IMG/VR virus record: IMGVR_UViG_3300032315_001715
Coordinates: 372,001-436,000 of that record
From: a virus
DNA: 64,000 bases
Reading direction: 5' to 3' (one strand)
Of this stretch, positions 1 to 64,000 are shown in pieces. The notes beneath the pieces are model-generated. The model was given only the letters and a program-made list of their open reading frames with translations, was not told where the DNA came from and did no database searches. Made by a program: the position numbers and the translations under genes. Every line of letters begins with the position of its first letter. Position 1 is the stretch's first letter.

Positions 1-1
1 A

Positions 2-376
2 CATGTTACCGGATCTCGCCATTGGGACATTCCCAAGGGCAAGGTGGATCCTGGCGAATCCGAAATTGATGGTGCGGTGCGCGAGCTATACGAGGAAACC
101 AGCATGGTGGTTGACCCCGCCGTGCTGGTAGGGCTCGGTACCTTTCCTTACAAGCGAACCAAGGATCTCAGCCTTTGGCTGTATCGCACTGACATCATGC
201 CTGATCCCAAAACATTGGACTGTCTCAGCACCTTTGACTCTGGCAAGGGCGCAATGAAAAAGGAAATGGATGCGTTTGCGGTGGTGTCATGGGATAATGC
301 CCGAAATTACGTGATCCCGGACATGTGGGCGGTGCTGGAAAAGGTCAAGGCACTGATCGATGGCAAGAAAGCCTAA
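2..376 (+). CDS. Nudix hydrolase, 5' partial
   Basis: The frame is open from the left edge of the window, so the N-terminus is missing. The Nudix box is clear: G-x5-E-x7-REL-x-EE followed by TSM, with Ser where the consensus has Gly. Family members hydrolyse nucleoside diphosphates linked to another moiety (NTPs, ADP-ribose, NAD, capped RNA); the substrate cannot be read from this fragment. The GTG at 44 lies inside the Nudix box and is not the start. The last codons overlap the next gene by 17 nt, which suggests co-transcription. The only oddity is the Gly to Ser change in the box, which is tolerated in many phage members. Confidence 0.85.
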   Translation, partial: HVTGSRHWDIPKGKVDPGESEIDGAVRELYEETSMVVDPAVLVGLGTFPYKRTKDLSLWLYRTDIMPDPKTLDCLSTFDSGKGAMKKEMDAFAVVSWDNARNYVIPDMWAVLEKVKALIDGKKA

Positions 377-887
377 AACTTCCCCGTCGACGCACGCATT
401 TATTGTGTTAATGGGATGCGTGATACTGCATTTTCAGGTGGCTATGTTTGCACCAGATACTGTGTTTTGGTCGATTGTTTACGTAAGCCTAGCAGTTATT
501 ACCATGATCCTAGCGATAGCTCCTTTTGTTGTCTCACGACGATGGGCAGTTTTGATCCTATCATGCTTTTATAGAAACTCCGTTCCGGTAGAGCTCATTG
601 ACCATGAAGGTGATCGGTATTATAGCCTTGCTGGTACCGATTCTGATGGACGGCTCGCGGCCCCGGTTCATTGGTCAACAAACATTGGGCATTGCATGCT
701 CAATGACGATGGCCGTGTTGATCCACGAAGCGACTCCTCATATGTGTATCTTTGGGCTCCGTTGCGGCGGAAAGAGCGTGTCTTCCATATGCTGCGGAAT
801 GATTTTCCCGACCTTGCCCAGCTGGACGAGCTTGACGTGCAGGAATGCCGTGTTATTATGAGGAACGCTTACAAAAACGGAGATTAA
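360..887 (+). CDS. small membrane protein, unknown function
   Basis: A 175-residue protein with two hydrophobic segments (about residues 12-32 and 36-58) followed by a soluble, acidic C-terminal domain of about 110 residues rich in Asp and aromatic residues. This predicts an inner-membrane hairpin with a cytoplasmic tail. No family is recognised. It overlaps the end of the Nudix gene and ends 2 nt before the Thg1 start, so the three genes look like one operon. The function is unknown. Confidence 0.6.
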   Translation: MARKPKTSPSTHAFIVLMGCVILHFQVAMFAPDTVFWSIVYVSLAVITMILAIAPFVVSRRWAVLILSCFYRNSVPVELIDHEGDRYYSLAGTDSDGRLAAPVHWSTNIGHCMLNDDGRVDPRSDSSYVYLWAPLRRKERVFHMLRNDFPDLAQLDELDVQECRVIMRNAYKNGD

Positions 888-889
888 CG

Positions 890-1702
890 ATGATCGGTGA
901 TGCACTTGGCGACCGCATGAAAACCTACGAAGCACAGGAAACCGCCCGTCGGTTCCTTCCTGGTTTGCCCATTTATGCCCGCATTGACGGGCGTGGATTC
1001 AGCAAGTTCACCAAGGGCATGCAACGTCCGTATGATCCTCGCATGAGCGCTGCCATGGTCGACGCTACCAAGACGCTGGTTGAGCAAACCCATGCAACCA
1101 TTGGATATGTGCAAAGCGACGAGATCAGCCTCGTCTGGATCCCCACGGAGAACGGACACGGGTGGTTTGATGGCAAGACCATGAAGATGGCCAGCGTTCT
1201 AGCCGGCCTCACCACGGCGTCGTTCATCGGGGCAATGGCGGATCATTTTGATGACTGGGAAATGCTGTTGTTCAAGCTGCCGCACTTTGACGCCCGCGTG
1301 ATCAGCATGCCTAGTGAAACGGAAGCGGCTAACATGCTGCTGTGGCGAAACCTCGATGCTACCAAGAATGCCGTTAGCATGGCCGCAAGCCACTACTACA
1401 GCCACAAGGAGCTACACGGCAAGAACGGCAGCGAAAAGCAGGAGATGCTATTCCAAAAGGAGGTGAATTTCAACGATTATCCCTTTTTCTTCAAACGTGG
1501 AACGTTTGTTCGTCGGATGGCCACGGAGCGCACGCTCACTACCGACGAACTTGCTCGCATCCCGGAGAATCATCGGCCGTCAGCCGATCAACTCCTGGTG
1601 AGGACCGAGGTTGTTGATTTTGATCTTCCTCCTCTCAATCGGATCTCAAACCGTACCGATGTTTTGTTCCGTGCTGCCGATGTGGTGGTAAATATCGGGT
1701 AA
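890..1702 (+). CDS. thg1: Thg1-like tRNA 3'-5' polymerase (tRNA-His guanylyltransferase family)
   Basis: A 270-residue protein with family hallmarks: GDRMKTYE near the N-terminus, ARIDGRGFSKFTKGM (metal-binding Asp, Gly-rich turn) at about residues 30-45, and YVQSDEISLVW carrying the second acidic pair at about 75-85. Thg1 adds G-1 to tRNA-His; bacterial and phage Thg1-like proteins also repair 5'-truncated tRNAs by templated 3'-5' addition. The start at 890 follows ACGGAGA and gives the conserved GDxMKxYE N-terminus; an upstream in-frame ATG at 845 lies within the preceding gene. The phage also carries two tRNAs with a His anticodon (about 41.5 and 41.8 kb), one with encoded G-1 and C73 and one without. 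Confidence 0.9.
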   Translation: MIGDALGDRMKTYEAQETARRFLPGLPIYARIDGRGFSKFTKGMQRPYDPRMSAAMVDATKTLVEQTHATIGYVQSDEISLVWIPTENGHGWFDGKTMKMASVLAGLTTASFIGAMADHFDDWEMLLFKLPHFDARVISMPSETEAANMLLWRNLDATKNAVSMAASHYYSHKELHGKNGSEKQEMLFQKEVNFNDYPFFFKRGTFVRRMATERTLTTDELARIPENHRPSADQLLVRTEVVDFDLPPLNRISNRTDVLFRAADVVVNIG

Positions 1703-1854
1703 CACAACCAGAGGACAACGCCGTGCATGCAACATCACCTAGCGTAAACCCGTTGACATGGTCATAACGCTAGGTCGATCTCTATGGAAAATCGCGTTTA
1801 TCCAACATATATTTTCAATGAGATCAACAAGTTAATCTCAGCACCATCTAGCTC
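1703..1854 (+). other. intergenic stretch with an inverted repeat and a weak promoter-like site
   Basis: It contains TTGACA at 1753 with no convincing -10 box at the expected spacing. An 8-bp inverted repeat (CCTAGCGT / ACGCTAGG) brackets it and could be an operator or a loose hairpin. No gene is seen. Confidence 0.3.
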
Positions 1855-3033
1855 ATGCAGCATGGTAGCAATGTGACTAATCATACATCCTCAACCTGGT
1901 GCGGTCGCTTGTTTGGTGACTACCTGATGAATTGGTCACAGGGACAGTGGAGGTCCTGCTGCAAGATGCCCTGGGATGTTGTTCAATCTCACGGCACTTC
2001 TCCGTGGCAGCAGGATCGCATCGATCAACGCAGATCTGCCGCATTGAACGGCATTCGTCATCAAGATTGCATATCTTGCTGGCAAGAGGAAGATCGAGGA
2101 TTGCCCAGCTTTCGACAAACCGCCGCAAGCTCAAAGATCATGAATCGATTCATATTGAATCTAGGAAATACCTGCAATCTAGCCTGCACATATTGCTACA
2201 GCGGTAACAGTTCAATATGGGCAAACAAAAACGGAAACCATCCACGGATACCGACCGATATATTGTTACAGCAGGAAACATTTTGGAAATGGTGGGATGC
2301 TGAAAAGAACCGCATAGAACGATTGGTGATTTCAGGTGGAGAACCCAGCCTAATGTCCGAAATGTATTCCTGGGTTGACAGGGCCGGCATTTCTGGAAAG
2401 GAAATATTGTTCAATACCAACGCAGCATCAAACCACCATTGGTGGTCAAGATTCCTGTCAAAGATGGATGAATTATCAGATGATAATCGCATCATAATAC
2501 GTGTTAGCATGGATGCGGTTGGTGATCGATTTGAATGGATACGCACCGGTCTTGATTGGGCGGTGTTTGAACGCAACATGCGAGAACTTGGGTCGTTAGC
2601 ATCGACCAAGAACATACTGGTTCGTATCAGCCCGACCCTGTCGTGCCTAACGCTTGAAGGCGTGCTGGAAACCGCGACATGGACCAACCGATTCTCACGA
2701 TCGATTGATAACGGATCAAAGATCGTGCAATATGACGCATTTAGCATGGTCAGTGATCCCATGCAGCAACGTCCAGATCCGTGGCTTGGTTACTTTAAAA
2801 GTGATATGGAAGAGATCATGGAGATGATGTCCGATGCTAACATTAATCAAGATGCCGTGATGCAGATACGGGGATTAATGAGGCTGGCTGACAAGGTTAT
2901 CCCAACGGTTGAAAATGCCAGCGGGGTTGTTAGCACCATGGATTCACTGGAGAAACAATGGAATAAGTCTCCTTGGTCGGCAGCATTTCCCAGGCTGCAT
3001 CGGGCCGTGTCAGCAACCCTGTCATTGGGTTAA
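1855..3033 (+). CDS. radical SAM enzyme with accessory Cys clusters
   Basis: A 392-residue protein. The radical SAM signature CNLACTYC (Cys about 107, 111, 114) is followed by VISGGEPSL, the GGE motif that binds SAM. Extra cysteines precede it (CC about 35-36; CISC about 72-75), as in radical SAM proteins with an auxiliary Fe-S or SPASM/twitch-type site. The substrate is not evident. It runs convergently into the QueC-like gene, ending 2 nt from that gene's stop codon. Radical SAM chemistry next to a QueC-like ATPase hints at base modification, but this protein does not resemble QueE. There is no good Shine-Dalgarno before 1855. Confidence 0.8.
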   Translation: MQHGSNVTNHTSSTWCGRLFGDYLMNWSQGQWRSCCKMPWDVVQSHGTSPWQQDRIDQRRSAALNGIRHQDCISCWQEEDRGLPSFRQTAASSKIMNRFILNLGNTCNLACTYCYSGNSSIWANKNGNHPRIPTDILLQQETFWKWWDAEKNRIERLVISGGEPSLMSEMYSWVDRAGISGKEILFNTNAASNHHWWSRFLSKMDELSDDNRIIIRVSMDAVGDRFEWIRTGLDWAVFERNMRELGSLASTKNILVRISPTLSCLTLEGVLETATWTNRFSRSIDNGSKIVQYDAFSMVSDPMQQRPDPWLGYFKSDMEEIMEMMSDANINQDAVMQIRGLMRLADKVIPTVENASGVVSTMDSLEKQWNKSPWSAAFPRLHRAVSATLSLG

Positions 3034-3034
3034 A

Positions 3035-3694
3035 TCAACCCATGCCGGGATCGTCCCGGCCAACGCATGCAAATCCCCATGCACGTTCCCGGCAATGGAA
3101 ACACTTACCACATCGTGGGCCGGATATGTGTTGTGTGCAGGATCTTGCCAAGCGGAACATTTCCTCTTGGTTGTTTTCAAACACCAGGTCAACCGTGTGA
3201 AACTTGTAAAGATGCAGGAATGGTAGCCATACCATTCCGCCTTCGCCCTTGCTTCGTTCCGGCCGCCCAATGGGATTGCCCTGGGCATCCTTTGGCCATC
3301 GGCTGTAATCCCAGGTAGGCGTGGCGTTTGACGCATAGAATACATAGTTGATTTCCGGATATTTTCTAGAGATTTCTCTCCACGCGGCTTCTCCCTGATC
3401 CCTGTGATGTATGTCTGGATTACCAACCTCGATCGGCTGCGGTAGATCATACGGGAACTGGGTGTTGATGTAGTTGACCATCGCTGCTGAGCTTTGTACC
3501 ATTTCATTCTTCTTAAGCATGACGAATGGTTGTATGTTTGGCTTCCAGCCGAGCTCACCGTGTGCCTTGAGCAAGAGATACAGCAATATACCGCTGTCTA
3601 TTCCGCCGCTGAGCATCATCCCGTATCTGCGATTTTCCTCGATGTTGAGCCGTATCTCGGTCCCATCGATCCTTGACTTGATGATCCTAATCAT
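3035..3694 (-). CDS. PP-loop ATPase, QueC-like
   Basis: A 219-residue protein, the usual QueC length. The PP-loop SGGIDSG lies at about residues 30-36. Near the C-terminus the QueC-type zinc motif is complete: SC, eight residues, then CGKCFHC followed by Arg, aromatic and the AVG/DP tail. QueC converts 7-carboxy-7-deazaguanine to preQ0, used for queuosine in tRNA or for 7-deazaguanine DNA modification in phages. No QueD, QueE, FolE or transglycosylase is in this window, so the end product is open. The ATG lies 5 nt after a TAAATA box (3700-3705), which implies a leaderless late transcript. Other PP-loop proteins lack this Cys pattern. Confidence 0.75.
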   Translation of the reverse strand: MIRIIKSRIDGTEIRLNIEENRRYGMMLSGGIDSGILLYLLLKAHGELGWKPNIQPFVMLKKNEMVQSSAAMVNYINTQFPYDLPQPIEVGNPDIHHRDQGEAAWREISRKYPEINYVFYASNATPTWDYSRWPKDAQGNPIGRPERSKGEGGMVWLPFLHLYKFHTVDLVFENNQEEMFRLARSCTQHISGPRCGKCFHCRERAWGFACVGRDDPGMG

Positions 3695-3699
3695 GCTGA

Positions 3700-3705
3700 T
3701 ATTTA
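3700..3705 (-). promoter_or_regulatory. T4-type late promoter box, TAAATA
   Basis: The box is 5 nt upstream of the ATG of the QueC-like gene, so the expected transcription start falls at the start codon. Confidence 0.5.
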
Positions 3706-3732
3706 CCGTGTGACCGATTGCCGCCAGAAAAC

Positions 3733-3762
3733 AAGAAAGGCGGGATTTCTCCCGCCTTTCTT
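3733..3762 (-). terminator. Rho-independent terminator
   Basis: A perfect 12-bp stem (AAGAAAGGCGGG with its complement) and 6-nt loop, followed on the minus strand by a T-rich tract (CTTGTTTTC). It sits just after the outer-membrane protein gene and before the QueC-like gene. Confidence 0.85.
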
Positions 3763-3787
3763 GCCGTGTTAACCTTGATTGTATGGA

Positions 3788-4429
3788 TCAGAAGCGGATG
3801 TTTAGGCCGCCGGTAACCATGTGTTGGTTGTAGGTTTCGCCGGCATTGAACGCACCAACATAGCGATAGCGAGCATCGAGATCAACGTTGCTTACGATAT
3901 TGAGCCGCACACCGCCGCCTACGTTATACAGGGCAAGATTGGAGCCGCTGTCACGCATGCCGAACGCATTACAGCACATTCCGCCGCCTGCTAGAACATA
4001 CGGAGTTACGGCAGTTTCACCCAACCTCTGGCTGGCAACAAGATTGCCCATTACCATCTGGCCATCGCCGCCGTTGTTCTGACGGTTGTAATCGTAAGTC
4101 AGCTCACCGGCTAGATTCCGATGGAACTGATAGCCAACCAACCCGCCGACCTGGTAGTCGGTAGAATCACGGAAATTGCTGCCGGCATTCATTCCGAGAT
4201 AAATTCTAGAGAGATTCATTCCGGTGCTAGCAGGGGCAGCAACGGTTGGCGTAACGGCAGCAGCGGTTGTTACCGGATCGGCTGCCGACGGACGAAGAAC
4301 TTCCAGCACCTGTGCGTTCAGTTGATCGGCAACATTGTCGTTGCTACGGCGTCGGGTTTGTGCATCAGCTGAGGTAGCGCTGACCGTGAGTATCAGGGCA
4401 AGTGTTGCCCCGATGACGTTCTTAATCAT
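3788..4429 (-). CDS. outer-membrane beta-barrel protein
   Basis: A 213-residue protein with a typical Sec signal peptide (hydrophobic core residues 5-18, cleavage after ADA), a 40-residue Ala/Thr/Pro-rich linker, then alternating hydrophobic/polar strands such as IYLGMNAGS, GGLVGYQF and GGGVRLNIV, ending in an aromatic residue (NIRF), the outer-membrane beta-barrel export signal. It resembles small 8-strand OmpA/OmpX-type barrels. Phage-encoded barrels of this kind (for example Lom) alter the host surface after infection. AAAGGAAC precedes the ATG, and the gene has its own terminator, so it forms a single-gene transcription unit. Confidence 0.8.
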   Translation of the reverse strand: MIKNVIGATLALILTVSATSADAQTRRRSNDNVADQLNAQVLEVLRPSAADPVTTAAAVTPTVAAPASTGMNLSRIYLGMNAGSNFRDSTDYQVGGLVGYQFHRNLAGELTYDYNRQNNGGDGQMVMGNLVASQRLGETAVTPYVLAGGGMCCNAFGMRDSGSNLALYNVGGGVRLNIVSNVDLDARYRYVGAFNAGETYNQHMVTGGLNIRF

Positions 4430-4599
4430 TTGATGTTCCTTTCATGAATGGATACAAATTGGCTGCCTTAACGTTGATATTCCTAGGCAGCACTGAACAA
4501 CTATGCATGATATGCGATCGGTGAGCAATATATGCCGCTGAATCTTGTTTGATTGAGGTCAACGACCGACAGGATAACACGCTTTGAGTTATATGTGGG

Positions 4600-4607
4600 T
4601 ATAAATA
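4600..4607 (+). promoter_or_regulatory. T4-type late promoter, TATAAATA
   Basis: An exact T4 late consensus about 60 nt before the GTG start of the 423-residue protein gene, leaving an ordinary 5' leader with a strong ribosome binding site. Confidence 0.7.
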
Positions 4608-4667
4608 ACTCTGTCCCTGTATGGGTCGGTGAGAATTTCCTCATCGACAAGGTAGGAGGTAAAAACT

Positions 4668-5939
4668 GTGGACAAGAACCTAAAAGCCGAGCTCGTGGCT
4701 CTGCGCAACGAAGTGCTGACAAATCTCAAGAATATCGAGAACGTGGTTGGCAAGATAGACCATAAGCTGCAAGATGAGGACGAGATAGCCTGTTTGCTAC
4801 GCTGTCCAACGCTTGATGCCTTGCTGCAACAATGCAAGACCATCAAATGGCATCCTGATACAGTGTCATGGAAAATTGACACATTTTTAAGAACTGTCAA
4901 GGATGTCGAGGATCTCATGTCGGTGTCAACCGCTGATCGATACACCGATGCCATGGTGAAGATCATTGATTTTTCCAAGAGATTGGATAAAAGGATGGGA
5001 GGTATTCCAGGGCGTTCGCCCAGCGATGAATACTGGGATAGCATTGAACCTGGCACCAACGATCGTGCGGTTGAGCAGCTATATGAGACCAAGATCAAGG
5101 AAGGCGACATCGAGCCACCAGCGGTTGCTGTTGACGACGCTGACGTTAAACACGCATTGGATCGCTTGAATCGCCGGCTTGATCAGCGAGAACCAATATA
5201 CACTAGCGATCTGCCAACCGATGCTGATGTTAGTCAAGCACCGGAATGGGCCCGGCACGTCGATCATAAAAGCAGCATGCAGATCCTAAAGGAAGCTGCT
5301 GAATGGGACGATGATAGCCAAACCCTGTTTGGACGCATGTGGAATAGAACAGCCCAGCGTCGCGTTGACACCATGGAAGCGGTGATGAACGAGGCCATTA
5401 CGCATGTTCGATCATATAACTACTACAATGAACGGATAACCATCAAAAACCAAGATGATGCCAAGAACCTGGTAGCCAAGTACGAGGCCTTGGAGCTTGC
5501 CAAGCTTCGGGTCATTGAGACCCTACAGGGATTTGATCGAAAGACCATCCAAGAGATACTTGATTCGGCGTCGGGCACTAATAATGTGCTAGAAACCGAC
5601 GCTCGGGAAGAAAATCTTGAAAATTGGGTAAGATACTATGATTGGTATCTGCGCTTGGTTACCGAGCTTGAAACCATTGCCAAGACCATGCCCCAGGGTG
5701 CTGAGGTTGCATTGAGCTGCATGAGCACGCTCAAGATAATATCAGCTAACAAGGAACTGGAAATCTGGGATCCAATGGTAATAGATCCGCAAACCTTTGA
5801 GATGGTTCCCATGAAGATACCACCGGCAAAGCTGGATGCCTTTAGGCAAAAGGCTAGGTCAGATTATCTACGTGATCTCAAGAACGCATATGCGTGGTTA
5901 GAACGAAACAAGCAAGCTCCGGCTGCTGCGGTCGGCTAA
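4668..5939 (+). CDS. conserved-looking 423-residue protein, unknown function
   Basis: The start is GTG at 4668, preceded by AGGAGG at good spacing. The protein is hydrophilic and mostly helical. The N-terminal 60 residues look like a coiled coil (LKAELVALRNEVLTNLKNIE), the middle is acidic, and the C-terminus is Ala-rich. No enzyme motif or membrane segment is seen. The exact TATAAATA box upstream marks it as a late gene, so a virion or morphogenesis role is possible, but this is inference. The stop codon overlaps the convergent neighbour by 4 nt. Confidence 0.75.
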   Translation: MDKNLKAELVALRNEVLTNLKNIENVVGKIDHKLQDEDEIACLLRCPTLDALLQQCKTIKWHPDTVSWKIDTFLRTVKDVEDLMSVSTADRYTDAMVKIIDFSKRLDKRMGGIPGRSPSDEYWDSIEPGTNDRAVEQLYETKIKEGDIEPPAVAVDDADVKHALDRLNRRLDQREPIYTSDLPTDADVSQAPEWARHVDHKSSMQILKEAAEWDDDSQTLFGRMWNRTAQRRVDTMEAVMNEAITHVRSYNYYNERITIKNQDDAKNLVAKYEALELAKLRVIETLQGFDRKTIQEILDSASGTNNVLETDAREENLENWVRYYDWYLRLVTELETIAKTMPQGAEVALSCMSTLKIISANKELEIWDPMVIDPQTFEMVPMKIPPAKLDAFRQKARSDYLRDLKNAYAWLERNKQAPAAAVG

Positions 5940-6376
5940 GCGTATTCGTAGTTAACGGTGCCGGTGTTTTCTCTCAGCAACACGGCACCGTTTTTCATAT
6001 GAAATCTACGAGCCATCGAGGTTTGTGGGCTCAGGGTGACAAATCGACTGACGCTGGGCCTGGTTTTTTCGATGTAGCGCCTAGCATCAAATATCAATTT
6101 ACCACCAGCACCGGGTCGATAGCTCCATATGGTATAGAACACCGCAACAACACTGTTGCCGGCATCATCTAGCATTTCGTCGACGGTTTTAGGTACACCC
6201 GTGCAATACTTCACGCACACCGCTGCCGTGGGCGCATCCTGTTCGTCGACCAGCACGATGATTTCTGAATGCTGCCCGATGCGTTGCTCGATCGGTATCT
6301 CCGGTCTAACCGGATCATCATTGATCAACGAACACCATGTATCGTTGGTCGAATTAATCACTCGAAGATATGACAT
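5936..6376 (-). CDS. GNAT-like acyltransferase fold protein
   Basis: A 146-residue protein. The layout suits an N-acetyltransferase fold: a central strand IIVLVDEQDAPTAAVCVKY, a later FYTIWSYRPGAGGKLIF with an RPGAGGK turn like the acetyl-CoA pyrophosphate loop, then a SRFVTLSPQTSMARRFHMK segment. Pairwise similarity to known GNATs is weak, so the fold is tentative and the substrate unknown. The ATG at 6376 follows GGGAAGGG. A late box (6401-6407) lies about 25 nt upstream. Confidence 0.55.
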   Translation of the reverse strand: MSYLRVINSTNDTWCSLINDDPVRPEIPIEQRIGQHSEIIVLVDEQDAPTAAVCVKYCTGVPKTVDEMLDDAGNSVVAVFYTIWSYRPGAGGKLIFDARRYIEKTRPSVSRFVTLSPQTSMARRFHMKNGAVLLRENTGTVNYEYA

Positions 6377-6400
6377 GGGCAACCCTTCCCTTTAACGGGG

Positions 6401-6407
6401 TATTTAT
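6401..6407 (-). promoter_or_regulatory. T4-type late promoter box (AATAAATA)
   Basis: A minus-strand late box 25 nt before the GNAT-like gene, overlapping the last codon of the DUF3307 gene. It has a normal leader with a Shine-Dalgarno. Confidence 0.55.
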
Positions 6408-6787
6408 TAACTGATGGCCCACCAAACTAAAACGATATACGTCAGTTGATGCAGGAATTGATCCAAGCCGGTTAATGCCCAAAACTGTGGATGCGTTGTG
6501 GCTCCCCAGCCCTTGATGCGATTGATGTTCATCTTTGCCCAGTCAATGTGATAGTGGACCAAGAAGTTCGCTGCCAATACCGCAAAGGCGGTGGTCATCG
6601 GAAAGAACGGCATAAAGCATGCGGCAGTACCGACGGAATTTTTAAGGGCATGCCTGATTCCACCGAAGTGGAGATATGTGCCCTTGTTCTGCCATTCATA
6701 CGGGGGTTGCCAGCACCAATCAACGATGAGATGCTTGACCTGCAACATTGCCAGTAGAATGAGGAGTGTTGTGGCTGCATGTTCCAT
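6407..6787 (-). CDS. DUF3307-type integral membrane protein
   Basis: A 126-residue protein. It has the DUF3307 layout: an N-terminal helix ending in KHLIVDWCWQP with the conserved Asp, then NKGTYLHFGGIRHALKN (Asn-Lys-Gly and paired His), a hydrophobic segment, HYHIDWAKMNINR, and a C-terminal membrane helix. Three to four membrane segments are predicted. The family occurs in bacteria and large phages; its biochemical role is unknown. It lies just downstream of a tRNA-Cys gene. Confidence 0.75.
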   Translation of the reverse strand: MEHAATTLLILLAMLQVKHLIVDWCWQPPYEWQNKGTYLHFGGIRHALKNSVGTAACFMPFFPMTTAFAVLAANFLVHYHIDWAKMNINRIKGWGATTHPQFWALTGLDQFLHQLTYIVLVWWAIS

Positions 6788-6821
6788 TGGAAACCAATGA
6801 TTTTATCTCTGGTCGAAAGTA

Positions 6822-6897
6822 TGGAGGATGCGGCCCGGAATCTCACCGTCGTTCTCCGGTTTTGCAGACCGGCGCAATAATACTCTGCCACGCATCC
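6822..6897 (-). tRNA. tRNA-Cys(GCA), degenerate T arm
   Basis: Acceptor GGATGCG/CGCATCC plus encoded CCA, a good D arm and a perfect anticodon arm (CCGGT-CTGCAAA-ACCGG). The T arm is poor: only a 3-bp core pairs, and no TTC is present. It is possibly not functional. Two further Cys(GCA) copies occur at about 31.5 kb. Confidence 0.6.
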
Positions 6898-6977
6898 ATA
6901 AGCTCTTTGCTGTGTAACTATATCACTGTTGCACGGCATTGGTCAATGTTAATTTTGATTAGATCGCTGTGTTTTGT

Positions 6978-7463
6978 TCAACTGATCGGCATCTTGTATG
7001 GGATTCTCGACGCGACTTCCTCGTATGTTTGATCAAAGATGGAGATCTTAAACAAAATCCGTGGATTTGGTCCATTTTGCACCGCATGAGGTACGGTGGT
7101 GTTTAGCAGTGCTTGGCGATAAAAGACCTCACCGGATCGAAATGATATCGGTGCCGGATCGTCGCTGAGCACCATGTTGATCGAACACAAGGTGTTGATG
7201 TCCGTGTGCCAGTCCAGGAAAGACCCTGGATCTTGGAAGTAGAATCTCGGTTTACCATTGATTTTTAGATCTTCAACGATCTGCTGTATGTAAGGGCTGT
7301 CCCAGTATCCGATCTTAAAATATTCCTGGGATTTTCTCGCGGATTGTCCAGCCCTGAGCTCGTTAAATCCCTTGGCGATCTTCATGGCTCCCAGCGCATC
7401 GTCCATTAGACGTGCCATATCGAGCGGATAGTTTAGATGTGTTAACGGGGGCAAGTTGCTCAT
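6978..7463 (-). CDS. 2OG-Fe(II) oxygenase-like protein
   Basis: A 161-residue protein. The metal triad is readable: HTD in FLDWHTDINTLCSI (about residue 87), a distal His in TVPHAVQNG (about 127), and an Arg in PRILFKISI for 2-oxoglutarate. This fits the prolyl/Asp-Asn hydroxylase superfamily. T4-like phages of aquatic bacteria often carry several such genes, with unknown targets. Four relatives lie at 27.0, 29.0, 29.8 and 31.7 kb. The gene stands alone between tRNA-Cys and the PspA operon. No strong ribosome binding site is seen. Confidence 0.75.
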   Translation of the reverse strand: MSNLPPLTHLNYPLDMARLMDDALGAMKIAKGFNELRAGQSARKSQEYFKIGYWDSPYIQQIVEDLKINGKPRFYFQDPGSFLDWHTDINTLCSINMVLSDDPAPISFRSGEVFYRQALLNTTVPHAVQNGPNPRILFKISIFDQTYEEVASRIPYKMPIS

Positions 7464-7626
7464 GATTAAGCCAATGTTGCTAGATTTGGTCCAATCGTGT
7501 CAAGATTTACGGATTATATGCAAACTGGACCTGCGGGAGTGAACCCCGCAGCACCACGCATCTTCGCGATCTTTTCGGTCTGTTCTCATGGAGAACGCCG
7601 GATCCTAACACTGATGCATCCAGTTA
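7464..7626 (-). other. intergenic stretch with an isolated tRNA T-arm-like hairpin
   Basis: At 7533-7549 the minus strand reads as a perfect T arm (GCGGG-GTTCACT-CCCGC) followed by AGGTCCA. No matching acceptor, D or anticodon arm was found upstream, so it is a tRNA remnant or minihelix. The same T-arm plus 4 nt plus CCA ending recurs inside the tRNA-Asn and tRNA-Lys inserts. Confidence 0.4.
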
Positions 7627-7656
7627 AGAAAGGGCGGTATTGCTACCGCCCTTTCT
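7627..7656 (-). terminator. terminator of the PspA operon
   Basis: A perfect 13-bp stem (AGAAAGGGCGGTA and complement) with a 4-nt loop, 27 nt after the last gene of the operon. The U-run is short. Confidence 0.75.
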
Positions 7657-7682
7657 GTCACGATGGTAAGCGCAAGCGTTGC

Positions 7683-8408
7683 TTACTTCTTGCCCTTGAG
7701 GGCAGCCAGCTTGTCCTGCAAGCTCGACGGCTTTGGACCATGATCAACCTCAGCCAGGGCAGCATTGATCGCCGCGTCGGCTTCAACCGCCTTGCCTAAC
7801 ACACCACTGCGGATGTTATCCGCTGCGGCCTTTTGGCGCGCTGCCGCAGCATTGGCACCCATGGCGTTGATGGCCACGTCTGCACCGCTCAGACCCTTGC
7901 TAAGGCCTGCCATGCGCTCGCGGTCTGCACGGCGCTGGTCGGCGATCTTGGCCTCCTGGAGCGCACGGGCCTGATCGCGCTTGGCCTGCTCGATCTTGGT
8001 GCGGCCTTCCATGACCAAGCGCTGGGCGTTTTCAGCCGCGGCGCGGGTCTCTGCGGCCCACAGCTCGGCATCCTGTGCTTCGGCCTCGGCACCTTCCACC
8101 TTGCTAGCCCATTCCAGCGCTTGGTCAGCGGCCTTGTTAGCCGCGGCGTCGTTCCCGGCACTGGCCAGCTTTTCGGCAGCAGCCGTGTAGCGATCGAGAT
8201 TATTGCGGATGTTAGCAACCGCATCGCGCGCGGTCTTGGCATCCTGTCCGGCCTTGGCAGCGTTGGTGGCCATCTCGCGGGCAGTGGCATCCCATTCGGC
8301 CAGCTGGGCTTCGCCCACGCTTTCTGGGTCCCACTTGGCAACCAGCTTGACGGCGCCGTCCTGCAGATCACGTACCTTGGTGGAAATGTAGTTGGTGATA
8401 AAGCTCAT
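7683..8408 (-). CDS. PspA/IM30-family membrane-stress protein
   Basis: A 241-residue, almost wholly helical Ala/Glu/Lys/Arg-rich coiled coil, the length and make-up of PspA/IM30 (ESCRT-III-like) proteins. An amphipathic N-terminus (SFITNYISTKVRDL) could bind membrane, and the C-terminal part (SGADVAINAMGANAAAARQKA) matches the typical PspA tail region. PspA polymers coat and stabilise stressed inner membranes. The identification is supported by the preceding DUF2491 gene: E. coli yjfJ (PspA family) and yjfK (DUF2491) are likewise adjacent. It is the third gene of a three-gene operon and is followed by a terminator. Such a module could protect the membrane during infection or block superinfection; that is inference. 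Confidence 0.75.
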   Translation of the reverse strand: MSFITNYISTKVRDLQDGAVKLVAKWDPESVGEAQLAEWDATAREMATNAAKAGQDAKTARDAVANIRNNLDRYTAAAEKLASAGNDAAANKAADQALEWASKVEGAEAEAQDAELWAAETRAAAENAQRLVMEGRTKIEQAKRDQARALQEAKIADQRRADRERMAGLSKGLSGADVAINAMGANAAAARQKAAADNIRSGVLGKAVEADAAINAALAEVDHGPKPSSLQDKLAALKGKK

Positions 8409-8444
8409 GTTTCTATCCTTTTAGAATGATTGGTTGAATTCGAA

Positions 8445-9191
8445 CTAACTTTGCAAGACCTTGAGGTTCTGATGGTCCAGAGGAATACCGATGAACAAGT
8501 TCACCGAAGCACCCTCCGAGTCCTGCACCATCGTTGCTAGCAGCGATTCCGTCACGGCGTCAGCCGCATCTGTCAAACTCCTGTGGTATTCCATTGCCTC
8601 GTGTTTCACCGTCGTGGTGTTTCCCTGTGCATCCAGGATGGTCTCGGTATATGCTACCGGTGCCACGCCGTCGGTACCTGGGCTCCACGCACGATTGTAC
8701 ATGATGGCCGGAGGTCCGTCAACCCGAAATTGTGGCCATCCAATCAATCCCCATTCCTTGCGCAGCGCTTGGCCAAGCTTGTCGCGCAGGAAATCTCCCT
8801 GTGCATCACGCTGCCAGCTGCCAAGCCAGAATTCCCAGTCCTCGGAAGACTGCGGAAGGATTTCGTCCCGGCTGCACCACAGCCGAGCCTCGGTGAGCTT
8901 CCCGCCCTTGGAAACCAACTGGATGTAGCTGCGTCCATCCCCGAGATAGCAGTTGAATATATCCAGGCCCCACTTGTGATAGGTGCCTACCGCGGTGATG
9001 ATCTGCTGTCCCGTGGGTGGATTGATCACTGACCCGTCGGCCTGTGCCAGCGCGATATCAATGTCCGGAAGATCCACCAACGATGCTTGGTGCAGACCCA
9101 GAGGTACCTTGTTGCGTGGCAGCGGCACAGGGTTGGGAACCTGTTCGGTTTTCTTGCGGGCCATGTGGCCCAGTATGGATAGAAGTCCCAT
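8445..9191 (-). CDS. DUF2491 (YjfK-like) protein
   Basis: A 248-residue protein. An N-terminal GLLSILG segment is followed by a beta-rich domain with WCSRDEILPQS, EWGLIGWPQFRVDGPP and MEYHRSL, as in the DUF2491/YjfK family. The family is soluble and is genetically tied to PspA-type proteins. The ATG at 9191 has AGGAG 10 nt upstream; a longer frame back to 9263 would run into the upstream gene and is not supported. It lies 19 nt after the membrane-anchored protein and 36 nt before PspA. Confidence 0.8.
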   Translation of the reverse strand: MGLLSILGHMARKKTEQVPNPVPLPRNKVPLGLHQASLVDLPDIDIALAQADGSVINPPTGQQIITAVGTYHKWGLDIFNCYLGDGRSYIQLVSKGGKLTEARLWCSRDEILPQSSEDWEFWLGSWQRDAQGDFLRDKLGQALRKEWGLIGWPQFRVDGPPAIMYNRAWSPGTDGVAPVAYTETILDAQGNTTTVKHEAMEYHRSLTDAADAVTESLLATMVQDSEGASVNLFIGIPLDHQNLKVLQS

Positions 9192-9210
9192 GATTTTATC
9201 TCCTGATGGA

Positions 9211-10320
9211 TCAACGCTTACGGATGATGAAGAACCAAGCGGCACCTGCCGCCGATAGTGCAACTACCAACCAGATGACCCAACCGAATCCACCAGAGGC
9301 AGGTGGCTTGGCACGGGCGGAGTCAACGGCCGCGGCATCCGCTTCAACGGCCTCGGGTGCGATGGCCAACGCTGCTGGCACGCCCGCGGGCAACGCTGAT
9401 ACTGCCTGGGCGGGCTGGTTGCCCTCGGAACGGATGCGAGCCATTTCTCGATCCATCTCGTCCACCCGGCGGCGTAGATCGGCGTTTTCCCGTGCCTGTT
9501 TTTCGAGATCCGCACGATATTGCGGATACCATGCTTGGTTGGTTTGACCGTTCATCCAGGTGGCCCGATCGTAAAGCCCGGTGCCAAGTGCTCCTAGGAA
9601 CATGCCGGTGAGGAAGTTGGTATCAAAGATGCCGTAGTTGGATCGCATGTTCTGCGTGGTTTGGAACACCTCGGGATTGCGGTCACGATAGTTGTAGTAG
9701 TGTTCACGTCGCTGCTCAACATATCGGGCAGGATCGCCACCATATGCCTGCCTGCTGGAGGTAAACACCGGGTCCTGTCGAACCTGCTGCGCAGCCACCG
9801 GCTGCGGTGGACTGGTAGCACGGCCTCGTTCAGCTTGGTAAGCACGGAGTGAATCCAGGCTTTGGCTACGCTGTTGGGCCTGTGCCACGGCGTTTGCTGG
9901 CGGTTGTTGCTGTGCTTGGGATTGACCGGCCGCTGCCGCACCAACCACCGCCGCACTGCCGGCACCGGCAGCCACCATCCCCGGGCGGTTGTATCCGTTG
10001 CTATTGGCAGCAACCGGGGGTGGTGCTGAGGTTGGACCGGATGGAGGTTGAACGGTGGCGGCCATGGGAGGCGGTGCCGCCGGCGGTCTAGAATAACCAC
10101 TGTTGCTTGCCGGAGCCGCTTGCGCAGGTGCAGGCGTGTTTGGTCGGGCATAGCTCGGTGCCGGAGCAGGTGTGCTCGGACGGGCATAGCTGGGACTTGG
10201 GGTTGACGGAGCAGGAGAGGAACTGCTGCCACGGCTATATTGCGCGTCCGCGGAAAATGAGCCAATTGATATGATCGTGGCTGCGGCTAGCGCCAAGATC
10301 CGACGATTAAACTGCAACAC
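9211..10320 (-). CDS. secreted, Pro/Ala-rich, C-terminally membrane-anchored protein
   Basis: A 369-residue protein. Residues 1-26 form a signal peptide (cleavage after ADA). It is followed by about 100 residues of low-complexity Pro/Ala/Ser (PSYARPSTPAPAPSYARP), a Tyr/Arg-rich segment, a Gly-rich hydrophobic stretch TGMFLGALGTGLYD, a coiled coil (ENADLRRRVDEMDREMARI), and a C-terminal membrane helix (WVIWLVVALSAAGAAWFFI) with an RKR stop-transfer. It is first in the operon with DUF2491 and PspA, so it may be the periplasmic sensor or anchor that recruits them. No family is recognised; low complexity limits homology calls. Confidence 0.7.
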   Translation of the reverse strand: MLQFNRRILALAAATIISIGSFSADAQYSRGSSSSPAPSTPSPSYARPSTPAPAPSYARPNTPAPAQAAPASNSGYSRPPAAPPPMAATVQPPSGPTSAPPPVAANSNGYNRPGMVAAGAGSAAVVGAAAAGQSQAQQQPPANAVAQAQQRSQSLDSLRAYQAERGRATSPPQPVAAQQVRQDPVFTSSRQAYGGDPARYVEQRREHYYNYRDRNPEVFQTTQNMRSNYGIFDTNFLTGMFLGALGTGLYDRATWMNGQTNQAWYPQYRADLEKQARENADLRRRVDEMDREMARIRSEGNQPAQAVSALPAGVPAALAIAPEAVEADAAAVDSARAKPPASGGFGWVIWLVVALSAAGAAWFFIIRKR

Positions 10321-10380
10321 GATTCTCCTAGTGGGTTACAGGCGGATTACACGCTGATTTTAGCACATAACGACACAAGG

Positions 10381-10980
10381 TCAACCTTGATCAGGTGTGC
10401 TTTCGTGGTAGATCGTGCTGATGGTCCACCCGGTGCCGGAATCGGTGGGAGGCCTGCATGCCATCGGAACGCCGTGTGCGGTTCGGATGTTTGGTTCTAG
10501 ATGCATCGCTAGCCTAATTGCTCGAAACCAAGCACCGTGCCCGACTATCAAGGGCATGCCGTTGTGATCATCCCTGCTTGTTGCACGATTGACCGCGGCT
10601 ACGGCCCTAGCCAGCAGGGATGCAAATGGTTCGGCATTTAATGGAATATGTTCCCCGGCAATCCATTGGTTATACCAACCGCCGGCAGGCTTGCCTTCCT
10701 CGACGCCAAAGTCAACCTCTTGCAGGTCCAAATCAATGCTAACCGGAAGATTGAGGTTTTTACCAACCACTTCGGCCGTCGCCAATGCTCGGCCGATCGG
10801 GCTCGCAAAGATGCATGACACCCTGGCGGTCTTGAGAACCATGGCAGCATGCAAGGCCTGCATCTCACCTCGATCGGACATTGGAACCTCGGTTCGACCC
10901 TGGGCAAGACCCAGGACGTTCCATGAGGTTTCACCGTGCCTGAGAAAAATGAATGGTCTAGGATTTAGCTGCTGATGCAT
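10381..10980 (-). CDS. histidine phosphatase (phosphoglycerate-mutase-like)
   Basis: A 199-residue protein. The catalytic RHGETSWN motif is at residues 14-21, a second Arg/Ser site lies in FASPIGRALATAE, and the second catalytic His is in IVGHGAWFRA. Members remove phosphate from metabolites or phosphoproteins via phosphohistidine; the substrate cannot be predicted. It stands alone between the PspA operon and the first tRNAs. Confidence 0.85.
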   Translation of the reverse strand: MHQQLNPRPFIFLRHGETSWNVLGLAQGRTEVPMSDRGEMQALHAAMVLKTARVSCIFASPIGRALATAEVVGKNLNLPVSIDLDLQEVDFGVEEGKPAGGWYNQWIAGEHIPLNAEPFASLLARAVAAVNRATSRDDHNGMPLIVGHGAWFRAIRLAMHLEPNIRTAHGVPMACRPPTDSGTGWTISTIYHESTPDQG

Positions 10981-10999
10981 TTGATGTACCGATTAAAGG

Positions 11000-11040
11000 T
11001 GGTGCCCACGGCCGGACTCGAACCGGCACTCCATGGGAGT
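11000..11040 (-). pseudogene. tRNA 3' fragment
   Basis: A canonical T arm (GCCGG-TTCGAGT-CCGGC) plus acceptor strand CGTGGGC and ACCA. No GCCCACG 5' strand, D arm or anticodon arm is found; the sequence turns into a short palindrome instead. It is probably the relic of a deleted tRNA. Confidence 0.55.
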
Positions 11041-11048
11041 TTTAAATT

Positions 11049-11125
11049 TGGTAGGGGCGGCGGGATTCGAACCCGCACTGTAGAGATTTTAAGTCTCCTG
11101 TCTCCTGCCTTTGGACTACGCCCCC
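11049..11125 (-). tRNA. tRNA-Leu(TAA), short variable loop
   Basis: Acceptor GGGGGCG/CGCCCCT, anticodon arm GAGA-CTTAAAA-TCTC, canonical TTCGAAT T loop, encoded CCA. The variable loop is only about 5 nt (ACAGT), unlike normal Leu tRNAs. Confidence 0.8.
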
Positions 11126-11240
11126 GAATGCTATATCATAGCATAGTGCAATTACCGATTGTTGTCAACGGTTGTTGAATAGCCTCCGATAGCGTTTACT
11201 ATGACTATTTGATTTTAAGACAAGTTATTTACCATTTGAC

Positions 11241-11247
11241 ATAAATA
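11241..11247 (+). promoter_or_regulatory. T4-type late promoter box, ATAAATA
   Basis: Five nt before the ATG at 11253 of the disrupted endonuclease gene, giving a predicted leaderless start. Confidence 0.55.
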
Positions 11248-11252
11248 ATCAT

Positions 11253-12043
11253 ATGAACTCAATTCCTAAAACCAAACACGCAGTTATACGAATATGCAAG
11301 TTAGTACTCAACACTGATGCTGACATAACAGAAACTGATGTGTTACATGTTAAACAGATATTTCGAGATTATCTCGAATCTGGCATGTCTCCCAGTGATA
11401 TTAAAAATCAGTACCTCATCGAACATTCAAATTTTGGTATGTTTCTAAAAACATGTTTAAATCTAAAATTGTTAAGCGTCAAGGACGCTATAAACAATTA
11501 CTATAAAAAGAAGGCCGGTCAACGACTGACGCTAAGACCATTTACTATAAACAGTGTTCGTTCTCATTCAATCCGTACTCGATCACGATTATACCCGGAT
11601 ATGAAAAGTTATTAAAACTGGGAATTTATCATGCTACTGATAATCCTGGAGGAGTATGTAGAGATCATATGATCTCAATTGCATATGGATGGAGAAATCA
11701 TATCGCACCGGAGATTATTTCTCATCCATGTAACTGTCAGTTTCTTACTAACTTAGAAAACATAGCGAAAAATGATCGATCGGTCTTAACAGTAGGTGAA
11801 CTCATATATCGTATAAAAAACAATATAATGTCTGCGTCTAGCACAGTTGCTAATCATTTGCCTAAGACACACGAACATAAAGCAAAGATTAGCTCTACTA
11901 ACAGTAGATACATGAGAATAACAAACGGTACACGAAACCTACGGATTCTTAAATCAGATCTCATACCCAACGGATACCGTCGAGGATTTACACGTTCTAA
12001 TAAACTGGTAGGGGTAGAGGGACTCGAACCCCCAATCCGTTAG
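11253..12043 (+). pseudogene. homing endonuclease, frame-disrupted
   Basis: Two overlapping frames together spell one tRNA-cluster homing endonuclease. Frame 1 (11253-11615) gives an N-terminal helical part. The second frame, open from about 11507 to 12043, gives KQCSFSFNPY, then GIYHATDNPGGVCRDHM and ISHPCNCQFLTNLEN, the conserved His/Asn/Cys block seen in phage nucleases of this type. A -1 shift between about 11507 and 11550 is needed to join them; no convincing slippery heptamer is in phase, so decay is likelier than programmed shifting. The second frame runs 38 nt into the tRNA-Leu(CAA) gene on the other strand. It is AT-rich compared with its neighbours and is one of only two endonuclease genes on the plus strand. 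Confidence 0.65.
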
Positions 12044-12090
12044 GAAGAGCATTTTGAGTGCTCCGCGTAGACCAGTTCCGCCATACCCCC
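12006..12090 (-). tRNA. tRNA-Leu(CAA)
   Basis: Acceptor GGGGGTA/TACCCCT, anticodon arm GAGCA-CTCAAAA-TGCTC, long variable arm, TTCGAGT T loop, encoded CCA. Confidence 0.9.
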
Positions 12091-12124
12091 ACATAATCAA
12101 TTCCACCACTGGGGCATTATATCT

Positions 12125-12209
12125 TGGTGCGGGCGAAAGGACTCGAACCTTCACACCTTGCGGTGCCAGAACCTAAATCTGGTGCGTCTACCGATTTCGC
12201 CACGCCCGC
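12125..12209 (-). tRNA. tRNA-Leu(TAG)
   Basis: Acceptor GCGGGCG/CGCCCGC, anticodon arm CAGA-TTTAGGT-TCTG, long variable arm, TTCGAGT T loop, CCA encoded. Confidence 0.9.
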
Positions 12210-12220
12210 ACAACTCAGTA

Positions 12221-12228
12221 TATTTATA
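12221..12228 (-). promoter_or_regulatory. T4-type late promoter, TATAAATA, facing tRNAs
   Basis: An exact consensus on the minus strand, 11 nt upstream of tRNA-Leu(TAG), suggesting late transcription of this tRNA pair. Confidence 0.6.
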
Positions 12229-12235
12229 AGGCCTT

Positions 12236-12595
12236 TTAAGTGTCTGTCAAGGCCTTTAACATGTTAACTCGGGTTGGATCCACCACGCTGGCAGCCCATA
12301 CCTTCATGGCCTTCATTTGGACATGATCCTCTGGATTGGGCCAGTTAGCAATGGTCGCCAGCATGTCCTCCATGCTGGCGACCTGATCACGCAGAACAGC
12401 AGCTTCTTTGGTGACGGCAGAGAGCATGTCACCTCGGCGATTGTACATCGCCACAAAGTTGTCAAACTGATCATCCGTGAAGGTTGTTCGTGGAACACCA
12501 AAGTTTTCCAGCGCCTGCTGGATATAGTCCAGCAGGCATTCGGCCATGTCCCGGTTGGTACCTTCAATCCATTCGTTAGACGGTTTGGTCATCAT
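12236..12595 (-). CDS. hypothetical 119-residue protein
   Basis: A soluble, mostly helical acidic protein (ECLLDYIQQALENFGVPR; VLRDQVASMEDMLATI). It has no recognised domain, signal or membrane helix. AGGAAACG precedes the two adjacent ATG codons; either could be used. Confidence 0.7.
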   Translation of the reverse strand: MMTKPSNEWIEGTNRDMAECLLDYIQQALENFGVPRTTFTDDQFDNFVAMYNRRGDMLSAVTKEAAVLRDQVASMEDMLATIANWPNPEDHVQMKAMKVWAASVVDPTRVNMLKALTDT

Positions 12596-12695
12596 CGTTT
12601 CCTGTTTTGATGCACGGCCCCCTCTCCGCCTGCATCATGGATCTCCCGCTGAACCTACCCAGGTTAGGGCCATATGGAGATCTTCCTATGTTAAA

Positions 12696-12770
12696 TGGTG
12701 CACCGGGGGAATCCCGACATCCCAACCTTCCCGTTATGAGCGGGACGCTCCTCCTTTGAGCTACCAGTGC
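12696..12770 (-). tRNA. tRNA-Met(CAT), atypical T loop
   Basis: Acceptor GCACTGG/CCGGTGC, D stem GCTC/GAGC, anticodon arm TCCCG-CTCATAA-CGGGA, encoded CCA. The T arm pairs four bases around GTCGGGA instead of a TTC loop. Confidence 0.7.
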
Positions 12771-12837
12771 ATTTAACTTAATTCGTCTTCCGTGTAAGCA
12801 ACGTACTGTATTAATAGAAGCATGTCAACGTTTACTT

Positions 12838-12914
12838 TGGTAGGGGATACCGGACTTGAACCGATAACCAACGCTTTATGAGAGCGCTGCTCTAACCAAT
12901 TGAGCTAATCCCCC
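12838..12914 (-). tRNA. tRNA with CAT anticodon (Ile2- or Met-type)
   Basis: Canonical in all arms. Anticodon arm GCGCT-CTCATAA-AGCGT. The T arm and following bases resemble tRNA-Ile2, which needs lysidine at C34, so it may read AUA rather than AUG. CCA is encoded. Confidence 0.85.
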
Positions 12915-13154
12915 TAACTAAGCATAGTTTAAACACCGTTCAACTTGGTGTCAATGACAATGTTTGGCTCTAAATTATTTAGTTGGAAGGGTTCTCACCA
13001 TCCGCGGGCCTCGCGCCCTCTGCTGGGACCCTCACCCAGTCCCCTCCGGAAACGGATCATCACCAAGGTCTTTCTGTTCCATGCAGAGCCTTGATTCCCC
13101 TCTGGCAAGGCACCAAGTCCTCACCAGCCGGTTTCGTTCGAAATCAAATCCGTG
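12915..13154. other. no gene seen
   Basis: A GC-rich stretch downstream of the 129-residue hypothetical gene. No tRNA fold, convincing reading frame or terminator was recognised. Confidence 0.3.
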
Positions 13155-13544
13155 CTAGGCGTCGGGATATTTTTCCCGCAGCTTTTCCAACAGCTTGCGC
13201 TCGCTCTCAGCGGTCTTCATCAGCTTCTTTCGCAGGCGTTCCTCGGCCTGCACGCGGCGGGCGGCTTCTTCGCGATCTTCGCGATCCTTCTCTTCCTTGA
13301 GCCACTGCCGGATGCTGCCGATGCGCTTCTGCGCGGGTACCGCATCCTTTTCCAACAGGACAAGGCGAGTGTTGTCACCTCGAGCGGCTTCTTGGCTAAA
13401 TCTCCACCAGTTTTGCCTGAGAAGCTTGAGCTCCTCATCGGAGACCTGTTCCCAGTCGGTGACGCCTTCGCGCATGATGGAATTCGACACCTCGTCGTAA
13501 TCGGTATAACTGTCGTGAACAACAACGACACGCACTTCTTTCAT
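13155..13544 (-). CDS. hypothetical protein with C-terminal coiled coil
   Basis: A 129-residue protein. A short beta-rich N-terminus (MKEVRVVVVHDSYTD) is followed by a highly charged helix of about 60 residues (EEKDREDREEAARR, then LRKKLMKTAESERKLLEKLR). The ATG at 13544 has a strong AAGGAGG; the frame extends upstream to 13568 but without a ribosome site. The function is unknown. Confidence 0.7.
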   Translation of the reverse strand: MKEVRVVVVHDSYTDYDEVSNSIMREGVTDWEQVSDEELKLLRQNWWRFSQEAARGDNTRLVLLEKDAVPAQKRIGSIRQWLKEEKDREDREEAARRVQAEERLRKKLMKTAESERKLLEKLREKYPDA

Positions 13545-13814
13545 GGAAAACCTCCTTGGATATAACACCGGTTTGATAAACCGGTTAAATTCTTTGAAAG
13601 GTTCCTGGTAGCAACCACGTGCGCCGTAGCTGACGTGTTAAGCCAAATTGCTTTGACTGATGTTACCTTGACCTGGCGTCCAGGCACGCCGCCCCGCGAC
13701 TATTGCGTCCTCACATCAGGAATGCCATCCTGTATGTGCGGCGCGGGCCCAGTGGTGGATCACACACCTGGCATGGTGTAGACTGATCCAGCAGAACTGG
13801 GGCACATACTCTAT
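13545..13814 (-). other. possible structured leader or non-coding region
   Basis: It contains imperfect inverted repeats (GCGCGGCG near 13690 and 13740; CTGGATCA near 13770) but no assignable RNA family and no frame longer than a few codons. Confidence 0.25.
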
Positions 13815-13931
13815 TTACATGCAGAGGTCTTCGTAACGGGTGGTATAACGTCGGTGTTGGCTGACGTCGTATCCAGCGTTCTTGCGATTGGCTAGGATAC
13901 GATCCACCAAGATTTTAATGTAGTTGCTCAT
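13815..13931 (-). CDS. small protein, 38 residues
   Basis: MSNYIKILVDRILANRKNAG begins a 38-residue basic, helical peptide. A GGATAGGAT sequence precedes the ATG at a plausible spacing. It lies between tRNA-Pro and the coiled-coil gene. No homologue is known to me. Confidence 0.4.
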   Translation of the reverse strand: MSNYIKILVDRILANRKNAGYDVSQHRRYTTRYEDLCM

Positions 13932-13955
13932 GTTTGATCCTATCCAAAAAGAAAA

Positions 13956-14033
13956 TGGTCTCGGTGGCAAGATTCGAACTTGCGGTCTTCTGGTCCCAAA
14001 CCAGACGCGATAACCAGGCTTCGCTACACCGAG
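13956..14033 (-). tRNA. tRNA-Pro(TGG)
   Basis: Acceptor CTCGGTG/CACCGAG, anticodon arm TCTGG-TTTGGGA-CCAGA, canonical T loop, encoded CCA. Its 5' end overlaps the last 10 nt of the HNH endonuclease gene. Confidence 0.9.
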
Positions 14034-14602
14034 TTTTTGAACTTCTTCAAATATAATTCTATAGCCGATTGAACCATATGTCTATATCGACTATGGACAT
14101 ATTGATGATGTGTTGGGCACATCGGAATCAAGTTAGCTGGGTCATTGTTGTTATGATTGTGGTCATAGTGATGAACTGATACTATCTTGTCCTCACCGCA
14201 GATGATGCATGCCTTTTTGTGGTACTCAAAGCAGGTACTGCGATATTGGTCGTCACTCCAGTTGCCATTATTTTCGCCACGTCGAAAGTGTTTGTTTGCA
14301 CATGATCGACTACAAGTACCTTTTGATTTCTTGTAGTTTTTGACCGGATTATCGCATACCAAACACTTTACTGTATTAACCGGATTCAAATAGCATTCAA
14401 CTTCATGACTGCGTAAATTTGGAACACTAACTAATTTAGTGCAATACTGACAATTTTTCTTAGTTGCGTTGATACTCGCCCATCCTCCGGATCCTTTGTT
14501 GGACAGATGAGATCTTAACGCCTTTGCACTACAATAAATTTTACCATTATTTGGACTCGTAAATGTTCCATCAAGATTTTGATATTGTATAAGGTCTATC
14601 AT
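14024..14602 (-). CDS. HNH homing endonuclease in a tRNA-Pro locus
   Basis: A 192-residue protein. N-terminal zinc-finger-like CxxC pairs (CQYCTKL; CLVCDNP; CSRSC) precede a C-terminal HNH nuclease: CIICGEDKIVSVHHYDHNH, then NLIPMCPTHHQYVHSR. Upstream on the same strand lies the 5' half of another tRNA-Pro, cut in the anticodon loop (14626-14661); downstream is an intact tRNA-Pro(TGG) that overlaps its stop. This is the arrangement expected if the gene invaded a tRNA gene and brought a replacement tRNA. The ATG is 5 nt after an ATAAATA box. AT-rich relative to neighbours. Confidence 0.85.
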   Translation of the reverse strand: MIDLIQYQNLDGTFTSPNNGKIYCSAKALRSHLSNKGSGGWASINATKKNCQYCTKLVSVPNLRSHEVECYLNPVNTVKCLVCDNPVKNYKKSKGTCSRSCANKHFRRGENNGNWSDDQYRSTCFEYHKKACIICGEDKIVSVHHYDHNHNNNDPANLIPMCPTHHQYVHSRYRHMVQSAIELYLKKFKNSV

Positions 14603-14607
14603 AATGC

Positions 14608-14614
14608 TATTTAT
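14608..14614 (-). promoter_or_regulatory. T4-type late promoter box, ATAAATA
   Basis: Ends 5 nt before the HNH start codon; no Shine-Dalgarno lies between, so a leaderless mRNA is predicted. Confidence 0.6.
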
Positions 14615-14625
14615 GCTCGGAGCGA

Positions 14626-14661
14626 CAAAGCAGGCGCACTACCAAGCTGTGCTACACCCCG
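14626..14661 (-). pseudogene. tRNA-Pro 5' half
   Basis: CGGGGTG acceptor strand, a complete D arm and a CCTGC anticodon stem followed by TTTG; then homology to tRNA-Pro stops in the anticodon loop and endonuclease leader sequence follows. The matching 3' half is not found in the window. Confidence 0.7.
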
Positions 14662-14712
14662 TTATTTAATACTACGGCCAGTTGATCGTTTTTGCAAGCA
14701 TATTTACTAACG

Positions 14713-15483
14713 TCAAGCCAATCTTTCCCACCAATCGTCGGAAAAGCCAGCAATTCTTCCGTGCCAGGACGGTCCCCAATGCATGAGATCCCTGGCCAGA
14801 AAGTTTCGCTTTTCACTGCGTCGCAGTGTTTCCATGGAATCGGCCATAGGTGCATACAGTTCAATTCCGTTATCCGTGCAAACGGCTCGCATGGCATCAA
14901 CCGTTCGGATGAATGAGATCCTAATTTCGTCGTCTTCGCTTAGGTGTCGATACAGTCCCAACTCCTCCCCGGTGGTCCACGGACCGAGCCGCCGTATCTT
15001 ACCAGCATCACCAAGCAATTCTCGCCGTCCGGAAAATGCTCCAATGGTATATGCTCGCCGGGGCCGTAGCAGTCCTGCCCAGGATTTCAACATGCGATAT
15101 TGGGTTTCAATGCCGGTGCCAGGCCATGCTAGATTGATGAACGCCCCGCCGATGCGTTGGTTTAGCTTCCATGCCCATGTATCCTCAACATTCAGGCCGA
15201 TTCCAAAGGTAATGCTGCAACCGAGATAGAAGTTCCCGGCACCAGGGGTTAGATCACTGAAATCCAGGGGAGTTCTAAATCCTCGATCATTTGATCGATA
15301 CCTGATGTTGGTCTTGGTCCACCCGCCGGCTATTAACCGTTCGCGGGTCGCCGTGTCGTTCCAGTGCCGATCAAACAGTTCTTCCGTGTCGGTAGCCGTC
15401 CACGGTTGTTCGTGATTAGCTGGCAATGGTCCATGGCCAAACCGATCCGGGTCGCGAGTTGGATCAAACCTAAGGAGATCCAT
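14713..15483 (-). CDS. SGNH/GDSL-like hydrolase
   Basis: A 256-residue protein. FYLGCSITFGIGL carries the nucleophile-type Ser after Gly-Cys, followed by NLAWPGTGIETQYR (block with Gly/Asn-like turn), and a C-terminal RDLMHWGPSWHGRIA with Asp and His in the catalytic D-x2-H position. Family members are esterases/lipases, often acting on sugar O-acetyl groups. Placed beside sugar and methyltransferase genes, it may trim or decorate a surface polysaccharide. The exact substrate is unknown. Confidence 0.65.
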   Translation of the reverse strand: MDLLRFDPTRDPDRFGHGPLPANHEQPWTATDTEELFDRHWNDTATRERLIAGGWTKTNIRYRSNDRGFRTPLDFSDLTPGAGNFYLGCSITFGIGLNVEDTWAWKLNQRIGGAFINLAWPGTGIETQYRMLKSWAGLLRPRRAYTIGAFSGRRELLGDAGKIRRLGPWTTGEELGLYRHLSEDDEIRISFIRTVDAMRAVCTDNGIELYAPMADSMETLRRSEKRNFLARDLMHWGPSWHGRIAGFSDDWWERLA

Positions 15484-15486
15484 TCT

Positions 15487-16248
15487 TCATCCGTTGGCCA
15501 AGCCATTGCGGCGAAGCTCCTCGCGGCTGATCTGCCGCTGGCCGCTGCGATAACGCTCGCCTTCCTTGTCGTGACGCCGACCGGTAAACACATCGGTCCT
15601 CGATACCACCATGGATTTTTGGGTGACTTCGCCGGTGACCTTGTCGGTGTACCTTACCATCAGTGGAGGAGGGACATGATCCCATTTCACTTCGTACCAG
15701 ATGCCATCGACCTTACGGTACTCGGTACTGTCGCCGGCAACATGGATCTTAGCAGCCTCCTCGGCCTTCCTAGCGTCGGCTTCCCTGCGCTGGCGATGCT
15801 GCCAGGTTTCTCGATCCGCATTGAGGCAGAGGATACCGGTGCAGGGATCCACGTAAAACTCCATCCAAGAATCGCGCACCGGCTTCACCTGGCCCCAGCG
15901 ACCGGAGATCCATACTTCGCCATTGACCATGCTGGTTCGCACGCAGACGAAATCCTCAAGGTGATCTCGAACATGCTGTTGAACGGCGTTGGTCACGCTG
16001 AGGTGCTGGGAGATCTCGCTGTAGACATCGTCCCACAGCTGACCAACACGGCTGCGGATGAAGCGGCGCAGAGGCGCAAGATTTTCATTGAGCTCCTTGC
16101 CGCCGTAGTTGCGAACGTGTGGTGCTCGCATGCCTTCCTTGCTGACCATCAGGTCAGGATCAACCGTGCGACCCCGACGCTTGGTGGAATTGTCATATCC
16201 CGGGCGACGAGGTCGCTCGACGATCACCTTGCTCATGTCATGTCTCAT
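15487..16248 (-). CDS. hypothetical protein with MSKVIVERPRRPG N-terminus
   Basis: About 253 residues. A basic N-terminus (KVIVERPRRPG, STKRRGRTVDPD) is followed by helices (LAPLRRFIRSRVGQLWDDVYSEI) and a C-terminal charged region with FYVDPCTGILC and WYEVKWDHVPPP. I recall similar bacterial proteins of unknown role but cannot name the family. The start is uncertain: ATG at 16248 or 16236; neither has a clear ribosome site, and the frame continues upstream into the previous gene. Confidence 0.65.
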   Translation of the reverse strand: MRHDMSKVIVERPRRPGYDNSTKRRGRTVDPDLMVSKEGMRAPHVRNYGGKELNENLAPLRRFIRSRVGQLWDDVYSEISQHLSVTNAVQQHVRDHLEDFVCVRTSMVNGEVWISGRWGQVKPVRDSWMEFYVDPCTGILCLNADRETWQHRQRREADARKAEEAAKIHVAGDSTEYRKVDGIWYEVKWDHVPPPLMVRYTDKVTGEVTQKSMVVSRTDVFTGRRHDKEGERYRSGQRQISREELRRNGLANG

Positions 16249-16279
16249 GCCATGTATGTAGCATTGATCGGCAAAACGG

Positions 16280-18355
16280 TCAACGATTTTTAACGTAGAT
16301 GGCATCAACCTCGTATTCGTGCCCGGTCTTTCGTGCTGATTCCATCTCAACAAATCCATATTGGGCAAGATATCGATCCATGTCCACCTTGAGGGTATGT
16401 CCGTGGTAATACGGTTTTAAAGCGGCCTCGGTTAGTATGACCTTGGCGGAATCCAGTATGTCGCTTGCGCCACGCAATATGTCCAGCTCAGCGCCCTGGG
16501 CGTCCATCCAGATCATGTCTGGTATGACGTTATGACGTGCGCACCAGGTGTTGAGGCTCACGGCGCCCACGGTAACCTCCCGCTGTATGCTTAGTTCGTG
16601 TCGAAACACGTTGGGATCAATCAAACGGAACTTGCTGGCCATTCCCGTGTTGTTACCAATTGATTTGGCGGTATCCACCGGGTAGAACTTGATGGCACCG
16701 TCAATGTCATTGAGGGCAAGGTTCTCGATGCTGATGCGTGAGCGCAGATCCTCATCCAGTGATGCAAAGTGCTCGAGGCAGTGCTGATAGTGCTCATCGG
16801 TTGGTTCAAACGCCCAAACCCGTGCGTTGGTAAAAACACGGGCTAGGTTCTTGCTTTCATATCCGTGTGCAGCACCAACGTCGATTATGTTTTTTACCTC
16901 GTTGAAATCAATGATATTTTCTAGGTGAGAAAGCCGTTCTGCCATCATATCCATGCTGAGACCGGTTGGGTTTCGCAGCAGTGCCGGGCCTCGATCGGGT
17001 GGTGAATGGCCCTGTGATATTTCCGGAATCCTAACCACCAGCATGATGTCGTCGTATCTGTTCTTGATGCCGCGTAGATCGACGATTTCGGCATATGGCT
17101 TGAGATGGAACGGTACCGCTGCTAGCAGCTGATCGGCCCAGTCTCGCCGGGCGATGTCCTCGATGACAAACAATCCACCGGGTCGCACCCTGGTTAGGAA
17201 ATGCTGCACGGCAAAAAGCTGGCTTTCCAGGGTGTGCGGACCGTCGTCGATGATGATGTCAGCTTGTGGAAAATGTGCCAGGCTTTCGAACATGTATGCA
17301 TTGCCGAGGCTGAGCTGTATCCGTCCCTGGTATTTGGCGCAGTTACGCTCACAGTCACCCCTAAGCTGTAGATCAACCCCGATGATGTGGGCCTGTGGCA
17401 AGGCCTCGGCCCACATCATGAGGCTACCGCCCTGATCAATGCCAATCTCGACAAGGGTCACCGGCTTGTCCCGGTAACGCCGGATCTCTCGTTCATAGAA
17501 ATGATCACAATAGGAGTGCAGGCTGTTCTTGTCGGTAACGAGCAAATGCCGTTCGATGATGTCGGCCAATCGGGTTTCAGAGGTCTCGCTTGCTAGAGCA
17601 GGAATGAATCTATTGGCGGTGTTTTCCATGTGGTTCCAGAACTTGCTTTGGTCGATGCGATGGTAGGGGTCATAACACCAATCCCGATGCGAGCTTGTTG
17701 GATTTCCGTACGGGGTTGGAAGATCGTGATCCTTTCCCCATTTTGCAGCAACGTAGCGCTCGTTCCTGGCCTGTGTTTCGCCATTGGCAGCACGGTAAGT
17801 GTCTGAACTGCGTATGGCCCAGCTACCATTATTAGCCTCACCGATGTCGCTGTTCAACGGCAATAGCTTAACGTTGCTCCTGCGCATGCGTATGATGTAA
17901 TCCAAATCCTCGCTGTAGATCGGCCAGATGTTCTCATCAAACAATCCAACCGTTGCGACCACCGCCGGTCCCATGGCAAAGCAGCTAAACGCACCGTTGG
18001 GTGCCGTGATGACCGAATCTTGGTTGGCTTGCCAGGATGCGTGTATCTTCATGAGATCTCCAGGAAGAAACAGGGTATCGTTGTTGGATATCAACCAATA
18101 CTGGCATTCAGGAAAGCTCTTGATGATGGAGTTCCATGCCGGTGCCACACCTGTGTTGCGAAACGGTCGCTCGACATATACCGAGTTGATCCATTGGTTC
18201 TTAACGGTGGTAATCTGTTCAACCGCTGCGACCACATCTGGATCGCCGCTGTTTTGAACTATGCATAGCTTGTCAACTGGATGGTCAATCGAGCTGACCA
18301 ATCTCAGCAAGAGGTCAGCTCGATTGAGCACCAGCACACCGAGGCATGGTATCAT
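16280..18355 (-). CDS. three-domain glycosyltransferase / methyltransferase / FkbM-methyltransferase fusion
   Basis: A 691-residue protein. Residues 1-230 form a GT2-like glycosyltransferase (GVLVLNRADLLLRLVSSI, then a nucleotide-site-like SNNDTLF). Residues about 250-440 form a class I SAM methyltransferase/hydroxylase-like domain (VEIGIDQGGSLMMW; IIIDDGPHT). Residues about 470-691 form an FkbM-type methyltransferase (IIDVGAAHGYESKNLA; WAFEPT; WMDAQGAELDILRGA). Together they could build and O-methylate a glycan on the virion or the host surface. It follows the next gene with a 4-nt ATGA overlap, so it is part of an operon with the methyltransferase and epimerase. The fusion of three activities is unusual. 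Confidence 0.85.
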   Translation of the reverse strand: MIPCLGVLVLNRADLLLRLVSSIDHPVDKLCIVQNSGDPDVVAAVEQITTVKNQWINSVYVERPFRNTGVAPAWNSIIKSFPECQYWLISNNDTLFLPGDLMKIHASWQANQDSVITAPNGAFSCFAMGPAVVATVGLFDENIWPIYSEDLDYIIRMRRSNVKLLPLNSDIGEANNGSWAIRSSDTYRAANGETQARNERYVAAKWGKDHDLPTPYGNPTSSHRDWCYDPYHRIDQSKFWNHMENTANRFIPALASETSETRLADIIERHLLVTDKNSLHSYCDHFYEREIRRYRDKPVTLVEIGIDQGGSLMMWAEALPQAHIIGVDLQLRGDCERNCAKYQGRIQLSLGNAYMFESLAHFPQADIIIDDGPHTLESQLFAVQHFLTRVRPGGLFVIEDIARRDWADQLLAAVPFHLKPYAEIVDLRGIKNRYDDIMLVVRIPEISQGHSPPDRGPALLRNPTGLSMDMMAERLSHLENIIDFNEVKNIIDVGAAHGYESKNLARVFTNARVWAFEPTDEHYQHCLEHFASLDEDLRSRISIENLALNDIDGAIKFYPVDTAKSIGNNTGMASKFRLIDPNVFRHELSIQREVTVGAVSLNTWCARHNVIPDMIWMDAQGAELDILRGASDILDSAKVILTEAALKPYYHGHTLKVDMDRYLAQYGFVEMESARKTGHEYEVDAIYVKNR

Positions 18356-18891
18356 GATTGCGTCCTTTCTAACACAGTGAGGCCGTTGTCGTGGTAAAAT
18401 CTGTTTCGTATGGACCAGTTGGGATGCTTGGCAACAAACTCCTCAACCGCGGGCCAAAGGCCGGATCCACCATCCTCGCCGCGCTGTCTAAATGTTTCGG
18501 TATCATGCAGAACGATGTATCGCCTGACCCGATGATGATGCAGCATCATCTCAGCGGATAGCTGCGCATAGGTATGCAGACTATCAATGAAGAGCAGATC
18601 GGTTTCTTCCATGTCGTGTGCATCAAGACTGTTGGCTATGATGTATCGCACATCCCTGCCTTCGGATTCGGCGGCATAAAACAGTGATCGAGCTTGGTAT
18701 GTTGGTTCGATATCGTAGCCTCGAAAAACCGCACCGCTGTCTATGAATGCCGACGTGGATGAACCCCAGCGCACTCCGAACTCGGTGATGTGTGAGCAGG
18801 TTGCTGCCAGCTCTCGGAGAAACCCCAAATGGCCGCGTATGTCAGGCGACGTTTCAAGATGATGCAGATATATCTCTCTTACGGTTGCCAT
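18352..18891 (-). CDS. class I SAM methyltransferase-like protein
   Basis: A 179-residue protein. ITEFGVRWGSSTSAFI is the SAM-binding motif I; LLFIDSLHTYAQL and YIVLHDTETF match the cephalosporin-hydroxylase/Methyltransf_24-type layout, in which the acidic pair may bind metal. It overlaps the epimerase stop by one base and the fusion gene by four, so translation is coupled. It is probably part of a sugar-modification pathway. Confidence 0.75.
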   Translation of the reverse strand: MATVREIYLHHLETSPDIRGHLGFLRELAATCSHITEFGVRWGSSTSAFIDSGAVFRGYDIEPTYQARSLFYAAESEGRDVRYIIANSLDAHDMEETDLLFIDSLHTYAQLSAEMMLHHHRVRRYIVLHDTETFRQRGEDGGSGLWPAVEEFVAKHPNWSIRNRFYHDNGLTVLERTQS

Positions 18892-19892
18892 CAGAATAGC
18901 CTTTCGGTCCAGGTTCGTGGTATGAGATGATTCCGTATCTCAACATCAAAATGGTATTCAAAAGGTTTTGGCCCGCGAGAGCGTATGTTGTCGATCAACA
19001 GCTTTAGCCCGTCATCGAGGAACACTCGTGTTTCGTAGCCTAGAAGCCTGCGTGCTTTGTCAGCTGAGCAGGTTGCTAGCTTGACCTCAGCCGGTCTTCC
19101 AGGCATGTAAATGGGATCAAGATTCATGCCGGTGATGTTGGCCAAGCGTTGTGCAAGGTCATTGATGGTGACGAATTCCTCATCGGGTCCGATGTTAATG
19201 GTCTCGCCAACGACGTTGTCCTGCAGGGCCATGGCCTCGAGGCTGCCGATGCAATCGGTGATGTAGGAAAAGCAACGCTTTTGTTCTCCATCACCATAGA
19301 TGATGGGCTGCCGACCCTGCAACATGAGATTGGCCATGATGCTGACCACGTTGCGATATGGATCATCATATTTCTGCCTGGGACCGTATATGGAATGGGG
19401 AACGGCGATGACGTATTCAACTCCATGTGTATTACACAGGACCTTGAGAACCCGTTCGGCAGCCTCCTTGGCTATACCATAGGGATCCTGCGGAACGGGA
19501 CCGTAGCTTTCCAAAAACGGGGTCTGATTGGTACCATATCTTGCCATGCTTGAGCAGTAAACTATCCTCTTGGCACCTGCTTGTATCGCGGCGGTAAAAG
19601 TGTTGACTGACCCGGTGAAGATGTTCTCACAGATAAACGCAGGGGCAAACATGCTCACACCTTCATATGCGCATGCAGCAGCGTGTATGACCACGTCGCT
19701 ACCTTCCATGATATCCTTGTAACCATCAATAACGGTAACATCATGCTTGTAAAATTTAACACGTGGATCGACATTATCCAGGGTACCTCCAAATAGATTA
19801 TCGCATCCTGCTACATTAAACCCTCGAGCCAGGAATCTATCAGCAAGATGGCTCCCGAGAAATCCGGCTACGCCGGTTATAAAAATTTGCAT
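18891..19892 (-). CDS. NAD-dependent sugar-nucleotide epimerase/dehydratase (SDR)
   Basis: A 333-residue protein. The N-terminal GVAGFLGSH is the NAD-binding GxxGxxG of extended SDRs; the catalytic Ser and Tyr-x3-Lys appear as YCSSMARYG and YGIAKEAAE; SIYGPRQ follows as in UDP-sugar epimerases. It is likely to epimerise or dehydrate a UDP/GDP-sugar feeding the glycosyltransferase. Its ribosome site (AAGGTG) lies inside the last codons of the upstream homing endonuclease, three nt away, so the endonuclease has been inserted exactly at the head of the operon. Confidence 0.9.
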   Translation of the reverse strand: MQIFITGVAGFLGSHLADRFLARGFNVAGCDNLFGGTLDNVDPRVKFYKHDVTVIDGYKDIMEGSDVVIHAAACAYEGVSMFAPAFICENIFTGSVNTFTAAIQAGAKRIVYCSSMARYGTNQTPFLESYGPVPQDPYGIAKEAAERVLKVLCNTHGVEYVIAVPHSIYGPRQKYDDPYRNVVSIMANLMLQGRQPIIYGDGEQKRCFSYITDCIGSLEAMALQDNVVGETINIGPDEEFVTINDLAQRLANITGMNLDPIYMPGRPAEVKLATCSADKARRLLGYETRVFLDDGLKLLIDNIRSRGPKPFEYHFDVEIRNHLIPRTWTERLF

Positions 19893-19895
19893 AAT

Positions 19896-20657
19896 TTACA
19901 CCTTACCGTTTAATTTGCATCGATCAAAATGATGCCGTTTCATGACAGGTCCTTTACCGGTTTTTAGGCAATAGGGACATTGGTATATTTTACCATTAAC
20001 ATGCCTTCCCGACTCAATCAAATTTTTGGTAAATTCTTTACCAAAATGATGAATACCTTTTGCTGTTCTTTGACAAGACGGGTTTCTTTCTCCTAGGAAG
20101 TTATGGGTACCTGCATCAATTCTACGCCTGTTGGATTCGGGCCCTAGGAAGTTATGGGTACCTGCATCAATTCTACGCCTGTTGGATTCAGGCCCTAGGA
20201 GATTATGGGTGCCTGCATCAATTCTGCGCCTGTTGGATTCAGGACCGAGAAAGTTATGGGTTCCGTCTTCTATACGTTTCATATTTGCAGATGGCCCATT
20301 CCAGTGATGGTTACCGATTTTTGATTTTTTTCTTGATGGATTCTGTTCACCAAGAAAATTATGGGTTCCGTCAGCAACCCGTTTGTTTGCAGCAGATCTT
20401 GCAAGCTCTTTGATCTCGTCACCAGTTATATCCAGATACTGAGAAAGATATAGTGCCGCTGCCCAATCTCCTTGATTTAGATGAATTTGATAATGCTCTT
20501 CGGGACTAACGGCTAATAGGTTCGACGGATCATTTTTTGAATGATTACCGTCTATGTGATGTATATGATATGATCTACCTTTTTCATCAATTGGTCTTGG
20601 GCCAAAATTGTTTTCGTAGATCCGTATATGATCGTTATTAGATTTTTTGTCAGACAT
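19896..20657 (-). CDS. HNH homing endonuclease with tandem NUMOD-like repeats
   Basis: A 253-residue protein. The HNH core is N-terminal (YHIHHIDGNHSKNDPSNLL, then SPEEHYQIH). It is followed by a string of DNA-binding repeats of the form ADGTHNFLGEQNPS and RRRIDAGTHNFLGPESN, four of them near-identical at DNA level, and a C-terminal C2HC-type zinc finger (CPYCLKTG; MKRHHFDRC). It follows AAAGGATTACTAGC at good spacing. It lies between a coiled-coil membrane protein and the epimerase gene, in the same orientation. Confidence 0.85.
   Translation of the reverse strand: MSDKKSNNDHIRIYENNFGPRPIDEKGRSYHIHHIDGNHSKNDPSNLLAVSPEEHYQIHLNQGDWAAALYLSQYLDITGDEIKELARSAANKRVADGTHNFLGEQNPSRKKSKIGNHHWNGPSANMKRIEDGTHNFLGPESNRRRIDAGTHNLLGPESNRRRIDAGTHNFLGPESNRRRIDAGTHNFLGERNPSCQRTAKGIHHFGKEFTKNLIESGRHVNGKIYQCPYCLKTGKGPVMKRHHFDRCKLNGKV
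20092..20262. repeat. 51-bp tandem repeat within the HNH gene
   Basis: About three consecutive copies of a 51-bp unit encode a 17-residue repeat (GPESNRRRIDAGTHNFL). Copies differ at only a few bases, so the expansion is recent. Confidence 0.8.
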
Positions 20658-20819
20658 GCTAGTAATCCTTTCATATCTAATATGTATTATCGCAATGCAG
20701 CAGCCGCATTATGCATCCTGACATGTGAGAGTATCCAAGATTATATACAATCATCACCGATGCTGCAATATGCCACGACGAAATGGAAGGATCAGGAAAC
20801 GATGCTGGCTAACAGGAAA

Positions 20820-21191
20820 TCAGCGATTTTCAAGCTCGCGGATTCTATCCCGATTCTTGGCAATGGTGTCTTGCAATCCTTGCCGATAATCCTGCAACCC
20901 ATCAGGAACTGCAACGCTTCGGTGCAGGAGATCAGCTATCTCCTGCTCGACCTCGCGCAAGCTCCTGAGATCATTGCGAAGGCTGCGCTGACGATATTCA
21001 ATCTCAAGATCAAAGACGTGATTCTTCAGTTCCTGATACTCGGAAATGAACACCGGTCTCGGAAGTCCCAGCCCATCATATACCGTGCGGAATCCCCAGA
21101 TGGTGCTAACGGCGCCGAGGATTGACGCTACCGTTAGAATTGTGGCTTTGATCTTGTTGGCCTTGGTCCGGGCTACCATTGTTGTCAGCAT
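20820..21191 (-). CDS. membrane-anchored coiled-coil protein
   Basis: A 123-residue protein. One N-terminal membrane helix (about residues 14-35) is followed by a helix rich in Glu/Arg/Leu (LRSLREVEQEIADLLHR) predicted to form a coiled coil. The layout resembles spanin- or holin-associated proteins, but there is no specific motif. The ATG lies 4 nt after a TAAATA box, so it is probably a leaderless late gene. Confidence 0.6.
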   Translation of the reverse strand: MLTTMVARTKANKIKATILTVASILGAVSTIWGFRTVYDGLGLPRPVFISEYQELKNHVFDLEIEYRQRSLRNDLRSLREVEQEIADLLHRSVAVPDGLQDYRQGLQDTIAKNRDRIRELENR

Positions 21192-21195
21192 GCAT

Positions 21196-21201
21196 TATTT
21201 A
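21196..21201 (-). promoter_or_regulatory. T4-type late promoter box, TAAATA
   Basis: Four nt before the start codon of the coiled-coil membrane protein. Confidence 0.5.
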
Positions 21202-21231
21202 CATGTTGATCATCAGCAATATCTAGTGGGT

Positions 21232-21963
21232 TTAATAACCTTTGGTGATTTGAGTGTGTAGATCGAATGCTGTAACCGGATCAAATGGTATCTGGCATTC
21301 TATGCTAGCAGCAACGACAGCACCGACAGCGGCTAGCATTGGACCTTTGGTCGGTAATATCAATGCCATCTTGGTACCAGTTGGCATGATCACCGTTCGA
21401 CGATGATTTCTTTTGGCTGCGATCGTTGCATTAACGACATCGGGCCACCATGGGACGCAGTCGTCGATGACGATCAATGTTTCCGGATCGTCGATGAACA
21501 TGTCTATGTCTTGTGTGGGTATGCCGTTGGTATGGTCACCATCAACCAATACCATGTTAACTGGATTGATTTTTTTGAATTCTCGACTGTTAGCAACCAA
21601 CACTTCAAAATCATCGTGATGTTCAATGGTCTTTAAAAATCCAGGCAACCAAGATTTGTGCGTGTCGGCCATCGATATGAGAGAATCGATCATCGATGGC
21701 TCGCCTTCGATATTACCAACGTTTAGATACTCTTTCGTATAAGGTGTTACATAGGAAAATGTGTCAACGACCGTGATCAATGTATCGGTCGTTCTATTAT
21801 GCAACAACGGGTAGGTCGATCTACCACACCATGCTCCGATTTCCACTATGTGGCCTCCGGAAGGAACTTGGCTTGATAGCATGGCCAACCAATATAGTTC
21901 CTTGGGATACATCCATCCGGGTGTGGACTTGTTGATTTTGTATGCGGACTTGTCCAAGATCAT
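21232..21963 (-). CDS. class I SAM methyltransferase (Methyltransf_24 type), copy 1
   Basis: A 243-residue protein. HIVEIGAWCGRSTYPLL is SAM motif I; LITVVDTFSY, MVLVDGDHT and LIVIDDCVPWWPDV complete the Methyltransf_24/macrocin-O-methyltransferase pattern with a metal-binding Asp pair. A paralogue lies at 26.2 kb and a C-terminal remnant of another at 24.4 kb. The ATG is 6 nt after AATAAATA. The substrate is unknown; sugars or small metabolites are usual. Confidence 0.8.
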   Translation of the reverse strand: MILDKSAYKINKSTPGWMYPKELYWLAMLSSQVPSGGHIVEIGAWCGRSTYPLLHNRTTDTLITVVDTFSYVTPYTKEYLNVGNIEGEPSMIDSLISMADTHKSWLPGFLKTIEHHDDFEVLVANSREFKKINPVNMVLVDGDHTNGIPTQDIDMFIDDPETLIVIDDCVPWWPDVVNATIAAKRNHRRTVIMPTGTKMALILPTKGPMLAAVGAVVAASIECQIPFDPVTAFDLHTQITKGY

Positions 21964-21969
21964 TAATGA

Positions 21970-21977
21970 TATTTATT
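21970..21977 (-). promoter_or_regulatory. T4-type late promoter box, AATAAATA
   Basis: Six nt before the methyltransferase start codon; predicted leaderless transcript. Confidence 0.6.
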
Positions 21978-21982
21978 GCATG

Positions 21983-22016
21983 TTATAATCGTGCCGACGT
22001 GTCGGCACGATTATAA
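21983..22016 (-). terminator. terminator-like perfect hairpin
   Basis: A perfect 15-bp stem with a 4-nt loop between tRNA-Ser(CGA) and the methyltransferase. It ends in AT-rich arms on both sides and likely ends tRNA transcription before the late promoter. Confidence 0.7.
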
Positions 22017-22102
22017 TGGCGGATCCTAATCGCATCGAACGATTGACCTTGCGGTCACCACTGCTTTCGAAACAGTTTAGGGAGCCAACCCTGGTAGGAT
22101 CC
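22017..22102 (-). tRNA. tRNA-Ser(CGA)
   Basis: Acceptor GGATCCT/AGGATCC, anticodon arm ACTGT-TTCGAAA-GCAGT, long variable arm, T loop TTCGATG, encoded CCA. Confidence 0.85.
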
Positions 22103-22108
22103 AAACAA

Positions 22109-22202
22109 TGGCGGAGAGCTGTGGTCTTGATCCACATACCAAATATTATTCGGTACCAACTGTTTTCCAAACAGTGCCATCCACCTGGATGGTTAACTCT
22201 CC
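22109..22202 (-). tRNA. tRNA-Ser(GGA), atypical T loop
   Basis: Acceptor GGAGAGT/GCTCTCC, anticodon arm ACTGT-TTGGAAA-ACAGT, long variable arm, T arm GTGG-ATCAAGA-CCAC lacking TTC, encoded CCA. Confidence 0.75.
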
Positions 22203-22325
22203 AATTTTTACCCCAGCCGGTCGTTACACCGGCAGCTATGCTTGATGGACCAAATCCTCCCGGAGCGCCAGGAAACGATCTTGTCAGCTTTGATCCAGGC
22301 TTCACTTGGCGAACCATGGGGAACT

Positions 22326-22411
22326 TGGAGGAGGGTGATGGCATCGAACCATTGACCTTTCGGTCACCACAGTTTTCAAGACTGCGCAAGGAGCCAACCT
22401 TGGCACCCTCC
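22326..22411 (-). tRNA. tRNA-Ser(TGA)
   Basis: Acceptor GGAGGGT/ACCCTCC, anticodon arm GCAGT-CTTGAAA-ACTGT, variable arm with GACCGAAAGGTC, canonical TTCGATG T loop, encoded CCA. Confidence 0.9.
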
Positions 22412-22498
22412 ATGCGGCTATTTAAGCATATTTTATCGTGATTGTCAAGGAGTGTTCATAGAGACTTCGTTTCGGGGGTATCATCTAGACCGGTATGA

Positions 22499-23989
22499 TC
22501 ATATGCTATCAAGAAGTTGATTGTATTGCGTAACAAAAACCGCATGTCTATTTTTAATTTCCTCGGCGACGAACACATACTGTCCTGGTCTCTGTTGCGT
22601 TTTGTCAAAATCGGTTAATTTATAGCCTAGGCTCATTAGTGCTAATATATCCCAGCTTTTCAACCATGCGTTGTGTTTGTTCAACATTGGAGTTAGGATA
22701 TTGATGTTGAATTCACTAGCTTCTTGTTGTGTCCAATAATCAGTTTCCCACATATCAATGTTGTCGTTAGGGAACCGAAATCCATACTTGGCATGGTTAC
22801 GTTCAAATTCGCTATGATTGCCTATCTTTCTATTGATGTTAAGGGTTTGCATGACCGCACTATACAGATCATTTTGTGCAAACCAGTACACGGTATCCAC
22901 GAGACTTTCTTTTGTATCTCCAGGGAGACCAACAATGAAACTGAGATGCTGGAGCACCTTCTTGCCCCAGATATCATGATAAAGCGTTGGGATCCACTCC
23001 CTGGCATGTTTTCCTGACCAGCCTTTTCCGACTATTTGGCTGGCTTCCACGCCGAGGCTTTCTATACCATGGTATGCAGTAGCTAGCCCGGTCTCTTTTA
23101 AAAGGTACGGAACATCCTGGAATCGATGTAGAAGATCAGCCCTTAGGTATGCGGTGTATTGTATCTTGAACGGCAATCGACTGACCATGCTGTGCCAGGC
23201 TTTCATCTTGGTTTCGGTATCATTAAATGTGTCGCAGATTACAAAATAGTTGGTGATACCCCACTTGGCGTGATTATGGCACATTTCGGCCTCCACGCAC
23301 TCGAAACTTCTCAGATAATCCAGTTTGCCTCTGCCCAACAGCAAATGATTGCAGAATTTGCAGCTGAATATGCAACCTCTGCTAATTTCGATCGGGAGGG
23401 TCTCTCCTGGAATGATGCAATCCTGATCAGTAAACAGATGATTGTCGGATTGTATGTTGTGCTTGATCGATAACGGTCTGAGATATGTTTTTCTTTTGTA
23501 TGTTGGATCATATCCTGTGGGCCGCATTTCGAACGGAGGCTCAGGAGTACCTTTCTTTAGATGGTTGATCACATCTACAAATATGTCTTCTCCGTACTGA
23601 TTCACGCTGGCATCAGCTACGGCTGATCTAGCAACAGCATCGCTCTGATATCCGCCTAAAATGATCATTATCGTTGGATGCTCTGCCTTGATCCTATTTA
23701 GAACCCTGTAAAGATGATAAGGTATCCTAGCTCGAGTTCCGTCGGGCCAGTACCACCACCGTTGGCAAAGAAATGTGGTGCTGATTGCCAGCACCACGGT
23801 GTCGTTGTTTATAAACTTGCAGGTTATCTGGTATAGTCGGTCCTCGTCCATGCTTGTAATAAAATCTATCACCTGGACCTGATAACCAGCGGTTCGGCAT
23901 GAATGTGCGATCTTATAAGGACCTAGATATCGATAAGGCACATAGTGATCGTCAACGGTCTGACCGCTGGTCCAGATGATAACATCCAT
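22499..23989 (-). CDS. B12-binding-domain-like radical SAM protein, copy A
   Basis: A 496-residue protein. The N-terminal 150 residues resemble the Rossmann-like domain of cobalamin-dependent radical SAM enzymes (GPYKIAHSCRTAGYQVQVID; IILGGYQS), although no DxHxxG is seen, so B12 may not be bound. The core signature RGCIFSCKFC has Cys 206, 210 and 213. Later YHGIESLG and FIVGLPGDTKES match the family. It is closely paralogous to copy B at 24.6-26.1 kb, with conserved GKGWSGKHAR. The reaction is unknown; methylthiolation, methylation and ring formation are all known in the class. It starts directly after the stop of a 38-codon frame. Confidence 0.8.
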   Translation of the reverse strand: MDVIIWTSGQTVDDHYVPYRYLGPYKIAHSCRTAGYQVQVIDFITSMDEDRLYQITCKFINNDTVVLAISTTFLCQRWWYWPDGTRARIPYHLYRVLNRIKAEHPTIMIILGGYQSDAVARSAVADASVNQYGEDIFVDVINHLKKGTPEPPFEMRPTGYDPTYKRKTYLRPLSIKHNIQSDNHLFTDQDCIIPGETLPIEISRGCIFSCKFCNHLLLGRGKLDYLRSFECVEAEMCHNHAKWGITNYFVICDTFNDTETKMKAWHSMVSRLPFKIQYTAYLRADLLHRFQDVPYLLKETGLATAYHGIESLGVEASQIVGKGWSGKHAREWIPTLYHDIWGKKVLQHLSFIVGLPGDTKESLVDTVYWFAQNDLYSAVMQTLNINRKIGNHSEFERNHAKYGFRFPNDNIDMWETDYWTQQEASEFNINILTPMLNKHNAWLKSWDILALMSLGYKLTDFDKTQQRPGQYVFVAEEIKNRHAVFVTQYNQLLDSI

Positions 23990-24106
23990 TTAAAATCGCT
24001 TCCGATGAAAACTCATATGTGTTGTTGATAACGCGGTTGCTACAGATATTTTGTAAGAAATTTCTATCTCACCGAGGTACAAACTCGTGTTCTTGTAATC
24101 CAGCAT
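23990..24106 (-). CDS. small protein, 38 residues, abutting the radical SAM gene
   Basis: It begins MLDYKNTSLYLGEIEISYKI and ends with its TAA directly against the ATG of radical SAM copy A. The ATG is 5 nt after an ATAAATA box, matching the leaderless-gene pattern. No homologue is recognised. It may be a real short gene or a translational lead-in for the enzyme. Confidence 0.45.
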   Translation of the reverse strand: MLDYKNTSLYLGEIEISYKISVATALSTTHMSFHRKRF

Positions 24107-24111
24107 ATTAA

Positions 24112-24118
24112 TATTTAT
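24112..24118 (-). promoter_or_regulatory. T4-type late promoter box, ATAAATA
   Basis: Drives the 38-codon frame and radical SAM copy A; 5 nt from the first start codon. Confidence 0.55.
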
Positions 24119-24300
24119 CTAGAGAAACGACGCTCATCATATGAAGCTAACCCAGGTGTTGTCAGTGCCTGTTAATGTTGTGCCTGGAGAGCCACCCCTC
24201 ACGGGATCTCCTTTAGCCCGGCATGGGCTGCTGCGTGGAATATATCCGCAGCGCTCACCGTCCATGCTATGGTGCAGACGGCCCCCCTGGACATTGGTCC

Positions 24301-24355
24301 AGTGCCTCTGAGCATGCGCTCGGGCATTCCTAGTGGGATAAAATCATTTGATTGC
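24301..24355. repeat. direct repeat, copy 1 of 2 (55 bp)
   Basis: An identical 55-bp block also lies at 26169-26223. In both places it follows, on the minus strand, the end of a methyltransferase coding sequence, so it marks the border of a duplicated unit. The flanking 24119-24300 shows no gene or tRNA that I can assign. Confidence 0.85.
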
Positions 24356-24391
24356 GGTGTTAACACTCGTAATCCGTTGTCGGTCTAACCG

Positions 24392-24474
24392 CTATACTTC
24401 TTTCATGCGCTTTCGTAGATTTTCTACATGCCGGTTGTTGCAGGTGATGCGAATCAATACGGTAGCTGGTTCTA
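24392..24474 (-). pseudogene. C-terminal remnant of a Methyltransf_24 gene
   Basis: It translates to IRITCNNRHVENLRKRMKEV then stop, against MRITSNNRHIEHLRKRMKEV at the end of the intact gene at 26.2 kb. The upstream 200 codons are missing; the fragment is fused to part of a tRNA-Ser. Confidence 0.8.
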
Positions 24475-24483
24475 CTCTAATCT

Positions 24484-24545
24484 CTGACCTTGCTGTCACC
24501 ACGCCTTTCCGGGTCGGTTAGGGTGCTAACCCAGTCACACCCTCT
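24484..24545 (-). pseudogene. tRNA-Ser 5' fragment at a duplication junction
   Basis: 5' acceptor strand GAGGGTG, a Ser-like D arm, an anticodon region with CCGGAAA (GGA) and a long variable arm. The T arm and 3' acceptor are missing, replaced by the methyltransferase remnant. Confidence 0.55.
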
Positions 24546-24576
24546 ATTATGTAAAATTATACGACATTCTGCGTTC

Positions 24577-26061
24577 TCATGCGACCGAATTCAGCAGGGT
24601 TGTGTAGGTTTTCATGTACGAGCTCGCAATGTTATTGGTCATCTTGGAATATTCGGTCCTGCCGATGGATCGCAGATTGTTCTTGTCAAAAAATTCATGA
24701 TTGTGTCCACGTCCCATTAGGTTTGCGACATCCCACGGGCTACATGTTAGATCCTTCCCGAGCTGTTCCAGCCGAGGTTTAAACTCATCGGCAACAAACT
24801 TGATGGCATCCTTGCGATGCCAATTAGGCAAATGCCAAACGGTCCTGTCATCGTCTGGAAATGTGTATCCATGTTTTTCAAGCTCGAAGCTTAGCCTGCT
24901 AGGAGAAAGCATGTCCTTGGCCAACCACAACGGTGCTATACCGATGTGATACAGATCATTTTCCATGAACCAGTCGGCCCACGTTAGTATGTCTTCCTTG
25001 GTATCTCCAGGCAAGCCTGCTATGAATCCGACCTGTTGTCGGATCTGTCCTTTCCATATATCATGATATAAGTGTGGGATGTAAGTTCGAGCGTGCTTAC
25101 CACTCCAGCCCTTACCGACTGCCATCGATGCTTCAAGCCCCAGGCTTTCGATGCCATGATATGTGGATACCAGCCCGGATTCTTGCAGCATTATCGGAAC
25201 GTCGGGCATGCTTTGTAATAGATCGGCCCTGAGGAATGCTGCATATCGTATCTTGAACGGCAAAGACATTACCATTTCGTGCCAGGCTTGCATTTTTATC
25301 ATGGTGTCATTAAAGGTATCGCATATTATGACGTAGCTTGTTGTTTGCCATTTTTCATGATTATATAGGAGTTCTTGCTTGATCATTTCCATGCTGCGAA
25401 GGTAATCAAGTTTCTTTCTCCCGAGTAATGGATGGTTGCAAAACTTGCAGCTGAATATGCACCCCCGGCTGACCTCCAAGGGCAAGGTTTCTTTTGGTAA
25501 TATAGCATCATGCTCAGTAAATCGAAAATCATCGCATTCTATGTTGTACCTTACCTGATTTGGTTTTTTCCAAGAGATTCTCGACGATACGGTTTCTCTG
25601 ATACCGACTGGGGCCGGCGTACCGAGCTTGAGATGCTCAAGGAGGTCTAGGAATATGTCCTCAGCGTATTCCTTGATGCTGCTATCAACGATACCCCAAT
25701 CCGGAAGCCAATTTGAGTTGAATCCTCCGATGATCACGTGTATCAATGGGTAATGAGACTTTATCACACGCATCGCTAAGTAAACATGATATGGAAGTAG
25801 GTGTTTTTGGCCGTCAGGCCATTGGTGCATTCTTTGCGATATGAATGTTGCACTTAGACCGAGTATCTTGGTGCTCGGGGTGATGAATCGATTAATGGAT
25901 GCTATTAGTTGGTTAGGTTCCATTCGAGCAACATGATCGATGATCTGAATGGTATGTCCGTGTTTTCTAACGAAATGGGCCAGCTTGTATGGCCCTATGT
26001 ATCGATGTATTATTCCCGGTACATCGCCTTCAGCACCATTCGATAGTATGATTGCATCCAT
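24577..26061 (-). CDS. B12-binding-domain-like radical SAM protein, copy B
   Basis: A 494-residue protein, paralogue of copy A throughout. Signature RGCIFSCKFC has Cys 201, 205 and 208; YHGIESLG, GKGWSGKHAR and FIAGLPGDTKED are conserved. The N-terminal domain again has the GPYKLAHFVRKHG and IIGGFNS landmarks. A TTAAATAG box precedes the ATG by about 10 nt. The two copies have diverged mainly in the last 130 residues (FERNHAKYGFRFPND versus FELEKHGYTFPDDD), which may mean different substrates. Confidence 0.8.
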   Translation of the reverse strand: MDAIILSNGAEGDVPGIIHRYIGPYKLAHFVRKHGHTIQIIDHVARMEPNQLIASINRFITPSTKILGLSATFISQRMHQWPDGQKHLLPYHVYLAMRVIKSHYPLIHVIIGGFNSNWLPDWGIVDSSIKEYAEDIFLDLLEHLKLGTPAPVGIRETVSSRISWKKPNQVRYNIECDDFRFTEHDAILPKETLPLEVSRGCIFSCKFCNHPLLGRKKLDYLRSMEMIKQELLYNHEKWQTTSYVIICDTFNDTMIKMQAWHEMVMSLPFKIRYAAFLRADLLQSMPDVPIMLQESGLVSTYHGIESLGLEASMAVGKGWSGKHARTYIPHLYHDIWKGQIRQQVGFIAGLPGDTKEDILTWADWFMENDLYHIGIAPLWLAKDMLSPSRLSFELEKHGYTFPDDDRTVWHLPNWHRKDAIKFVADEFKPRLEQLGKDLTCSPWDVANLMGRGHNHEFFDKNNLRSIGRTEYSKMTNNIASSYMKTYTTLLNSVA

Positions 26062-26075
26062 TATGTACTATTTAA

Positions 26076-26165
26076 TGGCGGAAGGTAACAGAATCGAACT
26101 GTCAACTGTATTAAAGTTAAGACGGTTTTCAAGACCGCATCGTCACCTCGGTGATCTGATGATCC
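26076..26165 (-). pseudogene. tRNA-Ser(TGA) with non-matching 5' part
   Basis: T arm ACAG-TTCGATT-CTGT, acceptor 3' strand ACCTTCC plus GCCA, and an anticodon arm CGGT-CTTGAAA-ACCG are good. The expected GGAAGGT 5' strand and D arm are absent; sequence from the duplicated block takes their place. Confidence 0.5.
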
Positions 26166-26168
26166 TCA

Positions 26169-26223
26169 AGTGCCTCTGAGCATGCGCTCGGGCATTCCTA
26201 GTGGGATAAAATCATTTGATTGC
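26169..26223. repeat. direct repeat, copy 2 of 2 (55 bp)
   Basis: Identical to 24301-24355; lies just downstream of the intact methyltransferase copy 2. Confidence 0.85.
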
Positions 26224-26233
26224 AATTTTAACG

Positions 26234-26950
26234 CTATACTTCTTTCATGCGCTTTCGTAGATGTTCTATGTGTCGATTGTTAGAGGTGATGCGCATCAAT
26301 GTTGTGGACGGTTCCATCATCGGACCGCGTTTTGGCACCACGATGGCAAATCTGCCCCAAGGAGGGCAATAAATCGCCCGATTGCTACCCATCCTGGCTA
26401 ATACCGATGCATTAATAACATCAGGCCAACTACTATTCCAGTCGTCTAACACGATCAAGCATTCGTCGTCGCCGAGGAATTTTTCTAAATCTCGCTGAGG
26501 AACTCCACCGTCATGTTGACCGTCGATAAACACCATGTTGATCGGTTCGGTTGGTAGATAATCGCCGCTGTCCATTTCTAAGATCTCGAGATTGGGTCGT
26601 TTGACCGCGCTGATCATTTTTTCCAAACACGGCCTCCATGACCCATGTGTCTTGGCCAATAATAGCATGTCTTCTAGAACGGTTCGGCTACCTTCCATGT
26701 TTTTATAAAGTCTAGGATTTTCGACAATATACGGGGATTGGTATGTAAATCTGTCAATCAGGGTTACCTTGACATTGTTGTTGCGGTTTGCAACGATCGA
26801 AAACGAGGATCGACCACACCAAGACCCAATCTCAACTATGTGACCGTTTGCTGGTACCTTTGACGTCAACCAACCGAGAAGCGACAGATCATAATCAGTT
26901 GGCCATCCGGGAATGTCTGGATCAATGAAAGGAAATGTTCTGAGATCCAT
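26234..26950 (-). CDS. class I SAM methyltransferase (Methyltransf_24 type), copy 2
   Basis: A 238-residue protein. HIVEIGSWCGRSSFSIV, VTLIDRFTY, MVFIDGQHD and LIVLDDWNSSWPDVI follow copy 1 at 21.2 kb motif by motif. GAAGGACC precedes the ATG, with an ATAAATA box about 38 nt upstream, so this copy has a conventional leader while copy 1 does not. It is part of the duplicated methyltransferase / repeat / tRNA-Ser / radical SAM unit. Confidence 0.8.
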   Translation of the reverse strand: MDLRTFPFIDPDIPGWPTDYDLSLLGWLTSKVPANGHIVEIGSWCGRSSFSIVANRNNNVKVTLIDRFTYQSPYIVENPRLYKNMEGSRTVLEDMLLLAKTHGSWRPCLEKMISAVKRPNLEILEMDSGDYLPTEPINMVFIDGQHDGGVPQRDLEKFLGDDECLIVLDDWNSSWPDVINASVLARMGSNRAIYCPPWGRFAIVVPKRGPMMEPSTTLMRITSNNRHIEHLRKRMKEV

Positions 26951-26987
26951 TGTGATCGTGGTCCTTCTAATAAAAGCAGTTGTTAAT

Positions 26988-26994
26988 TATTTAT
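26988..26994 (-). promoter_or_regulatory. T4-type late promoter box, ATAAATA
   Basis: About 38 nt before methyltransferase copy 2, with a Shine-Dalgarno between. Confidence 0.55.
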
Positions 26995-27003
26995 CCGGTA
27001 TGA

Positions 27004-27729
27004 TCACACCTGGACGATCTTTGCTCGCTCCATTATCTCTGGCCAATGTTTGGAATGGGGTCGGTGATCGCGGCACGGCCATGATAGGGCATATTTTCTG
27101 ATCGCCGACTTCCAAACATCGACGATCATTATCGTTCTTGGTTTTAACCCAACATGGGCAGTGCCATGGAGAACATTAGCGTCATCAAATCCAAAAATAT
27201 CGCCGTCTTTCCACTGGTGCTTCCACCCCTCTATGTCAAACACGCAGCCGTTTGCTTCATCGAGGCACAGATGTAGCCTGATGTAGTTGTGATTCAGCCC
27301 CCAATGGTGATTTAATATTGATCCTGGATGTGAGATATTGAAGGTTACTGAACCGATAAAATCCTTGACCATACCGATGTACGATGTCATGAACGGCATG
27401 CTCTCCGTCCAATATGTTGGGTTCCATCTAAGAGTTTCTTCTTCTTTCCAAGAGCTTGATTGTTTTTCGTTATCGTCCAACAGTGAATTCCGGATAAACA
27501 TGCTGATACCGTCAAATCTTCCGTGATAAAGAGGTTTTTGAAATCGATGGGTGATGCCATTTGGCTTTGATATCGTCTGATCCGTCCAGGTATTTTTGGT
27601 TCGAACACCTTTTTTAATCAAATAACTCCAAAGCTCATCGCGTATCCGCGTCCAATTTTCAGTCAAAGGATTGATAATGGGATTGTTGGTAAATCTAATA
27701 TACGGCGATTCTGTCAAATGCATTGCCAT
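27004..27729 (-). CDS. aspartyl/asparaginyl beta-hydroxylase-like 2OG oxygenase
   Basis: A 241-residue protein. The C-terminal half carries HHWGLNHNYIRLHLCLDE, a HGTAHVG turn with the distal His, and KPRTIMIVDVW with the 2OG-binding Arg, the pattern of the Asp/Asn beta-hydroxylase family. The start at 27729 is chosen because AGAGGATC lies upstream and an ATAAATA box at 27755 would give a short leader; the frame is open farther to 27783 but that ATG lies 5' of the box. Target proteins or metabolites are unknown. Confidence 0.75.
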   Translation of the reverse strand: MAMHLTESPYIRFTNNPIINPLTENWTRIRDELWSYLIKKGVRTKNTWTDQTISKPNGITHRFQKPLYHGRFDGISMFIRNSLLDDNEKQSSSWKEEETLRWNPTYWTESMPFMTSYIGMVKDFIGSVTFNISHPGSILNHHWGLNHNYIRLHLCLDEANGCVFDIEGWKHQWKDGDIFGFDDANVLHGTAHVGLKPRTIMIVDVWKSAIRKYALSWPCRDHRPHSKHWPEIMERAKIVQV

Positions 27730-27754
27730 CAGAACTGATCCTCTGTTATCATGA

Positions 27755-27761
27755 TATTTAT
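27755..27761 (-). promoter_or_regulatory. T4-type late promoter box, ATAAATA
   Basis: About 25 nt before the chosen start of the beta-hydroxylase-like gene; it supports that start over the longer frame. Confidence 0.55.
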
Positions 27762-27783
27762 CTGACGGCTGCCCTAACTTCAT

Positions 27784-27859
27784 TGGTGCTCCCGCCCGGA
27801 CTCAAACTGGGTTCTGAGGTTTACGCAAACCCCTGCATCACCATATATGCTTTGAGAGC
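27784..27859 (-). tRNA. tRNA-like gene, loop TTGCGTA (GCG if functional), degenerate
   Basis: It aligns arm for arm with tRNA-Thr(GGT) at 28.7 kb: acceptor GCTCTCA/CGGGAGC with one mismatch, and D arm GCAT..ATGC. The anticodon stem and T stem each hold a mismatch. By standard numbering the anticodon would be GCG (Arg). It is probably a decaying duplicate. Confidence 0.4.
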
Positions 27860-27874
27860 TTGATCTGATTTTTC

Positions 27875-28642
27875 TTATAGGAGGCTTATCAGTGTATTAA
27901 TACCCTCAACGGCCGTGTGCGACATGCTAACATCATGTCTACGATTGACCTTGCTCTCATATGGATTGATCCGTATCAACGTTGACGTCCGTTCTTCGGC
28001 GATGTAACGTATGGATGGTATCACCGTGCCGGCACCTATCTCAATACCCAGCACGCTCATCCTGGGTTCCATCCATCTGCGGAAACGATCCTCTCCGAGA
28101 TCTATGTTGGTCCAAACCATGCTTGGATCGCTAAACATCAGAACGTTGGGCCTCAAGGACTGCTGGCACCGAGCGCACCTAGGGATCTCATCGATCGATG
28201 ACAGGGTTGCAGTAAATCTTGGCATCGGTTGCAGTTGTCTCGTGCATGGCTGCTTGCATTGTGCATGCCGTAGATCGCCGTGTATCTCGTAAATGCGAGC
28301 AGGATCATATCCGGCCATGTGGAAATGCCCGTCAACATTGCTGGTCACCACGAAATAATCCTTGCCATGCTGGTTCACGGCATCGAGCAACCTGGTGTAA
28401 CCAGCATGGGGTTTGGTGTGACCATAGGCCAGCATGCGGCTTATGTAAAAATTCCAGGAGGCCAATGGATCGTCGTCAAATCCCCTAGCGGTTGCCAGGG
28501 ATATGAAATCCTCCTTGGCCTTGGTCCACATGCCATTGCTTCCACGGAAATCAGGCAATCCGCTATCAACGCTCATTCCGGCTCCGGCAAGTATGAGGAT
28601 ACCATCTGCTGAATGGAACAAGCTTGAAATGTAATCTTGCAT
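27875..28642 (-). CDS. Sir2-family NAD-dependent deacylase (sirtuin)
   Basis: A 255-residue protein. GAGMSVDSGLPDFRG (residues about 20-34) is the Sir2 NAD-binding signature; VTSNVDGHFH and YEIHGDLRH follow, the latter with the catalytic His. A zinc site is formed by CKQPC and CARC. Sirtuins remove acyl groups from lysine using NAD; some Sir2-domain proteins are NADases in phage defence, but this one has the compact deacylase layout. AAAGGTCGAG precedes the ATG. It is flanked by two related tRNAs. It could reverse host acylation or take part in NAD metabolism with the macrodomain and Nudix proteins. Confidence 0.88.
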   Translation of the reverse strand: MQDYISSLFHSADGILILAGAGMSVDSGLPDFRGSNGMWTKAKEDFISLATARGFDDDPLASWNFYISRMLAYGHTKPHAGYTRLLDAVNQHGKDYFVVTSNVDGHFHMAGYDPARIYEIHGDLRHAQCKQPCTRQLQPMPRFTATLSSIDEIPRCARCQQSLRPNVLMFSDPSMVWTNIDLGEDRFRRWMEPRMSVLGIEIGAGTVIPSIRYIAEERTSTLIRINPYESKVNRRHDVSMSHTAVEGINTLISLL

Positions 28643-28664
28643 TATCTCGACCTTTGCTTATCTA

Positions 28665-28739
28665 TGGTGCTCCCACCCGGACTTGCGCCGAGCTCAATCC
28701 CATACCAAGGGATCACATCGCTGTCTATGCTTTGGGAGC
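28665..28739 (-). tRNA. tRNA-Thr(GGT), atypical T loop
   Basis: Acceptor GCTCCCA/TGGGAGC (perfect), anticodon arm ATCCC-TTGGTAT-GGGAT, T arm CTCGG-CGCAAGT-CCGGG lacking TTC, encoded CCA. Confidence 0.75.
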
Positions 28740-28743
28740 AAAC

Positions 28744-28913
28744 TGGTGCCGGATGAGGGATTTGAACCCCCGACCTTCGGTTTTTCTTGGACTTGCGGGC
28801 TTTAGGCCTTCTGTCCTTCATGGACGTACACAGAAGTAAATTCTCTGCACGGCTCCTGAGATGTTACCCATCACGGAAACAAAACCGCTGCACTACCACT
28901 GTGCTAACCCGGC
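28744..28913 (-). tRNA. interrupted tRNA, Thr(TGT) or Ser(TGA)-like, about 95-nt insert in the anticodon loop
   Basis: Outer parts fit one tRNA: acceptor GCCGGGT/ATCCGGC, D arm GCACAGTGGTAGTGC, T arm GGGGG-TTCAAAT-CCCTC, CCA. Anticodon stem halves GCGGT and ACCGA are separated by about 100 nt. Joined as TTTGT+AA the anticodon is TGT; as TTTG+AAA it is TGA. The insert holds hairpins (GTCC-ATGAA-GGAC) and ends in GTCCAAGA, as in the Asn and Lys inserts. Confidence 0.6.
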
Positions 28914-28919
28914 ATATCC

Positions 28920-28995
28920 TGGTGGAGCATGTCGGATCTGCCCCGACGGCCTCTGCCATGCCATGACAGCGCTCTCCTAACTGAGCCAATGCCCC
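28920..28995 (-). tRNA. tRNA-Ala(GGC), atypical T loop
   Basis: Acceptor GGGGCAT/ATGCTCC, D arm GCTC/GAGC, anticodon arm CTGTC-ATGGCAT-GGCAG, T arm GTCGG-GGCAGAT-CCGAC without TTC, encoded CCA. Confidence 0.7.
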
Positions 28996-29018
28996 AAGAA
29001 ACAATTATTGCAGGCTAC

Positions 29019-29603
29019 TTATCTCCTGTCAACCACAAATGGGTTGAATATGTCGATTGCTTGGTCCCACTGGACCAATTCGTTGGTGCTGCGGTGCTTG
29101 AGGACCAAGCTCATGCACCATCGTCCCTCGTCTGTATCATTAACGATGTTGTGTGGACCTCCAACGTTGACCAAGCTTGGCTGGCCGATGTTGGCCGACC
29201 ATGCCATGTCGCAATCAGCCGGATCCCAGCGGTAGTATTCCGTTCCTATCCGTGTCTTGGCCGTGGTGTATCCTAGACCACCTTTGTTATCATTGTACCA
29301 ACACATGCGACTGCTGGCAGCACCGTAGGCCCAGTTCAGCTTGACATGCTCGTCAAGCCTGGAACCATCGGCATGTATGGCGGTTGACCATCTAGGCGCT
29401 GTGTAAAAGATCTCTGCATGATGAACCATGATACCACGCAGTGCAAGCCATCCGTGTATGCGAGGATCAATCTTCTCGACCGGTAGATTCCATATCGTGG
29501 ATTTTTGTGGTAGTCCGAACGATTTGATGCCATCCATGGCGTACGTCGTTGCGGTAAATCCGATGCCGATGATCCGTTCATATCTGTTTTTTATCATCGG
29601 CAT
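29019..29603 (-). CDS. 2OG-Fe(II) oxygenase-like protein
   Basis: A 194-residue protein. HADG in STAIHADGSRLDEHVKLNW gives the HxD pair; VNVGGPHNIVND gives the distal His; EGRWCMSLVL gives the Arg. The spacing and the LNWAYGAASSRMCWY block are shared with the gene at 31.7 kb, so the two are paralogues. No ribosome site is evident before the ATG. Substrates are unknown. Confidence 0.72.
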   Translation of the reverse strand: MPMIKNRYERIIGIGFTATTYAMDGIKSFGLPQKSTIWNLPVEKIDPRIHGWLALRGIMVHHAEIFYTAPRWSTAIHADGSRLDEHVKLNWAYGAASSRMCWYNDNKGGLGYTTAKTRIGTEYYRWDPADCDMAWSANIGQPSLVNVGGPHNIVNDTDEGRWCMSLVLKHRSTNELVQWDQAIDIFNPFVVDRR

Positions 29604-29617
29604 CGGACATTTAAATT

Positions 29618-29693
29618 TGGTGGAGCCTATCGGGATCGAACCGATGACCTGAAGCTTGCAAAGCTACTGCTCTCCCATCTGAGCTAAGACCCC
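29618..29693 (-). tRNA. tRNA-Ala(TGC)
   Basis: Acceptor GGGGTCT/AGGCTCC, anticodon loop TTTGCAA, TTCGATC T loop, encoded CCA. Confidence 0.88.
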
Positions 29694-29785
29694 ATTTGCT
29701 TTTATTTAACTTCGCTAGAAGTGTCTGTCAACCCCCTCCTGCGTGATTTCGTCCGGTAATCTGGCAATATTATTGAATCGACAGA

Positions 29786-30415
29786 TTATCTAGAGTCGGT
29801 AACCGTGTAGTTATTAATCAACAAATGCATTCTGGGTTTATCGCCGTCGTTTTTAAACGTATGGGCTATGCGATTAGCTTCAACCTTCCAAACGCGCCCG
29901 TCGGCAGGCATGTGCAGCTTGGTTTTGTTGCCATTGTGATCAAATACCCAATGGCAATCCGGATTGGTAAAAACAGCCACATGGTATCGTTCGGCCACAT
30001 GCAGATCCTTGTGCATGGGATATTGACGACGCGAACCTAACCAGGTTAGCTGGCATCTTCCAACAAACGGCTGCCGTAATCCGAACGTGGAAACATCAGT
30101 TAACACCTGTCCTAGATAGAGATCCTTGATCTCGTCGAGCATTTCGGTAAAATCAATCTCCTTGATACCGTGTTCACGTAATTCCGAGTGGCTTTTTTGC
30201 CATAGATGCCATCTATCTGACCCCTGCAATCCTGGTATATGGGTAAGATTGATGGAGTATCCAAACCATCGTTCAACACTGCAAACATGATTGATCCAAT
30301 CAAGGGATATGTCCAATCGATCAAGCAGGGTCATCACGCTATCGCACAATCTCTGATGGTCGACGACGTAATCAATCGGATAACAAAAGTTTGGTATTGA
30401 GGTGACGGTTTGCAT
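29786..30415 (-). CDS. Asp/Asn-hydroxylase-like 2OG oxygenase
   Basis: A 209-residue protein. YPMHKDLHVAERYHV has the HxD, NRIAHTFKNDGDKPRMHLLI the distal His and Arg. The VFDHNGNKTKLHMPADGRVWKV strand pair fits a jelly-roll. It is divergent from the other oxygenases here. GGAGAATC precedes the start. Function unknown beyond the fold. Confidence 0.7.
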   Translation of the reverse strand: MQTVTSIPNFCYPIDYVVDHQRLCDSVMTLLDRLDISLDWINHVCSVERWFGYSINLTHIPGLQGSDRWHLWQKSHSELREHGIKEIDFTEMLDEIKDLYLGQVLTDVSTFGLRQPFVGRCQLTWLGSRRQYPMHKDLHVAERYHVAVFTNPDCHWVFDHNGNKTKLHMPADGRVWKVEANRIAHTFKNDGDKPRMHLLINNYTVTDSR

Positions 30416-30433
30416 GCATGATTCTCCTAAAAA

Positions 30434-30523
30434 TGGCGGAACGGGTGGGATTCGAACCCACGGTACCTGTTAGGGTACGCACAGTTAGCAACCGTGTGCC
30501 TTCAGCCTCTCGGCCACCGTTCC
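30434..30523 (-). tRNA. tRNA-Ser(GCT)
   Basis: Acceptor GGAACGG/CCGTTCC, anticodon loop TTGCTAA, long variable arm, TTCGAAT T loop, encoded CCA. Confidence 0.9.
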
Positions 30524-30534
30524 GTATCACTTAT

Positions 30535-31086
30535 TTAATAAAGATCCTTGATCTTTTCAAGAATCGATTTCATCTCAACAACGTCGCTGTGCTTGGTGAT
30601 GCTCACGGCATTGTCCATGTGTCGGTGCATCTTGGCTCGACGCTCGTCCATGATCAAATCAAACAGCGCATTGTTGAGGTTAAATCGGTCATCAAGCATG
30701 CGGATGATCCGTCCGTTTGGCAATAGTATGTCCCGCACGCTTTCAACGTAGCGATAAGCTGATTCAGCGTCCATGCCATGTTGTACCATGATGCCGATGG
30801 CAGCAGCGGTGCTGCGGCTGAGACCTTGATGGCAATGCACCAACAACCGATCGCCAGCTTGCAGGTTCTTGGAAAAATCAAGAATGGCATCAAGGTGTTG
30901 TTCATTTGGCAGCACCCACTCGTCCCTCAATTGGCTTTCAACATCATGGAGATGAATGACTAGATGGTTCTCGCAGGTAAACGGCAAGTTTACACCCGGA
31001 TCCACCATGCTGATGGTGTGCGTGGGCCAGCCATTGTGGGCCCACCTGCCCGCTTCGAATATACCGCCAATCTTTAATTCAAACAT
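30535..31086 (-). CDS. dual-specificity/tyrosine phosphatase-like protein
   Basis: A 183-residue protein. LLVHCHQGLSRSTAAAIGIM is the HCx5R phosphatase loop (Cys nucleophile, Arg, Ser-Thr). A general acid is likely in IHLHDVESQLRDE. The length suits an atypical dual-specificity phosphatase. The start at 31086 follows GGGGG; the frame extends to 31155 without a ribosome site. A second HCx5R phosphatase lies at 35.5 kb and a kinase-like protein at 39.6 kb. Confidence 0.8.
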   Translation of the reverse strand: MFELKIGGIFEAGRWAHNGWPTHTISMVDPGVNLPFTCENHLVIHLHDVESQLRDEWVLPNEQHLDAILDFSKNLQAGDRLLVHCHQGLSRSTAAAIGIMVQHGMDAESAYRYVESVRDILLPNGRIIRMLDDRFNLNNALFDLIMDERRAKMHRHMDNAVSITKHSDVVEMKSILEKIKDLY

Positions 31087-31176
31087 GCACGCCCCCGGTG
31101 AAATGATGCAGGGTATTACCAGCGTTAAGTCTGCGAGCTGGAGGAGTTTGACCAATGCACCTCCAAAGGTTCCTCG

Positions 31177-31362
31177 TTAGGCCTGGACGACCTTGAGCTG
31201 GTATCCACATGCAACCAGCCAGATGTTGAGATTTTCCATGACCTCTTCCGGGCTGCGGTTTTCCCAGTTCATGCTCACGCATCTAATATCCTCGCTGGAA
31301 CTGCGTTCCCGTGCGTTGTAGCTTACGTTCCAGCTTTCGTTTACTTGCTTGTTCTTGGCCAT
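31177..31362 (-). CDS. small hypothetical protein, 61 residues
   Basis: Starts MAKNKQVNESWNVSYN after a strong AAGGAAAACAC. Soluble, with a hydrophobic C-terminus (NIWLVACGYQLKVV). No family recognised. Confidence 0.6.
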   Translation of the reverse strand: MAKNKQVNESWNVSYNARERSSSEDIRCVSMNWENRSPEEVMENLNIWLVACGYQLKVVQA

Positions 31363-31388
31363 GTGTTTTCCTTGTTTTTTTTGAAAAT

Positions 31389-31506
31389 TGGCTCCTTCTG
31401 CTGGACTCGAACCAGCAACCACCTGATTAATCTTGGACCTGATGGAGTTGCACCATCCAATCTATTGATCCCACAGTCAGGGGCTCTACCATTGAGCTAA
31501 GAAGGA
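31389..31506 (-). tRNA. tRNA-Asn(GTT) interrupted by a 43-nt insert in the anticodon loop
   Basis: Without the insert this is a textbook tRNA-Asn: acceptor TCCTTCT/AGAAGGA, anticodon arm CCTGA-CTGTTAA-TCAGG, T arm GCTGG-TTCGAGT-CCAGC, G73, CCA. Exon 1 ends ...CCTGACTGT (31473), exon 2 begins TAATCAGG (31429). The insert (31430-31472) contains a T-arm-like hairpin GATGG-TGCAACT-CCATC then AGGTCCAAGAT. It is far too short for a group I intron. Confidence 0.75.
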
Positions 31507-31518
31507 ATAAAACTGGAG

Positions 31519-31589
31519 TTGTGGGAGGCGCTCGCATCCTCGAATACCTGTTTTGCAGACAGGGCCATTACTATCTCTGGTCACCACAA
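31519..31589 (-). tRNA. tRNA-Cys(GCA), atypical
   Basis: Anticodon arm CCTGT-CTGCAAA-ACAGG is perfect; acceptor TTGTGG/CCACAA has six pairs; T arm GAGG/CCTC has no TTC. The CCA is offset by two bases. Possibly degenerate. Confidence 0.5.
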
Positions 31590-31596
31590 CATAACT

Positions 31597-31670
31597 TGGA
31601 GTTCGGAGAGGGAATTGAACCCCCGTGGCGGGTTTTGCAGACCCGTGCCTAACCACTCGGCCACCCGAAC
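31597..31670 (-). tRNA. tRNA-Cys(GCA)
   Basis: Canonical: acceptor GTTCGGG/TCCGAAC, anticodon arm CGGGT-CTGCAAA-ACCCG, T loop TTCAATT, encoded CCA. Confidence 0.88.
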
Positions 31671-31728
31671 ATTTAACTGATTCTAACATGACATTTATAG
31701 TGGTCTTTTTCCCATAAAGCAACCAACA

Positions 31729-32301
31729 TCATGATTCCTTAATCCACGGACCGAGTCGATCAATGGCATCGGCCCATTGCAGGATCTTACCTGTGCGTAG
31801 ATTTCGTATGGTATAGCTGAAACACCACCTTCTATGTGGTGTATGGTTGATCACGGTGTGAGGTCGTCCGACGTTTAGCAAGCTTGGGCTTGCTGGTTCC
31901 ATATCAAGCACCTTGCGTATCTTGTGCGGCTCAAAAACTCGGCTAACCGTGCCGGCCGAGGTCACATGATCCACTCCGGTATAGCCTTCCTCAACTGGTT
32001 CGAACCACACCATTCGGCTGCCCGGCGCACCATATATCCAGTTTATCTTGCATCTGGTTGCGTTTGGACCATCTCGACCATCGGTATGGATACCAAGCGT
32101 CATGCCCGGAGGGGTATAAAACGCTTCGCTGTAGGCAACGTCAAGTTCTATGGTTCTCAACCAAGAAGAAACGATGTTGTCCCCGGAAAACGGTATTATA
32201 CCACGTTTGGTACAATCCGTCCATTTTGACATGCACTGCGCGATTATCTCCGGATCGGGCGATATTGGTATCGCTAACGGTTGGTGATATATGTTTTCCA
32301 T
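31729..32301 (-). CDS. 2OG-Fe(II) oxygenase-like protein, paralogue of the 29.0-kb gene
   Basis: A 190-residue protein. MTLGIHTDGRDGPNATRC gives HxD, LLNVGRPHTVINH the distal His and HRRWCFSYTI the Arg. INWIYGAPGSRMVWF aligns with NWAYGAASSRMCWY in the gene at 29.0 kb. Tandem paralogy in a tRNA-rich region suggests duplication followed by divergence. The target is unknown. Confidence 0.72.
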   Translation of the reverse strand: MENIYHQPLAIPISPDPEIIAQCMSKWTDCTKRGIIPFSGDNIVSSWLRTIELDVAYSEAFYTPPGMTLGIHTDGRDGPNATRCKINWIYGAPGSRMVWFEPVEEGYTGVDHVTSAGTVSRVFEPHKIRKVLDMEPASPSLLNVGRPHTVINHTPHRRWCFSYTIRNLRTGKILQWADAIDRLGPWIKES

Positions 32302-32336
32302 GCCGTTTCATTACCATTGATGTGATTTAATGTGTT

Positions 32337-32413
32337 TGGCGGACCCGGAGGGATTCGAACCCCCATCGAAGAGCTTAGAAGGCTCTTGCCTTATCCTGTT
32401 AGACCACGGATCC
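32337..32413 (-). tRNA. tRNA-Arg(TCT)
   Basis: Acceptor GGATCCG/CGGGTCC, anticodon arm AGAGC-CTTCTAA-GCTCT, canonical T arm, encoded CCA. Confidence 0.9.
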
Positions 32414-32419
32414 AAATTT

Positions 32420-32495
32420 TGGAGCGGCGTGCGGGATTCGAACCCGCGTCATCAGCTTGGAAGGCTGGGGTAATTGGCCTTTATACGAACGCCGC
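32420..32495 (-). tRNA. tRNA-Gly(TCC)
   Basis: Acceptor GCGGCGT/ACGCCGC, anticodon arm CAGC-CTTCCAA-GCTG, canonical T arm, encoded CCA. Confidence 0.9.
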
Positions 32496-32503
32496 CTATG
32501 AAG

Positions 32504-32511
32504 TATTTATA
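32504..32511 (-). promoter_or_regulatory. T4-type late promoter, TATAAATA, facing tRNAs
   Basis: Eight nt upstream of tRNA-Gly(TCC) on the minus strand. Confidence 0.6.
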
Positions 32512-32625
32512 CGCTATCTTACAGCGTCTGTCAAGCACTTCCATGATCCTTCGTGCCAGTTCCACCCACCTTCGAGCATTGCTACCCGGGACGTGCATCC
32601 CATGGGATAAACACCTTGGATTCCA

Positions 32626-32701
32626 TGGCCGTCCCGGAGGGACTCGAACCCCCAACCTTCGCGTTCGAAGCGCGCTGCTCTATCCATTGAGCTACGGAAC
32701 G
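32626..32701 (-). tRNA. tRNA-Arg(TCG)
   Basis: Acceptor CGTTCCG/CGGGACG, anticodon arm GCGCG-CTTCGAA-CGCGA, canonical T arm, encoded CCA. It abuts the stop codon of the next gene. Confidence 0.9.
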
Positions 32702-33196
32702 TTATCTGAAATACTGATACCTGTCCTCGAGGTTTGACCGGTCCTTGATCAATCCATCGAACTGGCCCTGACCATTTGGATAAAAACCGCTTGGATCAAG
32801 TATCTTGCCTCGGTTCTCTACCCAAGCATGTGGTATCCACCTCAGCTGATCCTCCATGTTTTCAGATCTAGCATACTTTGCACGATCCGTTTCCTTTCTT
32901 GGATTGAAGCCGTGCTGCTTCATCGCTGCCAGCTCCTCCTTAGTAAAGGCATCCAAGTCCAGATCCGGCACATCGGTCCGAAACCACCCCTTGGCCTTCT
33001 TGCCACCTCGCATGTGTCCAGCTGGTATGACCTCGGCGGTGACGATACCCCGGCTTTCTAAAAATTCTAGGAAATCAGACGCGGCACCGCCGCATCCGCC
33101 CCTGGTGGCATAGATGCTTAATCTCTTGTCTCCAGCGGTCTCCCAAAATTCCAGCAGCAACGGGTCAAAGCCTTGGGCTATTTCAATGAGTCTCAT
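32702..33196 (-). CDS. transglutaminase/papain-like fold protein (tentative)
   Basis: A 164-residue protein. RGGCGGAASDFLEFL, HAWVENRGKILDPSGF and the order Cys-His-Asp are what small transglutaminase-like or papain-like cysteine enzymes show. The start at 33196 lies 5 nt after an ATAAATA box; the longer frame runs back through a tRNA-Ser. Whether it cleaves or cross-links protein is unknown. Alternative: an unrelated phage protein with fortuitous residues. Confidence 0.55.
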   Translation of the reverse strand: MRLIEIAQGFDPLLLEFWETAGDKRLSIYATRGGCGGAASDFLEFLESRGIVTAEVIPAGHMRGGKKAKGWFRTDVPDLDLDAFTKEELAAMKQHGFNPRKETDRAKYARSENMEDQLRWIPHAWVENRGKILDPSGFYPNGQGQFDGLIKDRSNLEDRYQYFR

Positions 33197-33201
33197 GCCG
33201 A

Positions 33202-33208
33202 TATTTAT
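33202..33208 (-). promoter_or_regulatory. T4-type late promoter box, ATAAATA
   Basis: Five nt before the start codon at 33196, within a short palindrome (GCCGATAAATATCGGC). Confidence 0.6.
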
Positions 33209-33221
33209 CGGCAATGGAGCA

Positions 33222-33315
33222 TGGCGGAGAGCAGTGGTCTTGATCCACATGCCGGTTTCTAGCCGGCACCCACTCCTTAGCAGGGAGGGACGAACACTCG
33301 TTCGCTTTACTCTCC
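33222..33315 (-). tRNA. tRNA-Ser(GCT), second copy, atypical T loop
   Basis: Acceptor GGAGAGT/GCTCTCC, anticodon loop CTGCTAA, long variable arm, T arm GTGG-ATCAAGA-CCAC as in tRNA-Ser(GGA) at 22.1 kb, encoded CCA. Confidence 0.75.
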
Positions 33316-33320
33316 AAAAT

Positions 33321-33396
33321 TGGCTGCCCACCCTCGGTTCGAACGAGGAACCTCCTGTTTCAGAGACAGGCGATCTGCCAGTTGATCTAGTGGGCA
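33321..33396 (-). tRNA. tRNA-Gln(CTG)
   Basis: Acceptor TGCCCAC/GTGGGCA, anticodon arm CCTGT-CTCTGAA-ACAGG, canonical T arm, encoded CCA. Confidence 0.9.
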
Positions 33397-33405
33397 ATAA
33401 ATTAT

Positions 33406-33978
33406 TTATTTTTCGATAAAATACAGAGCTGTTTGAATGAATTGCTCTTTATCTTTGACACATTCTTTCCATTCTATTCGAAGTGTTTGCCATCCTTGCT
33501 CTAAAAGCCATGCATCTCGTTTTGCATCACTCTCTCTGGTGTTTTCGTGAGTGCCGCCGTCGATTTCAATGCATTTCTTTATTTCTGGCCAAGCAAAATC
33601 AAGTGAATAAATTCCAAATGGGTATTCCGCAATGTAGTTTTTATTCTCAAATCTTTTATCAATCACAGATTCGAACCACTGCTCTGGATAACTTTTTGGA
33701 CGCCCTTTGAAATTTTTTCCCAAAGTAGGGTATGTCCCCTCCTTCAAACGTCTCAGCATGTGATGTCTGAGCTTGATTTTGGTTTCATCTGAGTGCTTCT
33801 GAGGAGGTCGATGTTTCCTGCTCATCTTTTGAGCTTCGCTTTTAGAACGAGGTGTGAACAATCCATTTTTGATTGCCTTGTTGATCGTGTTCAAGGTTGG
33901 TCCTAATTCTCGCATTGGGACCCCACTATCATATAGGCTCTGTAATTCTTTCCAATTAAACGGAGTTTTGTTTCTCAT
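33406..33978 (-). CDS. homing endonuclease, DUF559/Vsr-like nuclease domain
   Basis: A 190-residue protein. The C-terminal nuclease has SLDFAWPEIKKCIEIDGGTH and ESDAKRDAWLLEQGWQTLRI, the Vsr-like PD-(D/E)xK pattern of DUF559 and phage EDxHD endonucleases. The N-terminus has a NUMOD3-like segment. The ATG lies 4 nt after ATAAATA. Directly upstream is a tRNA 5' half cut in the anticodon loop, as with the HNH gene at 14.0 kb. AT-rich. Confidence 0.8.
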   Translation of the reverse strand: MRNKTPFNWKELQSLYDSGVPMRELGPTLNTINKAIKNGLFTPRSKSEAQKMSRKHRPPQKHSDETKIKLRHHMLRRLKEGTYPTLGKNFKGRPKSYPEQWFESVIDKRFENKNYIAEYPFGIYSLDFAWPEIKKCIEIDGGTHENTRESDAKRDAWLLEQGWQTLRIEWKECVKDKEQFIQTALYFIEK

Positions 33979-33982
33979 GACT

Positions 33983-33989
33983 TATTTAT
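33983..33989 (-). promoter_or_regulatory. T4-type late promoter box, ATAAATA
   Basis: Four nt before the endonuclease start, inside a 7-bp inverted repeat (GACTTAT/ATAAGTC). Confidence 0.55.
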
Positions 33990-33991
33990 GA

Positions 33992-34025
33992 TAAGTCGGT
34001 TGTTCTACCATTAAACTAATCCCCA
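33992..34025 (-). pseudogene. tRNA 5' half in front of a homing endonuclease
   Basis: TGGGGAT acceptor strand, a good D arm like that of tRNA-Asp, then ACCGA anticodon stem and CTTA, after which tRNA homology ends. No 3' half with ATCCCCA is found in the window. Confidence 0.65.
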
Positions 34026-34032
34026 AAATTAT

Positions 34033-34108
34033 TGGCTGCCCGTGATGGTTTCGAACCACCAACATCGAGATTCAAAGTCTCGCGTTCTGCCAATTGAACT
34101 AACGGGCA
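34033..34108 (-). tRNA. tRNA-Gln(TTG)
   Basis: Acceptor TGCCCGT/ACGGGCA, anticodon arm GAGA-CTTTGAA-TCTC, canonical T arm, encoded CCA. Confidence 0.9.
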
Positions 34109-34118
34109 ATAAACTCTT

Positions 34119-34195
34119 TGGTGTTCTCGACGGGATTCGAACCCATGACCTTCGGCTTAGGAGGCAGACGCTCTATCCAGCTGAGCTACGAGAAC
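34119..34195 (-). tRNA. tRNA-Arg(CCT)
   Basis: Acceptor GTTCTCG/CGAGAAC, anticodon loop CTCCTAA, canonical T arm, encoded CCA. Confidence 0.9.
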
Positions 34196-34200
34196 AAGAT

Positions 34201-34275
34201 TGGTTGGACCGGTCAGGATCGAACTGACACTCTATCGGTTATCAACCGATTGCTTTACCATTAAGCTACGGTCCA
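34201..34275 (-). tRNA. tRNA-Ile(GAT)
   Basis: Acceptor TGGACCG/CGGTCCA, anticodon arm ATCGG-TTGATAA-CCGAT, canonical T arm, encoded CCA. Confidence 0.9.
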
Positions 34276-34286
34276 ACAGCTAGTGA

Positions 34287-34294
34287 TATTTATA
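34287..34294 (-). promoter_or_regulatory. T4-type late promoter, TATAAATA, facing tRNAs
   Basis: Eleven nt upstream of tRNA-Ile(GAT). Confidence 0.6.
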
Positions 34295-34328
34295 GTCTAT
34301 CGCCGGCAAAAAAGCAAGCGATGATTTT

Positions 34329-34413
34329 TGGTGCCCAGGGCGAGATTTGAACCCGCATGACCTTGCGGCCGCCACCTTCTGAGGATGGAGTGTATGCATT
34401 CCACCACCTGGGC
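34329..34413 (-). tRNA. tRNA-Leu(CAG)
   Basis: Acceptor GCCCAGG/CCTGGGC, anticodon arm CCATC-CTCAGAA-GGTGG, long variable arm, T loop TTCAAAT, encoded CCA. Confidence 0.9.
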
Positions 34414-34414
34414 A

Positions 34415-34540
34415 ATATCATGGGTCTTACGGTGCCAGGACACCCGCCCTTGTTATGGTTGCCGGATTCTGTTCCCGGGGCCGGCACCCCGGATCGTTCC
34501 CATGGCTTCTACTAAGCAGTCACTCCATGGGAACATCAAT
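34415..34540 (-). other. structured, tRNA-like region, unresolved
   Basis: It holds a perfect 10-bp inverted repeat (GTTCCCATGG and complement) enclosing a segment CTGCTTAGTAGAAG like the D arm of the unusual tRNA-Phe at 40.9 kb, and a GC-rich hairpin CGGGG-TGCCGGC-CCCGG. No acceptor pair with CCA could be fixed. Confidence 0.35.
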
Positions 34541-34543
34541 ATT

Positions 34544-34620
34544 TGGTGCATCCGGTGGGATTCGAACCCACACTGTATGATCTCTCAAACCATTGACTCT
34601 ACCAGTTGGCCTACGGATGC
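34544..34620 (-). tRNA. tRNA-Leu(GAG), short variable loop
   Basis: Acceptor GCATCCG/CGGATGC, anticodon arm ATGGT-TTGAGAG-ATCAT, variable loop ACAGT only, canonical T arm, encoded CCA. Confidence 0.8.
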
Positions 34621-34625
34621 AAAAT

Positions 34626-34700
34626 TGGTAGGTGAGGAGAATTTTGAAATCCCGTCCCTCGGTATGTAACACCGATGCTCTGCCTCTGAGCTACTCACCC
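34626..34700 (-). tRNA. tRNA-Val(TAC), copy with weak T arm
   Basis: Acceptor GGGTGAG/CTCACCT, anticodon arm CGGTG-TTACATA-CCGAG, T loop TTCAAAA, encoded CCA. Confidence 0.82.
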
Positions 34701-34705
34701 ATGTT

Positions 34706-34781
34706 TGGTACCAACCGTGGGGATTGAACCCACCTAGATCTGCTTGTAAAGCAGACGCCCTCCCCAGATGGCTCGGTTGGC
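34706..34781 (-). tRNA. tRNA-Val(TAC)
   Basis: Acceptor GCCAACC/GGTTGGT, anticodon arm TCTGC-TTTACAA-GCAGA, canonical. Near-identical to 35234-35309 (one base differs). Confidence 0.9.
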
Positions 34782-34810
34782 ATACAACTGATATCATGAT
34801 AGACGGGCTA

Positions 34811-35074
34811 TTAAGCCTCGCTTACTGCATCCGGGAATGGTGGATTTCCGCCGCTGCCAACTCCCGTGACTGACACGAAGCCGGTATATCCCGATAGTCC
34901 TGGTAGCTCCAGCACGCCGGTTGGTGCAGGCACTGCTGCATCGCCAACGCGCACGATGACGGTCATTTCAGAGTCATCCTTGCTGATAATCGCACGCGGA
35001 ACGACGATCCATGATGATCCGTCAAATCCTAGGACGGTGTCACCGTCTAGTCTGTAATCTCCTGTATTTGCCAT
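34811..35074 (-). CDS. small beta-rich hypothetical protein
   Basis: 87 residues from MANTGDYRLDGDTVLGFDGS. Alternating hydrophobic strands (TVIVRVGD, GFVSVTGVG) without signal or Cys suggest a small virion decoration or fibre-like domain; this is a guess. AAAGGAG precedes the ATG at 35074. A late box lies about 43 nt upstream. Confidence 0.6.
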   Translation of the reverse strand: MANTGDYRLDGDTVLGFDGSSWIVVPRAIISKDDSEMTVIVRVGDAAVPAPTGVLELPGLSGYTGFVSVTGVGSGGNPPFPDAVSEA

Positions 35075-35116
35075 TTTCTTGGCTCCTTTCTCTTGATCCA
35101 TGTTGGATTCAATGCA

Positions 35117-35123
35117 TATTTAT
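35117..35123 (-). promoter_or_regulatory. T4-type late promoter box, ATAAATA
   Basis: Upstream of the 87-residue protein gene with a normal leader and ribosome site. Confidence 0.55.
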
Positions 35124-35153
35124 GTTCTAACATGGACAAAAAGCAATAAATGA

Positions 35154-35229
35154 TGGTACCTACTGTGGGGATCGAACCCACCTCTAACAGCGTGTCGAGC
35201 TGTCGCCATCCCCAGATGACAAAGCAGGC
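35154..35229 (-). tRNA. tRNA-Val(GAC)
   Basis: Acceptor GCCTGCT/AGTAGGT, anticodon arm ACAGC-TCGACAC-GCTGT, canonical T arm, encoded CCA. Confidence 0.88.
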
Positions 35230-35233
35230 ATAT

Positions 35234-35309
35234 TGGTACCAACCGTGGGGATTGAACCCACCTAGATCTGCTTGTAAAACAGACGCCCTCCCCAGATGGC
35301 TCGGTTGGC
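35234..35309 (-). tRNA. tRNA-Val(TAC), duplicate
   Basis: Differs from 34706-34781 by one base in the anticodon stem (C-G to U-G). A recent duplication. Confidence 0.9.
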
Positions 35310-35318
35310 ATGTAAAAC

Positions 35319-35395
35319 TGGTGCCCGTGGAGGGATTCGAACCCCCAACATCCTGGTTCTAAACCAGGCGCCTCTTCCAGTTGCGCTACACGGGC
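35319..35395 (-). tRNA. tRNA-Leu(TAG), short variable loop
   Basis: Acceptor GCCCGTG/CACGGGC, anticodon arm CCTGG-TTTAGAA-CCAGG, five-base variable loop, canonical T arm, encoded CCA. It is the third Leu-anticodon tRNA here without a long variable arm. Confidence 0.82.
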
Positions 35396-35401
35396 AAAAC
35401 T

Positions 35402-35475
35402 TGGCGACCATACGGGGAATCGAACTCCGGCGACCTGCTAGACAGGCAAGCGTTCTACCATTAAACTATATGGCC
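35402..35475 (-). tRNA. tRNA-Asp(GTC)
   Basis: Acceptor GGCCATA/TATGGTC, anticodon arm CTTGC-CTGTCTA-GCAGG, T loop TTCGATT, encoded CCA. Confidence 0.88.
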
Positions 35476-35482
35476 ATAAAAT

Positions 35483-35983
35483 TCAAGGATTGTTGAGTTT
35501 CCACCAACGATTAATGGAATCAGCACCAATCTCATCACACACCTCAACAAGCTTGCCGCCGAGGCCAAGGATATCATCAAAGTGTTGGGCTAACAGCATG
35601 TTCGGGCATGCTCGCGGACGATCCGCTTTTAGCCATTCCACACCTTCCTCAAGCCTATCAACACCGTTGGCCTGCAACCACAGCGCCAGCGCCGACGCCG
35701 TTGAGCGGCATGCACCAGCAAAGCAATGCACCACCACCCGGGCATCTCCGGGCAAACGCTGGCCAAACTCTAGGATCGATTCTGCGTGCTCTCTCGTCGG
35801 TGCATACAGCTTGGCAGGATCCTCTTCGTCATCAAAGTTGATGGCAAAGTGATTCTTGGCATCGATGCGTGGCGGACGGAATACCCGATCACCAACATCC
35901 AGCATGGTGATGAGATGCGTGGCAGCAAACCGCTTGGCGGTCTTTTTGACCTCGCTCTTTCCACAAACGGTAAACTCGGGCAC
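35483..35983 (-). CDS. HCx5R phosphatase-like protein
   Basis: A 166-residue protein. VVVHCFAGACRSTASALAL is the phosphatase loop; INFDDEEDP before it may supply the general acid. The GTG start at 35983 follows a strong AAGGAGG. It is distantly related to the phosphatase at 30.5 kb and lies between tRNA-Asp and tRNA-Glu. Substrate unknown: phosphotyrosine, phosphoserine or phosphorylated RNA ends are all possible. Confidence 0.78.
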   Translation of the reverse strand: MPEFTVCGKSEVKKTAKRFAATHLITMLDVGDRVFRPPRIDAKNHFAINFDDEEDPAKLYAPTREHAESILEFGQRLPGDARVVVHCFAGACRSTASALALWLQANGVDRLEEGVEWLKADRPRACPNMLLAQHFDDILGLGGKLVEVCDEIGADSINRWWKLNNP

Positions 35984-36005
35984 GTTACACCTCCTTGTTA
36001 GAAAA

Positions 36006-36080
36006 TGGTCTCGCGTGCGGGTGCCGGCCCCGCTACTCCGGGATGAAAGCCCGGTGTTTTAGCTGGTAAACTAACGCGAG
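36006..36080 (-). tRNA. tRNA-Glu(TTC), atypical D and T loops
   Basis: Acceptor CTCGCGT/ACGCGAG, anticodon arm CCGGG-CTTTCAT-CCCGG, T arm GCGGG-GCCGGCA-CCCGC without TTC, D loop ACCAGCTA without GG, encoded CCA. Confidence 0.75.
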
Positions 36081-36224
36081 TTACGATTCCGCATGCGCTG
36101 GCCCCCCAATCCCGCCGCGCTGCACGACACCACCTGCCTTGCTTCTTTCGTCGCGTAACATGGCATCTTACCGGTCCATGACATGCTAACCTGTCCGCAG
36201 ACAGGGAACCATGCACGGATGATT
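36081..36224 (-). other. intergenic, no gene assigned
   Basis: A CCTGTC-TGCG-GACAGG hairpin and short GC-rich arms are seen. It may be a further degenerate tRNA-like element, but no acceptor pair with CCA could be placed. Confidence 0.25.
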
Positions 36225-36309
36225 TGGCTCAACCGGCAGGCTTCGAACCTGCACGCCTTGCGGCGCCTGATTAACAGTCAGGTGGGTCTACCAGTTCCCC
36301 CACAGTTGA
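36225..36309 (-). tRNA. tRNA with GTT (Asn) anticodon on a long-variable-arm body
   Basis: Acceptor TCAACTG/CGGTTGA, anticodon arm CCTGA-CTGTTAA-TCAGG, variable arm GCGCCGCAAGGCGT (perfect hairpin), T arm GCAGG-TTCGAAG-CCTGC, CCA. Long variable arms normally mark Leu, Ser or Tyr tRNAs. Confidence 0.8.
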
Positions 36310-36368
36310 ATAAAACCCAGTAGTTGTTGTTCTTGTTGCATGCTTTATAGCACGCACCGTATTTGGTG

Positions 36369-37043
36369 TCAACGCCTATTTTTTATCGTTCTTCCTTTGA
36401 TCCATCCGACTGGTATAGGATCAGATTTTTTAATTTTTACAGATTTTTGACCATCTGTTATCCACATTGTGTCAAACTGACTATTGGATTTGCCAAATCC
36501 TCGCCCTTTTGATGATTCGGACATTTTAGATCTAGTTTCAGCCGAATGTGTCTTTCCTTTGAAAGATGCAAATATGTCAGGCGTATATTTTGATTTAATG
36601 GTTTCTTGCCATTTTTTTGAACGATTTGCAACTCTTTCTGTATCTAATAGAAAAAGTCTTAGACCCTCCTTGGCTTTTTCTTCTATCCCTCTAGATTTTG
36701 CTACTTTCATAGCCTTTTGATTTTTTTCTTTTCTTAACGATTCATTTGAATTGATATAACCAAATCCGCCATGTCCTCCTGGACATAAATTATATGTATC
36801 TGGTCTTGCACACATTTCTTCTGTCACAAGTTCTTTTTCTTTGTCGTTCATTTCTTTTTCACAAGAAAAGACGTGTAAGATTTCTTTGGAAAAATTTTCA
36901 ATACCATATTTGTCAATTGCAAGTTTTATGAGCTTGCCAGATCCAAAATATTCATCATTAAGGTCAGCAGTTTTATGCTTTCCTATATAAATCTTGCTGT
37001 TAAGGAGATTAGTAATTTTGTATATTATGAAGAACATAAACAC
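36369..37043 (-). CDS. GIY-YIG homing endonuclease
   Basis: A 224-residue protein. It starts MFMFFIIYKITNLLNSKIYIGKH, the GIY-YIG module in its IYK...YIG form, with AIDKYGIENFSKEIL and the catalytic Glu region after it, then NUMOD3-type DNA-binding repeats (GKTHSAETRSKMSESSKG). Like SegA-E of T4, it is free-standing. An ATAAATA box is 13 nt upstream with GGGGGTG between. It is strongly AT-rich and sits between two tRNAs. Confidence 0.88.
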   Translation of the reverse strand: MFMFFIIYKITNLLNSKIYIGKHKTADLNDEYFGSGKLIKLAIDKYGIENFSKEILHVFSCEKEMNDKEKELVTEEMCARPDTYNLCPGGHGGFGYINSNESLRKEKNQKAMKVAKSRGIEEKAKEGLRLFLLDTERVANRSKKWQETIKSKYTPDIFASFKGKTHSAETRSKMSESSKGRGFGKSNSQFDTMWITDGQKSVKIKKSDPIPVGWIKGRTIKNRR

Positions 37044-37055
37044 CCCCGTTTGGAG

Positions 37056-37062
37056 TATTTAT
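37056..37062 (-). promoter_or_regulatory. T4-type late promoter box, ATAAATA
   Basis: Thirteen nt before the GIY-YIG start codon. Confidence 0.55.
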
Positions 37063-37071
37063 GAAAAAATG

Positions 37072-37142
37072 AGCGGGTAGCGAGAATCGAACTCGCGCGT
37101 CCACCATGGCAAGGTGGCAGGCTACCTCTACATCATACCCGC
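37072..37142 (-). tRNA. tRNA-Gly(GCC), CCA not encoded
   Basis: Acceptor GCGGGTA/TACCCGC, anticodon arm CCACC-TTGCCAT-GGTGG, TTCGATT T loop. The 3' end reads TCA then a T-run, so CCA must be added enzymatically. Confidence 0.88.
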
Positions 37143-37380
37143 ATTATATGGTTAGTTATCCATGCAAGGCGCGTCTAATCCAGTTCTGTCCAAGAGGACG
37201 ACCTTCATGTGGGGTCGCGTCGTTCAATGCACCTTGCCTTGGTGCACCTTGCAAGATTGAAATCCCGTGTTCTACGATACTCGGCTGTAGGTGACTAGCC
37301 CACTATATCCTGGACGGTTGAGTCCAGGCCACCGAATGCTACCATGTCACGGGGTCTTTGGTGGGGGTAAGTCCCAGATT
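37143..37380 (-). other. structured stretch after a homing endonuclease, unresolved
   Basis: It contains a 7-bp hairpin (CCTGGAC/GTCCAGG), a direct repeat GCAAGGTGCA, and two CCA-like ends. Just after the endonuclease stop, AGAATCTGG could pair with the CAGA stem of the tRNA 5' half at 37985-38021, but no T arm or acceptor completes it. Confidence 0.3.
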
Positions 37381-37968
37381 CTATATCAACCCTAAACTTT
37401 TGAGCTTGGTTTTATCCCATACCTCGCAGACGACATCTGGATATAACTGGCGCCAAAGCTCGAACTTTTCTTTGTTTGCTTTTCGCCAATAACCCTTGAC
37501 CTCTATGATTTTTCCGCAGGATAAAACAAAGTCAGGTCTGTATGACCTATTTTTTGATAACAGGAAAACCTTCTTGCTGTAATCCCATTTGATACCTTGG
37601 CTATCGAGGTAAGACGCAACTTTCACCTCCCAGGATGAATCCATCCTGATGCCATTATAATAACTTTGTCTATCTCCTCTATGTTTGGCGTTATTGTTAC
37701 CTCTCATAGATTCGGATATTTTAGCTTTGGTGTCATCGGTATGTTTCACCAACGAATTGAGCTTTCTGCCTTTTATCTTTAAGGCATGCCCTAGAATCCT
37801 TGAATCTGTTTCCTTGCTAAGTCCTTTGTTCCAGCTAACATGCGCTGTCTTGAGACGTGCTCGATAACCGGGACATTTGTAATAAACTGGTTGGCAGCAC
37901 CACCCGCTCCATTTAGAGCGAGGTGGATACGAAGCGGTGTCTCCGCAATACTTGCATGTGTTGTTCAT
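37381..37968 (-). CDS. homing endonuclease, zinc finger plus PD-(D/E)xK-like domain
   Basis: 195 residues from the ATG at 37968. N-terminal CKYCGD and CCQPVYYKC form a zinc-binding segment; the middle is NUMOD3-like; the C-terminus (MDSSWEVKVASYLDSQGI, then YRPDFVL and IIEVKGYW) is a PD-(D/E)xK-type nuclease. The ATG is 5 nt after ATAAATA; a longer frame to 37998 lies 5' of the box. A tRNA 5' half ending in the anticodon loop precedes it. Confidence 0.78.
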   Translation of the reverse strand: MNNTCKYCGDTASYPPRSKWSGWCCQPVYYKCPGYRARLKTAHVSWNKGLSKETDSRILGHALKIKGRKLNSLVKHTDDTKAKISESMRGNNNAKHRGDRQSYYNGIRMDSSWEVKVASYLDSQGIKWDYSKKVFLLSKNRSYRPDFVLSCGKIIEVKGYWRKANKEKFELWRQLYPDVVCEVWDKTKLKSLGLI

Positions 37969-37973
37969 GAAAG

Positions 37974-37980
37974 TATTTAT
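37974..37980 (-). promoter_or_regulatory. T4-type late promoter box, ATAAATA
   Basis: Five nt before the endonuclease start codon. Confidence 0.6.
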
Positions 37981-37984
37981 GCAA

Positions 37985-38021
37985 ACAGTCTGCTCCAACC
38001 CTCCAACGTTGGCGCTTCCCC
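37985..38021 (-). pseudogene. tRNA 5' half (GTN anticodon, Tyr-like)
   Basis: GGGGAAG acceptor strand, D stem CCAA/TTGG, anticodon stem GCAGA and CTGT, then endonuclease leader. GGAGCAGACTGT matches the tRNA-Tyr region of bacteria, so Tyr is likeliest. Confidence 0.55.
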
Positions 38022-38026
38022 AAATT

Positions 38027-38105
38027 TGGTAGACCAGGTGGGACTCGAACCCACGGTTTTTACTGATTAAGAATCAGCTGCCTTGGCCGCTCGGCGCACT
38101 GGTCT
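38027..38105 (-). tRNA. tRNA-Lys(CTT)
   Basis: Acceptor AGACCAG/CTGGTCT, anticodon arm GCTGA-TTCTTAA-TCAGT, canonical T arm, encoded CCA. The variable loop is slightly long. Confidence 0.85.
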
Positions 38106-38114
38106 GTGGTATAA

Positions 38115-38222
38115 TGGCCTTAGAACACTCCGCCGGTGCTGCCCTAACCCTTGTTTGCGCTCAAGTCCCCGGTCTACGGCTGCATCTCAACCAGGGAGGG
38201 CTATCTGCTCTCGTCGTGCTCT
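38115..38222 (-). other. tRNA-like element, unresolved
   Basis: A 7-bp acceptor-like helix AGAGCAC/GTGTTCT with CCA five nt later encloses about 85 nt of GC-rich hairpins. No anticodon arm is convincing. Confidence 0.3.
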
Positions 38223-38226
38223 AACT

Positions 38227-38301
38227 TGGTCTCGCGTGCGGGTGCCGGCCCCGCTACTCCGGGATGAAAGCCCAGTATTTTAGCTGGTAAACTAACGCGA
38301 G
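38227..38301 (-). tRNA. tRNA-Glu(TTC), duplicate, atypical D and T loops
   Basis: Same as 36006-36080 apart from two bases near the anticodon stem (CTGGG-CTTTCAT-CCCGG). The duplicate keeps the unusual GCCGGCA T loop. Confidence 0.75.
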
Positions 38302-38317
38302 AAATCTCATTCTAACT

Positions 38318-38397
38318 TGGAGGACCACCAGGGAATCGAACCCTGCTTGTTGCTGCTTCCGCGGTGGGTTTTAGCGCAACAAGAGCCATCGTGGCCC
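38318..38397 (-). tRNA. tRNA-like gene with an 8-bp central stem, identity unassigned
   Basis: Acceptor GGGCCAC/GTGGTCC, T arm CAGGG-TTCGATT-CCCTG and TCCA are canonical. Between them, CTTGTTGC pairs with GCAACAAG around a 22-nt loop; no D arm forms. The anticodon is not clear. Confidence 0.4.
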
Positions 38398-38407
38398 GTA
38401 AATTTGG

Positions 38408-38415
38408 TATAAATA
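38408..38415 (+). promoter_or_regulatory. T4-type late promoter, TATAAATA
   Basis: Exact consensus, 36 nt before the plus-strand endonuclease at 38452. Confidence 0.65.
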
Positions 38416-38451
38416 GATTAAATAGTTTTTTAAGCAACAGGAGAATGTCGC

Positions 38452-39081
38452 ATGTCTTATGAAATTTTCATTAAAAGTCAGTCATACACTCGACAATCAC
38501 CTAATCTTTCTAAGCTTGGGTTTGATTTTGTAAACCATGATAGCAAAGCTGAATATCAAAAAATTCAGAACCTTCTTAGCACTGAATATTTAATTCTTGG
38601 CGAAAGTATGATAACCTTGCAAGAAAAATACAGCATCCCAAGTTCACGGACCTTACATGATTTGTTCAAACTATTTGATATTGAAGCACGATCATTTAGT
38701 AATGCTAATAGGTTAGCATTGACAACGGAGCGATCCACAATGCCGTGTTGTTACAAATACAAGACAGGATGGCATACAACTTGGGATCAAAAACAAGTCT
38801 TCTTGCGAAGTTCGTATGAATTTGATTATGCGAAAATTCTCGATGAGTCAAAAATACCGTATGAGGTGGAAGCACTTCGAATCAAATACTATTCCTCAAC
38901 CGAGGAGAAATATCGTATAGCTATACCCGATTTTTTACTACCTTGCAGTCATACCATAGTTGAGATCAAATCTCAATTTACCTACGATAGTCAACAAATG
39001 AAAGACAAGTTCTGTGCATATCAAGCACTCGGATATAAAGCGATTTTGATTCTAGAGGGCAAAGAAACCTCTCTAGAATGA
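38452..39081 (+). CDS. homing endonuclease, PD-(D/E)xK-like
   Basis: A 209-residue protein. RSSYEFDYAKILDESKIPYE, then AIPDFLLP and TIVEIKSQF, match a small PD-(D/E)xK nuclease similar in layout to the one at 37.4 kb. The N-terminus has a helix-turn-helix-like stretch (TLQEKYSIPSSRTLHDLFK). It reads against the tRNA array, with its own TATAAATA box and AGGAG ribosome site. It ends 3 nt from the CCA of the interrupted tRNA-Lys. AT-rich. Confidence 0.78.
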   Translation: MSYEIFIKSQSYTRQSPNLSKLGFDFVNHDSKAEYQKIQNLLSTEYLILGESMITLQEKYSIPSSRTLHDLFKLFDIEARSFSNANRLALTTERSTMPCCYKYKTGWHTTWDQKQVFLRSSYEFDYAKILDESKIPYEVEALRIKYYSSTEEKYRIAIPDFLLPCSHTIVEIKSQFTYDSQQMKDKFCAYQALGYKAILILEGKETSLE

Positions 39082-39084
39082 AGT

Positions 39085-39218
39085 TGGAGGACCCCGGTGG
39101 TAACGATCCACTTGCGGGCGGGTTAATCTTGGCATAGAGGACTTGCACCTCATGTGACCTGGTTGTCATCTGCCTAAAGTCCGCTGCCGGCACCTGCCTG
39201 GCTATACGCTCGGGGTCC
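39085..39218 (-). tRNA. tRNA-Lys(TTT), interrupted in the anticodon loop
   Basis: Acceptor GGACCCC/GGGGTCC (perfect), anticodon stem halves GCGGA..CCCGC with CTTT and TAA flanking a roughly 47-nt insert, T arm GTGG-ATCGTTA-CCAC, CCA. The insert has hairpins TGAC-AACCAG-GTCA and GAGG-TGCAAGT-CCTC and ends in GCCAAGAT, like the Asn insert. The D region is about 8 nt too long, so the identity is less sure than for Asn. Confidence 0.55.
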
Positions 39219-39267
39219 TTGTTATCTATTGTTTAATGGGATTTCCTTGGTAATGCAAGGAAAAACT

Positions 39268-39340
39268 TGGAGGACCGTGTGGGAATCAAACCTTCCCGGC
39301 CGGATTAAGAGCCCAGCTGAGCCTCAGGCTGCAATGGTCC
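39268..39340 (-). tRNA. tRNA-Lys(CTT), second copy, atypical
   Basis: Acceptor GGACCAT/ACGGTCC with one mismatch, anticodon arm CTGGG-CTCTTAA-TCCGG, T-arm-like GGGAA/TTCCC with a shifted loop, encoded CCA. 39341-39437 upstream is unassigned GC-rich sequence. Confidence 0.5.
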
Positions 39341-39437
39341 ATCTAACTCTCGGAAGAGCCGCACGCTCTCCATTCCCGTGTCGCCCAGGGACCCTTATCG
39401 GACCCTTCTGGTGCGGTTAGGCAACGCGGGGTATTCT

Positions 39438-39514
39438 TGGTAGCCCCACCGGGATTTGAACCCGGATTTCCCGCTTGAGAGGCGAGTGTTCTAGACCGCT
39501 TAAACTATGGGGCC
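39438..39514 (-). tRNA. tRNA-Glu(CTC)
   Basis: Acceptor GGCCCCA/TGGGGCT, anticodon loop CTCTCAA, T arm CCGGG-TTCAAAT-CCCGG, encoded CCA. Confidence 0.88.
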
Positions 39515-39562
39515 GTATGGTTGGTTCACAAACTACCGTGCTTGTGAATGTGTTTGATCTGT

Positions 39563-40150
39563 TTAACGAGGAGCAAACGGATCTATTATCACCGGGCAAT
39601 CGCCTCGTTGCATGATGTTTTCATCATGTAGATCAAAATCAATTGCTGAATTGGTACTAACAACATTAGCCAGTAGCTCGATTGCATGTAAGAAATCCGG
39701 CCATTTTTTAATGAAATGCTCGATGTGAGATTTGAGTTTCTCGTCAGTCATGTTGCTGAGATAGTCTCGCCATTTAGGCTCGTCGATGTATCTCAAAAAC
39801 CAATCAGTTGCTATATGATCAGGGTCGGTTCGAACATATTCCCAGGGTGACAGCATTTCTAATCTCAATGCACGGATACCTGGGACCAAAGTAACCGGTA
39901 ATCCTCTAAACTTTGGAAAATGTGGATTATCCTGATGTTTTCGGGCTAGTTCGACAAATTTAGCGTAACCTATATCTGCCTCGTCGTACAGCTTTAGAAC
40001 ATAATTCAAGTTCGGATGTTGCCAAACACTGCCAAATGTGCCGTCTCCCAGCATTTCGAATCCATGCTTGAGAAGCTTTTTCTTCGCGCTGTCTGTGTTT
40101 GTGATGTCTTGTCGCAGGCTATCTGCGCCCACAAGTTCATTGAGTTTCAT
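39563..40150 (-). CDS. protein-kinase-like fold protein
   Basis: A 195-residue protein. LGDGTFGSVWQHP is a glycine-rich loop, YVLKLYDE supplies the ATP-binding Lys, FDLHDENIM the catalytic-loop Asp and Asn, and PVIIDPFAPR the metal-binding Asp at the DFG position. It is shorter than canonical kinases (no large C-lobe), as in phage and aminoglycoside-phosphotransferase-like proteins. The ATG is 5 nt after ATAAATA. Substrate unknown: protein, small molecule or RNA. Confidence 0.75.
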   Translation of the reverse strand: MKLNELVGADSLRQDITNTDSAKKKLLKHGFEMLGDGTFGSVWQHPNLNYVLKLYDEADIGYAKFVELARKHQDNPHFPKFRGLPVTLVPGIRALRLEMLSPWEYVRTDPDHIATDWFLRYIDEPKWRDYLSNMTDEKLKSHIEHFIKKWPDFLHAIELLANVVSTNSAIDFDLHDENIMQRGDCPVIIDPFAPR

Positions 40151-40155
40151 GATGC

Positions 40156-40162
40156 TATTTAT
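40156..40162 (-). promoter_or_regulatory. T4-type late promoter box, ATAAATA
   Basis: Five nt before the kinase-like start codon and touching the CCA of tRNA-Pro(GGG). Confidence 0.6.
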
Positions 40163-40237
40163 TGGTCAGCGTGGGGAATTTTGCGATCCCGGCCTCCAGG
40201 CTCCCGACCTGGCACTCTTCTCCTGAGCTACACGCTG
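40163..40237 (-). tRNA. tRNA-Pro(GGG)
   Basis: Acceptor CAGCGTG/CACGCTG, anticodon arm CCAGG-TCGGGAG-CCTGG, T arm GGGAT/TTCCC with CGCAAAA loop, encoded CCA. Confidence 0.8.
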
Positions 40238-40244
40238 TTGTAAA

Positions 40245-40319
40245 TGGTCAGGGAGGGGAATTTCGAAATCCCGGCTTCCAGGTTCCAGGCCTGGCACTCT
40301 GCCTCTGAGCTACTCCCTG
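40245..40319 (-). tRNA. tRNA-Pro(TGG), second copy
   Basis: Acceptor CAGGGAG/CTCCCTG, anticodon arm CCAGG-CCTGGAA-CCTGG, T loop TTCGAAA, encoded CCA. Confidence 0.85.
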
Positions 40320-40329
40320 ATGTTGTTAG

Positions 40330-40403
40330 ATGCGGAGGATGGATTCGCACCATCGACCTCTTGGTTATGAGCCAAGCGAGCTACTAGACTGCTCCACTCC
40401 GCA
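40330..40403 (-). tRNA. initiator-like tRNA-fMet(CAT)
   Basis: TGCGGAG/CTCCGCA with GTGGAGCAGTCTAGTAGCTCG D region as in bacterial fMet, anticodon arm CTTGG-CTCATAA-CCAAG. Unlike bacterial initiators, bases 1 and 72 can pair (T-A). CCA is not encoded. Confidence 0.82.
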
Positions 40404-40410
40404 ATAAACT

Positions 40411-40487
40411 TGGCGATCCTAGAGGGATTCGAACCCCCATTCTCCGGTTTCGTAGACCAGCGCTCTATCCAGTTGAGCCATAGGATC
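40411..40487 (-). tRNA. tRNA-Arg(ACG)
   Basis: Acceptor GATCCTA/TAGGATC, anticodon arm CTGGT-CTACGAA-ACCGG, canonical T arm, encoded CCA. Confidence 0.9.
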
Positions 40488-40494
40488 AAATAAT

Positions 40495-40572
40495 TGGTGG
40501 ACGCGTCTGGATTCGAACCAGATGGGGTAGCGAACCCCGTCGCCATAGCTTGATACCTACCAAGGAAGCCCA
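40495..40572 (-). tRNA. tRNA-like gene, degenerate 5' part
   Basis: T arm TCTGG-TTCGAAT-CCAGA and CGCGTCCACCA are canonical, but the 5' acceptor strand pairs poorly and GGGG-TTCGCTA-CCCC is the only anticodon-like hairpin. The amino acid is not assigned. Confidence 0.4.
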
Positions 40573-40575
40573 TAT

Positions 40576-40646
40576 TGGTGGACCCGACGGGAATCGAACC
40601 CGCCTGCATCACGCCCGTGATTGGCTTAGCGTTTTACCCCATGTCC
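40576..40646 (-). tRNA. tRNA-like gene with a 4-nt loop in the anticodon arm
   Basis: Acceptor GGACATG/CGGGTCC (one mismatch), T arm GCGGG-TTCGATT-CCCGT, CCA. The central arm is ATCAC-GGGC-GTGAT, too small a loop for a normal anticodon. 40647-40721 upstream holds no gene I can assign. Confidence 0.4.
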
Positions 40647-40721
40647 ACACCATGTTGTGCGTGGTACTCGATCTCCCAACAGCTTTGAACTGAGAGATTG
40701 GAAGCATGGGCAACGCTAACC

Positions 40722-40798
40722 TGGCGATCCTGGAGAGATTCGAACTCCCAACCTGCGGCTTCGAAGGCCGACACTCTGTCCAGTTGAGCTACAGGACC
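40722..40798 (-). tRNA. tRNA-Arg(TCG), second copy
   Basis: Acceptor GGTCCTG/CAGGATC, anticodon loop CTTCGAA, T loop TTCGAAT, encoded CCA. Confidence 0.88.
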
Positions 40799-40803
40799 AA
40801 TAT

Positions 40804-40879
40804 TGGCGCACATGACGGGAATTGAACCCGCCTAAACCTGTTAGACAGACAGGTGTTCTCACCAGAGAACTACATGTGC
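40804..40879 (-). tRNA. tRNA-Asp(GTC), second copy
   Basis: Acceptor GCACATG/CATGTGC, anticodon arm CCTGT-CTGTCTA-ACAGG, T loop TTCAATT, encoded CCA. Confidence 0.88.
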
Positions 40880-40886
40880 ATATCAG

Positions 40887-40962
40887 TGGTGCCGGCGGTT
40901 GGTTCCGCCCCAACTCCTCCTGCTCTTCAGGCAGGCGCTTCTACTAAGTTAGCTTCACCGGC
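40887..40962 (-). tRNA. tRNA-Phe(GAA), atypical D and T loops
   Basis: Acceptor GCCGGTG/CGCCGGC, anticodon arm CCTGC-CTGAAGA-GCAGG, T arm TTGG-GGCGGAA-CCAA without TTC, D loop ACTTAGTA without GG, encoded CCA. Confidence 0.75.
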
Positions 40963-40967
40963 AAAAA

Positions 40968-41039
40968 TGGAAGCGGGAGAATGAGTCGAACATTCGTAGG
41001 AAAGTTTATGAGACTTTCTGGACACCGTGTCTTCCCGCT
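40968..41039 (-). tRNA. tRNA-Met(CAT)
   Basis: Acceptor AGCGGGA/TCCCGCT, anticodon arm AAAGT-CTCATAA-ACTTT, T arm GAATG-TTCGACT-CATTC, very small D arm GAC-ACGGT-GTC, encoded CCA. Confidence 0.82.
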
Positions 41040-41046
41040 GTAAACT

Positions 41047-41137
41047 TGGTGTGTAAGGTGGGATTCGAACCCTTCGCCCAGCGCGCGTTTTACAGCATCA
41101 GGGTTACTGCCATCCAGCTGCTGCTGGAGCCTCACAC
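41047..41137 (-). tRNA. tRNA-like gene, identity unassigned (GTA in loop region)
   Basis: Acceptor GTGTGAG/CTTACAC and TTCGAAT T loop are present; the D position has a perfect TCCAGC-AGCA-GCTGGA hairpin. The middle contains CTGTAAAAC, but no clean anticodon stem forms. Confidence 0.4.
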
Positions 41138-41149
41138 ATAAAACTAAAT

Positions 41150-41248
41150 TGGCTCTTTGTGATGGGTGCTGCCCCCACGTTGTCTGGGCCCTTGCATGGG
41201 ACCTCTCCATACCTACCGGGTCGCGAACGCCAGCGATACACACAAAGA
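41150..41248 (-). tRNA. tRNA-Ala(TGC), enlarged D region, atypical T loop
   Basis: An 8-bp acceptor TCTTTGTG/CACAAAGA, anticodon arm GGTCC-CATGCAA-GGGCC, T arm GTGGG-GGCAGCA-CCCAT, CCA. An extra hairpin TCGC-TGGCGTTC-GCGA sits in the D region. Confidence 0.55.
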
Positions 41249-41255
41249 TCAAAAC

Positions 41256-41329
41256 TGGTACCGGCTGCAGGTAACGCTCCTGCCTCGAACATCGTTATGA
41301 GCAATGTCGGGTCGCTTGACCAAACCGGC
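41256..41329 (-). tRNA. tRNA-Met(CAT), small D arm, atypical T loop
   Basis: Acceptor GCCGGTT/AGCCGGT, D arm GTC-AAGC-GAC, anticodon arm CATTG-CTCATAA-CGATG, T arm GCAGG-AGCGTTA-CCTGC, CCA. Confidence 0.65.
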
Positions 41330-41470
41330 TTAGCAACAACGTGGCCCAACAGAACTACACCGTCTGGGGGTGCCTCTTGGAGGACTCTATGTCCTTGCAT
41401 TTTTTGCCATGTCATGCCAGCGTTCTGCGCCTTATCGTTGCCGCTGCGTATGCATGCTCTATGGCTTATT
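41330..41470 (-). other. tRNA-like hairpins, unresolved
   Basis: It includes AGGAC-ATAGA-GTCCT followed by CCA. It may be a further atypical tRNA, but the arms could not be joined. Confidence 0.25.
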
Positions 41471-41546
41471 TGGGGTGACCGACGGGTACTGCCCCCGCTT
41501 GGATGGTTTCACAGACCACCGTCCATACTTACTGACTCCGGCCACC
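41471..41546 (-). tRNA. tRNA-His(GTG) with encoded G-1 and C73
   Basis: Acceptor GTGGCCG/CGGTCAC with an extra 5' G opposite C73, the bacterial His identity pair. Anticodon arm GTGGT-CTGTGAA-ACCAT, T arm GCGGG-GGCAGTA-CCCGT without TTC, CCA. Confidence 0.78.
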
Positions 41547-41688
41547 ATGTTAATGTACCCTGCCCGGGCTGTACCCAACAATAGGTGGGGCCTTGGCTTC
41601 TCGGTGCTAGGGTTATTTGTTTTCCTTGACCACGCTGGCCATTGGCCTTTCCCTACTTTTGTCATATCGGTAGTGGTTCTAAGGAACT
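41547..41688 (-). other. no gene assigned
   Basis: Palindromic patches (GGCCATTGGCC-like near 41635; GTACCC repeats near 41560) but no complete tRNA fold. Confidence 0.25.
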
Positions 41689-41762
41689 TGGTTGGCCTGG
41701 ATGGGATTGAACCATCATCGGTCGATTATCGGTCGACTGCTCTACCATTGAGCTACAAGCCA
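41689..41762 (-). tRNA. tRNA-Ile(GAT), second copy
   Basis: Acceptor TGGCTTG/CAGGCCA, anticodon arm GTCGA-CCGATAA-TCGAC (C at 33), T arm GATGG-TTCAATC-CCATC, CCA. Confidence 0.8.
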
Positions 41763-41766
41763 GCAT

Positions 41767-41838
41767 TGGTTACGATTGGCGCTCACCGACCTAACCCGGG
41801 TTCACAGCCCAGCGAAGCGATGCGGCACTCTAATCGCA
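41767..41838 (-). tRNA. second tRNA with His anticodon (GTG), no encoded G-1, A73
   Basis: Acceptor TGCGATT/AATCGTA, anticodon arm CTGGG-CTGTGAA-CCCGG, A73 and CCA. The base before position 1 is A, not G. D and T arms are non-canonical, so it may be degenerate, but it is also what a Thg1 substrate would look like. Confidence 0.5.
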
Positions 41839-41841
41839 TAT

Positions 41842-41929
41842 TGGCAGAAGTGACAGGGTTCGAACCTGCTCAGGCGTTAGCTCACTGGTTTTGGAGACCA
41901 GCCCGTCTCTCCATCTACGGCGCACTTCC
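41842..41929 (-). tRNA. tRNA-Trp(CCA), long variable loop
   Basis: Acceptor GGAAGTG/CACTTCT, anticodon arm CTGGT-CTCCAAA-ACCAG, T arm GCAGG-TTCGAAC-CCTGT, CCA. The variable region is about 15 nt, longer than usual for Trp. Confidence 0.78.
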
Positions 41930-41937
41930 ATAAAACT

Positions 41938-42009
41938 TGGTGGGATGCGGTGGAGTTTAACCACCCTCGACACTGCTACCAGTGCTCAGCCACCCGGCTG
42001 TTCCATCCC
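41938..42009 (-). tRNA. tRNA-like gene with CACTG-GTAG-CAGTG central arm
   Basis: Acceptor GGGATGG/GCATCCC (six pairs), D-like AGCC-GGGT-GGCT, T arm GGTGG-TTAAACT-CCACC, CCA. The central hairpin has only a 4-nt loop, as at 40576-40646. Confidence 0.45.
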
Positions 42010-42015
42010 ATAAAC

Positions 42016-42106
42016 TGGTGGAGGGCTTTGGAGTCGAACCAAACAATGTGTTTTGCCGTAAACATTCATGGCTGGATGATGCCCGCACCACGCGAGCAAG
42101 CCCTCC
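42016..42106 (-). tRNA. tRNA-like gene, long variable arm, anticodon unclear
   Basis: Acceptor GGAGGGC/GCCCTCC, T arm TTTGG-TTCGACT-CCAAA, CCA, and a variable arm GTTT-ACGGC-AAAAC. The anticodon arm has mismatches (CATC-CAGCCAT-GAATG). Confidence 0.5.
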
Positions 42107-42112
42107 GTAAAT

Positions 42113-42188
42113 TGGTGGAGCATGTCGGTTCTGCCCCGACTACCTCCGCATTGCAAATGCGGCGCTCTCCTGATTGAGCTAATGCCCC
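42113..42188 (-). tRNA. tRNA-Ala(TGC), third copy, atypical T loop
   Basis: Acceptor GGGGCAT/ATGCTCC, anticodon arm CCGCA-TTTGCAA-TGCGG, T arm GTCGG-GGCAGAA-CCGAC, CCA. A close relative of Ala(GGC) at 28.9 kb. Confidence 0.75.
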
Positions 42189-42196
42189 AGTTAACC

Positions 42197-42294
42197 TGGC
42201 ACCGGATCATGGATTCGAACCATGCAAGCGACTGTCCGTACTTCATCTGAGTCGCGCGCTTTTTGGATTGGGTTCACCAGCTCCCTCATCCGGT
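42197..42294 (-). tRNA. tRNA-like gene with an enlarged anticodon loop
   Basis: Acceptor ACCGGAT/ATCCGGT and T arm CATGG-TTCGAAT-CCATG are perfect, CCA encoded. GCGAC/GTCGC encloses an 18-nt loop starting TCAG, so an insertion in a Leu(CAG)-like or other loop is possible. Confidence 0.45.
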
Positions 42295-42303
42295 ATGTTA
42301 TTT

Positions 42304-42401
42304 TGGTGCATCGCCCGATGTCCGACTCGGCTCTTCCAACAACACCTTGCCTAGGCAACGTCGTTGGACGTTTTATCCGCTACTAAACTAGCCCGATGCA
42401 T
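42304..42401 (-). tRNA. tRNA-like gene with a long central hairpin
   Basis: Acceptor GCATCG/CGATGC with A and CCA; D-like TAGTTTAGTAGCG. CCAACGAC pairs with GTTGTTGG around TTGCC-TA-GGCAA. T arm CCGA/TCGG without TTC. Identity unclear. Confidence 0.4.
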
Positions 42402-42412
42402 ATACAATATAT

Positions 42413-42497
42413 TGGTGGGAGTGGTAGGATTCGAACCTACTCACCCAAAGGAACGGATTTACAGTCCGCCGCCGCTCTCCAACTCAGCCGCACTCCC
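42413..42497 (-). tRNA. tRNA-Tyr(GTA)
   Basis: Acceptor GGGAGTG/CACTCCC, anticodon arm CGGA-CTGTAAA-TCCG, long variable arm, TTCGAAT T loop, encoded CCA. It is the first tRNA of the array in transcription order. Confidence 0.9.
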
Positions 42498-42501
42498 ATG
42501 A

Positions 42502-42544
42502 AACCATCTGCGAAACAGCGCAACACGCTGCTTGGCGGATGGTT
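42502..42544. other. 19-bp imperfect hairpin at the head of the tRNA array
   Basis: AACCATCTGCGAAACAGCG pairs with CGCTGCTTGGCGGATGGTT around CAACA, with three wobbles or mismatches. It lies 5 nt upstream of tRNA-Tyr and may be an RNA processing or protein-binding site. Confidence 0.45.
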
Positions 42545-42553
42545 CCTAACTCG

Positions 42554-42584
42554 GGGGTGTTGCGCTTACATAACGCAACACCCC
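42554..42584. terminator. 11-bp perfect hairpin, possible terminator
   Basis: GGGGTGTTGCG / CGCAACACCCC with a 9-nt loop. A T-rich stretch follows on the plus strand only, so the direction is uncertain. Confidence 0.4.
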
Positions 42585-42599
42585 GTCATTTCTTCTTAC

Positions 42600-42812
42600 A
42601 TGCCGGGACCTAAGTGGATGCTTGGCCCAGTTGCGCCGTGGTTCCTGTGCCGCGATGCGGACAGTCAGCACGAAACTCCTGGAGTTCCAAACGATCCGCA
42701 TGGTTTCCCAGCAACTTATCGTTTCCTGATTCGATTTTTAAACAGCACAACTTTGAAAACAATAAAAAACCCCGGTAAGCTGTTGCTTCCGGGGCCTGTC
42801 CACTTGTTTTGA
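42600..42812 (+). CDS. possible small protein, 70 residues
   Basis: MPGPKWMLGPVAPWFLC begins a Pro/Trp-rich frame whose first 50 codons look coding. No ribosome site is visible, and the last codons overlap a minus-strand terminator. Doubtful. Confidence 0.3.
   Translation: MPGPKWMLGPVAPWFLCRDADSQHETPGVPNDPHGFPATYRFLIRFLNSTTLKTIKNPGKLLLPGPVHLF
42764..42795 (-). terminator. Rho-independent terminator on the minus strand
   Basis: CCGG-rich stem CCCCGG/CCGGGG with a 13-nt loop and then TTTTTTATTG. It separates the exported-protein genes from the tRNA array. 42796-43092 otherwise holds only the late box below. Confidence 0.75.
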
Positions 42813-42937
42813 TCCAATGATCAATCTAGGTGGCAGACCCTCGTGTATCAGGCTTTTGGGCCCAATGGCTAAACAGTTCGACGCGATAATTCATTGTAAT
42901 CATTGTTGAAGAGAAAATCCTTTTTGTCTCGTGCAGT

Positions 42938-42945
42938 TATTTATA
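42938..42945 (-). promoter_or_regulatory. T4-type late promoter, TATAAATA
   Basis: Exact minus-strand consensus in the gap before the tRNA array. The terminator at 42764-42795 lies between, so it may drive a short RNA. Confidence 0.45.
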
Positions 42946-43092
42946 CACGCTTTATTTAGCGTGTCAACCACTTTCTGCCGTTGAATTGGTATTATTTCAA
43001 CCTTTTCCGTGCAAAGCGTGATCAACTCCGCCGTGCCATGTGTTTACAACGGTATGGCAAAGCTGTCAACCGTGTTTTTTGGCGTTTGATCG

Positions 43093-43296
43093 TTAGCAAC
43101 GATAGTAGCAGCGTCCACCGTAATATGGACGTGGTGCATAATAGGACCGAGGTGCGTAATAGGGCCGAGGTGCCACATAAACTGGCGGCCTATGGACGAT
43201 CACCGGTGCAGGCGCCACATAGTACGGATCGGCCGGATAAACCGCACATCCGGGGAGGGCAACGATCAAGCATGCTGCTAACAGGAACTTTTTCAT
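43093..43296 (-). CDS. small lipoprotein, Tyr/Pro-rich
   Basis: 67 residues. MKKFLLAACLIVALPGC is a lipoprotein signal with lipobox LPGC. The mature part is a Tyr/Pro/Arg repeat (APRPYYAPRSYYAPRPYYGG). It is predicted to be anchored in the outer membrane or inner-membrane outer leaflet. The ATG at 43296 is 5 nt after TAAATA (leaderless); the longer frame to 43371 is not supported. A role in lysis or superinfection exclusion is possible but unproven. Confidence 0.7.
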   Translation of the reverse strand: MKKFLLAACLIVALPGCAVYPADPYYVAPAPVIVHRPPVYVAPRPYYAPRSYYAPRPYYGGRCYYRC

Positions 43297-43301
43297 GCAA
43301 T

Positions 43302-43307
43302 TATTTA
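43302..43307 (-). promoter_or_regulatory. T4-type late promoter box, TAAATA
   Basis: Five nt before the lipoprotein start codon, overlapping the stop region of the upstream gene. Confidence 0.5.
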
Positions 43308-43574
43308 CCGACACACGCGATACGATACATATTGTTTCAGATAGTGGTCGTATCTGTTTTCCCAATAGCACGTTGGACGATACCGATGTGGTTCATAATG
43401 GTATCTCGGCGGGGCATAATATCGCGGAGGCTCGTGATATCTATGTTGATAGTGGTGATGATGGGGACGATCGTATCGCCGACGGTGATCATGATATTGG
43501 GCAGCGGCATCCGCCGTTCCCAATCCTAGAGTGATCACCGTTGCTGTGATCAGCAGCTTGCCCAAACGGTTCAT
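43305..43574 (-). CDS. exported His/Tyr-rich protein
   Basis: 89 residues. Signal peptide residues 1-26 (ITATVITLGLGTADAAA), then a His/Tyr/Arg/Pro-rich chain (HHHHYQHRYHEPPRYYAPP). The His clusters could bind metal. Two Cys near the end may form a disulphide. GGAAAGGG precedes the ATG. Periplasmic by prediction; function unknown. Confidence 0.65.
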   Translation of the reverse strand: MNRLGKLLITATVITLGLGTADAAAQYHDHRRRYDRPHHHHYQHRYHEPPRYYAPPRYHYEPHRYRPTCYWENRYDHYLKQYVSYRVCR

Positions 43575-43616
43575 GCCGTGCCCTTTCCGTGCGATCCTCA
43601 GACCGCAATACTTATA

Positions 43617-44156
43617 TTATAGCATCGTCGACGGATTGGTCAAGCCGATTTCTTGCAATATTCGTGTCACGGCCCATTCACCGCCGACGACGGTCTTGAA
43701 CGGTATGTCACGTGCGTCCAACAGGGCTGCGACCTTTTGATCATAGATCTCGGCTGCTTCTAGATCCTTTTGATTTCGCCCAATGGGATTGTACTCAAAA
43801 TTCCGCTGCAAGAGGAAGTTATGATTTTCAAAGGAGTCAAACACCTCCATGACGAGATCACGAAAGTTGTTGCTCAGGGAGCCTTCCCTGAGATATACCA
43901 ATCCAAGTGCAATTGGGCTATCGGTAATGACCCAGTCTATGCGGTGATCGCGAAGCCTGGAAATCCGGCGTTGCTGCTTGGCAAAGATATAGATCTGATC
44001 CTCGAGGATGTTGTGCCGACCTTCCCATACCATGTCCTTGGCGTATTCGGTAACCAGCTCAACTTCCAGCCGCATTTTTTTCATTTCATAGAACAAACCA
44101 GCCGCCGTGGTGCTCTTACCAGCGCCGGGACCGCCGAACAAATTGATTACCTGCAT
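43617..44156 (-). CDS. P-loop ATPase/kinase-like protein
   Basis: 179 residues. MQVINLFGGPGAGKSTTAAG starts with a Walker A; TDSPIALGL acts as the Walker B/DxSP nucleoside-kinase-like motif; RNFEYNPIGRNQ is a lid-like Arg segment. Resembles phage ATP-binding kinases of the deoxynucleoside or RNA-end type, but no specific substrate motif stands out. The start at 44156 follows AGGGGAGAATACC; a longer frame exists to 44213. Confidence 0.75.
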   Translation of the reverse strand: MQVINLFGGPGAGKSTTAAGLFYEMKKMRLEVELVTEYAKDMVWEGRHNILEDQIYIFAKQQRRISRLRDHRIDWVITDSPIALGLVYLREGSLSNNFRDLVMEVFDSFENHNFLLQRNFEYNPIGRNQKDLEAAEIYDQKVAALLDARDIPFKTVVGGEWAVTRILQEIGLTNPSTML

Positions 44157-44181
44157 GGTATTCTCCCCTGAGAATTGTGTT

Positions 44182-44982
44182 TTACAAGCGGCGTTCAAGC
44201 TCTGCCGCAACACTAGCGGCTAGATCAGCGTCATACCCATCCTTGTCCTCGTTGAGGGCATCCATGTTCTCCATGGCCCACATGTAGTAATCCGTTTCAA
44301 TTTCGGACAACAGCTTGCCACGATTCTTGCCAAATGGCCATGTTACCACGATCAACGGTTTCCAACACAAGGCATGTATCTGCTCACCTAGATCCGGGCC
44401 CTCGGTAACCTGGTTGGTAGCAAGGGCGTAGTCAACCAGGAACTCAAAAAGCAAGGCACATGTTATGGTATCGGCTCCCGCCCTGTGGGCACCTAGCTCG
44501 TCGGGAACCGGCAGATCAAGCTTGTAGCGAAGATAGCTGAGATTATATTGTAAATCAGGGAAATCAACGTTGAGAAGCTGCTTGCTTAGCCGGTGCGTGC
44601 AAATCCACTTGGATCTGTCAGCGGCAATCTCAGCATCCTCGATTGAACCTGCGTTGGCCCATGCATACATCAGCACGTCTTGATCGTACTTGCAGTTGTG
44701 GGCTACCAAATATGGTTGCGTCCACCCGAGGATATGCTTGGCCTGATCTGGTGCATCGAGCATGGTTGGCAAACCCTCGATCATTCGATTGCTGATGTGA
44801 TTCTTGGCGGATGCTTCCGGAGGTATGCCGTTTTCGGCGCCGAACAACATGTCAGAAACCTGCCATCTCTGCCCGTCGTAGCGAGCCCCGGCGATTTCAA
44901 CTATTTCTGCTTGTGCTGGGTGTAGATTTGTGGTTTCGGTATCAAGCACCGATACGGTGCTGAGAAATGTGTCTCTGTTCAT
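44182..44982 (-). CDS. DnaQ-like 3'-5' exonuclease with DUF3820-like tail
   Basis: 266 residues. The DEDDh triad is clear: VLDTETTNL (Exo I), VAHNCKYDQDVL (Exo II), GAHRAGADTITC (Exo III). The tail WPFGKNRGKLLSEIETDYYMWAMEN resembles the DUF3820 module often fused to phage exonucleases. It probably degrades or proofreads DNA or RNA ends. The stop of the upstream gene overlaps its start by 4 nt. Confidence 0.88.
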   Translation of the reverse strand: MNRDTFLSTVSVLDTETTNLHPAQAEIVEIAGARYDGQRWQVSDMLFGAENGIPPEASAKNHISNRMIEGLPTMLDAPDQAKHILGWTQPYLVAHNCKYDQDVLMYAWANAGSIEDAEIAADRSKWICTHRLSKQLLNVDFPDLQYNLSYLRYKLDLPVPDELGAHRAGADTITCALLFEFLVDYALATNQVTEGPDLGEQIHALCWKPLIVVTWPFGKNRGKLLSEIETDYYMWAMENMDALNEDKDGYDADLAASVAAELERRL

Positions 44983-45443
44983 TCCACATGTGTAATACCG
45001 TTACCGTGGAATGTAAATCTCAGAAAGAAAAAGGCCTGCTTGTTTTGCAGGTTTTGGACCATGAACCAGTAGGTGTCATTTTGATAGATCCATTGATAGA
45101 GATCAGCTTCTTGCAGGTTGTTTTCGTCGGCTTGATCCAACACCCAAAAGTTCCATTTGCATCCATTTGGTCCAAGATTTATGGTACCCTGGGATGACAC
45201 CGGTGCGGCCGTCATGCTGATACCAACCGGTTCTCGTGACGGCCAACAGCGTATCACCGGAACGAAACAGCTTTCAAATGGTGTGGTGTCAGCCGCGTCA
45301 ACAACCACCTGGTTGTAGTACCTGCGCATCTTGAACGGGAAACACAGCGTGGTTGACGGTGGAAGAACGTAATAGTGTTCTTTTTCCAGGGTAGTAACGA
45401 TCTTTGACCCTTGTGGAAGGCCGCCGGAATAGTAGGTGCTCAT
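44979..45443 (-). CDS. hypothetical beta-rich protein, late gene
   Basis: 154 residues. Rich in strands and aromatic residues (CKWNFWVLDQADENN; TYWFMVQNLQNKQAFFFLRF). Looks like a small virion component; no family recognised. The ATG is 4 nt after a GATAAATA box. It is the first gene of a leftward unit with the exonuclease. Confidence 0.65.
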   Translation of the reverse strand: MSTYYSGGLPQGSKIVTTLEKEHYYVLPPSTTLCFPFKMRRYYNQVVVDAADTTPFESCFVPVIRCWPSREPVGISMTAAPVSSQGTINLGPNGCKWNFWVLDQADENNLQEADLYQWIYQNDTYWFMVQNLQNKQAFFFLRFTFHGNGITHVE

Positions 45444-45447
45444 GATA

Positions 45448-45455
45448 TATTTATC
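45448..45455 (-). promoter_or_regulatory. T4-type late promoter box, GATAAATA
   Basis: Four nt before the minus-strand start at 45443; the plus-strand box CTAAATA (45457-45463) lies back to back, so this is a divergent late promoter region. Confidence 0.6.
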
Positions 45456-45490
45456 GCTAAATAACCCAAAGCAATTGGTGGTCTTGAGAA

Positions 45491-46846
45491 ATGAGCATTT
45501 ACAACTATCCTGTCACTGGATTACCTGGTCCAACTGGTATCACGGGTGCGATCGGTCCAACCGGAAATACCGGACCAACCGGAAATACTGGACCAAGTGG
45601 CATCAGCTTCACCGGGCCTACCGGTGCAACTGGCGCCGATTCCACGATAACCGGGCCTACCGGTGCAACCGGTGATTCTTTCACCGGACCAACCGGCGCG
45701 ACCGGATCTGATTCAATGGTAACCGGTCCTACCGGCGCGACGGTTACTGGTCCCACGGGAGAACGCGGTCCAACCGGTGCGACCGGCCGAGCTAGCACGG
45801 TTGCTGGTCCCAGCGGTCCGACCGGACAGCGAGGTTTCACCGGCCCGATCGGGCTGCGTGGTGCAACAGGTCCGTCGGGCGTAACGGGTTCGACCGGACC
45901 ATTTGGTGAGGGCAGCACGGGTCCGCAGGGTGAGGTTGGTCCAGAAGGACCGACGGGTCCCAGCGGTGCAGGCAGCACGGGACCTTCGGGTGCCACCGGA
46001 CCAGCTGGGGGTCCTACTGGATCCCCAGGATCGACCGGTACTACCGGACCGACAGGTCGAGCAGGTACCAGTTTCACCGGTCCAACAGGTTCACAGGGCA
46101 CCATTGGAGCACAGGGACCAACCGGTGCGACCGGTGCCCAGGGAGTGCAGGGCCTGACCGGGTCACCATCGACCACACCAGGACCAACCGGTCCGCAAGG
46201 ATCGCAGGGCAATGCCGGTGCAACAGGACCAACTGGGGCAAGTGGTGCTACTGGTCCGCAGGGATTGATCGGAAATACCGGTCCACAGGGTGTGCAAGGC
46301 CCACAGGGCAATGTTGGTGCCACGGGCGCTATCGGTACAACAGGTGCCACGGGCGCTACCGGTACAACCGGACCGCAGGGTGTGCAGGGGTCACAAGGCA
46401 ATCTAGGATCAACCGGGACCACGGGTGCTACCGGTGCTACCGGTGCTACCGGCCCAACAGGGCTGCTAGGATCAACAGGTCCACGGGGGTCACAGGGTAA
46501 TCTAGGTGCCACTGGATCAACCGGATCGACCGGGCCAACCGGCGTGTCAAGCTATCCAACATCTAGATCCCAGGTAACCACATCGACATGGAATGCGGTG
46601 ATCACCGATCAATACCTCGGCGTGACCTACTCTGGTAACGTAACCATTAATCTTCCCACGGGAGTTGATCAAAAGGGATTGATAATCAAGGATGAAAACG
46701 GGTCTGCTAACAGCAATCCCATCACCTTGGTGCCGAACGGTTCCCAGACCATTGACGGTCAATCGTCGGTCAGCATTAACAACAGCCACGGTGCCGCAAC
46801 GTTATGGTTCCACAGCGGTGTTTGGCATGTGATAAGCAAGGCATGA
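45491..46846 (+). CDS. collagen-like tail fibre protein
   Basis: 451 residues. Residues about 10-355 are Gly-X-Y triplets, mostly [10 protein letters not shown], with a few breaks; residues about 360-451 form a globular tip ([23 protein letters not shown]). Collagen-like phage proteins trimerise and extend fibres. The repeats create long spurious antisense frames. The ribosome site is weak; a late box lies about 28 nt upstream. Confidence 0.85.
45530..46540. repeat. Gly-X-Y coding repeats
   Basis: Degenerate 9- to 18-bp units rich in accggtcc/ggtgc. Prone to slippage and recombination with similar repeats in the giant fibre at 59.4 kb. Confidence 0.8.
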
Positions 46847-46854
46847 TGCACCAC

Positions 46855-46861
46855 ATAAATA
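46855..46861 (+). promoter_or_regulatory. T4-type late promoter box, ATAAATA
   Basis: 22 nt before the 317-residue structural protein. Confidence 0.55.
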
Positions 46862-46883
46862 TCATGAGATTGGATGACAAGAA

Positions 46884-47837
46884 ATGACCGTAGGTAGCCG
46901 AGTAAATCCCAACTTTCCGATACCTGGCATCGACCAAAGCAGCCGCGGTTTCCGCGATAACTTTGCCACGATCAAACAGGAAATCGAAAACATACAAAGC
47001 AAGCACATACAGCTGACTGGGGCGTTCATCAGCGATCCGATTGAAATTGGCAATGGCGAGAGCGACGTAATAATACCTGTCAACGTTAGCCTTACCAACA
47101 TACAAGCGGCTGGGGCTAATCTCAGCGTTCAATACAATCTAAACAACACCATCACCGGTTCAGAGATGTATTATAATTCCGGCCGTGTTGGTATCAACAC
47201 CAGCCTACCAACCGAAGCGCTGGATGTGGTGGGTAACATCAAGATCGTCAACGGTGAATCCACCACCATGCAGCTTGGTAGCAATCTACGCATCAAGGCT
47301 GGTCAGGCATCAACCGTATTTTCGATCAACAATTCAAATATCATCGTCATTGACAACGCCAACAGTTATGTAGGCATTGGTACCAATCCAATGACCACCC
47401 TTGACATGGTGTCGGCCAACTCTGATGCCATGATGATACGATACACCAAAAACAACAGTGATAGCGGTGTTCGTTTGACGACAACCCAGACCAACACCAC
47501 CCTGGCCACGGTATTTGAGCAGAGAAACACCAACAAGGTCGGCGGCATGCGATTGGATCAGCAAGGCAATCTAAGCCTGCATGTCAACGAAAGCATGGAT
47601 GCTAATCTCAGTGATGCCAGCCGTGTCGTGGTGATATTGCCAAACAACAACGTTGGTATCGGTTCAATGGTACCAAAAAATCAGCTGGATGTGCAAGGCA
47701 ATGCGCATGTCAGCGGTATGCTGTCGGTCGGATCAGTGCCAAGCATAACCGGATCAAGGGGTGGTAACGCTGCCTTGGCCAGCTTGCTGACCGCCCTGGT
47801 TGGCATGGGACTCATAGTAGACAACACAACAGCATGA
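46884..47837 (+). CDS. T4-type baseplate/fibre structural protein
   Basis: 317 residues. The N-terminus NPNFPIPGIDQSSRGFRDNFATIK is typical of virion fibre proteins in T4-like phages of aquatic bacteria. The rest has repeats with RVGINTSLPTEALDV and YVGIGTNPMTTLDM, the VGIGT motif common in phage fibres. The C-terminus is short and hydrophobic. It was not matched to a specific T4 gp number. Confidence 0.75.
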   Translation: MTVGSRVNPNFPIPGIDQSSRGFRDNFATIKQEIENIQSKHIQLTGAFISDPIEIGNGESDVIIPVNVSLTNIQAAGANLSVQYNLNNTITGSEMYYNSGRVGINTSLPTEALDVVGNIKIVNGESTTMQLGSNLRIKAGQASTVFSINNSNIIVIDNANSYVGIGTNPMTTLDMVSANSDAMMIRYTKNNSDSGVRLTTTQTNTTLATVFEQRNTNKVGGMRLDQQGNLSLHVNESMDANLSDASRVVVILPNNNVGIGSMVPKNQLDVQGNAHVSGMLSVGSVPSITGSRGGNAALASLLTALVGMGLIVDNTTA

Positions 47838-47851
47838 TCTGGAGCAGATAG

Positions 47852-48181
47852 ATGGTCACCCAAACACCAAAAATATTCGGACAAAACAAACCCGACGCTG
47901 GTATCAACACCAATCTGTTCACGGTGTCGACCGGTAACAACGCACAGATCAGCATCTTTGTTGCCAACCAGCTGGAAGATTACGATCGGTTTAACATCGC
48001 GTTGGTCCCAGCATCGACCAGCCAACAACCGGAAAACTATCTTGCATATTCAACCCCGTTAAGCGCCAACGGAGTGCTGGCATTTAGCGGTATCTATCTA
48101 AATTCAGGGGACAAGGTATTCGTGTCGTCTGAGCTAGGCAACTGTTCGTTTACCGCAACTGGTATTGATTTTAGCGCATGA
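47852..48181 (+). CDS. small structural protein
   Basis: 109 residues, strand-rich with NNAQISIFVANQLEDYDRFNIAL. Follows the fibre gene by 14 nt and probably belongs to the same virion module. Function unassigned. Confidence 0.65.
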   Translation: MVTQTPKIFGQNKPDAGINTNLFTVSTGNNAQISIFVANQLEDYDRFNIALVPASTSQQPENYLAYSTPLSANGVLAFSGIYLNSGDKVFVSSELGNCSFTATGIDFSA

Positions 48182-48221
48182 TCAGCTCAGTTTGGCCTGT
48201 TGTTACGTAAATATGCCGGCA

Positions 48222-48488
48222 ATGGGCAAACTGATAAGATTCCCTGGCAAGAAAACACCATCCAAGATCCGCTTGGAGGATTTCTTCCTCCAACGGCTTC
48301 CAGACCATCAACAATATTGCGATCTTGGTAACGTGCAGTTTACCTGTGCATCATGCGGAAACGTTTCCAAGTTCTCATTCACCGGCGTGGTGTTTAGGGA
48401 ATGCCATTTTTATTGCAGCCAGTGTGGCGTCGGATATAAGCTTAACAATCCACTATTTGGTCGCAAACGCGGCTCTGGGAGCCAGTAA
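48222..48488 (+). CDS. zinc-ribbon-like small protein
   Basis: 88 residues. CASCGNVS and CSQCGVGY form a C4 zinc site after a basic N-terminus (MGKLIRFPGKKTPSKI). Start choice: ATG 48222 or 48213; a TAAATA box at 48208-48213 overlaps the earlier ATG, which favours 48222. Overlaps the next start by one base. Confidence 0.65.
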   Translation: MGKLIRFPGKKTPSKIRLEDFFLQRLPDHQQYCDLGNVQFTCASCGNVSKFSFTGVVFRECHFYCSQCGVGYKLNNPLFGRKRGSGSQ

Positions 48489-48754
48489 TGTTTGGCGGAG
48501 ATCATCCATTTTCAATACCACTGGGAGAGCTAACATCAGAAGAGCTCGACCAACGCTACTCCACGCTGATGAATCGCTGGCACATTGCCCGACGCATGAA
48601 CATGGATCAGGGAGTCATGCATCAGCTTGATCTGCTGCTGTCATCGATCGACATGGAAAAAGAAAAGCGTGCTGCCGTTGACGATCGCATCAACGGTGTA
48701 GTATTAGATACAGACCCGATCCAAATGAACGGATCCAAAGAAAAGAGAACTTAA
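48488..48754 (+). CDS. conserved-type small hypothetical protein
   Basis: 88 residues, helical, acidic/basic (GELTSEELDQRYSTLMNRWH, LLSSIDMEKEKR). Genes of this kind sit in T4-type structural/replication clusters. Function unknown. Confidence 0.6.
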   Translation: MFGGDHPFSIPLGELTSEELDQRYSTLMNRWHIARRMNMDQGVMHQLDLLLSSIDMEKEKRAAVDDRINGVVLDTDPIQMNGSKEKRT

Positions 48755-48779
48755 ATTGCCTTTGATCCTGGAAACCAAG

Positions 48780-49415
48780 ATGCATGCGGCATTTCGCATC
48801 ATCAGGTTATTGGATAATCAATTGATCGCTAGCAACTGCATCATTGATTGTTCCATTGATATCTTGCCAACATCTAACCCGTCAAATGCCAAGGATCGCA
48901 TAAAAGCCATGCGTTTATGGATCGAGGAATACCTCGACGGTGCGTTAGCATTTGGCATCAATACCAATGCTAATACTGAAACCTTTGAATCCATCGGAAA
49001 TCAGATCATGATGTGCCCTGATGATCCGCACGATTATCTGTTGCTGTTGTTGATACACAGCAAGCTGGATGCCATCGGCGGCAGTGGGATCGTGGTATCA
49101 AAAACCAATCTAATCTCGGATACCGGAGAAGGATTTTCCAATTCCGTTGAAGGAACTGCGGAGGATTGGTTACCAGTGAATTCCCAATGGATCGGAGAGC
49201 CTGCATATCACGATCGCCCTTGGTGGCACCGAGACGACAGCAGCACGGTTGATATGAAATATGAGGAAGGTGAGGACATCACCGATGTTCCAGAGCTTGG
49301 TATCAATCTCATTGAGCTCGTTGGCCAAAAGCAGCCATCTCCCGATAATGAACAACCGTTGGCCGAAATCGTCAAGCCGGCATTTAAACCTCGAGTGCTA
49401 ACACTGGATGATTGA
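48780..49415 (+). CDS. hypothetical protein in the T4-type core cluster
   Basis: About 211 residues. N-terminus MHAAFRIIRLLDNQLIASNC; contains ICPDD-like MMCPDDPHDYLLLLLIHSKLDAIG and an acidic C-terminal half. ATG at 48780 follows TGGAAACC; a TTG at 48756 is an alternative start directly after the previous stop. Function unknown. Confidence 0.65.
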   Translation: MHAAFRIIRLLDNQLIASNCIIDCSIDILPTSNPSNAKDRIKAMRLWIEEYLDGALAFGINTNANTETFESIGNQIMMCPDDPHDYLLLLLIHSKLDAIGGSGIVVSKTNLISDTGEGFSNSVEGTAEDWLPVNSQWIGEPAYHDRPWWHRDDSSTVDMKYEEGEDITDVPELGINLIELVGQKQPSPDNEQPLAEIVKPAFKPRVLTLDD

Positions 49416-49929
49416 TCTAGGTAATCGCCGTATATTGGACGACGGCACCGTGATTTGTACCAGCGACGCCGTGATGGAAATGCTGTACTCCGGAAAAAGC
49501 ATTGCCGGAGTTTTGTGTGAGGATTGGAGAGATGCCGACGAATGGGCCACGGCTTCCAAGGTTTGCGACAACGAATGGCCTGGACCGGTACATGCAACAG
49601 GGAAATACTACCAAGACATTGATTGGTTCCAGCACTGGTTGACCCCAGAGCCATATACCCTCATTGATCTAGGCAGCTGGTGCAGGGAAAGATGCCGCAC
49701 GCCCGACGAACTCAGTCGGGTAGATTTGGAAATCCGTGAGTTTGAAACTCGCGGCATGATTCCCATAATGAAACACCTAATATATTGCGTCGATGTTTGG
49801 CGGCAACACGGCGTCGTATGGGGTGTTGGCCGCGGTAGCTCGGTGTGCTCGTTTGTTTTGCATTTAATTGGCATAAATCGCATAAATCCCATCGAACACG
49901 GTCTTGATATCGGCGAATGGTTGAAATAA
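49408..49929 (+). CDS. DnaE-motif protein (bacterial Pol III alpha fragment-like)
   Basis: 173 residues. The C-terminus WGVGRGSSVCSFVLHLIGIN, followed by RINPIEHGLD, matches the bacterial DnaE palm segment (GPGRGSAAGSLVAY..GI..DP). The rest of DnaE, including the metal-binding aspartates, is absent, so it is not a polymerase. It may be a domesticated fragment that binds DNA, nucleotides or the replisome. Overlaps the previous gene by 8 nt. Confidence 0.65.
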   Translation: MIDLGNRRILDDGTVICTSDAVMEMLYSGKSIAGVLCEDWRDADEWATASKVCDNEWPGPVHATGKYYQDIDWFQHWLTPEPYTLIDLGSWCRERCRTPDELSRVDLEIREFETRGMIPIMKHLIYCVDVWRQHGVVWGVGRGSSVCSFVLHLIGINRINPIEHGLDIGEWLK

Positions 49930-49932
49930 ATA
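49925..49932 (+). promoter_or_regulatory. T4-type late promoter, AATAAATA
   Basis: 25 nt before a gene with a strong AAGGAG site. Confidence 0.6.
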
Positions 49933-49956
49933 CCCACATATAACAAGGAGCCCAAC

Positions 49957-50394
49957 ATGGCAAAAAAGCACTACACGTCATTGGGAGAGCAGATCGACAT
50001 GTCGGCACTCGCCATCAAGCATTCACAAACGGTTGCACTTGGTAACGCTAGGATGAACGCCAGGGGAGACATTCTCGGCAACGGCGGGGTCGTTCTTCGC
50101 ACGCAGGAACAGATCGAATCAGAATGGAAGCGCACACAGACCGAGAATCGGGACCTTTCAGGTATTTCCGCAAACATCAAGGATCCGCTGCCAGCGTCGA
50201 TGACCAAGGGTAAAAGGCTCACCGAAGATCGGGATTTTGATCCGGCGGTTGCTGATTCGTCGGTGCCAGCGGCAGCCACACATACCGCTGTTGAAGACCA
50301 AGCAACCAATGGTGCAATCCTCAAGGAATTGGTGGAAAAGCAAGCAACCGGCAACGTTCCCCCACGTCGTCGCAAGATAGTGGATTCAGACTAA
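49957..50394 (+). CDS. hypothetical protein, late promoter
   Basis: 145 residues, hydrophilic, low hydrophobicity, Ala/Thr/Lys-rich with a basic PPRRRKIV end. AAGGAG lies 7 nt before the ATG. Its stop shares a base with the co-chaperonin start, so the two are translationally coupled. Possibly a scaffold-type or virion protein; unproven. Confidence 0.65.
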   Translation: MAKKHYTSLGEQIDMSALAIKHSQTVALGNARMNARGDILGNGGVVLRTQEQIESEWKRTQTENRDLSGISANIKDPLPASMTKGKRLTEDRDFDPAVADSSVPAAATHTAVEDQATNGAILKELVEKQATGNVPPRRRKIVDSD

Positions 50395-50708
50395 TGGGAA
50401 AAACCATCAAGGCCTTGCATGACAAGGTGCTGGTCGTCAACATCGAAAACGGCGGTAAGATCACCTCCGGAGGCATCATCATCCCCGATGACAATGGCAA
50501 GGAGCGAGGCATCCGCCCTAGATGGGCTGAGATCTATGCCGTCGGATCTGACATCACGGATCTAACCCCGGGGCAGTGGATACTGATCAGCCACGGTCGA
50601 TGGAGCCGAGGAGTTGACTTTGTTACGGATGCCGGAAAGATCACCCTTCGCCAGGTCGATTATCCCGAGGCCGTGCTGCTGGTTTCCGACACTGATCCTC
50701 TAGCCTAA
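50394..50708 (+). CDS. GroES/gp31-like co-chaperonin
   Basis: 104 residues. IKALHDKVLVVNIENGGKITSGGIIIPDDNGKE carries the GroES N-terminal strand and mobile-loop Gly-Gly-Ile-Ile; later AEIYAVGSD and GQWILIS complete the beta-barrel. T4 gp31 replaces host GroES to fold the large capsid protein in GroEL; this protein likely does the same. Confidence 0.88.
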   Translation: MGKTIKALHDKVLVVNIENGGKITSGGIIIPDDNGKERGIRPRWAEIYAVGSDITDLTPGQWILISHGRWSRGVDFVTDAGKITLRQVDYPEAVLLVSDTDPLA

Positions 50709-50752
50709 ACAAACACCTTGACACAACCGAGAGGTTGTTACATAGTTGATGT

Positions 50753-51208
50753 ATGATCACCTATGTTCAAGGCGACCTTCTAGGAGCCACCCAAAAGGTA
50801 ATAGTCCATGGTACCAATAACCGTGGCGTAATGGGATCTGGCGTGGCCCGCCAGATCCGAGCTAGATGGCCAAACGTCTATGAGGTATATGCACTCAAGC
50901 ACAAGGTCTTTGGCCTTGATCTGGGAGACGTGATACCGGTAGCAACGCTGGATGGCAAGGTCATCGTCAATGCCGTGACGCAGGACGGATTTGGTCGGGA
51001 TGGTCAACGATATGTTGACTATGCTGCCATCGAGCGATGCTTTGAGATCATCAACGATAAGGTACATGCCTGGGAGGTCACCGAGGTGGCATTTCCTTTT
51101 ATCGGTGCAGGCCTCGGAGGAGGAGACTGGAAGATCATAGAAGAGATTCTCACCCGAACTGCAACGTTTTATACACCGGTGGTCTATGATTTCCAGGTAG
51201 ATCCGTGA
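50753..51208 (+). CDS. macrodomain protein (ADP-ribose binding/hydrolysis)
   Basis: 151 residues, a complete single macrodomain. ITYVQGDLL, VHGTNNRGVMGSGVA (ADP-ribose site, NN and GV loop) and AFPFIGAGLGGGDW (phosphate loop) are all present. Related to Poa1p/ALC1-like ADP-ribosyl hydrolases and phage macro proteins. It could remove host-made ADP-ribose marks or ADP-ribose-1-phosphate from tRNA repair. Confidence 0.88.
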   Translation: MITYVQGDLLGATQKVIVHGTNNRGVMGSGVARQIRARWPNVYEVYALKHKVFGLDLGDVIPVATLDGKVIVNAVTQDGFGRDGQRYVDYAAIERCFEIINDKVHAWEVTEVAFPFIGAGLGGGDWKIIEEILTRTATFYTPVVYDFQVDP

Positions 51209-51236
51209 TATGCTTGCGTTCAAACAGGGGATTTAG

Positions 51237-52169
51237 ATGAGCATCAAAAATAATTTATGGACTGAGCGCTATCGCCCAATCAAGCTAGACGACTATGTAT
51301 GGATCGATGACGATCAGAAGCGAGAAGTTGAAGGCTGGGTTGCTGAAAAAGAAATCCCACATATCCTATTAAGTGGTGGTCCGGGCTGCGGTAAGACCAG
51401 CCTTGCTAAAATGGTCCTCAAGGAAATGGGAGTGGATGACAGCGACGTCAAGTATGTCAACGCATCGATGATGACCGGTATCGATGGCATGCGCGACCTC
51501 GTTGGATTCTGTGAAACCATGCCTAGCGGTGATTTTCGATATGTGTTGCTTGACGAAGCTGATCGTCTGAGCCCACAGGCACAGGACTCACTCAAGAACA
51601 TGATAGAGGAATACAGCTCAATATGCCGCTGGATCCTTACCACCAATCGACCACACAAGATATTTGGTCCGATACATTCTCGTGTGCAGGGCTTCCATGT
51701 CGAGGCATTGGACCGGGAACAGTTCGTTACACGGGTGGGAACAATTCTTCTCACCGAGGGCGTTGATCTCAATGAACAAAATCTCGAAATACTTGATGAA
51801 TATGTCACGGTCACATACCCTGATCTTCGCAAGTGTCTCAACATGCTACAGCAAAATTGCAAGGATGGCGAGCTGCGTCGACCCAAGAAATCCGGCGGCG
51901 GTGTGGCTGAATACATGATCGAGGCCGTTTCCCTGTTCAAGAACGGTAAGATCCATGAGGCTCGCAAATTGGTATGCGCTAATGCAAGCGATGCTGATTA
52001 CGAGGAGATTTATCGGCTGCTGTATCGCAATCTCGAATGGTGGGGTCGTGATGACGATACACAAAATCGTGCGGTGGTGATCATTGCCAACCGGCTAAAG
52101 GATCATGCACTGGTAGCAGATCCTGAAATTGCCATGGCAGCATGCTTGATTGAATTATCGATGCTGTGA
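51237..52169 (+). CDS. sliding-clamp loader large subunit (T4 gp44-like)
   Basis: 310 residues. WTERYRPIKLDDYV opens the family; SGGPGCGKTSLAKMV is Walker A; YVLLDEADRLSPQAQ Walker B; WILTTNRPHKI sensor 1 and the SRVQGFHVEALD region follow. It loads the phage clamp on DNA for replication and, in T4, for late transcription, which fits the many late boxes here. The small subunit and clamp are not in the window. Confidence 0.92.
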   Translation: MSIKNNLWTERYRPIKLDDYVWIDDDQKREVEGWVAEKEIPHILLSGGPGCGKTSLAKMVLKEMGVDDSDVKYVNASMMTGIDGMRDLVGFCETMPSGDFRYVLLDEADRLSPQAQDSLKNMIEEYSSICRWILTTNRPHKIFGPIHSRVQGFHVEALDREQFVTRVGTILLTEGVDLNEQNLEILDEYVTVTYPDLRKCLNMLQQNCKDGELRRPKKSGGGVAEYMIEAVSLFKNGKIHEARKLVCANASDADYEEIYRLLYRNLEWWGRDDDTQNRAVVIIANRLKDHALVADPEIAMAACLIELSML

Positions 52170-52187
52170 TGATTTATTAAAAATCCA

Positions 52188-52218
52188 TGTGCTGTATGTG
52201 GATATCACATACAGCACA
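52188..52218. terminator. bidirectional terminator between convergent modules
   Basis: Perfect 13-bp stem (TGTGCTGTATGTG and complement) with a 5-nt loop, between the clamp-loader gene and the leftward fibre module. 52219-52328 holds nothing else. Confidence 0.8.
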
Positions 52219-52328
52219 ATATGAAATGATTATTGTGGTATCTCTAGCCAAATGACTTCCCAGGGAAAACCAGATTAGGCGGTGATATCACGCAATGCTT
52301 GGCGATAAACGGTTCGAAGGCTGACCAG

Positions 52329-52805
52329 TTATAAACTACTGTCACTGTGGGGAGCCTCCGGCCACATAATGTTTAGGGGGAATTCGGGCTGGTCAGGAAG
52401 GTCTCTAAGGGCTTGACGATAAGCTGCCCAAGCAGCTTTGTCCACTGGTGCATCCGCTACTTGTGTCCAATCACAAGCGGTGAGCCTAGCGTTGCGTTGG
52501 TTGCGGATCAATGTTGCAATGTTTATATCTACCGTGCTTTTCTCTTGGTCAGTCATAGGCACAACTGCAAAAGTCTGCCTCCAGATTCCGTATTCATTTC
52601 GAACAGGAGCAACCTCTACCGTTTTTTCGTAGCGTCCTGTATCGGGCGTATTGGAAAAATCGTAAATGCCATAACCCAACGATTCTACTGTATCTGCTGT
52701 GAAATAGTTTGGAAACGATGTGTATGGAAAGAGTTGCCGGAAATTTTCCTCTGCAATTGGATAACCCACAGGTTGCCCGTCTAGTAACTGAATGAATAAT
52801 GTCAT
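52329..52805 (-). CDS. tail-fibre assembly/chaperone-like protein
   Basis: 158 residues. The C-terminal half RNQRNARLTACDWTQVADAPVDKAAWAAYRQALRDLPDQ is the signature of phage tail fibre assembly proteins. The start at 52805 follows GGGGAATGTG and overlaps the previous stop (TGATG). It ends the adhesin operon and is expected to help fold or trim the glycine-rich adhesin upstream. Confidence 0.82.
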   Translation of the reverse strand: MTLFIQLLDGQPVGYPIAEENFRQLFPYTSFPNYFTADTVESLGYGIYDFSNTPDTGRYEKTVEVAPVRNEYGIWRQTFAVVPMTDQEKSTVDINIATLIRNQRNARLTACDWTQVADAPVDKAAWAAYRQALRDLPDQPEFPLNIMWPEAPHSDSSL

Positions 52806-53776
52806 CACACATTCCCCGTGTTGGTTGATGGAAATTGCCGTGTGGTTCCTGGCCAAATTATGCGTACTGCGCCCACACCGCCATTTCCACCTACAGATGT
52901 ACCCGAACTAGCGTTTCCAGATCCGCCGCCTCCACCATATGATCCACCGTCGCCACCAAACTGACTTCCCAAGTTTACAGGTACAAATCCGTTGGTGCCG
53001 CCTGAACCTGCTTGTCCCACCATTGTGGCATCAGGAGATGCTGATGTAAGATCCGTAGTGCCTGCCGCCCCGTTTGAGCCTGATCCTAATATACCCACAC
53101 CTCCTCCACCGGCGCCACCATAGTTGATGGTACCGGTTGAAGTTGCCATACCAGCACCGCCACCACCGCCACCTCCGGAGCCTGCAGTGGGTTGAACATA
53201 TGTACCGTTACTTGCTAGACTTCCGGCTCCTGCACCGCCGGTGCCGCTATACCCTCCGGCACCTCCACCCCCCGATGACATATAACTTGAATCACCACCA
53301 GCATTGGCAGAATAATTACCTGCACTGATTCCACCTGTGCCACCACCATCAAAAGTCCCAGAAGCTACCCCACCTGAGGGGGCTGTGGCAGATGAGTTTC
53401 CCGAACCGTGCTGCCCACCTGTTGCGCTCACCGTGATAACACCATTAGAGAATGAACTAGTTCCACCAGTATAGGGTGTGCCCAAACTACCTGCTGCTGT
53501 AGCCTGTGATGTGCCGGCAGGCAGTCCTGTGCCGCGTGCACCTACAATTACCGTATAAGATTGGTTGGGAACCACCGCGATATTATTTTTATATGCCAGG
53601 CCTCCCCCTGCTCCACCAGAACCAAAGTAGTTTCCCCCACCCCCGCCGCCCCCAACAACCACCACAGAAACGGAAGTTACTCCTGCGGGTGCAGTCCAGC
53701 TAAATGTGCCTGCAGTTGTGTATGCCTGCTGTCCACTTACAATACTGGTGACTCCAGATGTACTAGCGCCAAACAT
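52805..53776 (-). CDS. glycine-rich receptor-binding adhesin
   Basis: 323 residues. Runs of poly-Gly (VVVVGGGGGGGNYFG, AGSGGGGGGGAG, GGDGGSYGGGGGSG) separated by variable loops, as in T-even gp38-type adhesins with polyglycine-II packing. Such tips bind outer-membrane receptors and vary by recombination in the loops. The start at 53776 overlaps the stop of the previous gene. Different strand and repeat type from the collagen-like fibres. Confidence 0.8.
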   Translation of the reverse strand: MFGASTSGVTSIVSGQQAYTTAGTFSWTAPAGVTSVSVVVVGGGGGGGNYFGSGGAGGGLAYKNNIAVVPNQSYTVIVGARGTGLPAGTSQATAAGSLGTPYTGGTSSFSNGVITVSATGGQHGSGNSSATAPSGGVASGTFDGGGTGGISAGNYSANAGGDSSYMSSGGGGAGGYSGTGGAGAGSLASNGTYVQPTAGSGGGGGGGAGMATSTGTINYGGAGGGGVGILGSGSNGAAGTTDLTSASPDATMVGQAGSGGTNGFVPVNLGSQFGGDGGSYGGGGGSGNASSGTSVGGNGGVGAVRIIWPGTTRQFPSTNTGNV

Positions 53777-54300
53777 TATAGATAATTCTGCCCTGCGTTT
53801 GATCCCCACCAATATAGACCATCAGCAGTGAACACAAACTTGTCTCCTTTGCTGGCAGTAGCAGTGATTGTGGGTGCTGAGGAACTGGGCCACTTGACTG
53901 ATGCTGGCCAAGTAGCGCTGCGGCTACCAGTGGCGTCTTGTTGCAAGAACAAGGTAAACGACTTTCCCACCGTGGGTGTGGGGAAAGTGAATGTGCAGTT
54001 GCCTGTCAATGTCAAAATTTGTAGTGTGCCAGTGGTCAAATCAATGGTATAAGCAGTGCCAGTGTTGGCAGCCAAGGTTTTTTCCGTGTATCCACCGTTC
54101 ACATCTAGATTACCTGATATGGTCAATCCGCCTGTGGAGGTGAAAACTGGTATCTCCTGGTATGACAGACTAGTGCCAGATGACACCAACCTTTTATACA
54201 ACTTGTTGGTGGTGGTGTTAAAATATTCATCTCCCACATCGCCAGTGACTGGAGCAGAAGTGGATGGCAAATGTTTCACATAATCCTTGGATGACATCAA
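53776..54300 (-). CDS. tail-fibre-like structural protein
   Basis: 174 residues. VGDEYFNTTTNKLYKR and TYTIDLTTGTLQILTLTGNCTFTF are fibre-type beta repeats common in phage tail proteins. Belongs to the adhesin operon. Exact position in the virion is unknown. Confidence 0.7.
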   Translation of the reverse strand: MMSSKDYVKHLPSTSAPVTGDVGDEYFNTTTNKLYKRLVSSGTSLSYQEIPVFTSTGGLTISGNLDVNGGYTEKTLAANTGTAYTIDLTTGTLQILTLTGNCTFTFPTPTVGKSFTLFLQQDATGSRSATWPASVKWPSSSAPTITATASKGDKFVFTADGLYWWGSNAGQNYL

Positions 54301-54319
54301 TCGTTCCTATGGGTTAGCA

Positions 54320-57202
54320 TTAAGCCTGTGCTTCTTTCCAGGCCAAGCGGGCTGCAACTGATGCGTTAGTCGCCAACGGAGTCACGCATACTGTGATGAT
54401 ATCCGGGCCGTCTGGAAAGATGTTTGCAGGAGTGGTGGGAGCAGTCAGGGTGTTTCCTCCGCCCAAAATACTGTTACCAATATCACGAATCTCACTTAAA
54501 CTCGATGTAGTAACAGAATTAATTGGCACAATAGATGTGTAGATTGATTCACCACCTGAGATTGTGGCAGTATTTCCGTGTGTTGCAAATTGTGCCAGAC
54601 TGGAGCCACCCACGGCAGCAAATGTGCCTGTGCTCACCCTACCATTTAAAAGCAATTCCACACGCACAGCAGCAGTGGTTGTATAAACACCAATACTGGC
54701 GGGTGCCAATTGCATGCGATTGATGATTTCTCTTGCACCCAGCAAACCGGTACTACCATTGTCCACAGTGGGTGCTAGTCGGATACTGAACACGGGATAA
54801 CGGGTGCCTGCTGTGGCATAGATAGACTGTGTGTTTTGACCATAGTTGAACAAGAATGATTTATCATCGTCATAGCGTCCGTCCATGATCACCGAACTAC
54901 CCCAGTGACTGATTGTGCTGGCAACCTGTGGACTGTACAATTCCACCATCACAGGTGCTGTGCCACCCGGGTTGCCCGCAGTGGCACCAGTCACAGTGAA
55001 TGTGGTGGCTGTGGTACCGCCTGTTTGTGCTCTAGCCGCAATGGTCAAAGTGGTGGCAGTTTTGGCACTATATGTTATGTATTCAATTGCACCAGCTGTG
55101 GCGGCGGGTGTGTACAATACTGCTGTGCCACTGGGAGGCCAGCCTGTGGTGTCTGCCACACTGATGGTTCCACCCGTGCTGGTGGCACTGGACAAGGTGG
55201 CTGTCAGGTATGTGTAATAGGACAAGTGATTTACTTCGTATCGTGCGGGCAGGTTACCTGACCGCATGTATGCTTCTGTGTTCACGTTGTTGTTGGGAAT
55301 TCTGTGGCAATATATGACCTCGCCACGATTATTTTTAAATCCAAATCGCACCGCGCCCGCACCATACCAGGTATAGTCTGCATAGAACATCTGCATCTTG
55401 GTCAGGTCCAAATTGAATTGACTTGCACCAGTTCCGTCGCATTTATCAATATTCCATGCACTTTGTGGATATCTGGTGTTAATAGTTTTGCTTAAAATAC
55501 CAGCGGCTAGGGTGGTTCCGCGGTATTCGGGATAGATATACATCTGTGTGTCGCTGGTGATTCCAGTAACCAAATAACTCATTCCACGGATAACAACAAA
55601 ATCTCCTTGTTTTAGCTGCTGGCTAAATTTTGTAGCAGTGCCAACCACAGATTGTACACCGTTGCTGACTGCGATTTTTCCAGCCAGCTGGGTGGTGCTG
55701 GATCGTTCAACTGCAAACAGTGTCTGCCCATCGTATTCAAAATAGAATCCATTTTGACTGTCAAACATACCCAAGCGGTTGGATGCACCATACCATGTGA
55801 AGGGGCCCACAATGATGTTGGTGCCAGTGGCAGGTGAAGCACTGGGCGTGGATCCAGCAGTGTAGGTGAATGTCAATTGAGTGGCTGCAGATACAACTGT
55901 AAAGGTTCCATTATAGGCTGTTTCGTTACAGCCAGACACTCTGACCACTGCGCCAGCGAATAAACCATGGGGGTATTTTGTGGTCACGGTGACAGTTGCG
56001 CCTGAGCTGGTTACGTTATCCAGTGCCAGTGTGGGCTTGACAATGCTGCCAGTGGAGAATTGAATGCCTTTGCCACTCTGATAACGGAATTGGCGACGGG
56101 TTTGACGCATGACCTGATAACCATGGTAGGGGATCACGTTGGTGAATTGCACACCACCATCGAACGGTCTGTGTTCCACATAACCCAGTGCTCGGGGGTA
56201 CAAGCTGGCATTTGCACCTGCTGCTAGTGTTACTGTGCCTGTGGCAGTTGTGGCAAATGTGAACACGCTGTTGGACGGGGTTGTGGCCACAATCCAGCTG
56301 GAGTTGATGGTGCCTGCTGCGGTGCCTGATCCACTGGTGCCCGTGGTGCCGTTGATGTAAACTGAATCACCCACCCTCAAGCCGTGCGCATATGTGGTGG
56401 TCACAGTGCCCACTGAGCCGCTGAGTGAGATGCTGGTACAGGGAATACCTGCACCGGTGTAGAAAAATGCAGGATAAAAGTATGTTTTTGTTGCATCATA
56501 TAATGCTGCGGCTGGGGCGGTGGTGCATGTAAACTGAATGTTGGTGTTGGAGTTCACCACCTCAATTATCCACCATCCATCTGCGTTGGCCACATCCAAA
56601 GTACCAAAAATGAAAAATGGAGTGCCCACTGTGAGGCCAGTGGTGTTGGGCATGGCCACGGTGACGGTTCTACCGCTTGCGGTCACGTTGGTGATGCTGT
56701 AGTTGCTGGCATTTGAGCCATTGAATACTACTGGCTGTGCTGTGCTGGTTATTGGTTGGGTGGGATCATAAAATGCACTGGGACGATTGTTTAGCAGGTT
56801 TAGGCTTTCCCATTTAGTGCTTTGTAAACCATATTCAAAGTCCGTGTCAATCAATGACTGTGGTGTGGACACACGCAATTTATCCACCGGGTCACGCAAC
56901 ACCTCTGAGGGCGTGATTTCCTGATAAGTTTCTTCCACCAATATAGAAATCTTGTCAGTTGAGTTCATTGAACCAGTGGCATAACTTAGAACAATTGTGG
57001 CAGTTTCCTGCCCTGTGGTTGCGTCCACAGTGTTGGTGACAGTTCCCATCAGACTGGGATCACTGAAGTTATAGATGACTGTGCCTGTGGTCACGTTGGT
57101 GATCAACAACAACTGTTCCTTGCGGATGTTTTTACCTGTGACCACCACGGTTTTTGTGCTGGGGGTAAATGTATAGCTTTCCAGTATTACGTGCTTTGCC
57201 AT
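54320..57202 (-). CDS. large virion structural protein (baseplate/fibre)
   Basis: 960 residues, almost all beta-strand, rich in Thr, Val, Gly and short Ig-like repeats (ASGRTVTVAMPNTTGLTVGTP; ATGTVTLAAG). The N-terminus has a domain ending in EITPSEVLRDPVDKLRVSTPQSLIDTDFEYGLQ, found in baseplate-attached fibre proteins of T4-like phages. Not assigned to one gp. It precedes the adhesin genes in the same operon and probably links the adhesin to the tail. Confidence 0.75.
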   Translation of the reverse strand: MAKHVILESYTFTPSTKTVVVTGKNIRKEQLLLITNVTTGTVIYNFSDPSLMGTVTNTVDATTGQETATIVLSYATGSMNSTDKISILVEETYQEITPSEVLRDPVDKLRVSTPQSLIDTDFEYGLQSTKWESLNLLNNRPSAFYDPTQPITSTAQPVVFNGSNASNYSITNVTASGRTVTVAMPNTTGLTVGTPFFIFGTLDVANADGWWIIEVVNSNTNIQFTCTTAPAAALYDATKTYFYPAFFYTGAGIPCTSISLSGSVGTVTTTYAHGLRVGDSVYINGTTGTSGSGTAAGTINSSWIVATTPSNSVFTFATTATGTVTLAAGANASLYPRALGYVEHRPFDGGVQFTNVIPYHGYQVMRQTRRQFRYQSGKGIQFSTGSIVKPTLALDNVTSSGATVTVTTKYPHGLFAGAVVRVSGCNETAYNGTFTVVSAATQLTFTYTAGSTPSASPATGTNIIVGPFTWYGASNRLGMFDSQNGFYFEYDGQTLFAVERSSTTQLAGKIAVSNGVQSVVGTATKFSQQLKQGDFVVIRGMSYLVTGITSDTQMYIYPEYRGTTLAAGILSKTINTRYPQSAWNIDKCDGTGASQFNLDLTKMQMFYADYTWYGAGAVRFGFKNNRGEVIYCHRIPNNNVNTEAYMRSGNLPARYEVNHLSYYTYLTATLSSATSTGGTISVADTTGWPPSGTAVLYTPAATAGAIEYITYSAKTATTLTIAARAQTGGTTATTFTVTGATAGNPGGTAPVMVELYSPQVASTISHWGSSVIMDGRYDDDKSFLFNYGQNTQSIYATAGTRYPVFSIRLAPTVDNGSTGLLGAREIINRMQLAPASIGVYTTTAAVRVELLLNGRVSTGTFAAVGGSSLAQFATHGNTATISGGESIYTSIVPINSVTTSSLSEIRDIGNSILGGGNTLTAPTTPANIFPDGPDIITVCVTPLATNASVAARLAWKEAQA

Positions 57203-57208
57203 TTTAAA

Positions 57209-57817
57209 TTAATCTCCTAACGCGATCGTTGTTGCTGAATATGGATACGATCTTGTTTGTTTGCTTGCTGATATACTTAGCTGTGTTACTGATATCTGAG
57301 ATCCAACATCTGGCGCATTGTAAATAACCAACTGATTTGCCGTTGTCCCCGTGGTAACCACGGCAAATCCTTTGTTATTAATGAACGTGTTAATCCAAGG
57401 ATACGTTCTTTCCGTCACATATGGAGGGATCATTCTTCCGTTTACAACAACCTGTAAATCCTTGTTATCAACTATTCCGGTTACGGCGGTTTGATCGATC
57501 AATAACGGGAACACCGCTTTTAGGCCGTCTGCCTGATTGGAAATATCGTTGAGTACCAGCGGTAATCCTGTTCGTAGGATTATTGTACCGCCAACATACA
57601 GGTTTCCGCTGATGCTAGCGTCGCCAAATGCTGATAGCGTGTTACCAGTGGTGATGGTGGTGGCGGTTCCAATGCCTACGTTGCCGGTAGAACTGATGAT
57701 GATTGACCCAACAGCACGAACGTTACTGCCGTCACCAACCGACAACACTGATCCCTGCGCATACGTGACGTTGCCGTCCGATGCATATAGGCTCGATAGT
57801 GGTACGTTATATGCCAT
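57209..57817 (-). CDS. fibre-type structural protein
   Basis: 202 residues. [26 protein letters not shown] and AVTGIVDNKDLQVVVNGRM show repeats shared with the giant fibre upstream. A GTAAATA box lies about 30 nt before the ATG. Located between the giant fibre and the 960-residue protein. Confidence 0.75.
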   Translation of the reverse strand: MAYNVPLSSLYASDGNVTYAQGSVLSVGDGSNVRAVGSIIISSTGNVGIGTATTITTGNTLSAFGDASISGNLYVGGTIILRTGLPLVLNDISNQADGLKAVFPLLIDQTAVTGIVDNKDLQVVVNGRMIPPYVTERTYPWINTFINNKGFAVVTTGTTANQLVIYNAPDVGSQISVTQLSISASKQTRSYPYSATTIALGD

Positions 57818-57872
57818 GGCTGTTTTCCAGATGTATTGATATATTTACCAGCATAAACTCCCGATGATCATT

Positions 57873-64000
<6,128 letters not shown>

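Follow-up and report, generated by a model that had tools for sequence, protein, structure and literature searches.

The phage shock protein response takes its name from membrane damage caused by phages. Several relatives of the genes described here are already known: bacterial Yjf/PSP operons, ligase genes of phages, and a phage pspA-like gene beside terD (PMC12363816). PMC11237479 reports a bacterial operon (its third group, with the CesT/Tir-PspA dyad) in which genes for PspA, CesT/Tir, ATP-grasp, DUF350, DUF1190, and DUF2491 proteins occur together. The Escherichia coli K-12 genes for comparison are yjfI-J-K-L-M-C. YjfC is annotated as a peptide-spermidine ligase, and PMC12568646 cites Pederick 2023 as the primary work on this activity. 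PspA and Vipp1 work in membrane maintenance (PMC8281802, PMC12358876). For the operons on plasmid pAB510d of Azospirillum sp. B510 and on a plasmid of Bosea sp. RAC05, the annotation goes no further than 'DUF2491 family protein', 'DUF350', and 'hypothetical protein'.

On the phage side, glutathionylspermidine synthase genes of the same ligase family as ours occur in T4-like Aeromonas, Acinetobacter, and Pseudomonas phages and in Motura and Phosso (PHROG 6215), and in several of them DUF1190 or DUF350 adjoins the ligase. Unlike the phage studied here, these ligase-bearing records gave no tblastn match to DUF2491 or to the PspA-like protein. The Jug gut phages (PMC12363816) resemble our phage in being huge and in having a PspA-like gene in an operon. 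However, they are phages of Bacteroides/Phocaeicola, the neighbour is terD, and the available text does not name the anchor, DUF2491, or the ligase; the likeness is one of description. Within the partial coverage of our literature search, nothing on phage PspA or ESCRT-III-like proteins was closer than the Jug phages, DUF2491 was named only in PMC11237479, and no phage was reported to have DUF2491, this anchor, or a near-complete Yjf set. The anchor-DUF2491 cassette and the near-complete Yjf set in phages therefore appear to be new.

The window that we analysed is a stretch of 64 kb, positions 372,001-436,000 of an IMG/VR record of 452,799 bases (452.8 kb). Because it contains tRNA genes, a clamp loader, a DNA polymerase exonuclease subunit, and virion structural and tail-fibre genes, we conclude that the source is a jumbo tailed phage. 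The 40 tRNA genes predicted in the window cover most amino acids, and several are duplicated. One virion protein has its best relatives in T4-like cyanophages (about 41% identity), and the nearest relative of the phage's ligase gene among named phages is in Sinorhizobium phage Phosso (469 kb; 45%). The features of the cassette and its surroundings are:

10357..10384, minus strand: promoter-like site (TTGACC-16-TAAAAT with an extended TG; 10/12 matches in a consensus scan), just upstream of the anchor gene

9211..10320, minus strand: exported anchor protein, 369 amino acids, GTG start; signal-like N-terminus, Pro/Ser-rich linker, conserved segment, C-terminal transmembrane segment

8445..9191, minus strand: DUF2491 (YjfK-like) protein, 248 amino acids (PF10679); beta-rich, without a signal peptide, predicted to be cytoplasmic

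7683..8408, minus strand: putative PspA/ESCRT-III-like helical protein, Ala-rich, 241 amino acids (by AlphaFold2 and Foldseek, with remote profile matches)

7626..7656, minus strand: hairpin resembling a Rho-independent terminator (13-bp stem, GCAA loop, weak T-run), 3' of the last gene

The three genes run from 10320 to 7683 on the minus strand (G000:379683-382320 in record coordinates), in the order anchor, DUF2491, PspA-like, with gaps of just 19 and 36 bp and a Shine-Dalgarno-like site (AGGAG(A)/AAGGA) before each gene. We consider these reading frames to be genes, not chance, because their homologues in other phages are 40-75% identical, because of the dN/dS ratio of the PspA-like gene, and because the cassette is repeated. 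The initial annotation of this DNA had proposed a three-gene operon here that is closed by a terminator, and both the genes and the hairpin proved to be real. The RNA of 7605-7665 folds with -26.3 kcal/mol (z = -5.35), and 0 of 200 shuffles were equally good. The hairpin is missing from the list of the consensus terminator scan because its T-run is short. The promoter-like site is weak evidence, as two sites of that quality were found in the window and 1.4 were expected.

The intact cassette is also found on two further IMG/VR phage contigs (L101:6243-8720 and L096:6439-8720), where it stands beside phage-type genes; L101 also has homologues of other genes in the window. That the second gene encodes a DUF2491 protein, as the initial annotation stated, is certain from its match to PF10679 (E = 1.5e-20, 73.7 bits against a cut-off of 25, positions 11-209 of 210). 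The copies in L101 and L096, which are 50% and 40% identical to it, are above the Pfam cut-off as well. The AlphaFold2 model of this protein has a pLDDT of 87.4 and a pTM of 0.81, and a search of its fold against the PDB gave no credible solved relative.

The first gene had been described as a signal-peptide, Pro-rich, C-terminally anchored protein, and all three features can be read in the 369 amino acids. The conserved segment has the pattern FGxxDxxFL...WYxxYRADLExQAxxNADLR, and the C-terminal hydrophobic segment is followed by RKR. Given these basic residues after the hydrophobic segment, DUF2491 would be on the cytoplasmic side. The gene at the equivalent place in L101 is homologous (41.6% identity over 178 amino acids, E = 7e-44). 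The counterpart in L096 is shorter and has lost the conserved middle segment, unlike the window and L101 copies.

In the closest bacterial relatives, the anchor and DUF2491 are parts of one protein. On the Bosea and Azospirillum plasmids, the DUF2491 relative is a longer protein whose gene shares an operon with DUF350 and the 'hypothetical protein', which is homologous to the phage's PspA-like protein. A genome scan gave 66 bacterial loci. The order (anchor-)DUF2491, DUF350, PspA-like protein was found in 63 of the 66; the DUF2491 protein has an N-terminal extension of over 120 amino acids in 59, with a recognisable match to the anchor in 54. Since the N-terminal half of the bacterial protein resembles the phage anchor (E = 5e-9 for the alphaproteobacterial fusions), the separate anchor and DUF2491 proteins of the phage correspond to a single chain in bacteria. 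The fusion is found in alphaproteobacteria and Chromatiaceae, and this kinship of the cassette suggests that the phage has its host among the Alphaproteobacteria or purple sulphur bacteria.

Each of the three modules of the alphaproteobacterial/Chromatiaceae operon is homologous to that of the phage, and the gene order is the same except for DUF350. The differences are that the phage has the anchor and DUF2491 as separate genes, that its DUF350 gene is grouped with DUF1190 and the ligase at a distance of 67 kb, and that identity between the PspA-like proteins reaches only about 30%. The initial annotation had compared the locus to bacterial yjfJ-yjfK operons. The comparison is right, as the E. 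coli operon shows, but the closest relative is the operon of the anchor-DUF2491 fusion, DUF350, and the coiled-coil protein. Together, the phage and bacterial forms define a conserved anchored-DUF2491/PspA-like module whose parts are annotated merely as hypothetical proteins or DUFs.

The 'PspA' label of the last gene is not visible in the protein itself, for which Pfam, PHROGs, and NCBIfam gave nothing significant, so assigning it needed the fold and the relatives. In the AlphaFold2 model (built with 52 sequences), a helix (3-24) and a break at WDP precede a long hairpin (33-83/87-208) and short C-terminal helices (212-222 and 230-240). The mean pLDDT is 73.6, with most of the hairpin at 85-97 and low values for residues 1-26 and the C-terminus. 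Structure prediction had been suggested as a check for the ESCRT-III fold, and the model does have the long alpha1/alpha2-3 helical hairpin of that superfamily. When the model was compared to the PDB with Foldseek, places 1-9 were all Vipp1 or PspA (E = 9e-3 to 7e-2, probability 0.99-1.00), with Snf7 cores lower in the list; 4whe superimposes with an rmsd of 1.7 over 104 columns. A library of viral structures gave nothing at E below 0.01. Hallmarks of the superfamily other than the hairpin are an amphipathic N-terminal helix with a D-P break behind it and polymers that remodel or protect membranes. The WDP (26-28) after the first helix is kept in every phage and bacterial member. This helix has a hydrophobic moment of 0.38, and 4% of shuffles are as high; it lies in a low-confidence region of the model, and the moment is weaker in L101 and Azospirillum.

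By sequence, the link to PspA is more remote. The window protein had no match to PspA_IM30 (PF04012) at E <= 10 in the genome-wide profile search. Compared to this profile, it aligns to positions 23-217 of 220 with E = 4.7, in register with the matches of its phage relatives; D27 would fall on profile position 23, judging from the ends of the match. Two phage relatives match PspA_IM30 along its full length (E = 3.2e-6 and 1.7e-4), with 27.4 and 21.7 bits where 33.9 are needed, and 0 of 8 shuffles of one of these relatives match. Thus, the window protein and both relatives stay below the gathering score. E. coli PspA and YjfJ score like shuffles against the PspA-like set, and profile-profile comparison of this set to E. 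coli PspA, YjfJ, and a Rhizobium PspA was weak (probability 8%). We conclude that the last gene encodes a protein with a predicted, remote PspA/ESCRT-III-type fold and that it is not a formal member of PF04012. The family assignment in the initial annotation holds for the fold, but not by the Pfam cut-off or by likeness to E. coli PspA and YjfJ.

The phage and bacterial helical proteins are homologous to each other. The window protein scores 62 bits against a profile built from bacterial sequences only, whereas 2,400 shuffled and block-shuffled copies of two phage PspA-like proteins reached at most 1.6 bits. Judging from these sequence comparisons, the homology is not a coiled-coil artefact. 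We also considered that the protein might be an ordinary coiled coil, and rejected this, as shuffled and block-shuffled copies lose the match to the bacterial profile and shuffles also lose the match to PspA_IM30. Instead of an unrelated coiled coil and three families with no link elsewhere, we found a fold that fits and families that are linked in bacterial loci and on other phage contigs, as the initial annotation had expected.

The initial annotation overlooked the remaining Yjf genes, which are 67 kb away in the same phage. These and the polyamine genes of the phage are:

G000:310174-312386 (L075:10174-12386), minus strand: DUF350, DUF1190 lipoprotein, and GSP_synth ATP-grasp ligase, compact and in yjfL-yjfM-yjfC order; outside the window, and also present in a clade of related IMG/VR phages

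G000:350931-351245, plus strand: AdoMet_dc/SpeD-family gene

G000:303169-303501, plus strand: AdoMet_dc/SpeD-family gene

G000:90076-90372, minus strand: AdoMet_dc/SpeD-family gene

The matches are strong for DUF350 (E = 2.5e-31), the DUF1190 lipoprotein (5.1e-19), and the ligase (1.5e-137). So DUF2491, DUF350, DUF1190, and the ATP-grasp ligase of the Yjf operon are all present in the phage genome, but not in one contiguous operon. Relative to E. coli, the phage has homologues of YjfK, L, M, and C, with the L-M-C order kept, and the PspA-like protein in place of YjfJ, from which it is too remote for a link by sequence. Conversely, the set is split over two loci, the exported anchor is added, and YjfI is missing: a search of the phage genome for the CesT/Tir partner (DUF2170, PF09938) gave nothing at E <= 1. 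Searches of the genome for a band-7 tether and for a spermidine synthase found neither. Of the SpeD copies, the one at 350931-351245 shows the usual ESH motif, and the one at 303169 has ETSN at this place, so the latter may be inactive or changed in function. Near the ligase group are a UV endonuclease (UvdE, L075:7634-8662) and a weak match to a VWA domain (L075:15972-16736).

The two gene groups differ in their distribution. The ligase family is widespread, with 137 phage records; 13 related IMG/VR loci have the ligase with DUF1190, and 10 of the 13 have DUF350 as well. One of these records, L077, has an identical ligase (100%) and is probably the same phage as the source. In a third phage lineage (L095, L097-L100, and L102), the PspA-like gene is without anchor- or DUF2491-type neighbours, and a 328.6-kb phage of this lineage carries the ligase too. 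A set of 17 related phage records, many being fragments but one the complete Phosso genome, yielded no DUF2491. A tblastn search of 50,697 phage records with the DUF2491 and PspA-like proteins of the window and the DUF2491 protein of L101 gave no match, and the sole matches of E. coli YjfJ were two Salmonella records, about 500 kb in size, which are not jumbo phages by their record names. Scans of viral contigs with a single protein or a bacterial-led alignment found no relatives, whereas a phage-only alignment did; a neighbouring phosphatase was unsuccessful as a marker for synteny. The phage copies of the PspA-like protein form a single clade (support 100/100) that is far from the bacterial ones. 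The dN/dS of this gene is about 0.12-0.23, which indicates purifying selection, with synonymous sites near saturation.

We lean towards the view that the cassette is the phage counterpart of a bacterial envelope module of the PSP/Yjf type, which would keep the inner membrane of the host sealed and energised during a long infection. The anchor would be held in the inner membrane, its Pro/Ser-rich part lying in the periplasm, and DUF2491 would dock at the cytoplasmic side of the anchor, as the fusion predicts. The PspA-like protein might form a polymer on the cytoplasmic face of the inner membrane that the two jointly tether or regulate. The same pathway may involve the DUF350 membrane protein, the spermidine-conjugating ligase, and the lipoprotein that goes with it; as 67 kb separate the two gene groups, their joint action is deduced from bacteria. 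The net effect would be a host membrane that stays intact through jumbo-phage infection. This reading is favoured by the Rosetta-stone fusion in bacteria, the homology of the anchor and the PspA-like protein to their bacterial counterparts, the role of PspA and Vipp1 in membrane maintenance, the predicted PspA fold, the colinear PspA_IM30 matches of the phage relatives, the YjfL-M-C group in this genome and in related phages, the repeated cassette, and the single clade under purifying selection. Against it we count the Foldseek E of only 9e-3, the weak ends of the model, the profile-profile probability of 8%, the absence of YjfI/CesT-Tir, the lineage that has only the PspA-like gene, and the 17 related records without DUF2491. 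More tentatively, this lineage of jumbo phages might have a self-sufficient envelope system, in which an ESCRT-III-like polymer, its own anchor, and a DUF2491 adaptor, with the ligase, lipoprotein, and DUF350, replace the host's upkeep of the inner membrane.

Other functions would account for part of the data. The cassette might guard against abortive-infection effectors that depolarise the membrane or form pores, or against superinfecting phages, instead of supporting normal growth. PspA is part of a membrane-damage response, the anchor puts the complex in the envelope, and the cassette is patchy across related phages, like accessory genes related to defence. We nevertheless consider this unlikely: in a search without the padloc library, the cassette did not appear alongside known genes of defence or anti-defence, and the bacterial orthologues are in ordinary operons, not in obvious defence islands. 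We are somewhat more doubtful that the core of the system is the ATP-grasp ligase, joining spermidine to a peptide or protein, with the cassette genes as auxiliary sensors or carriers. The ligase match itself (GSP_synth, E = 1.5e-137, with DUF1190 directly upstream), the three SpeD-family genes, the activity of E. coli YjfC (by its annotation and the work cited above), and the precedent of working polyamine enzymes encoded by viruses (PMC9992855) would fit. However, the bacterial relatives of the cassette had no ligase or DUF1190 in the flanks examined, the phage is without a spermidine synthase, and its two gene groups are far apart.

We also considered that the Ala-rich helical protein might be a scaffold, a shell, or the lining of a compartment, with its likeness to PspA limited to a long helical hairpin. 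Phages have many coiled-coil structural proteins, one lineage has the gene without DUF2491, and confidence in the model is partial. Yet the nearest relatives are proteins of bacterial operons and not of virions, the top solved folds are specifically Vipp1 and PspA, and the viral structure library had no match at E below 0.01, which makes a structural role very improbable. Finally, as every part has a bacterial counterpart, the genes might have been picked up from a host by chance and be without function in the phage. We strongly disfavour this because the phage copies form one clade far from the bacterial ones, are under purifying selection, and keep their order in three phages.

If the membrane-upkeep proposal is true, a phage with its own PspA-like protein and a dedicated anchor implies that a large lytic phage must secure the upkeep of the membrane itself. 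The fusion in bacteria predicts directly which parts are in contact, and this can be tested. Our proposal would also tie the polyamine genes of phages, which have long been known without a context, to an envelope system.

The window has a second envelope gene 3 kb from the cassette (3788-4429, minus strand), which encodes an OmpA-like outer-membrane beta-barrel protein with a signal peptide (OMP_b-brl, E = 2.9e-11). It also encodes a Sir2-family NAD-dependent deacetylase (27875-28642, minus strand; PHROG, E = 3.4e-40) and two proteins with collagen-like Gly-X-Y repeats (45491-46846, plus strand, and 57873-63956, minus strand). One of the collagen-like proteins is a tail-fibre protein of 2027 amino acids with a chaperone-like region at its C-terminus.
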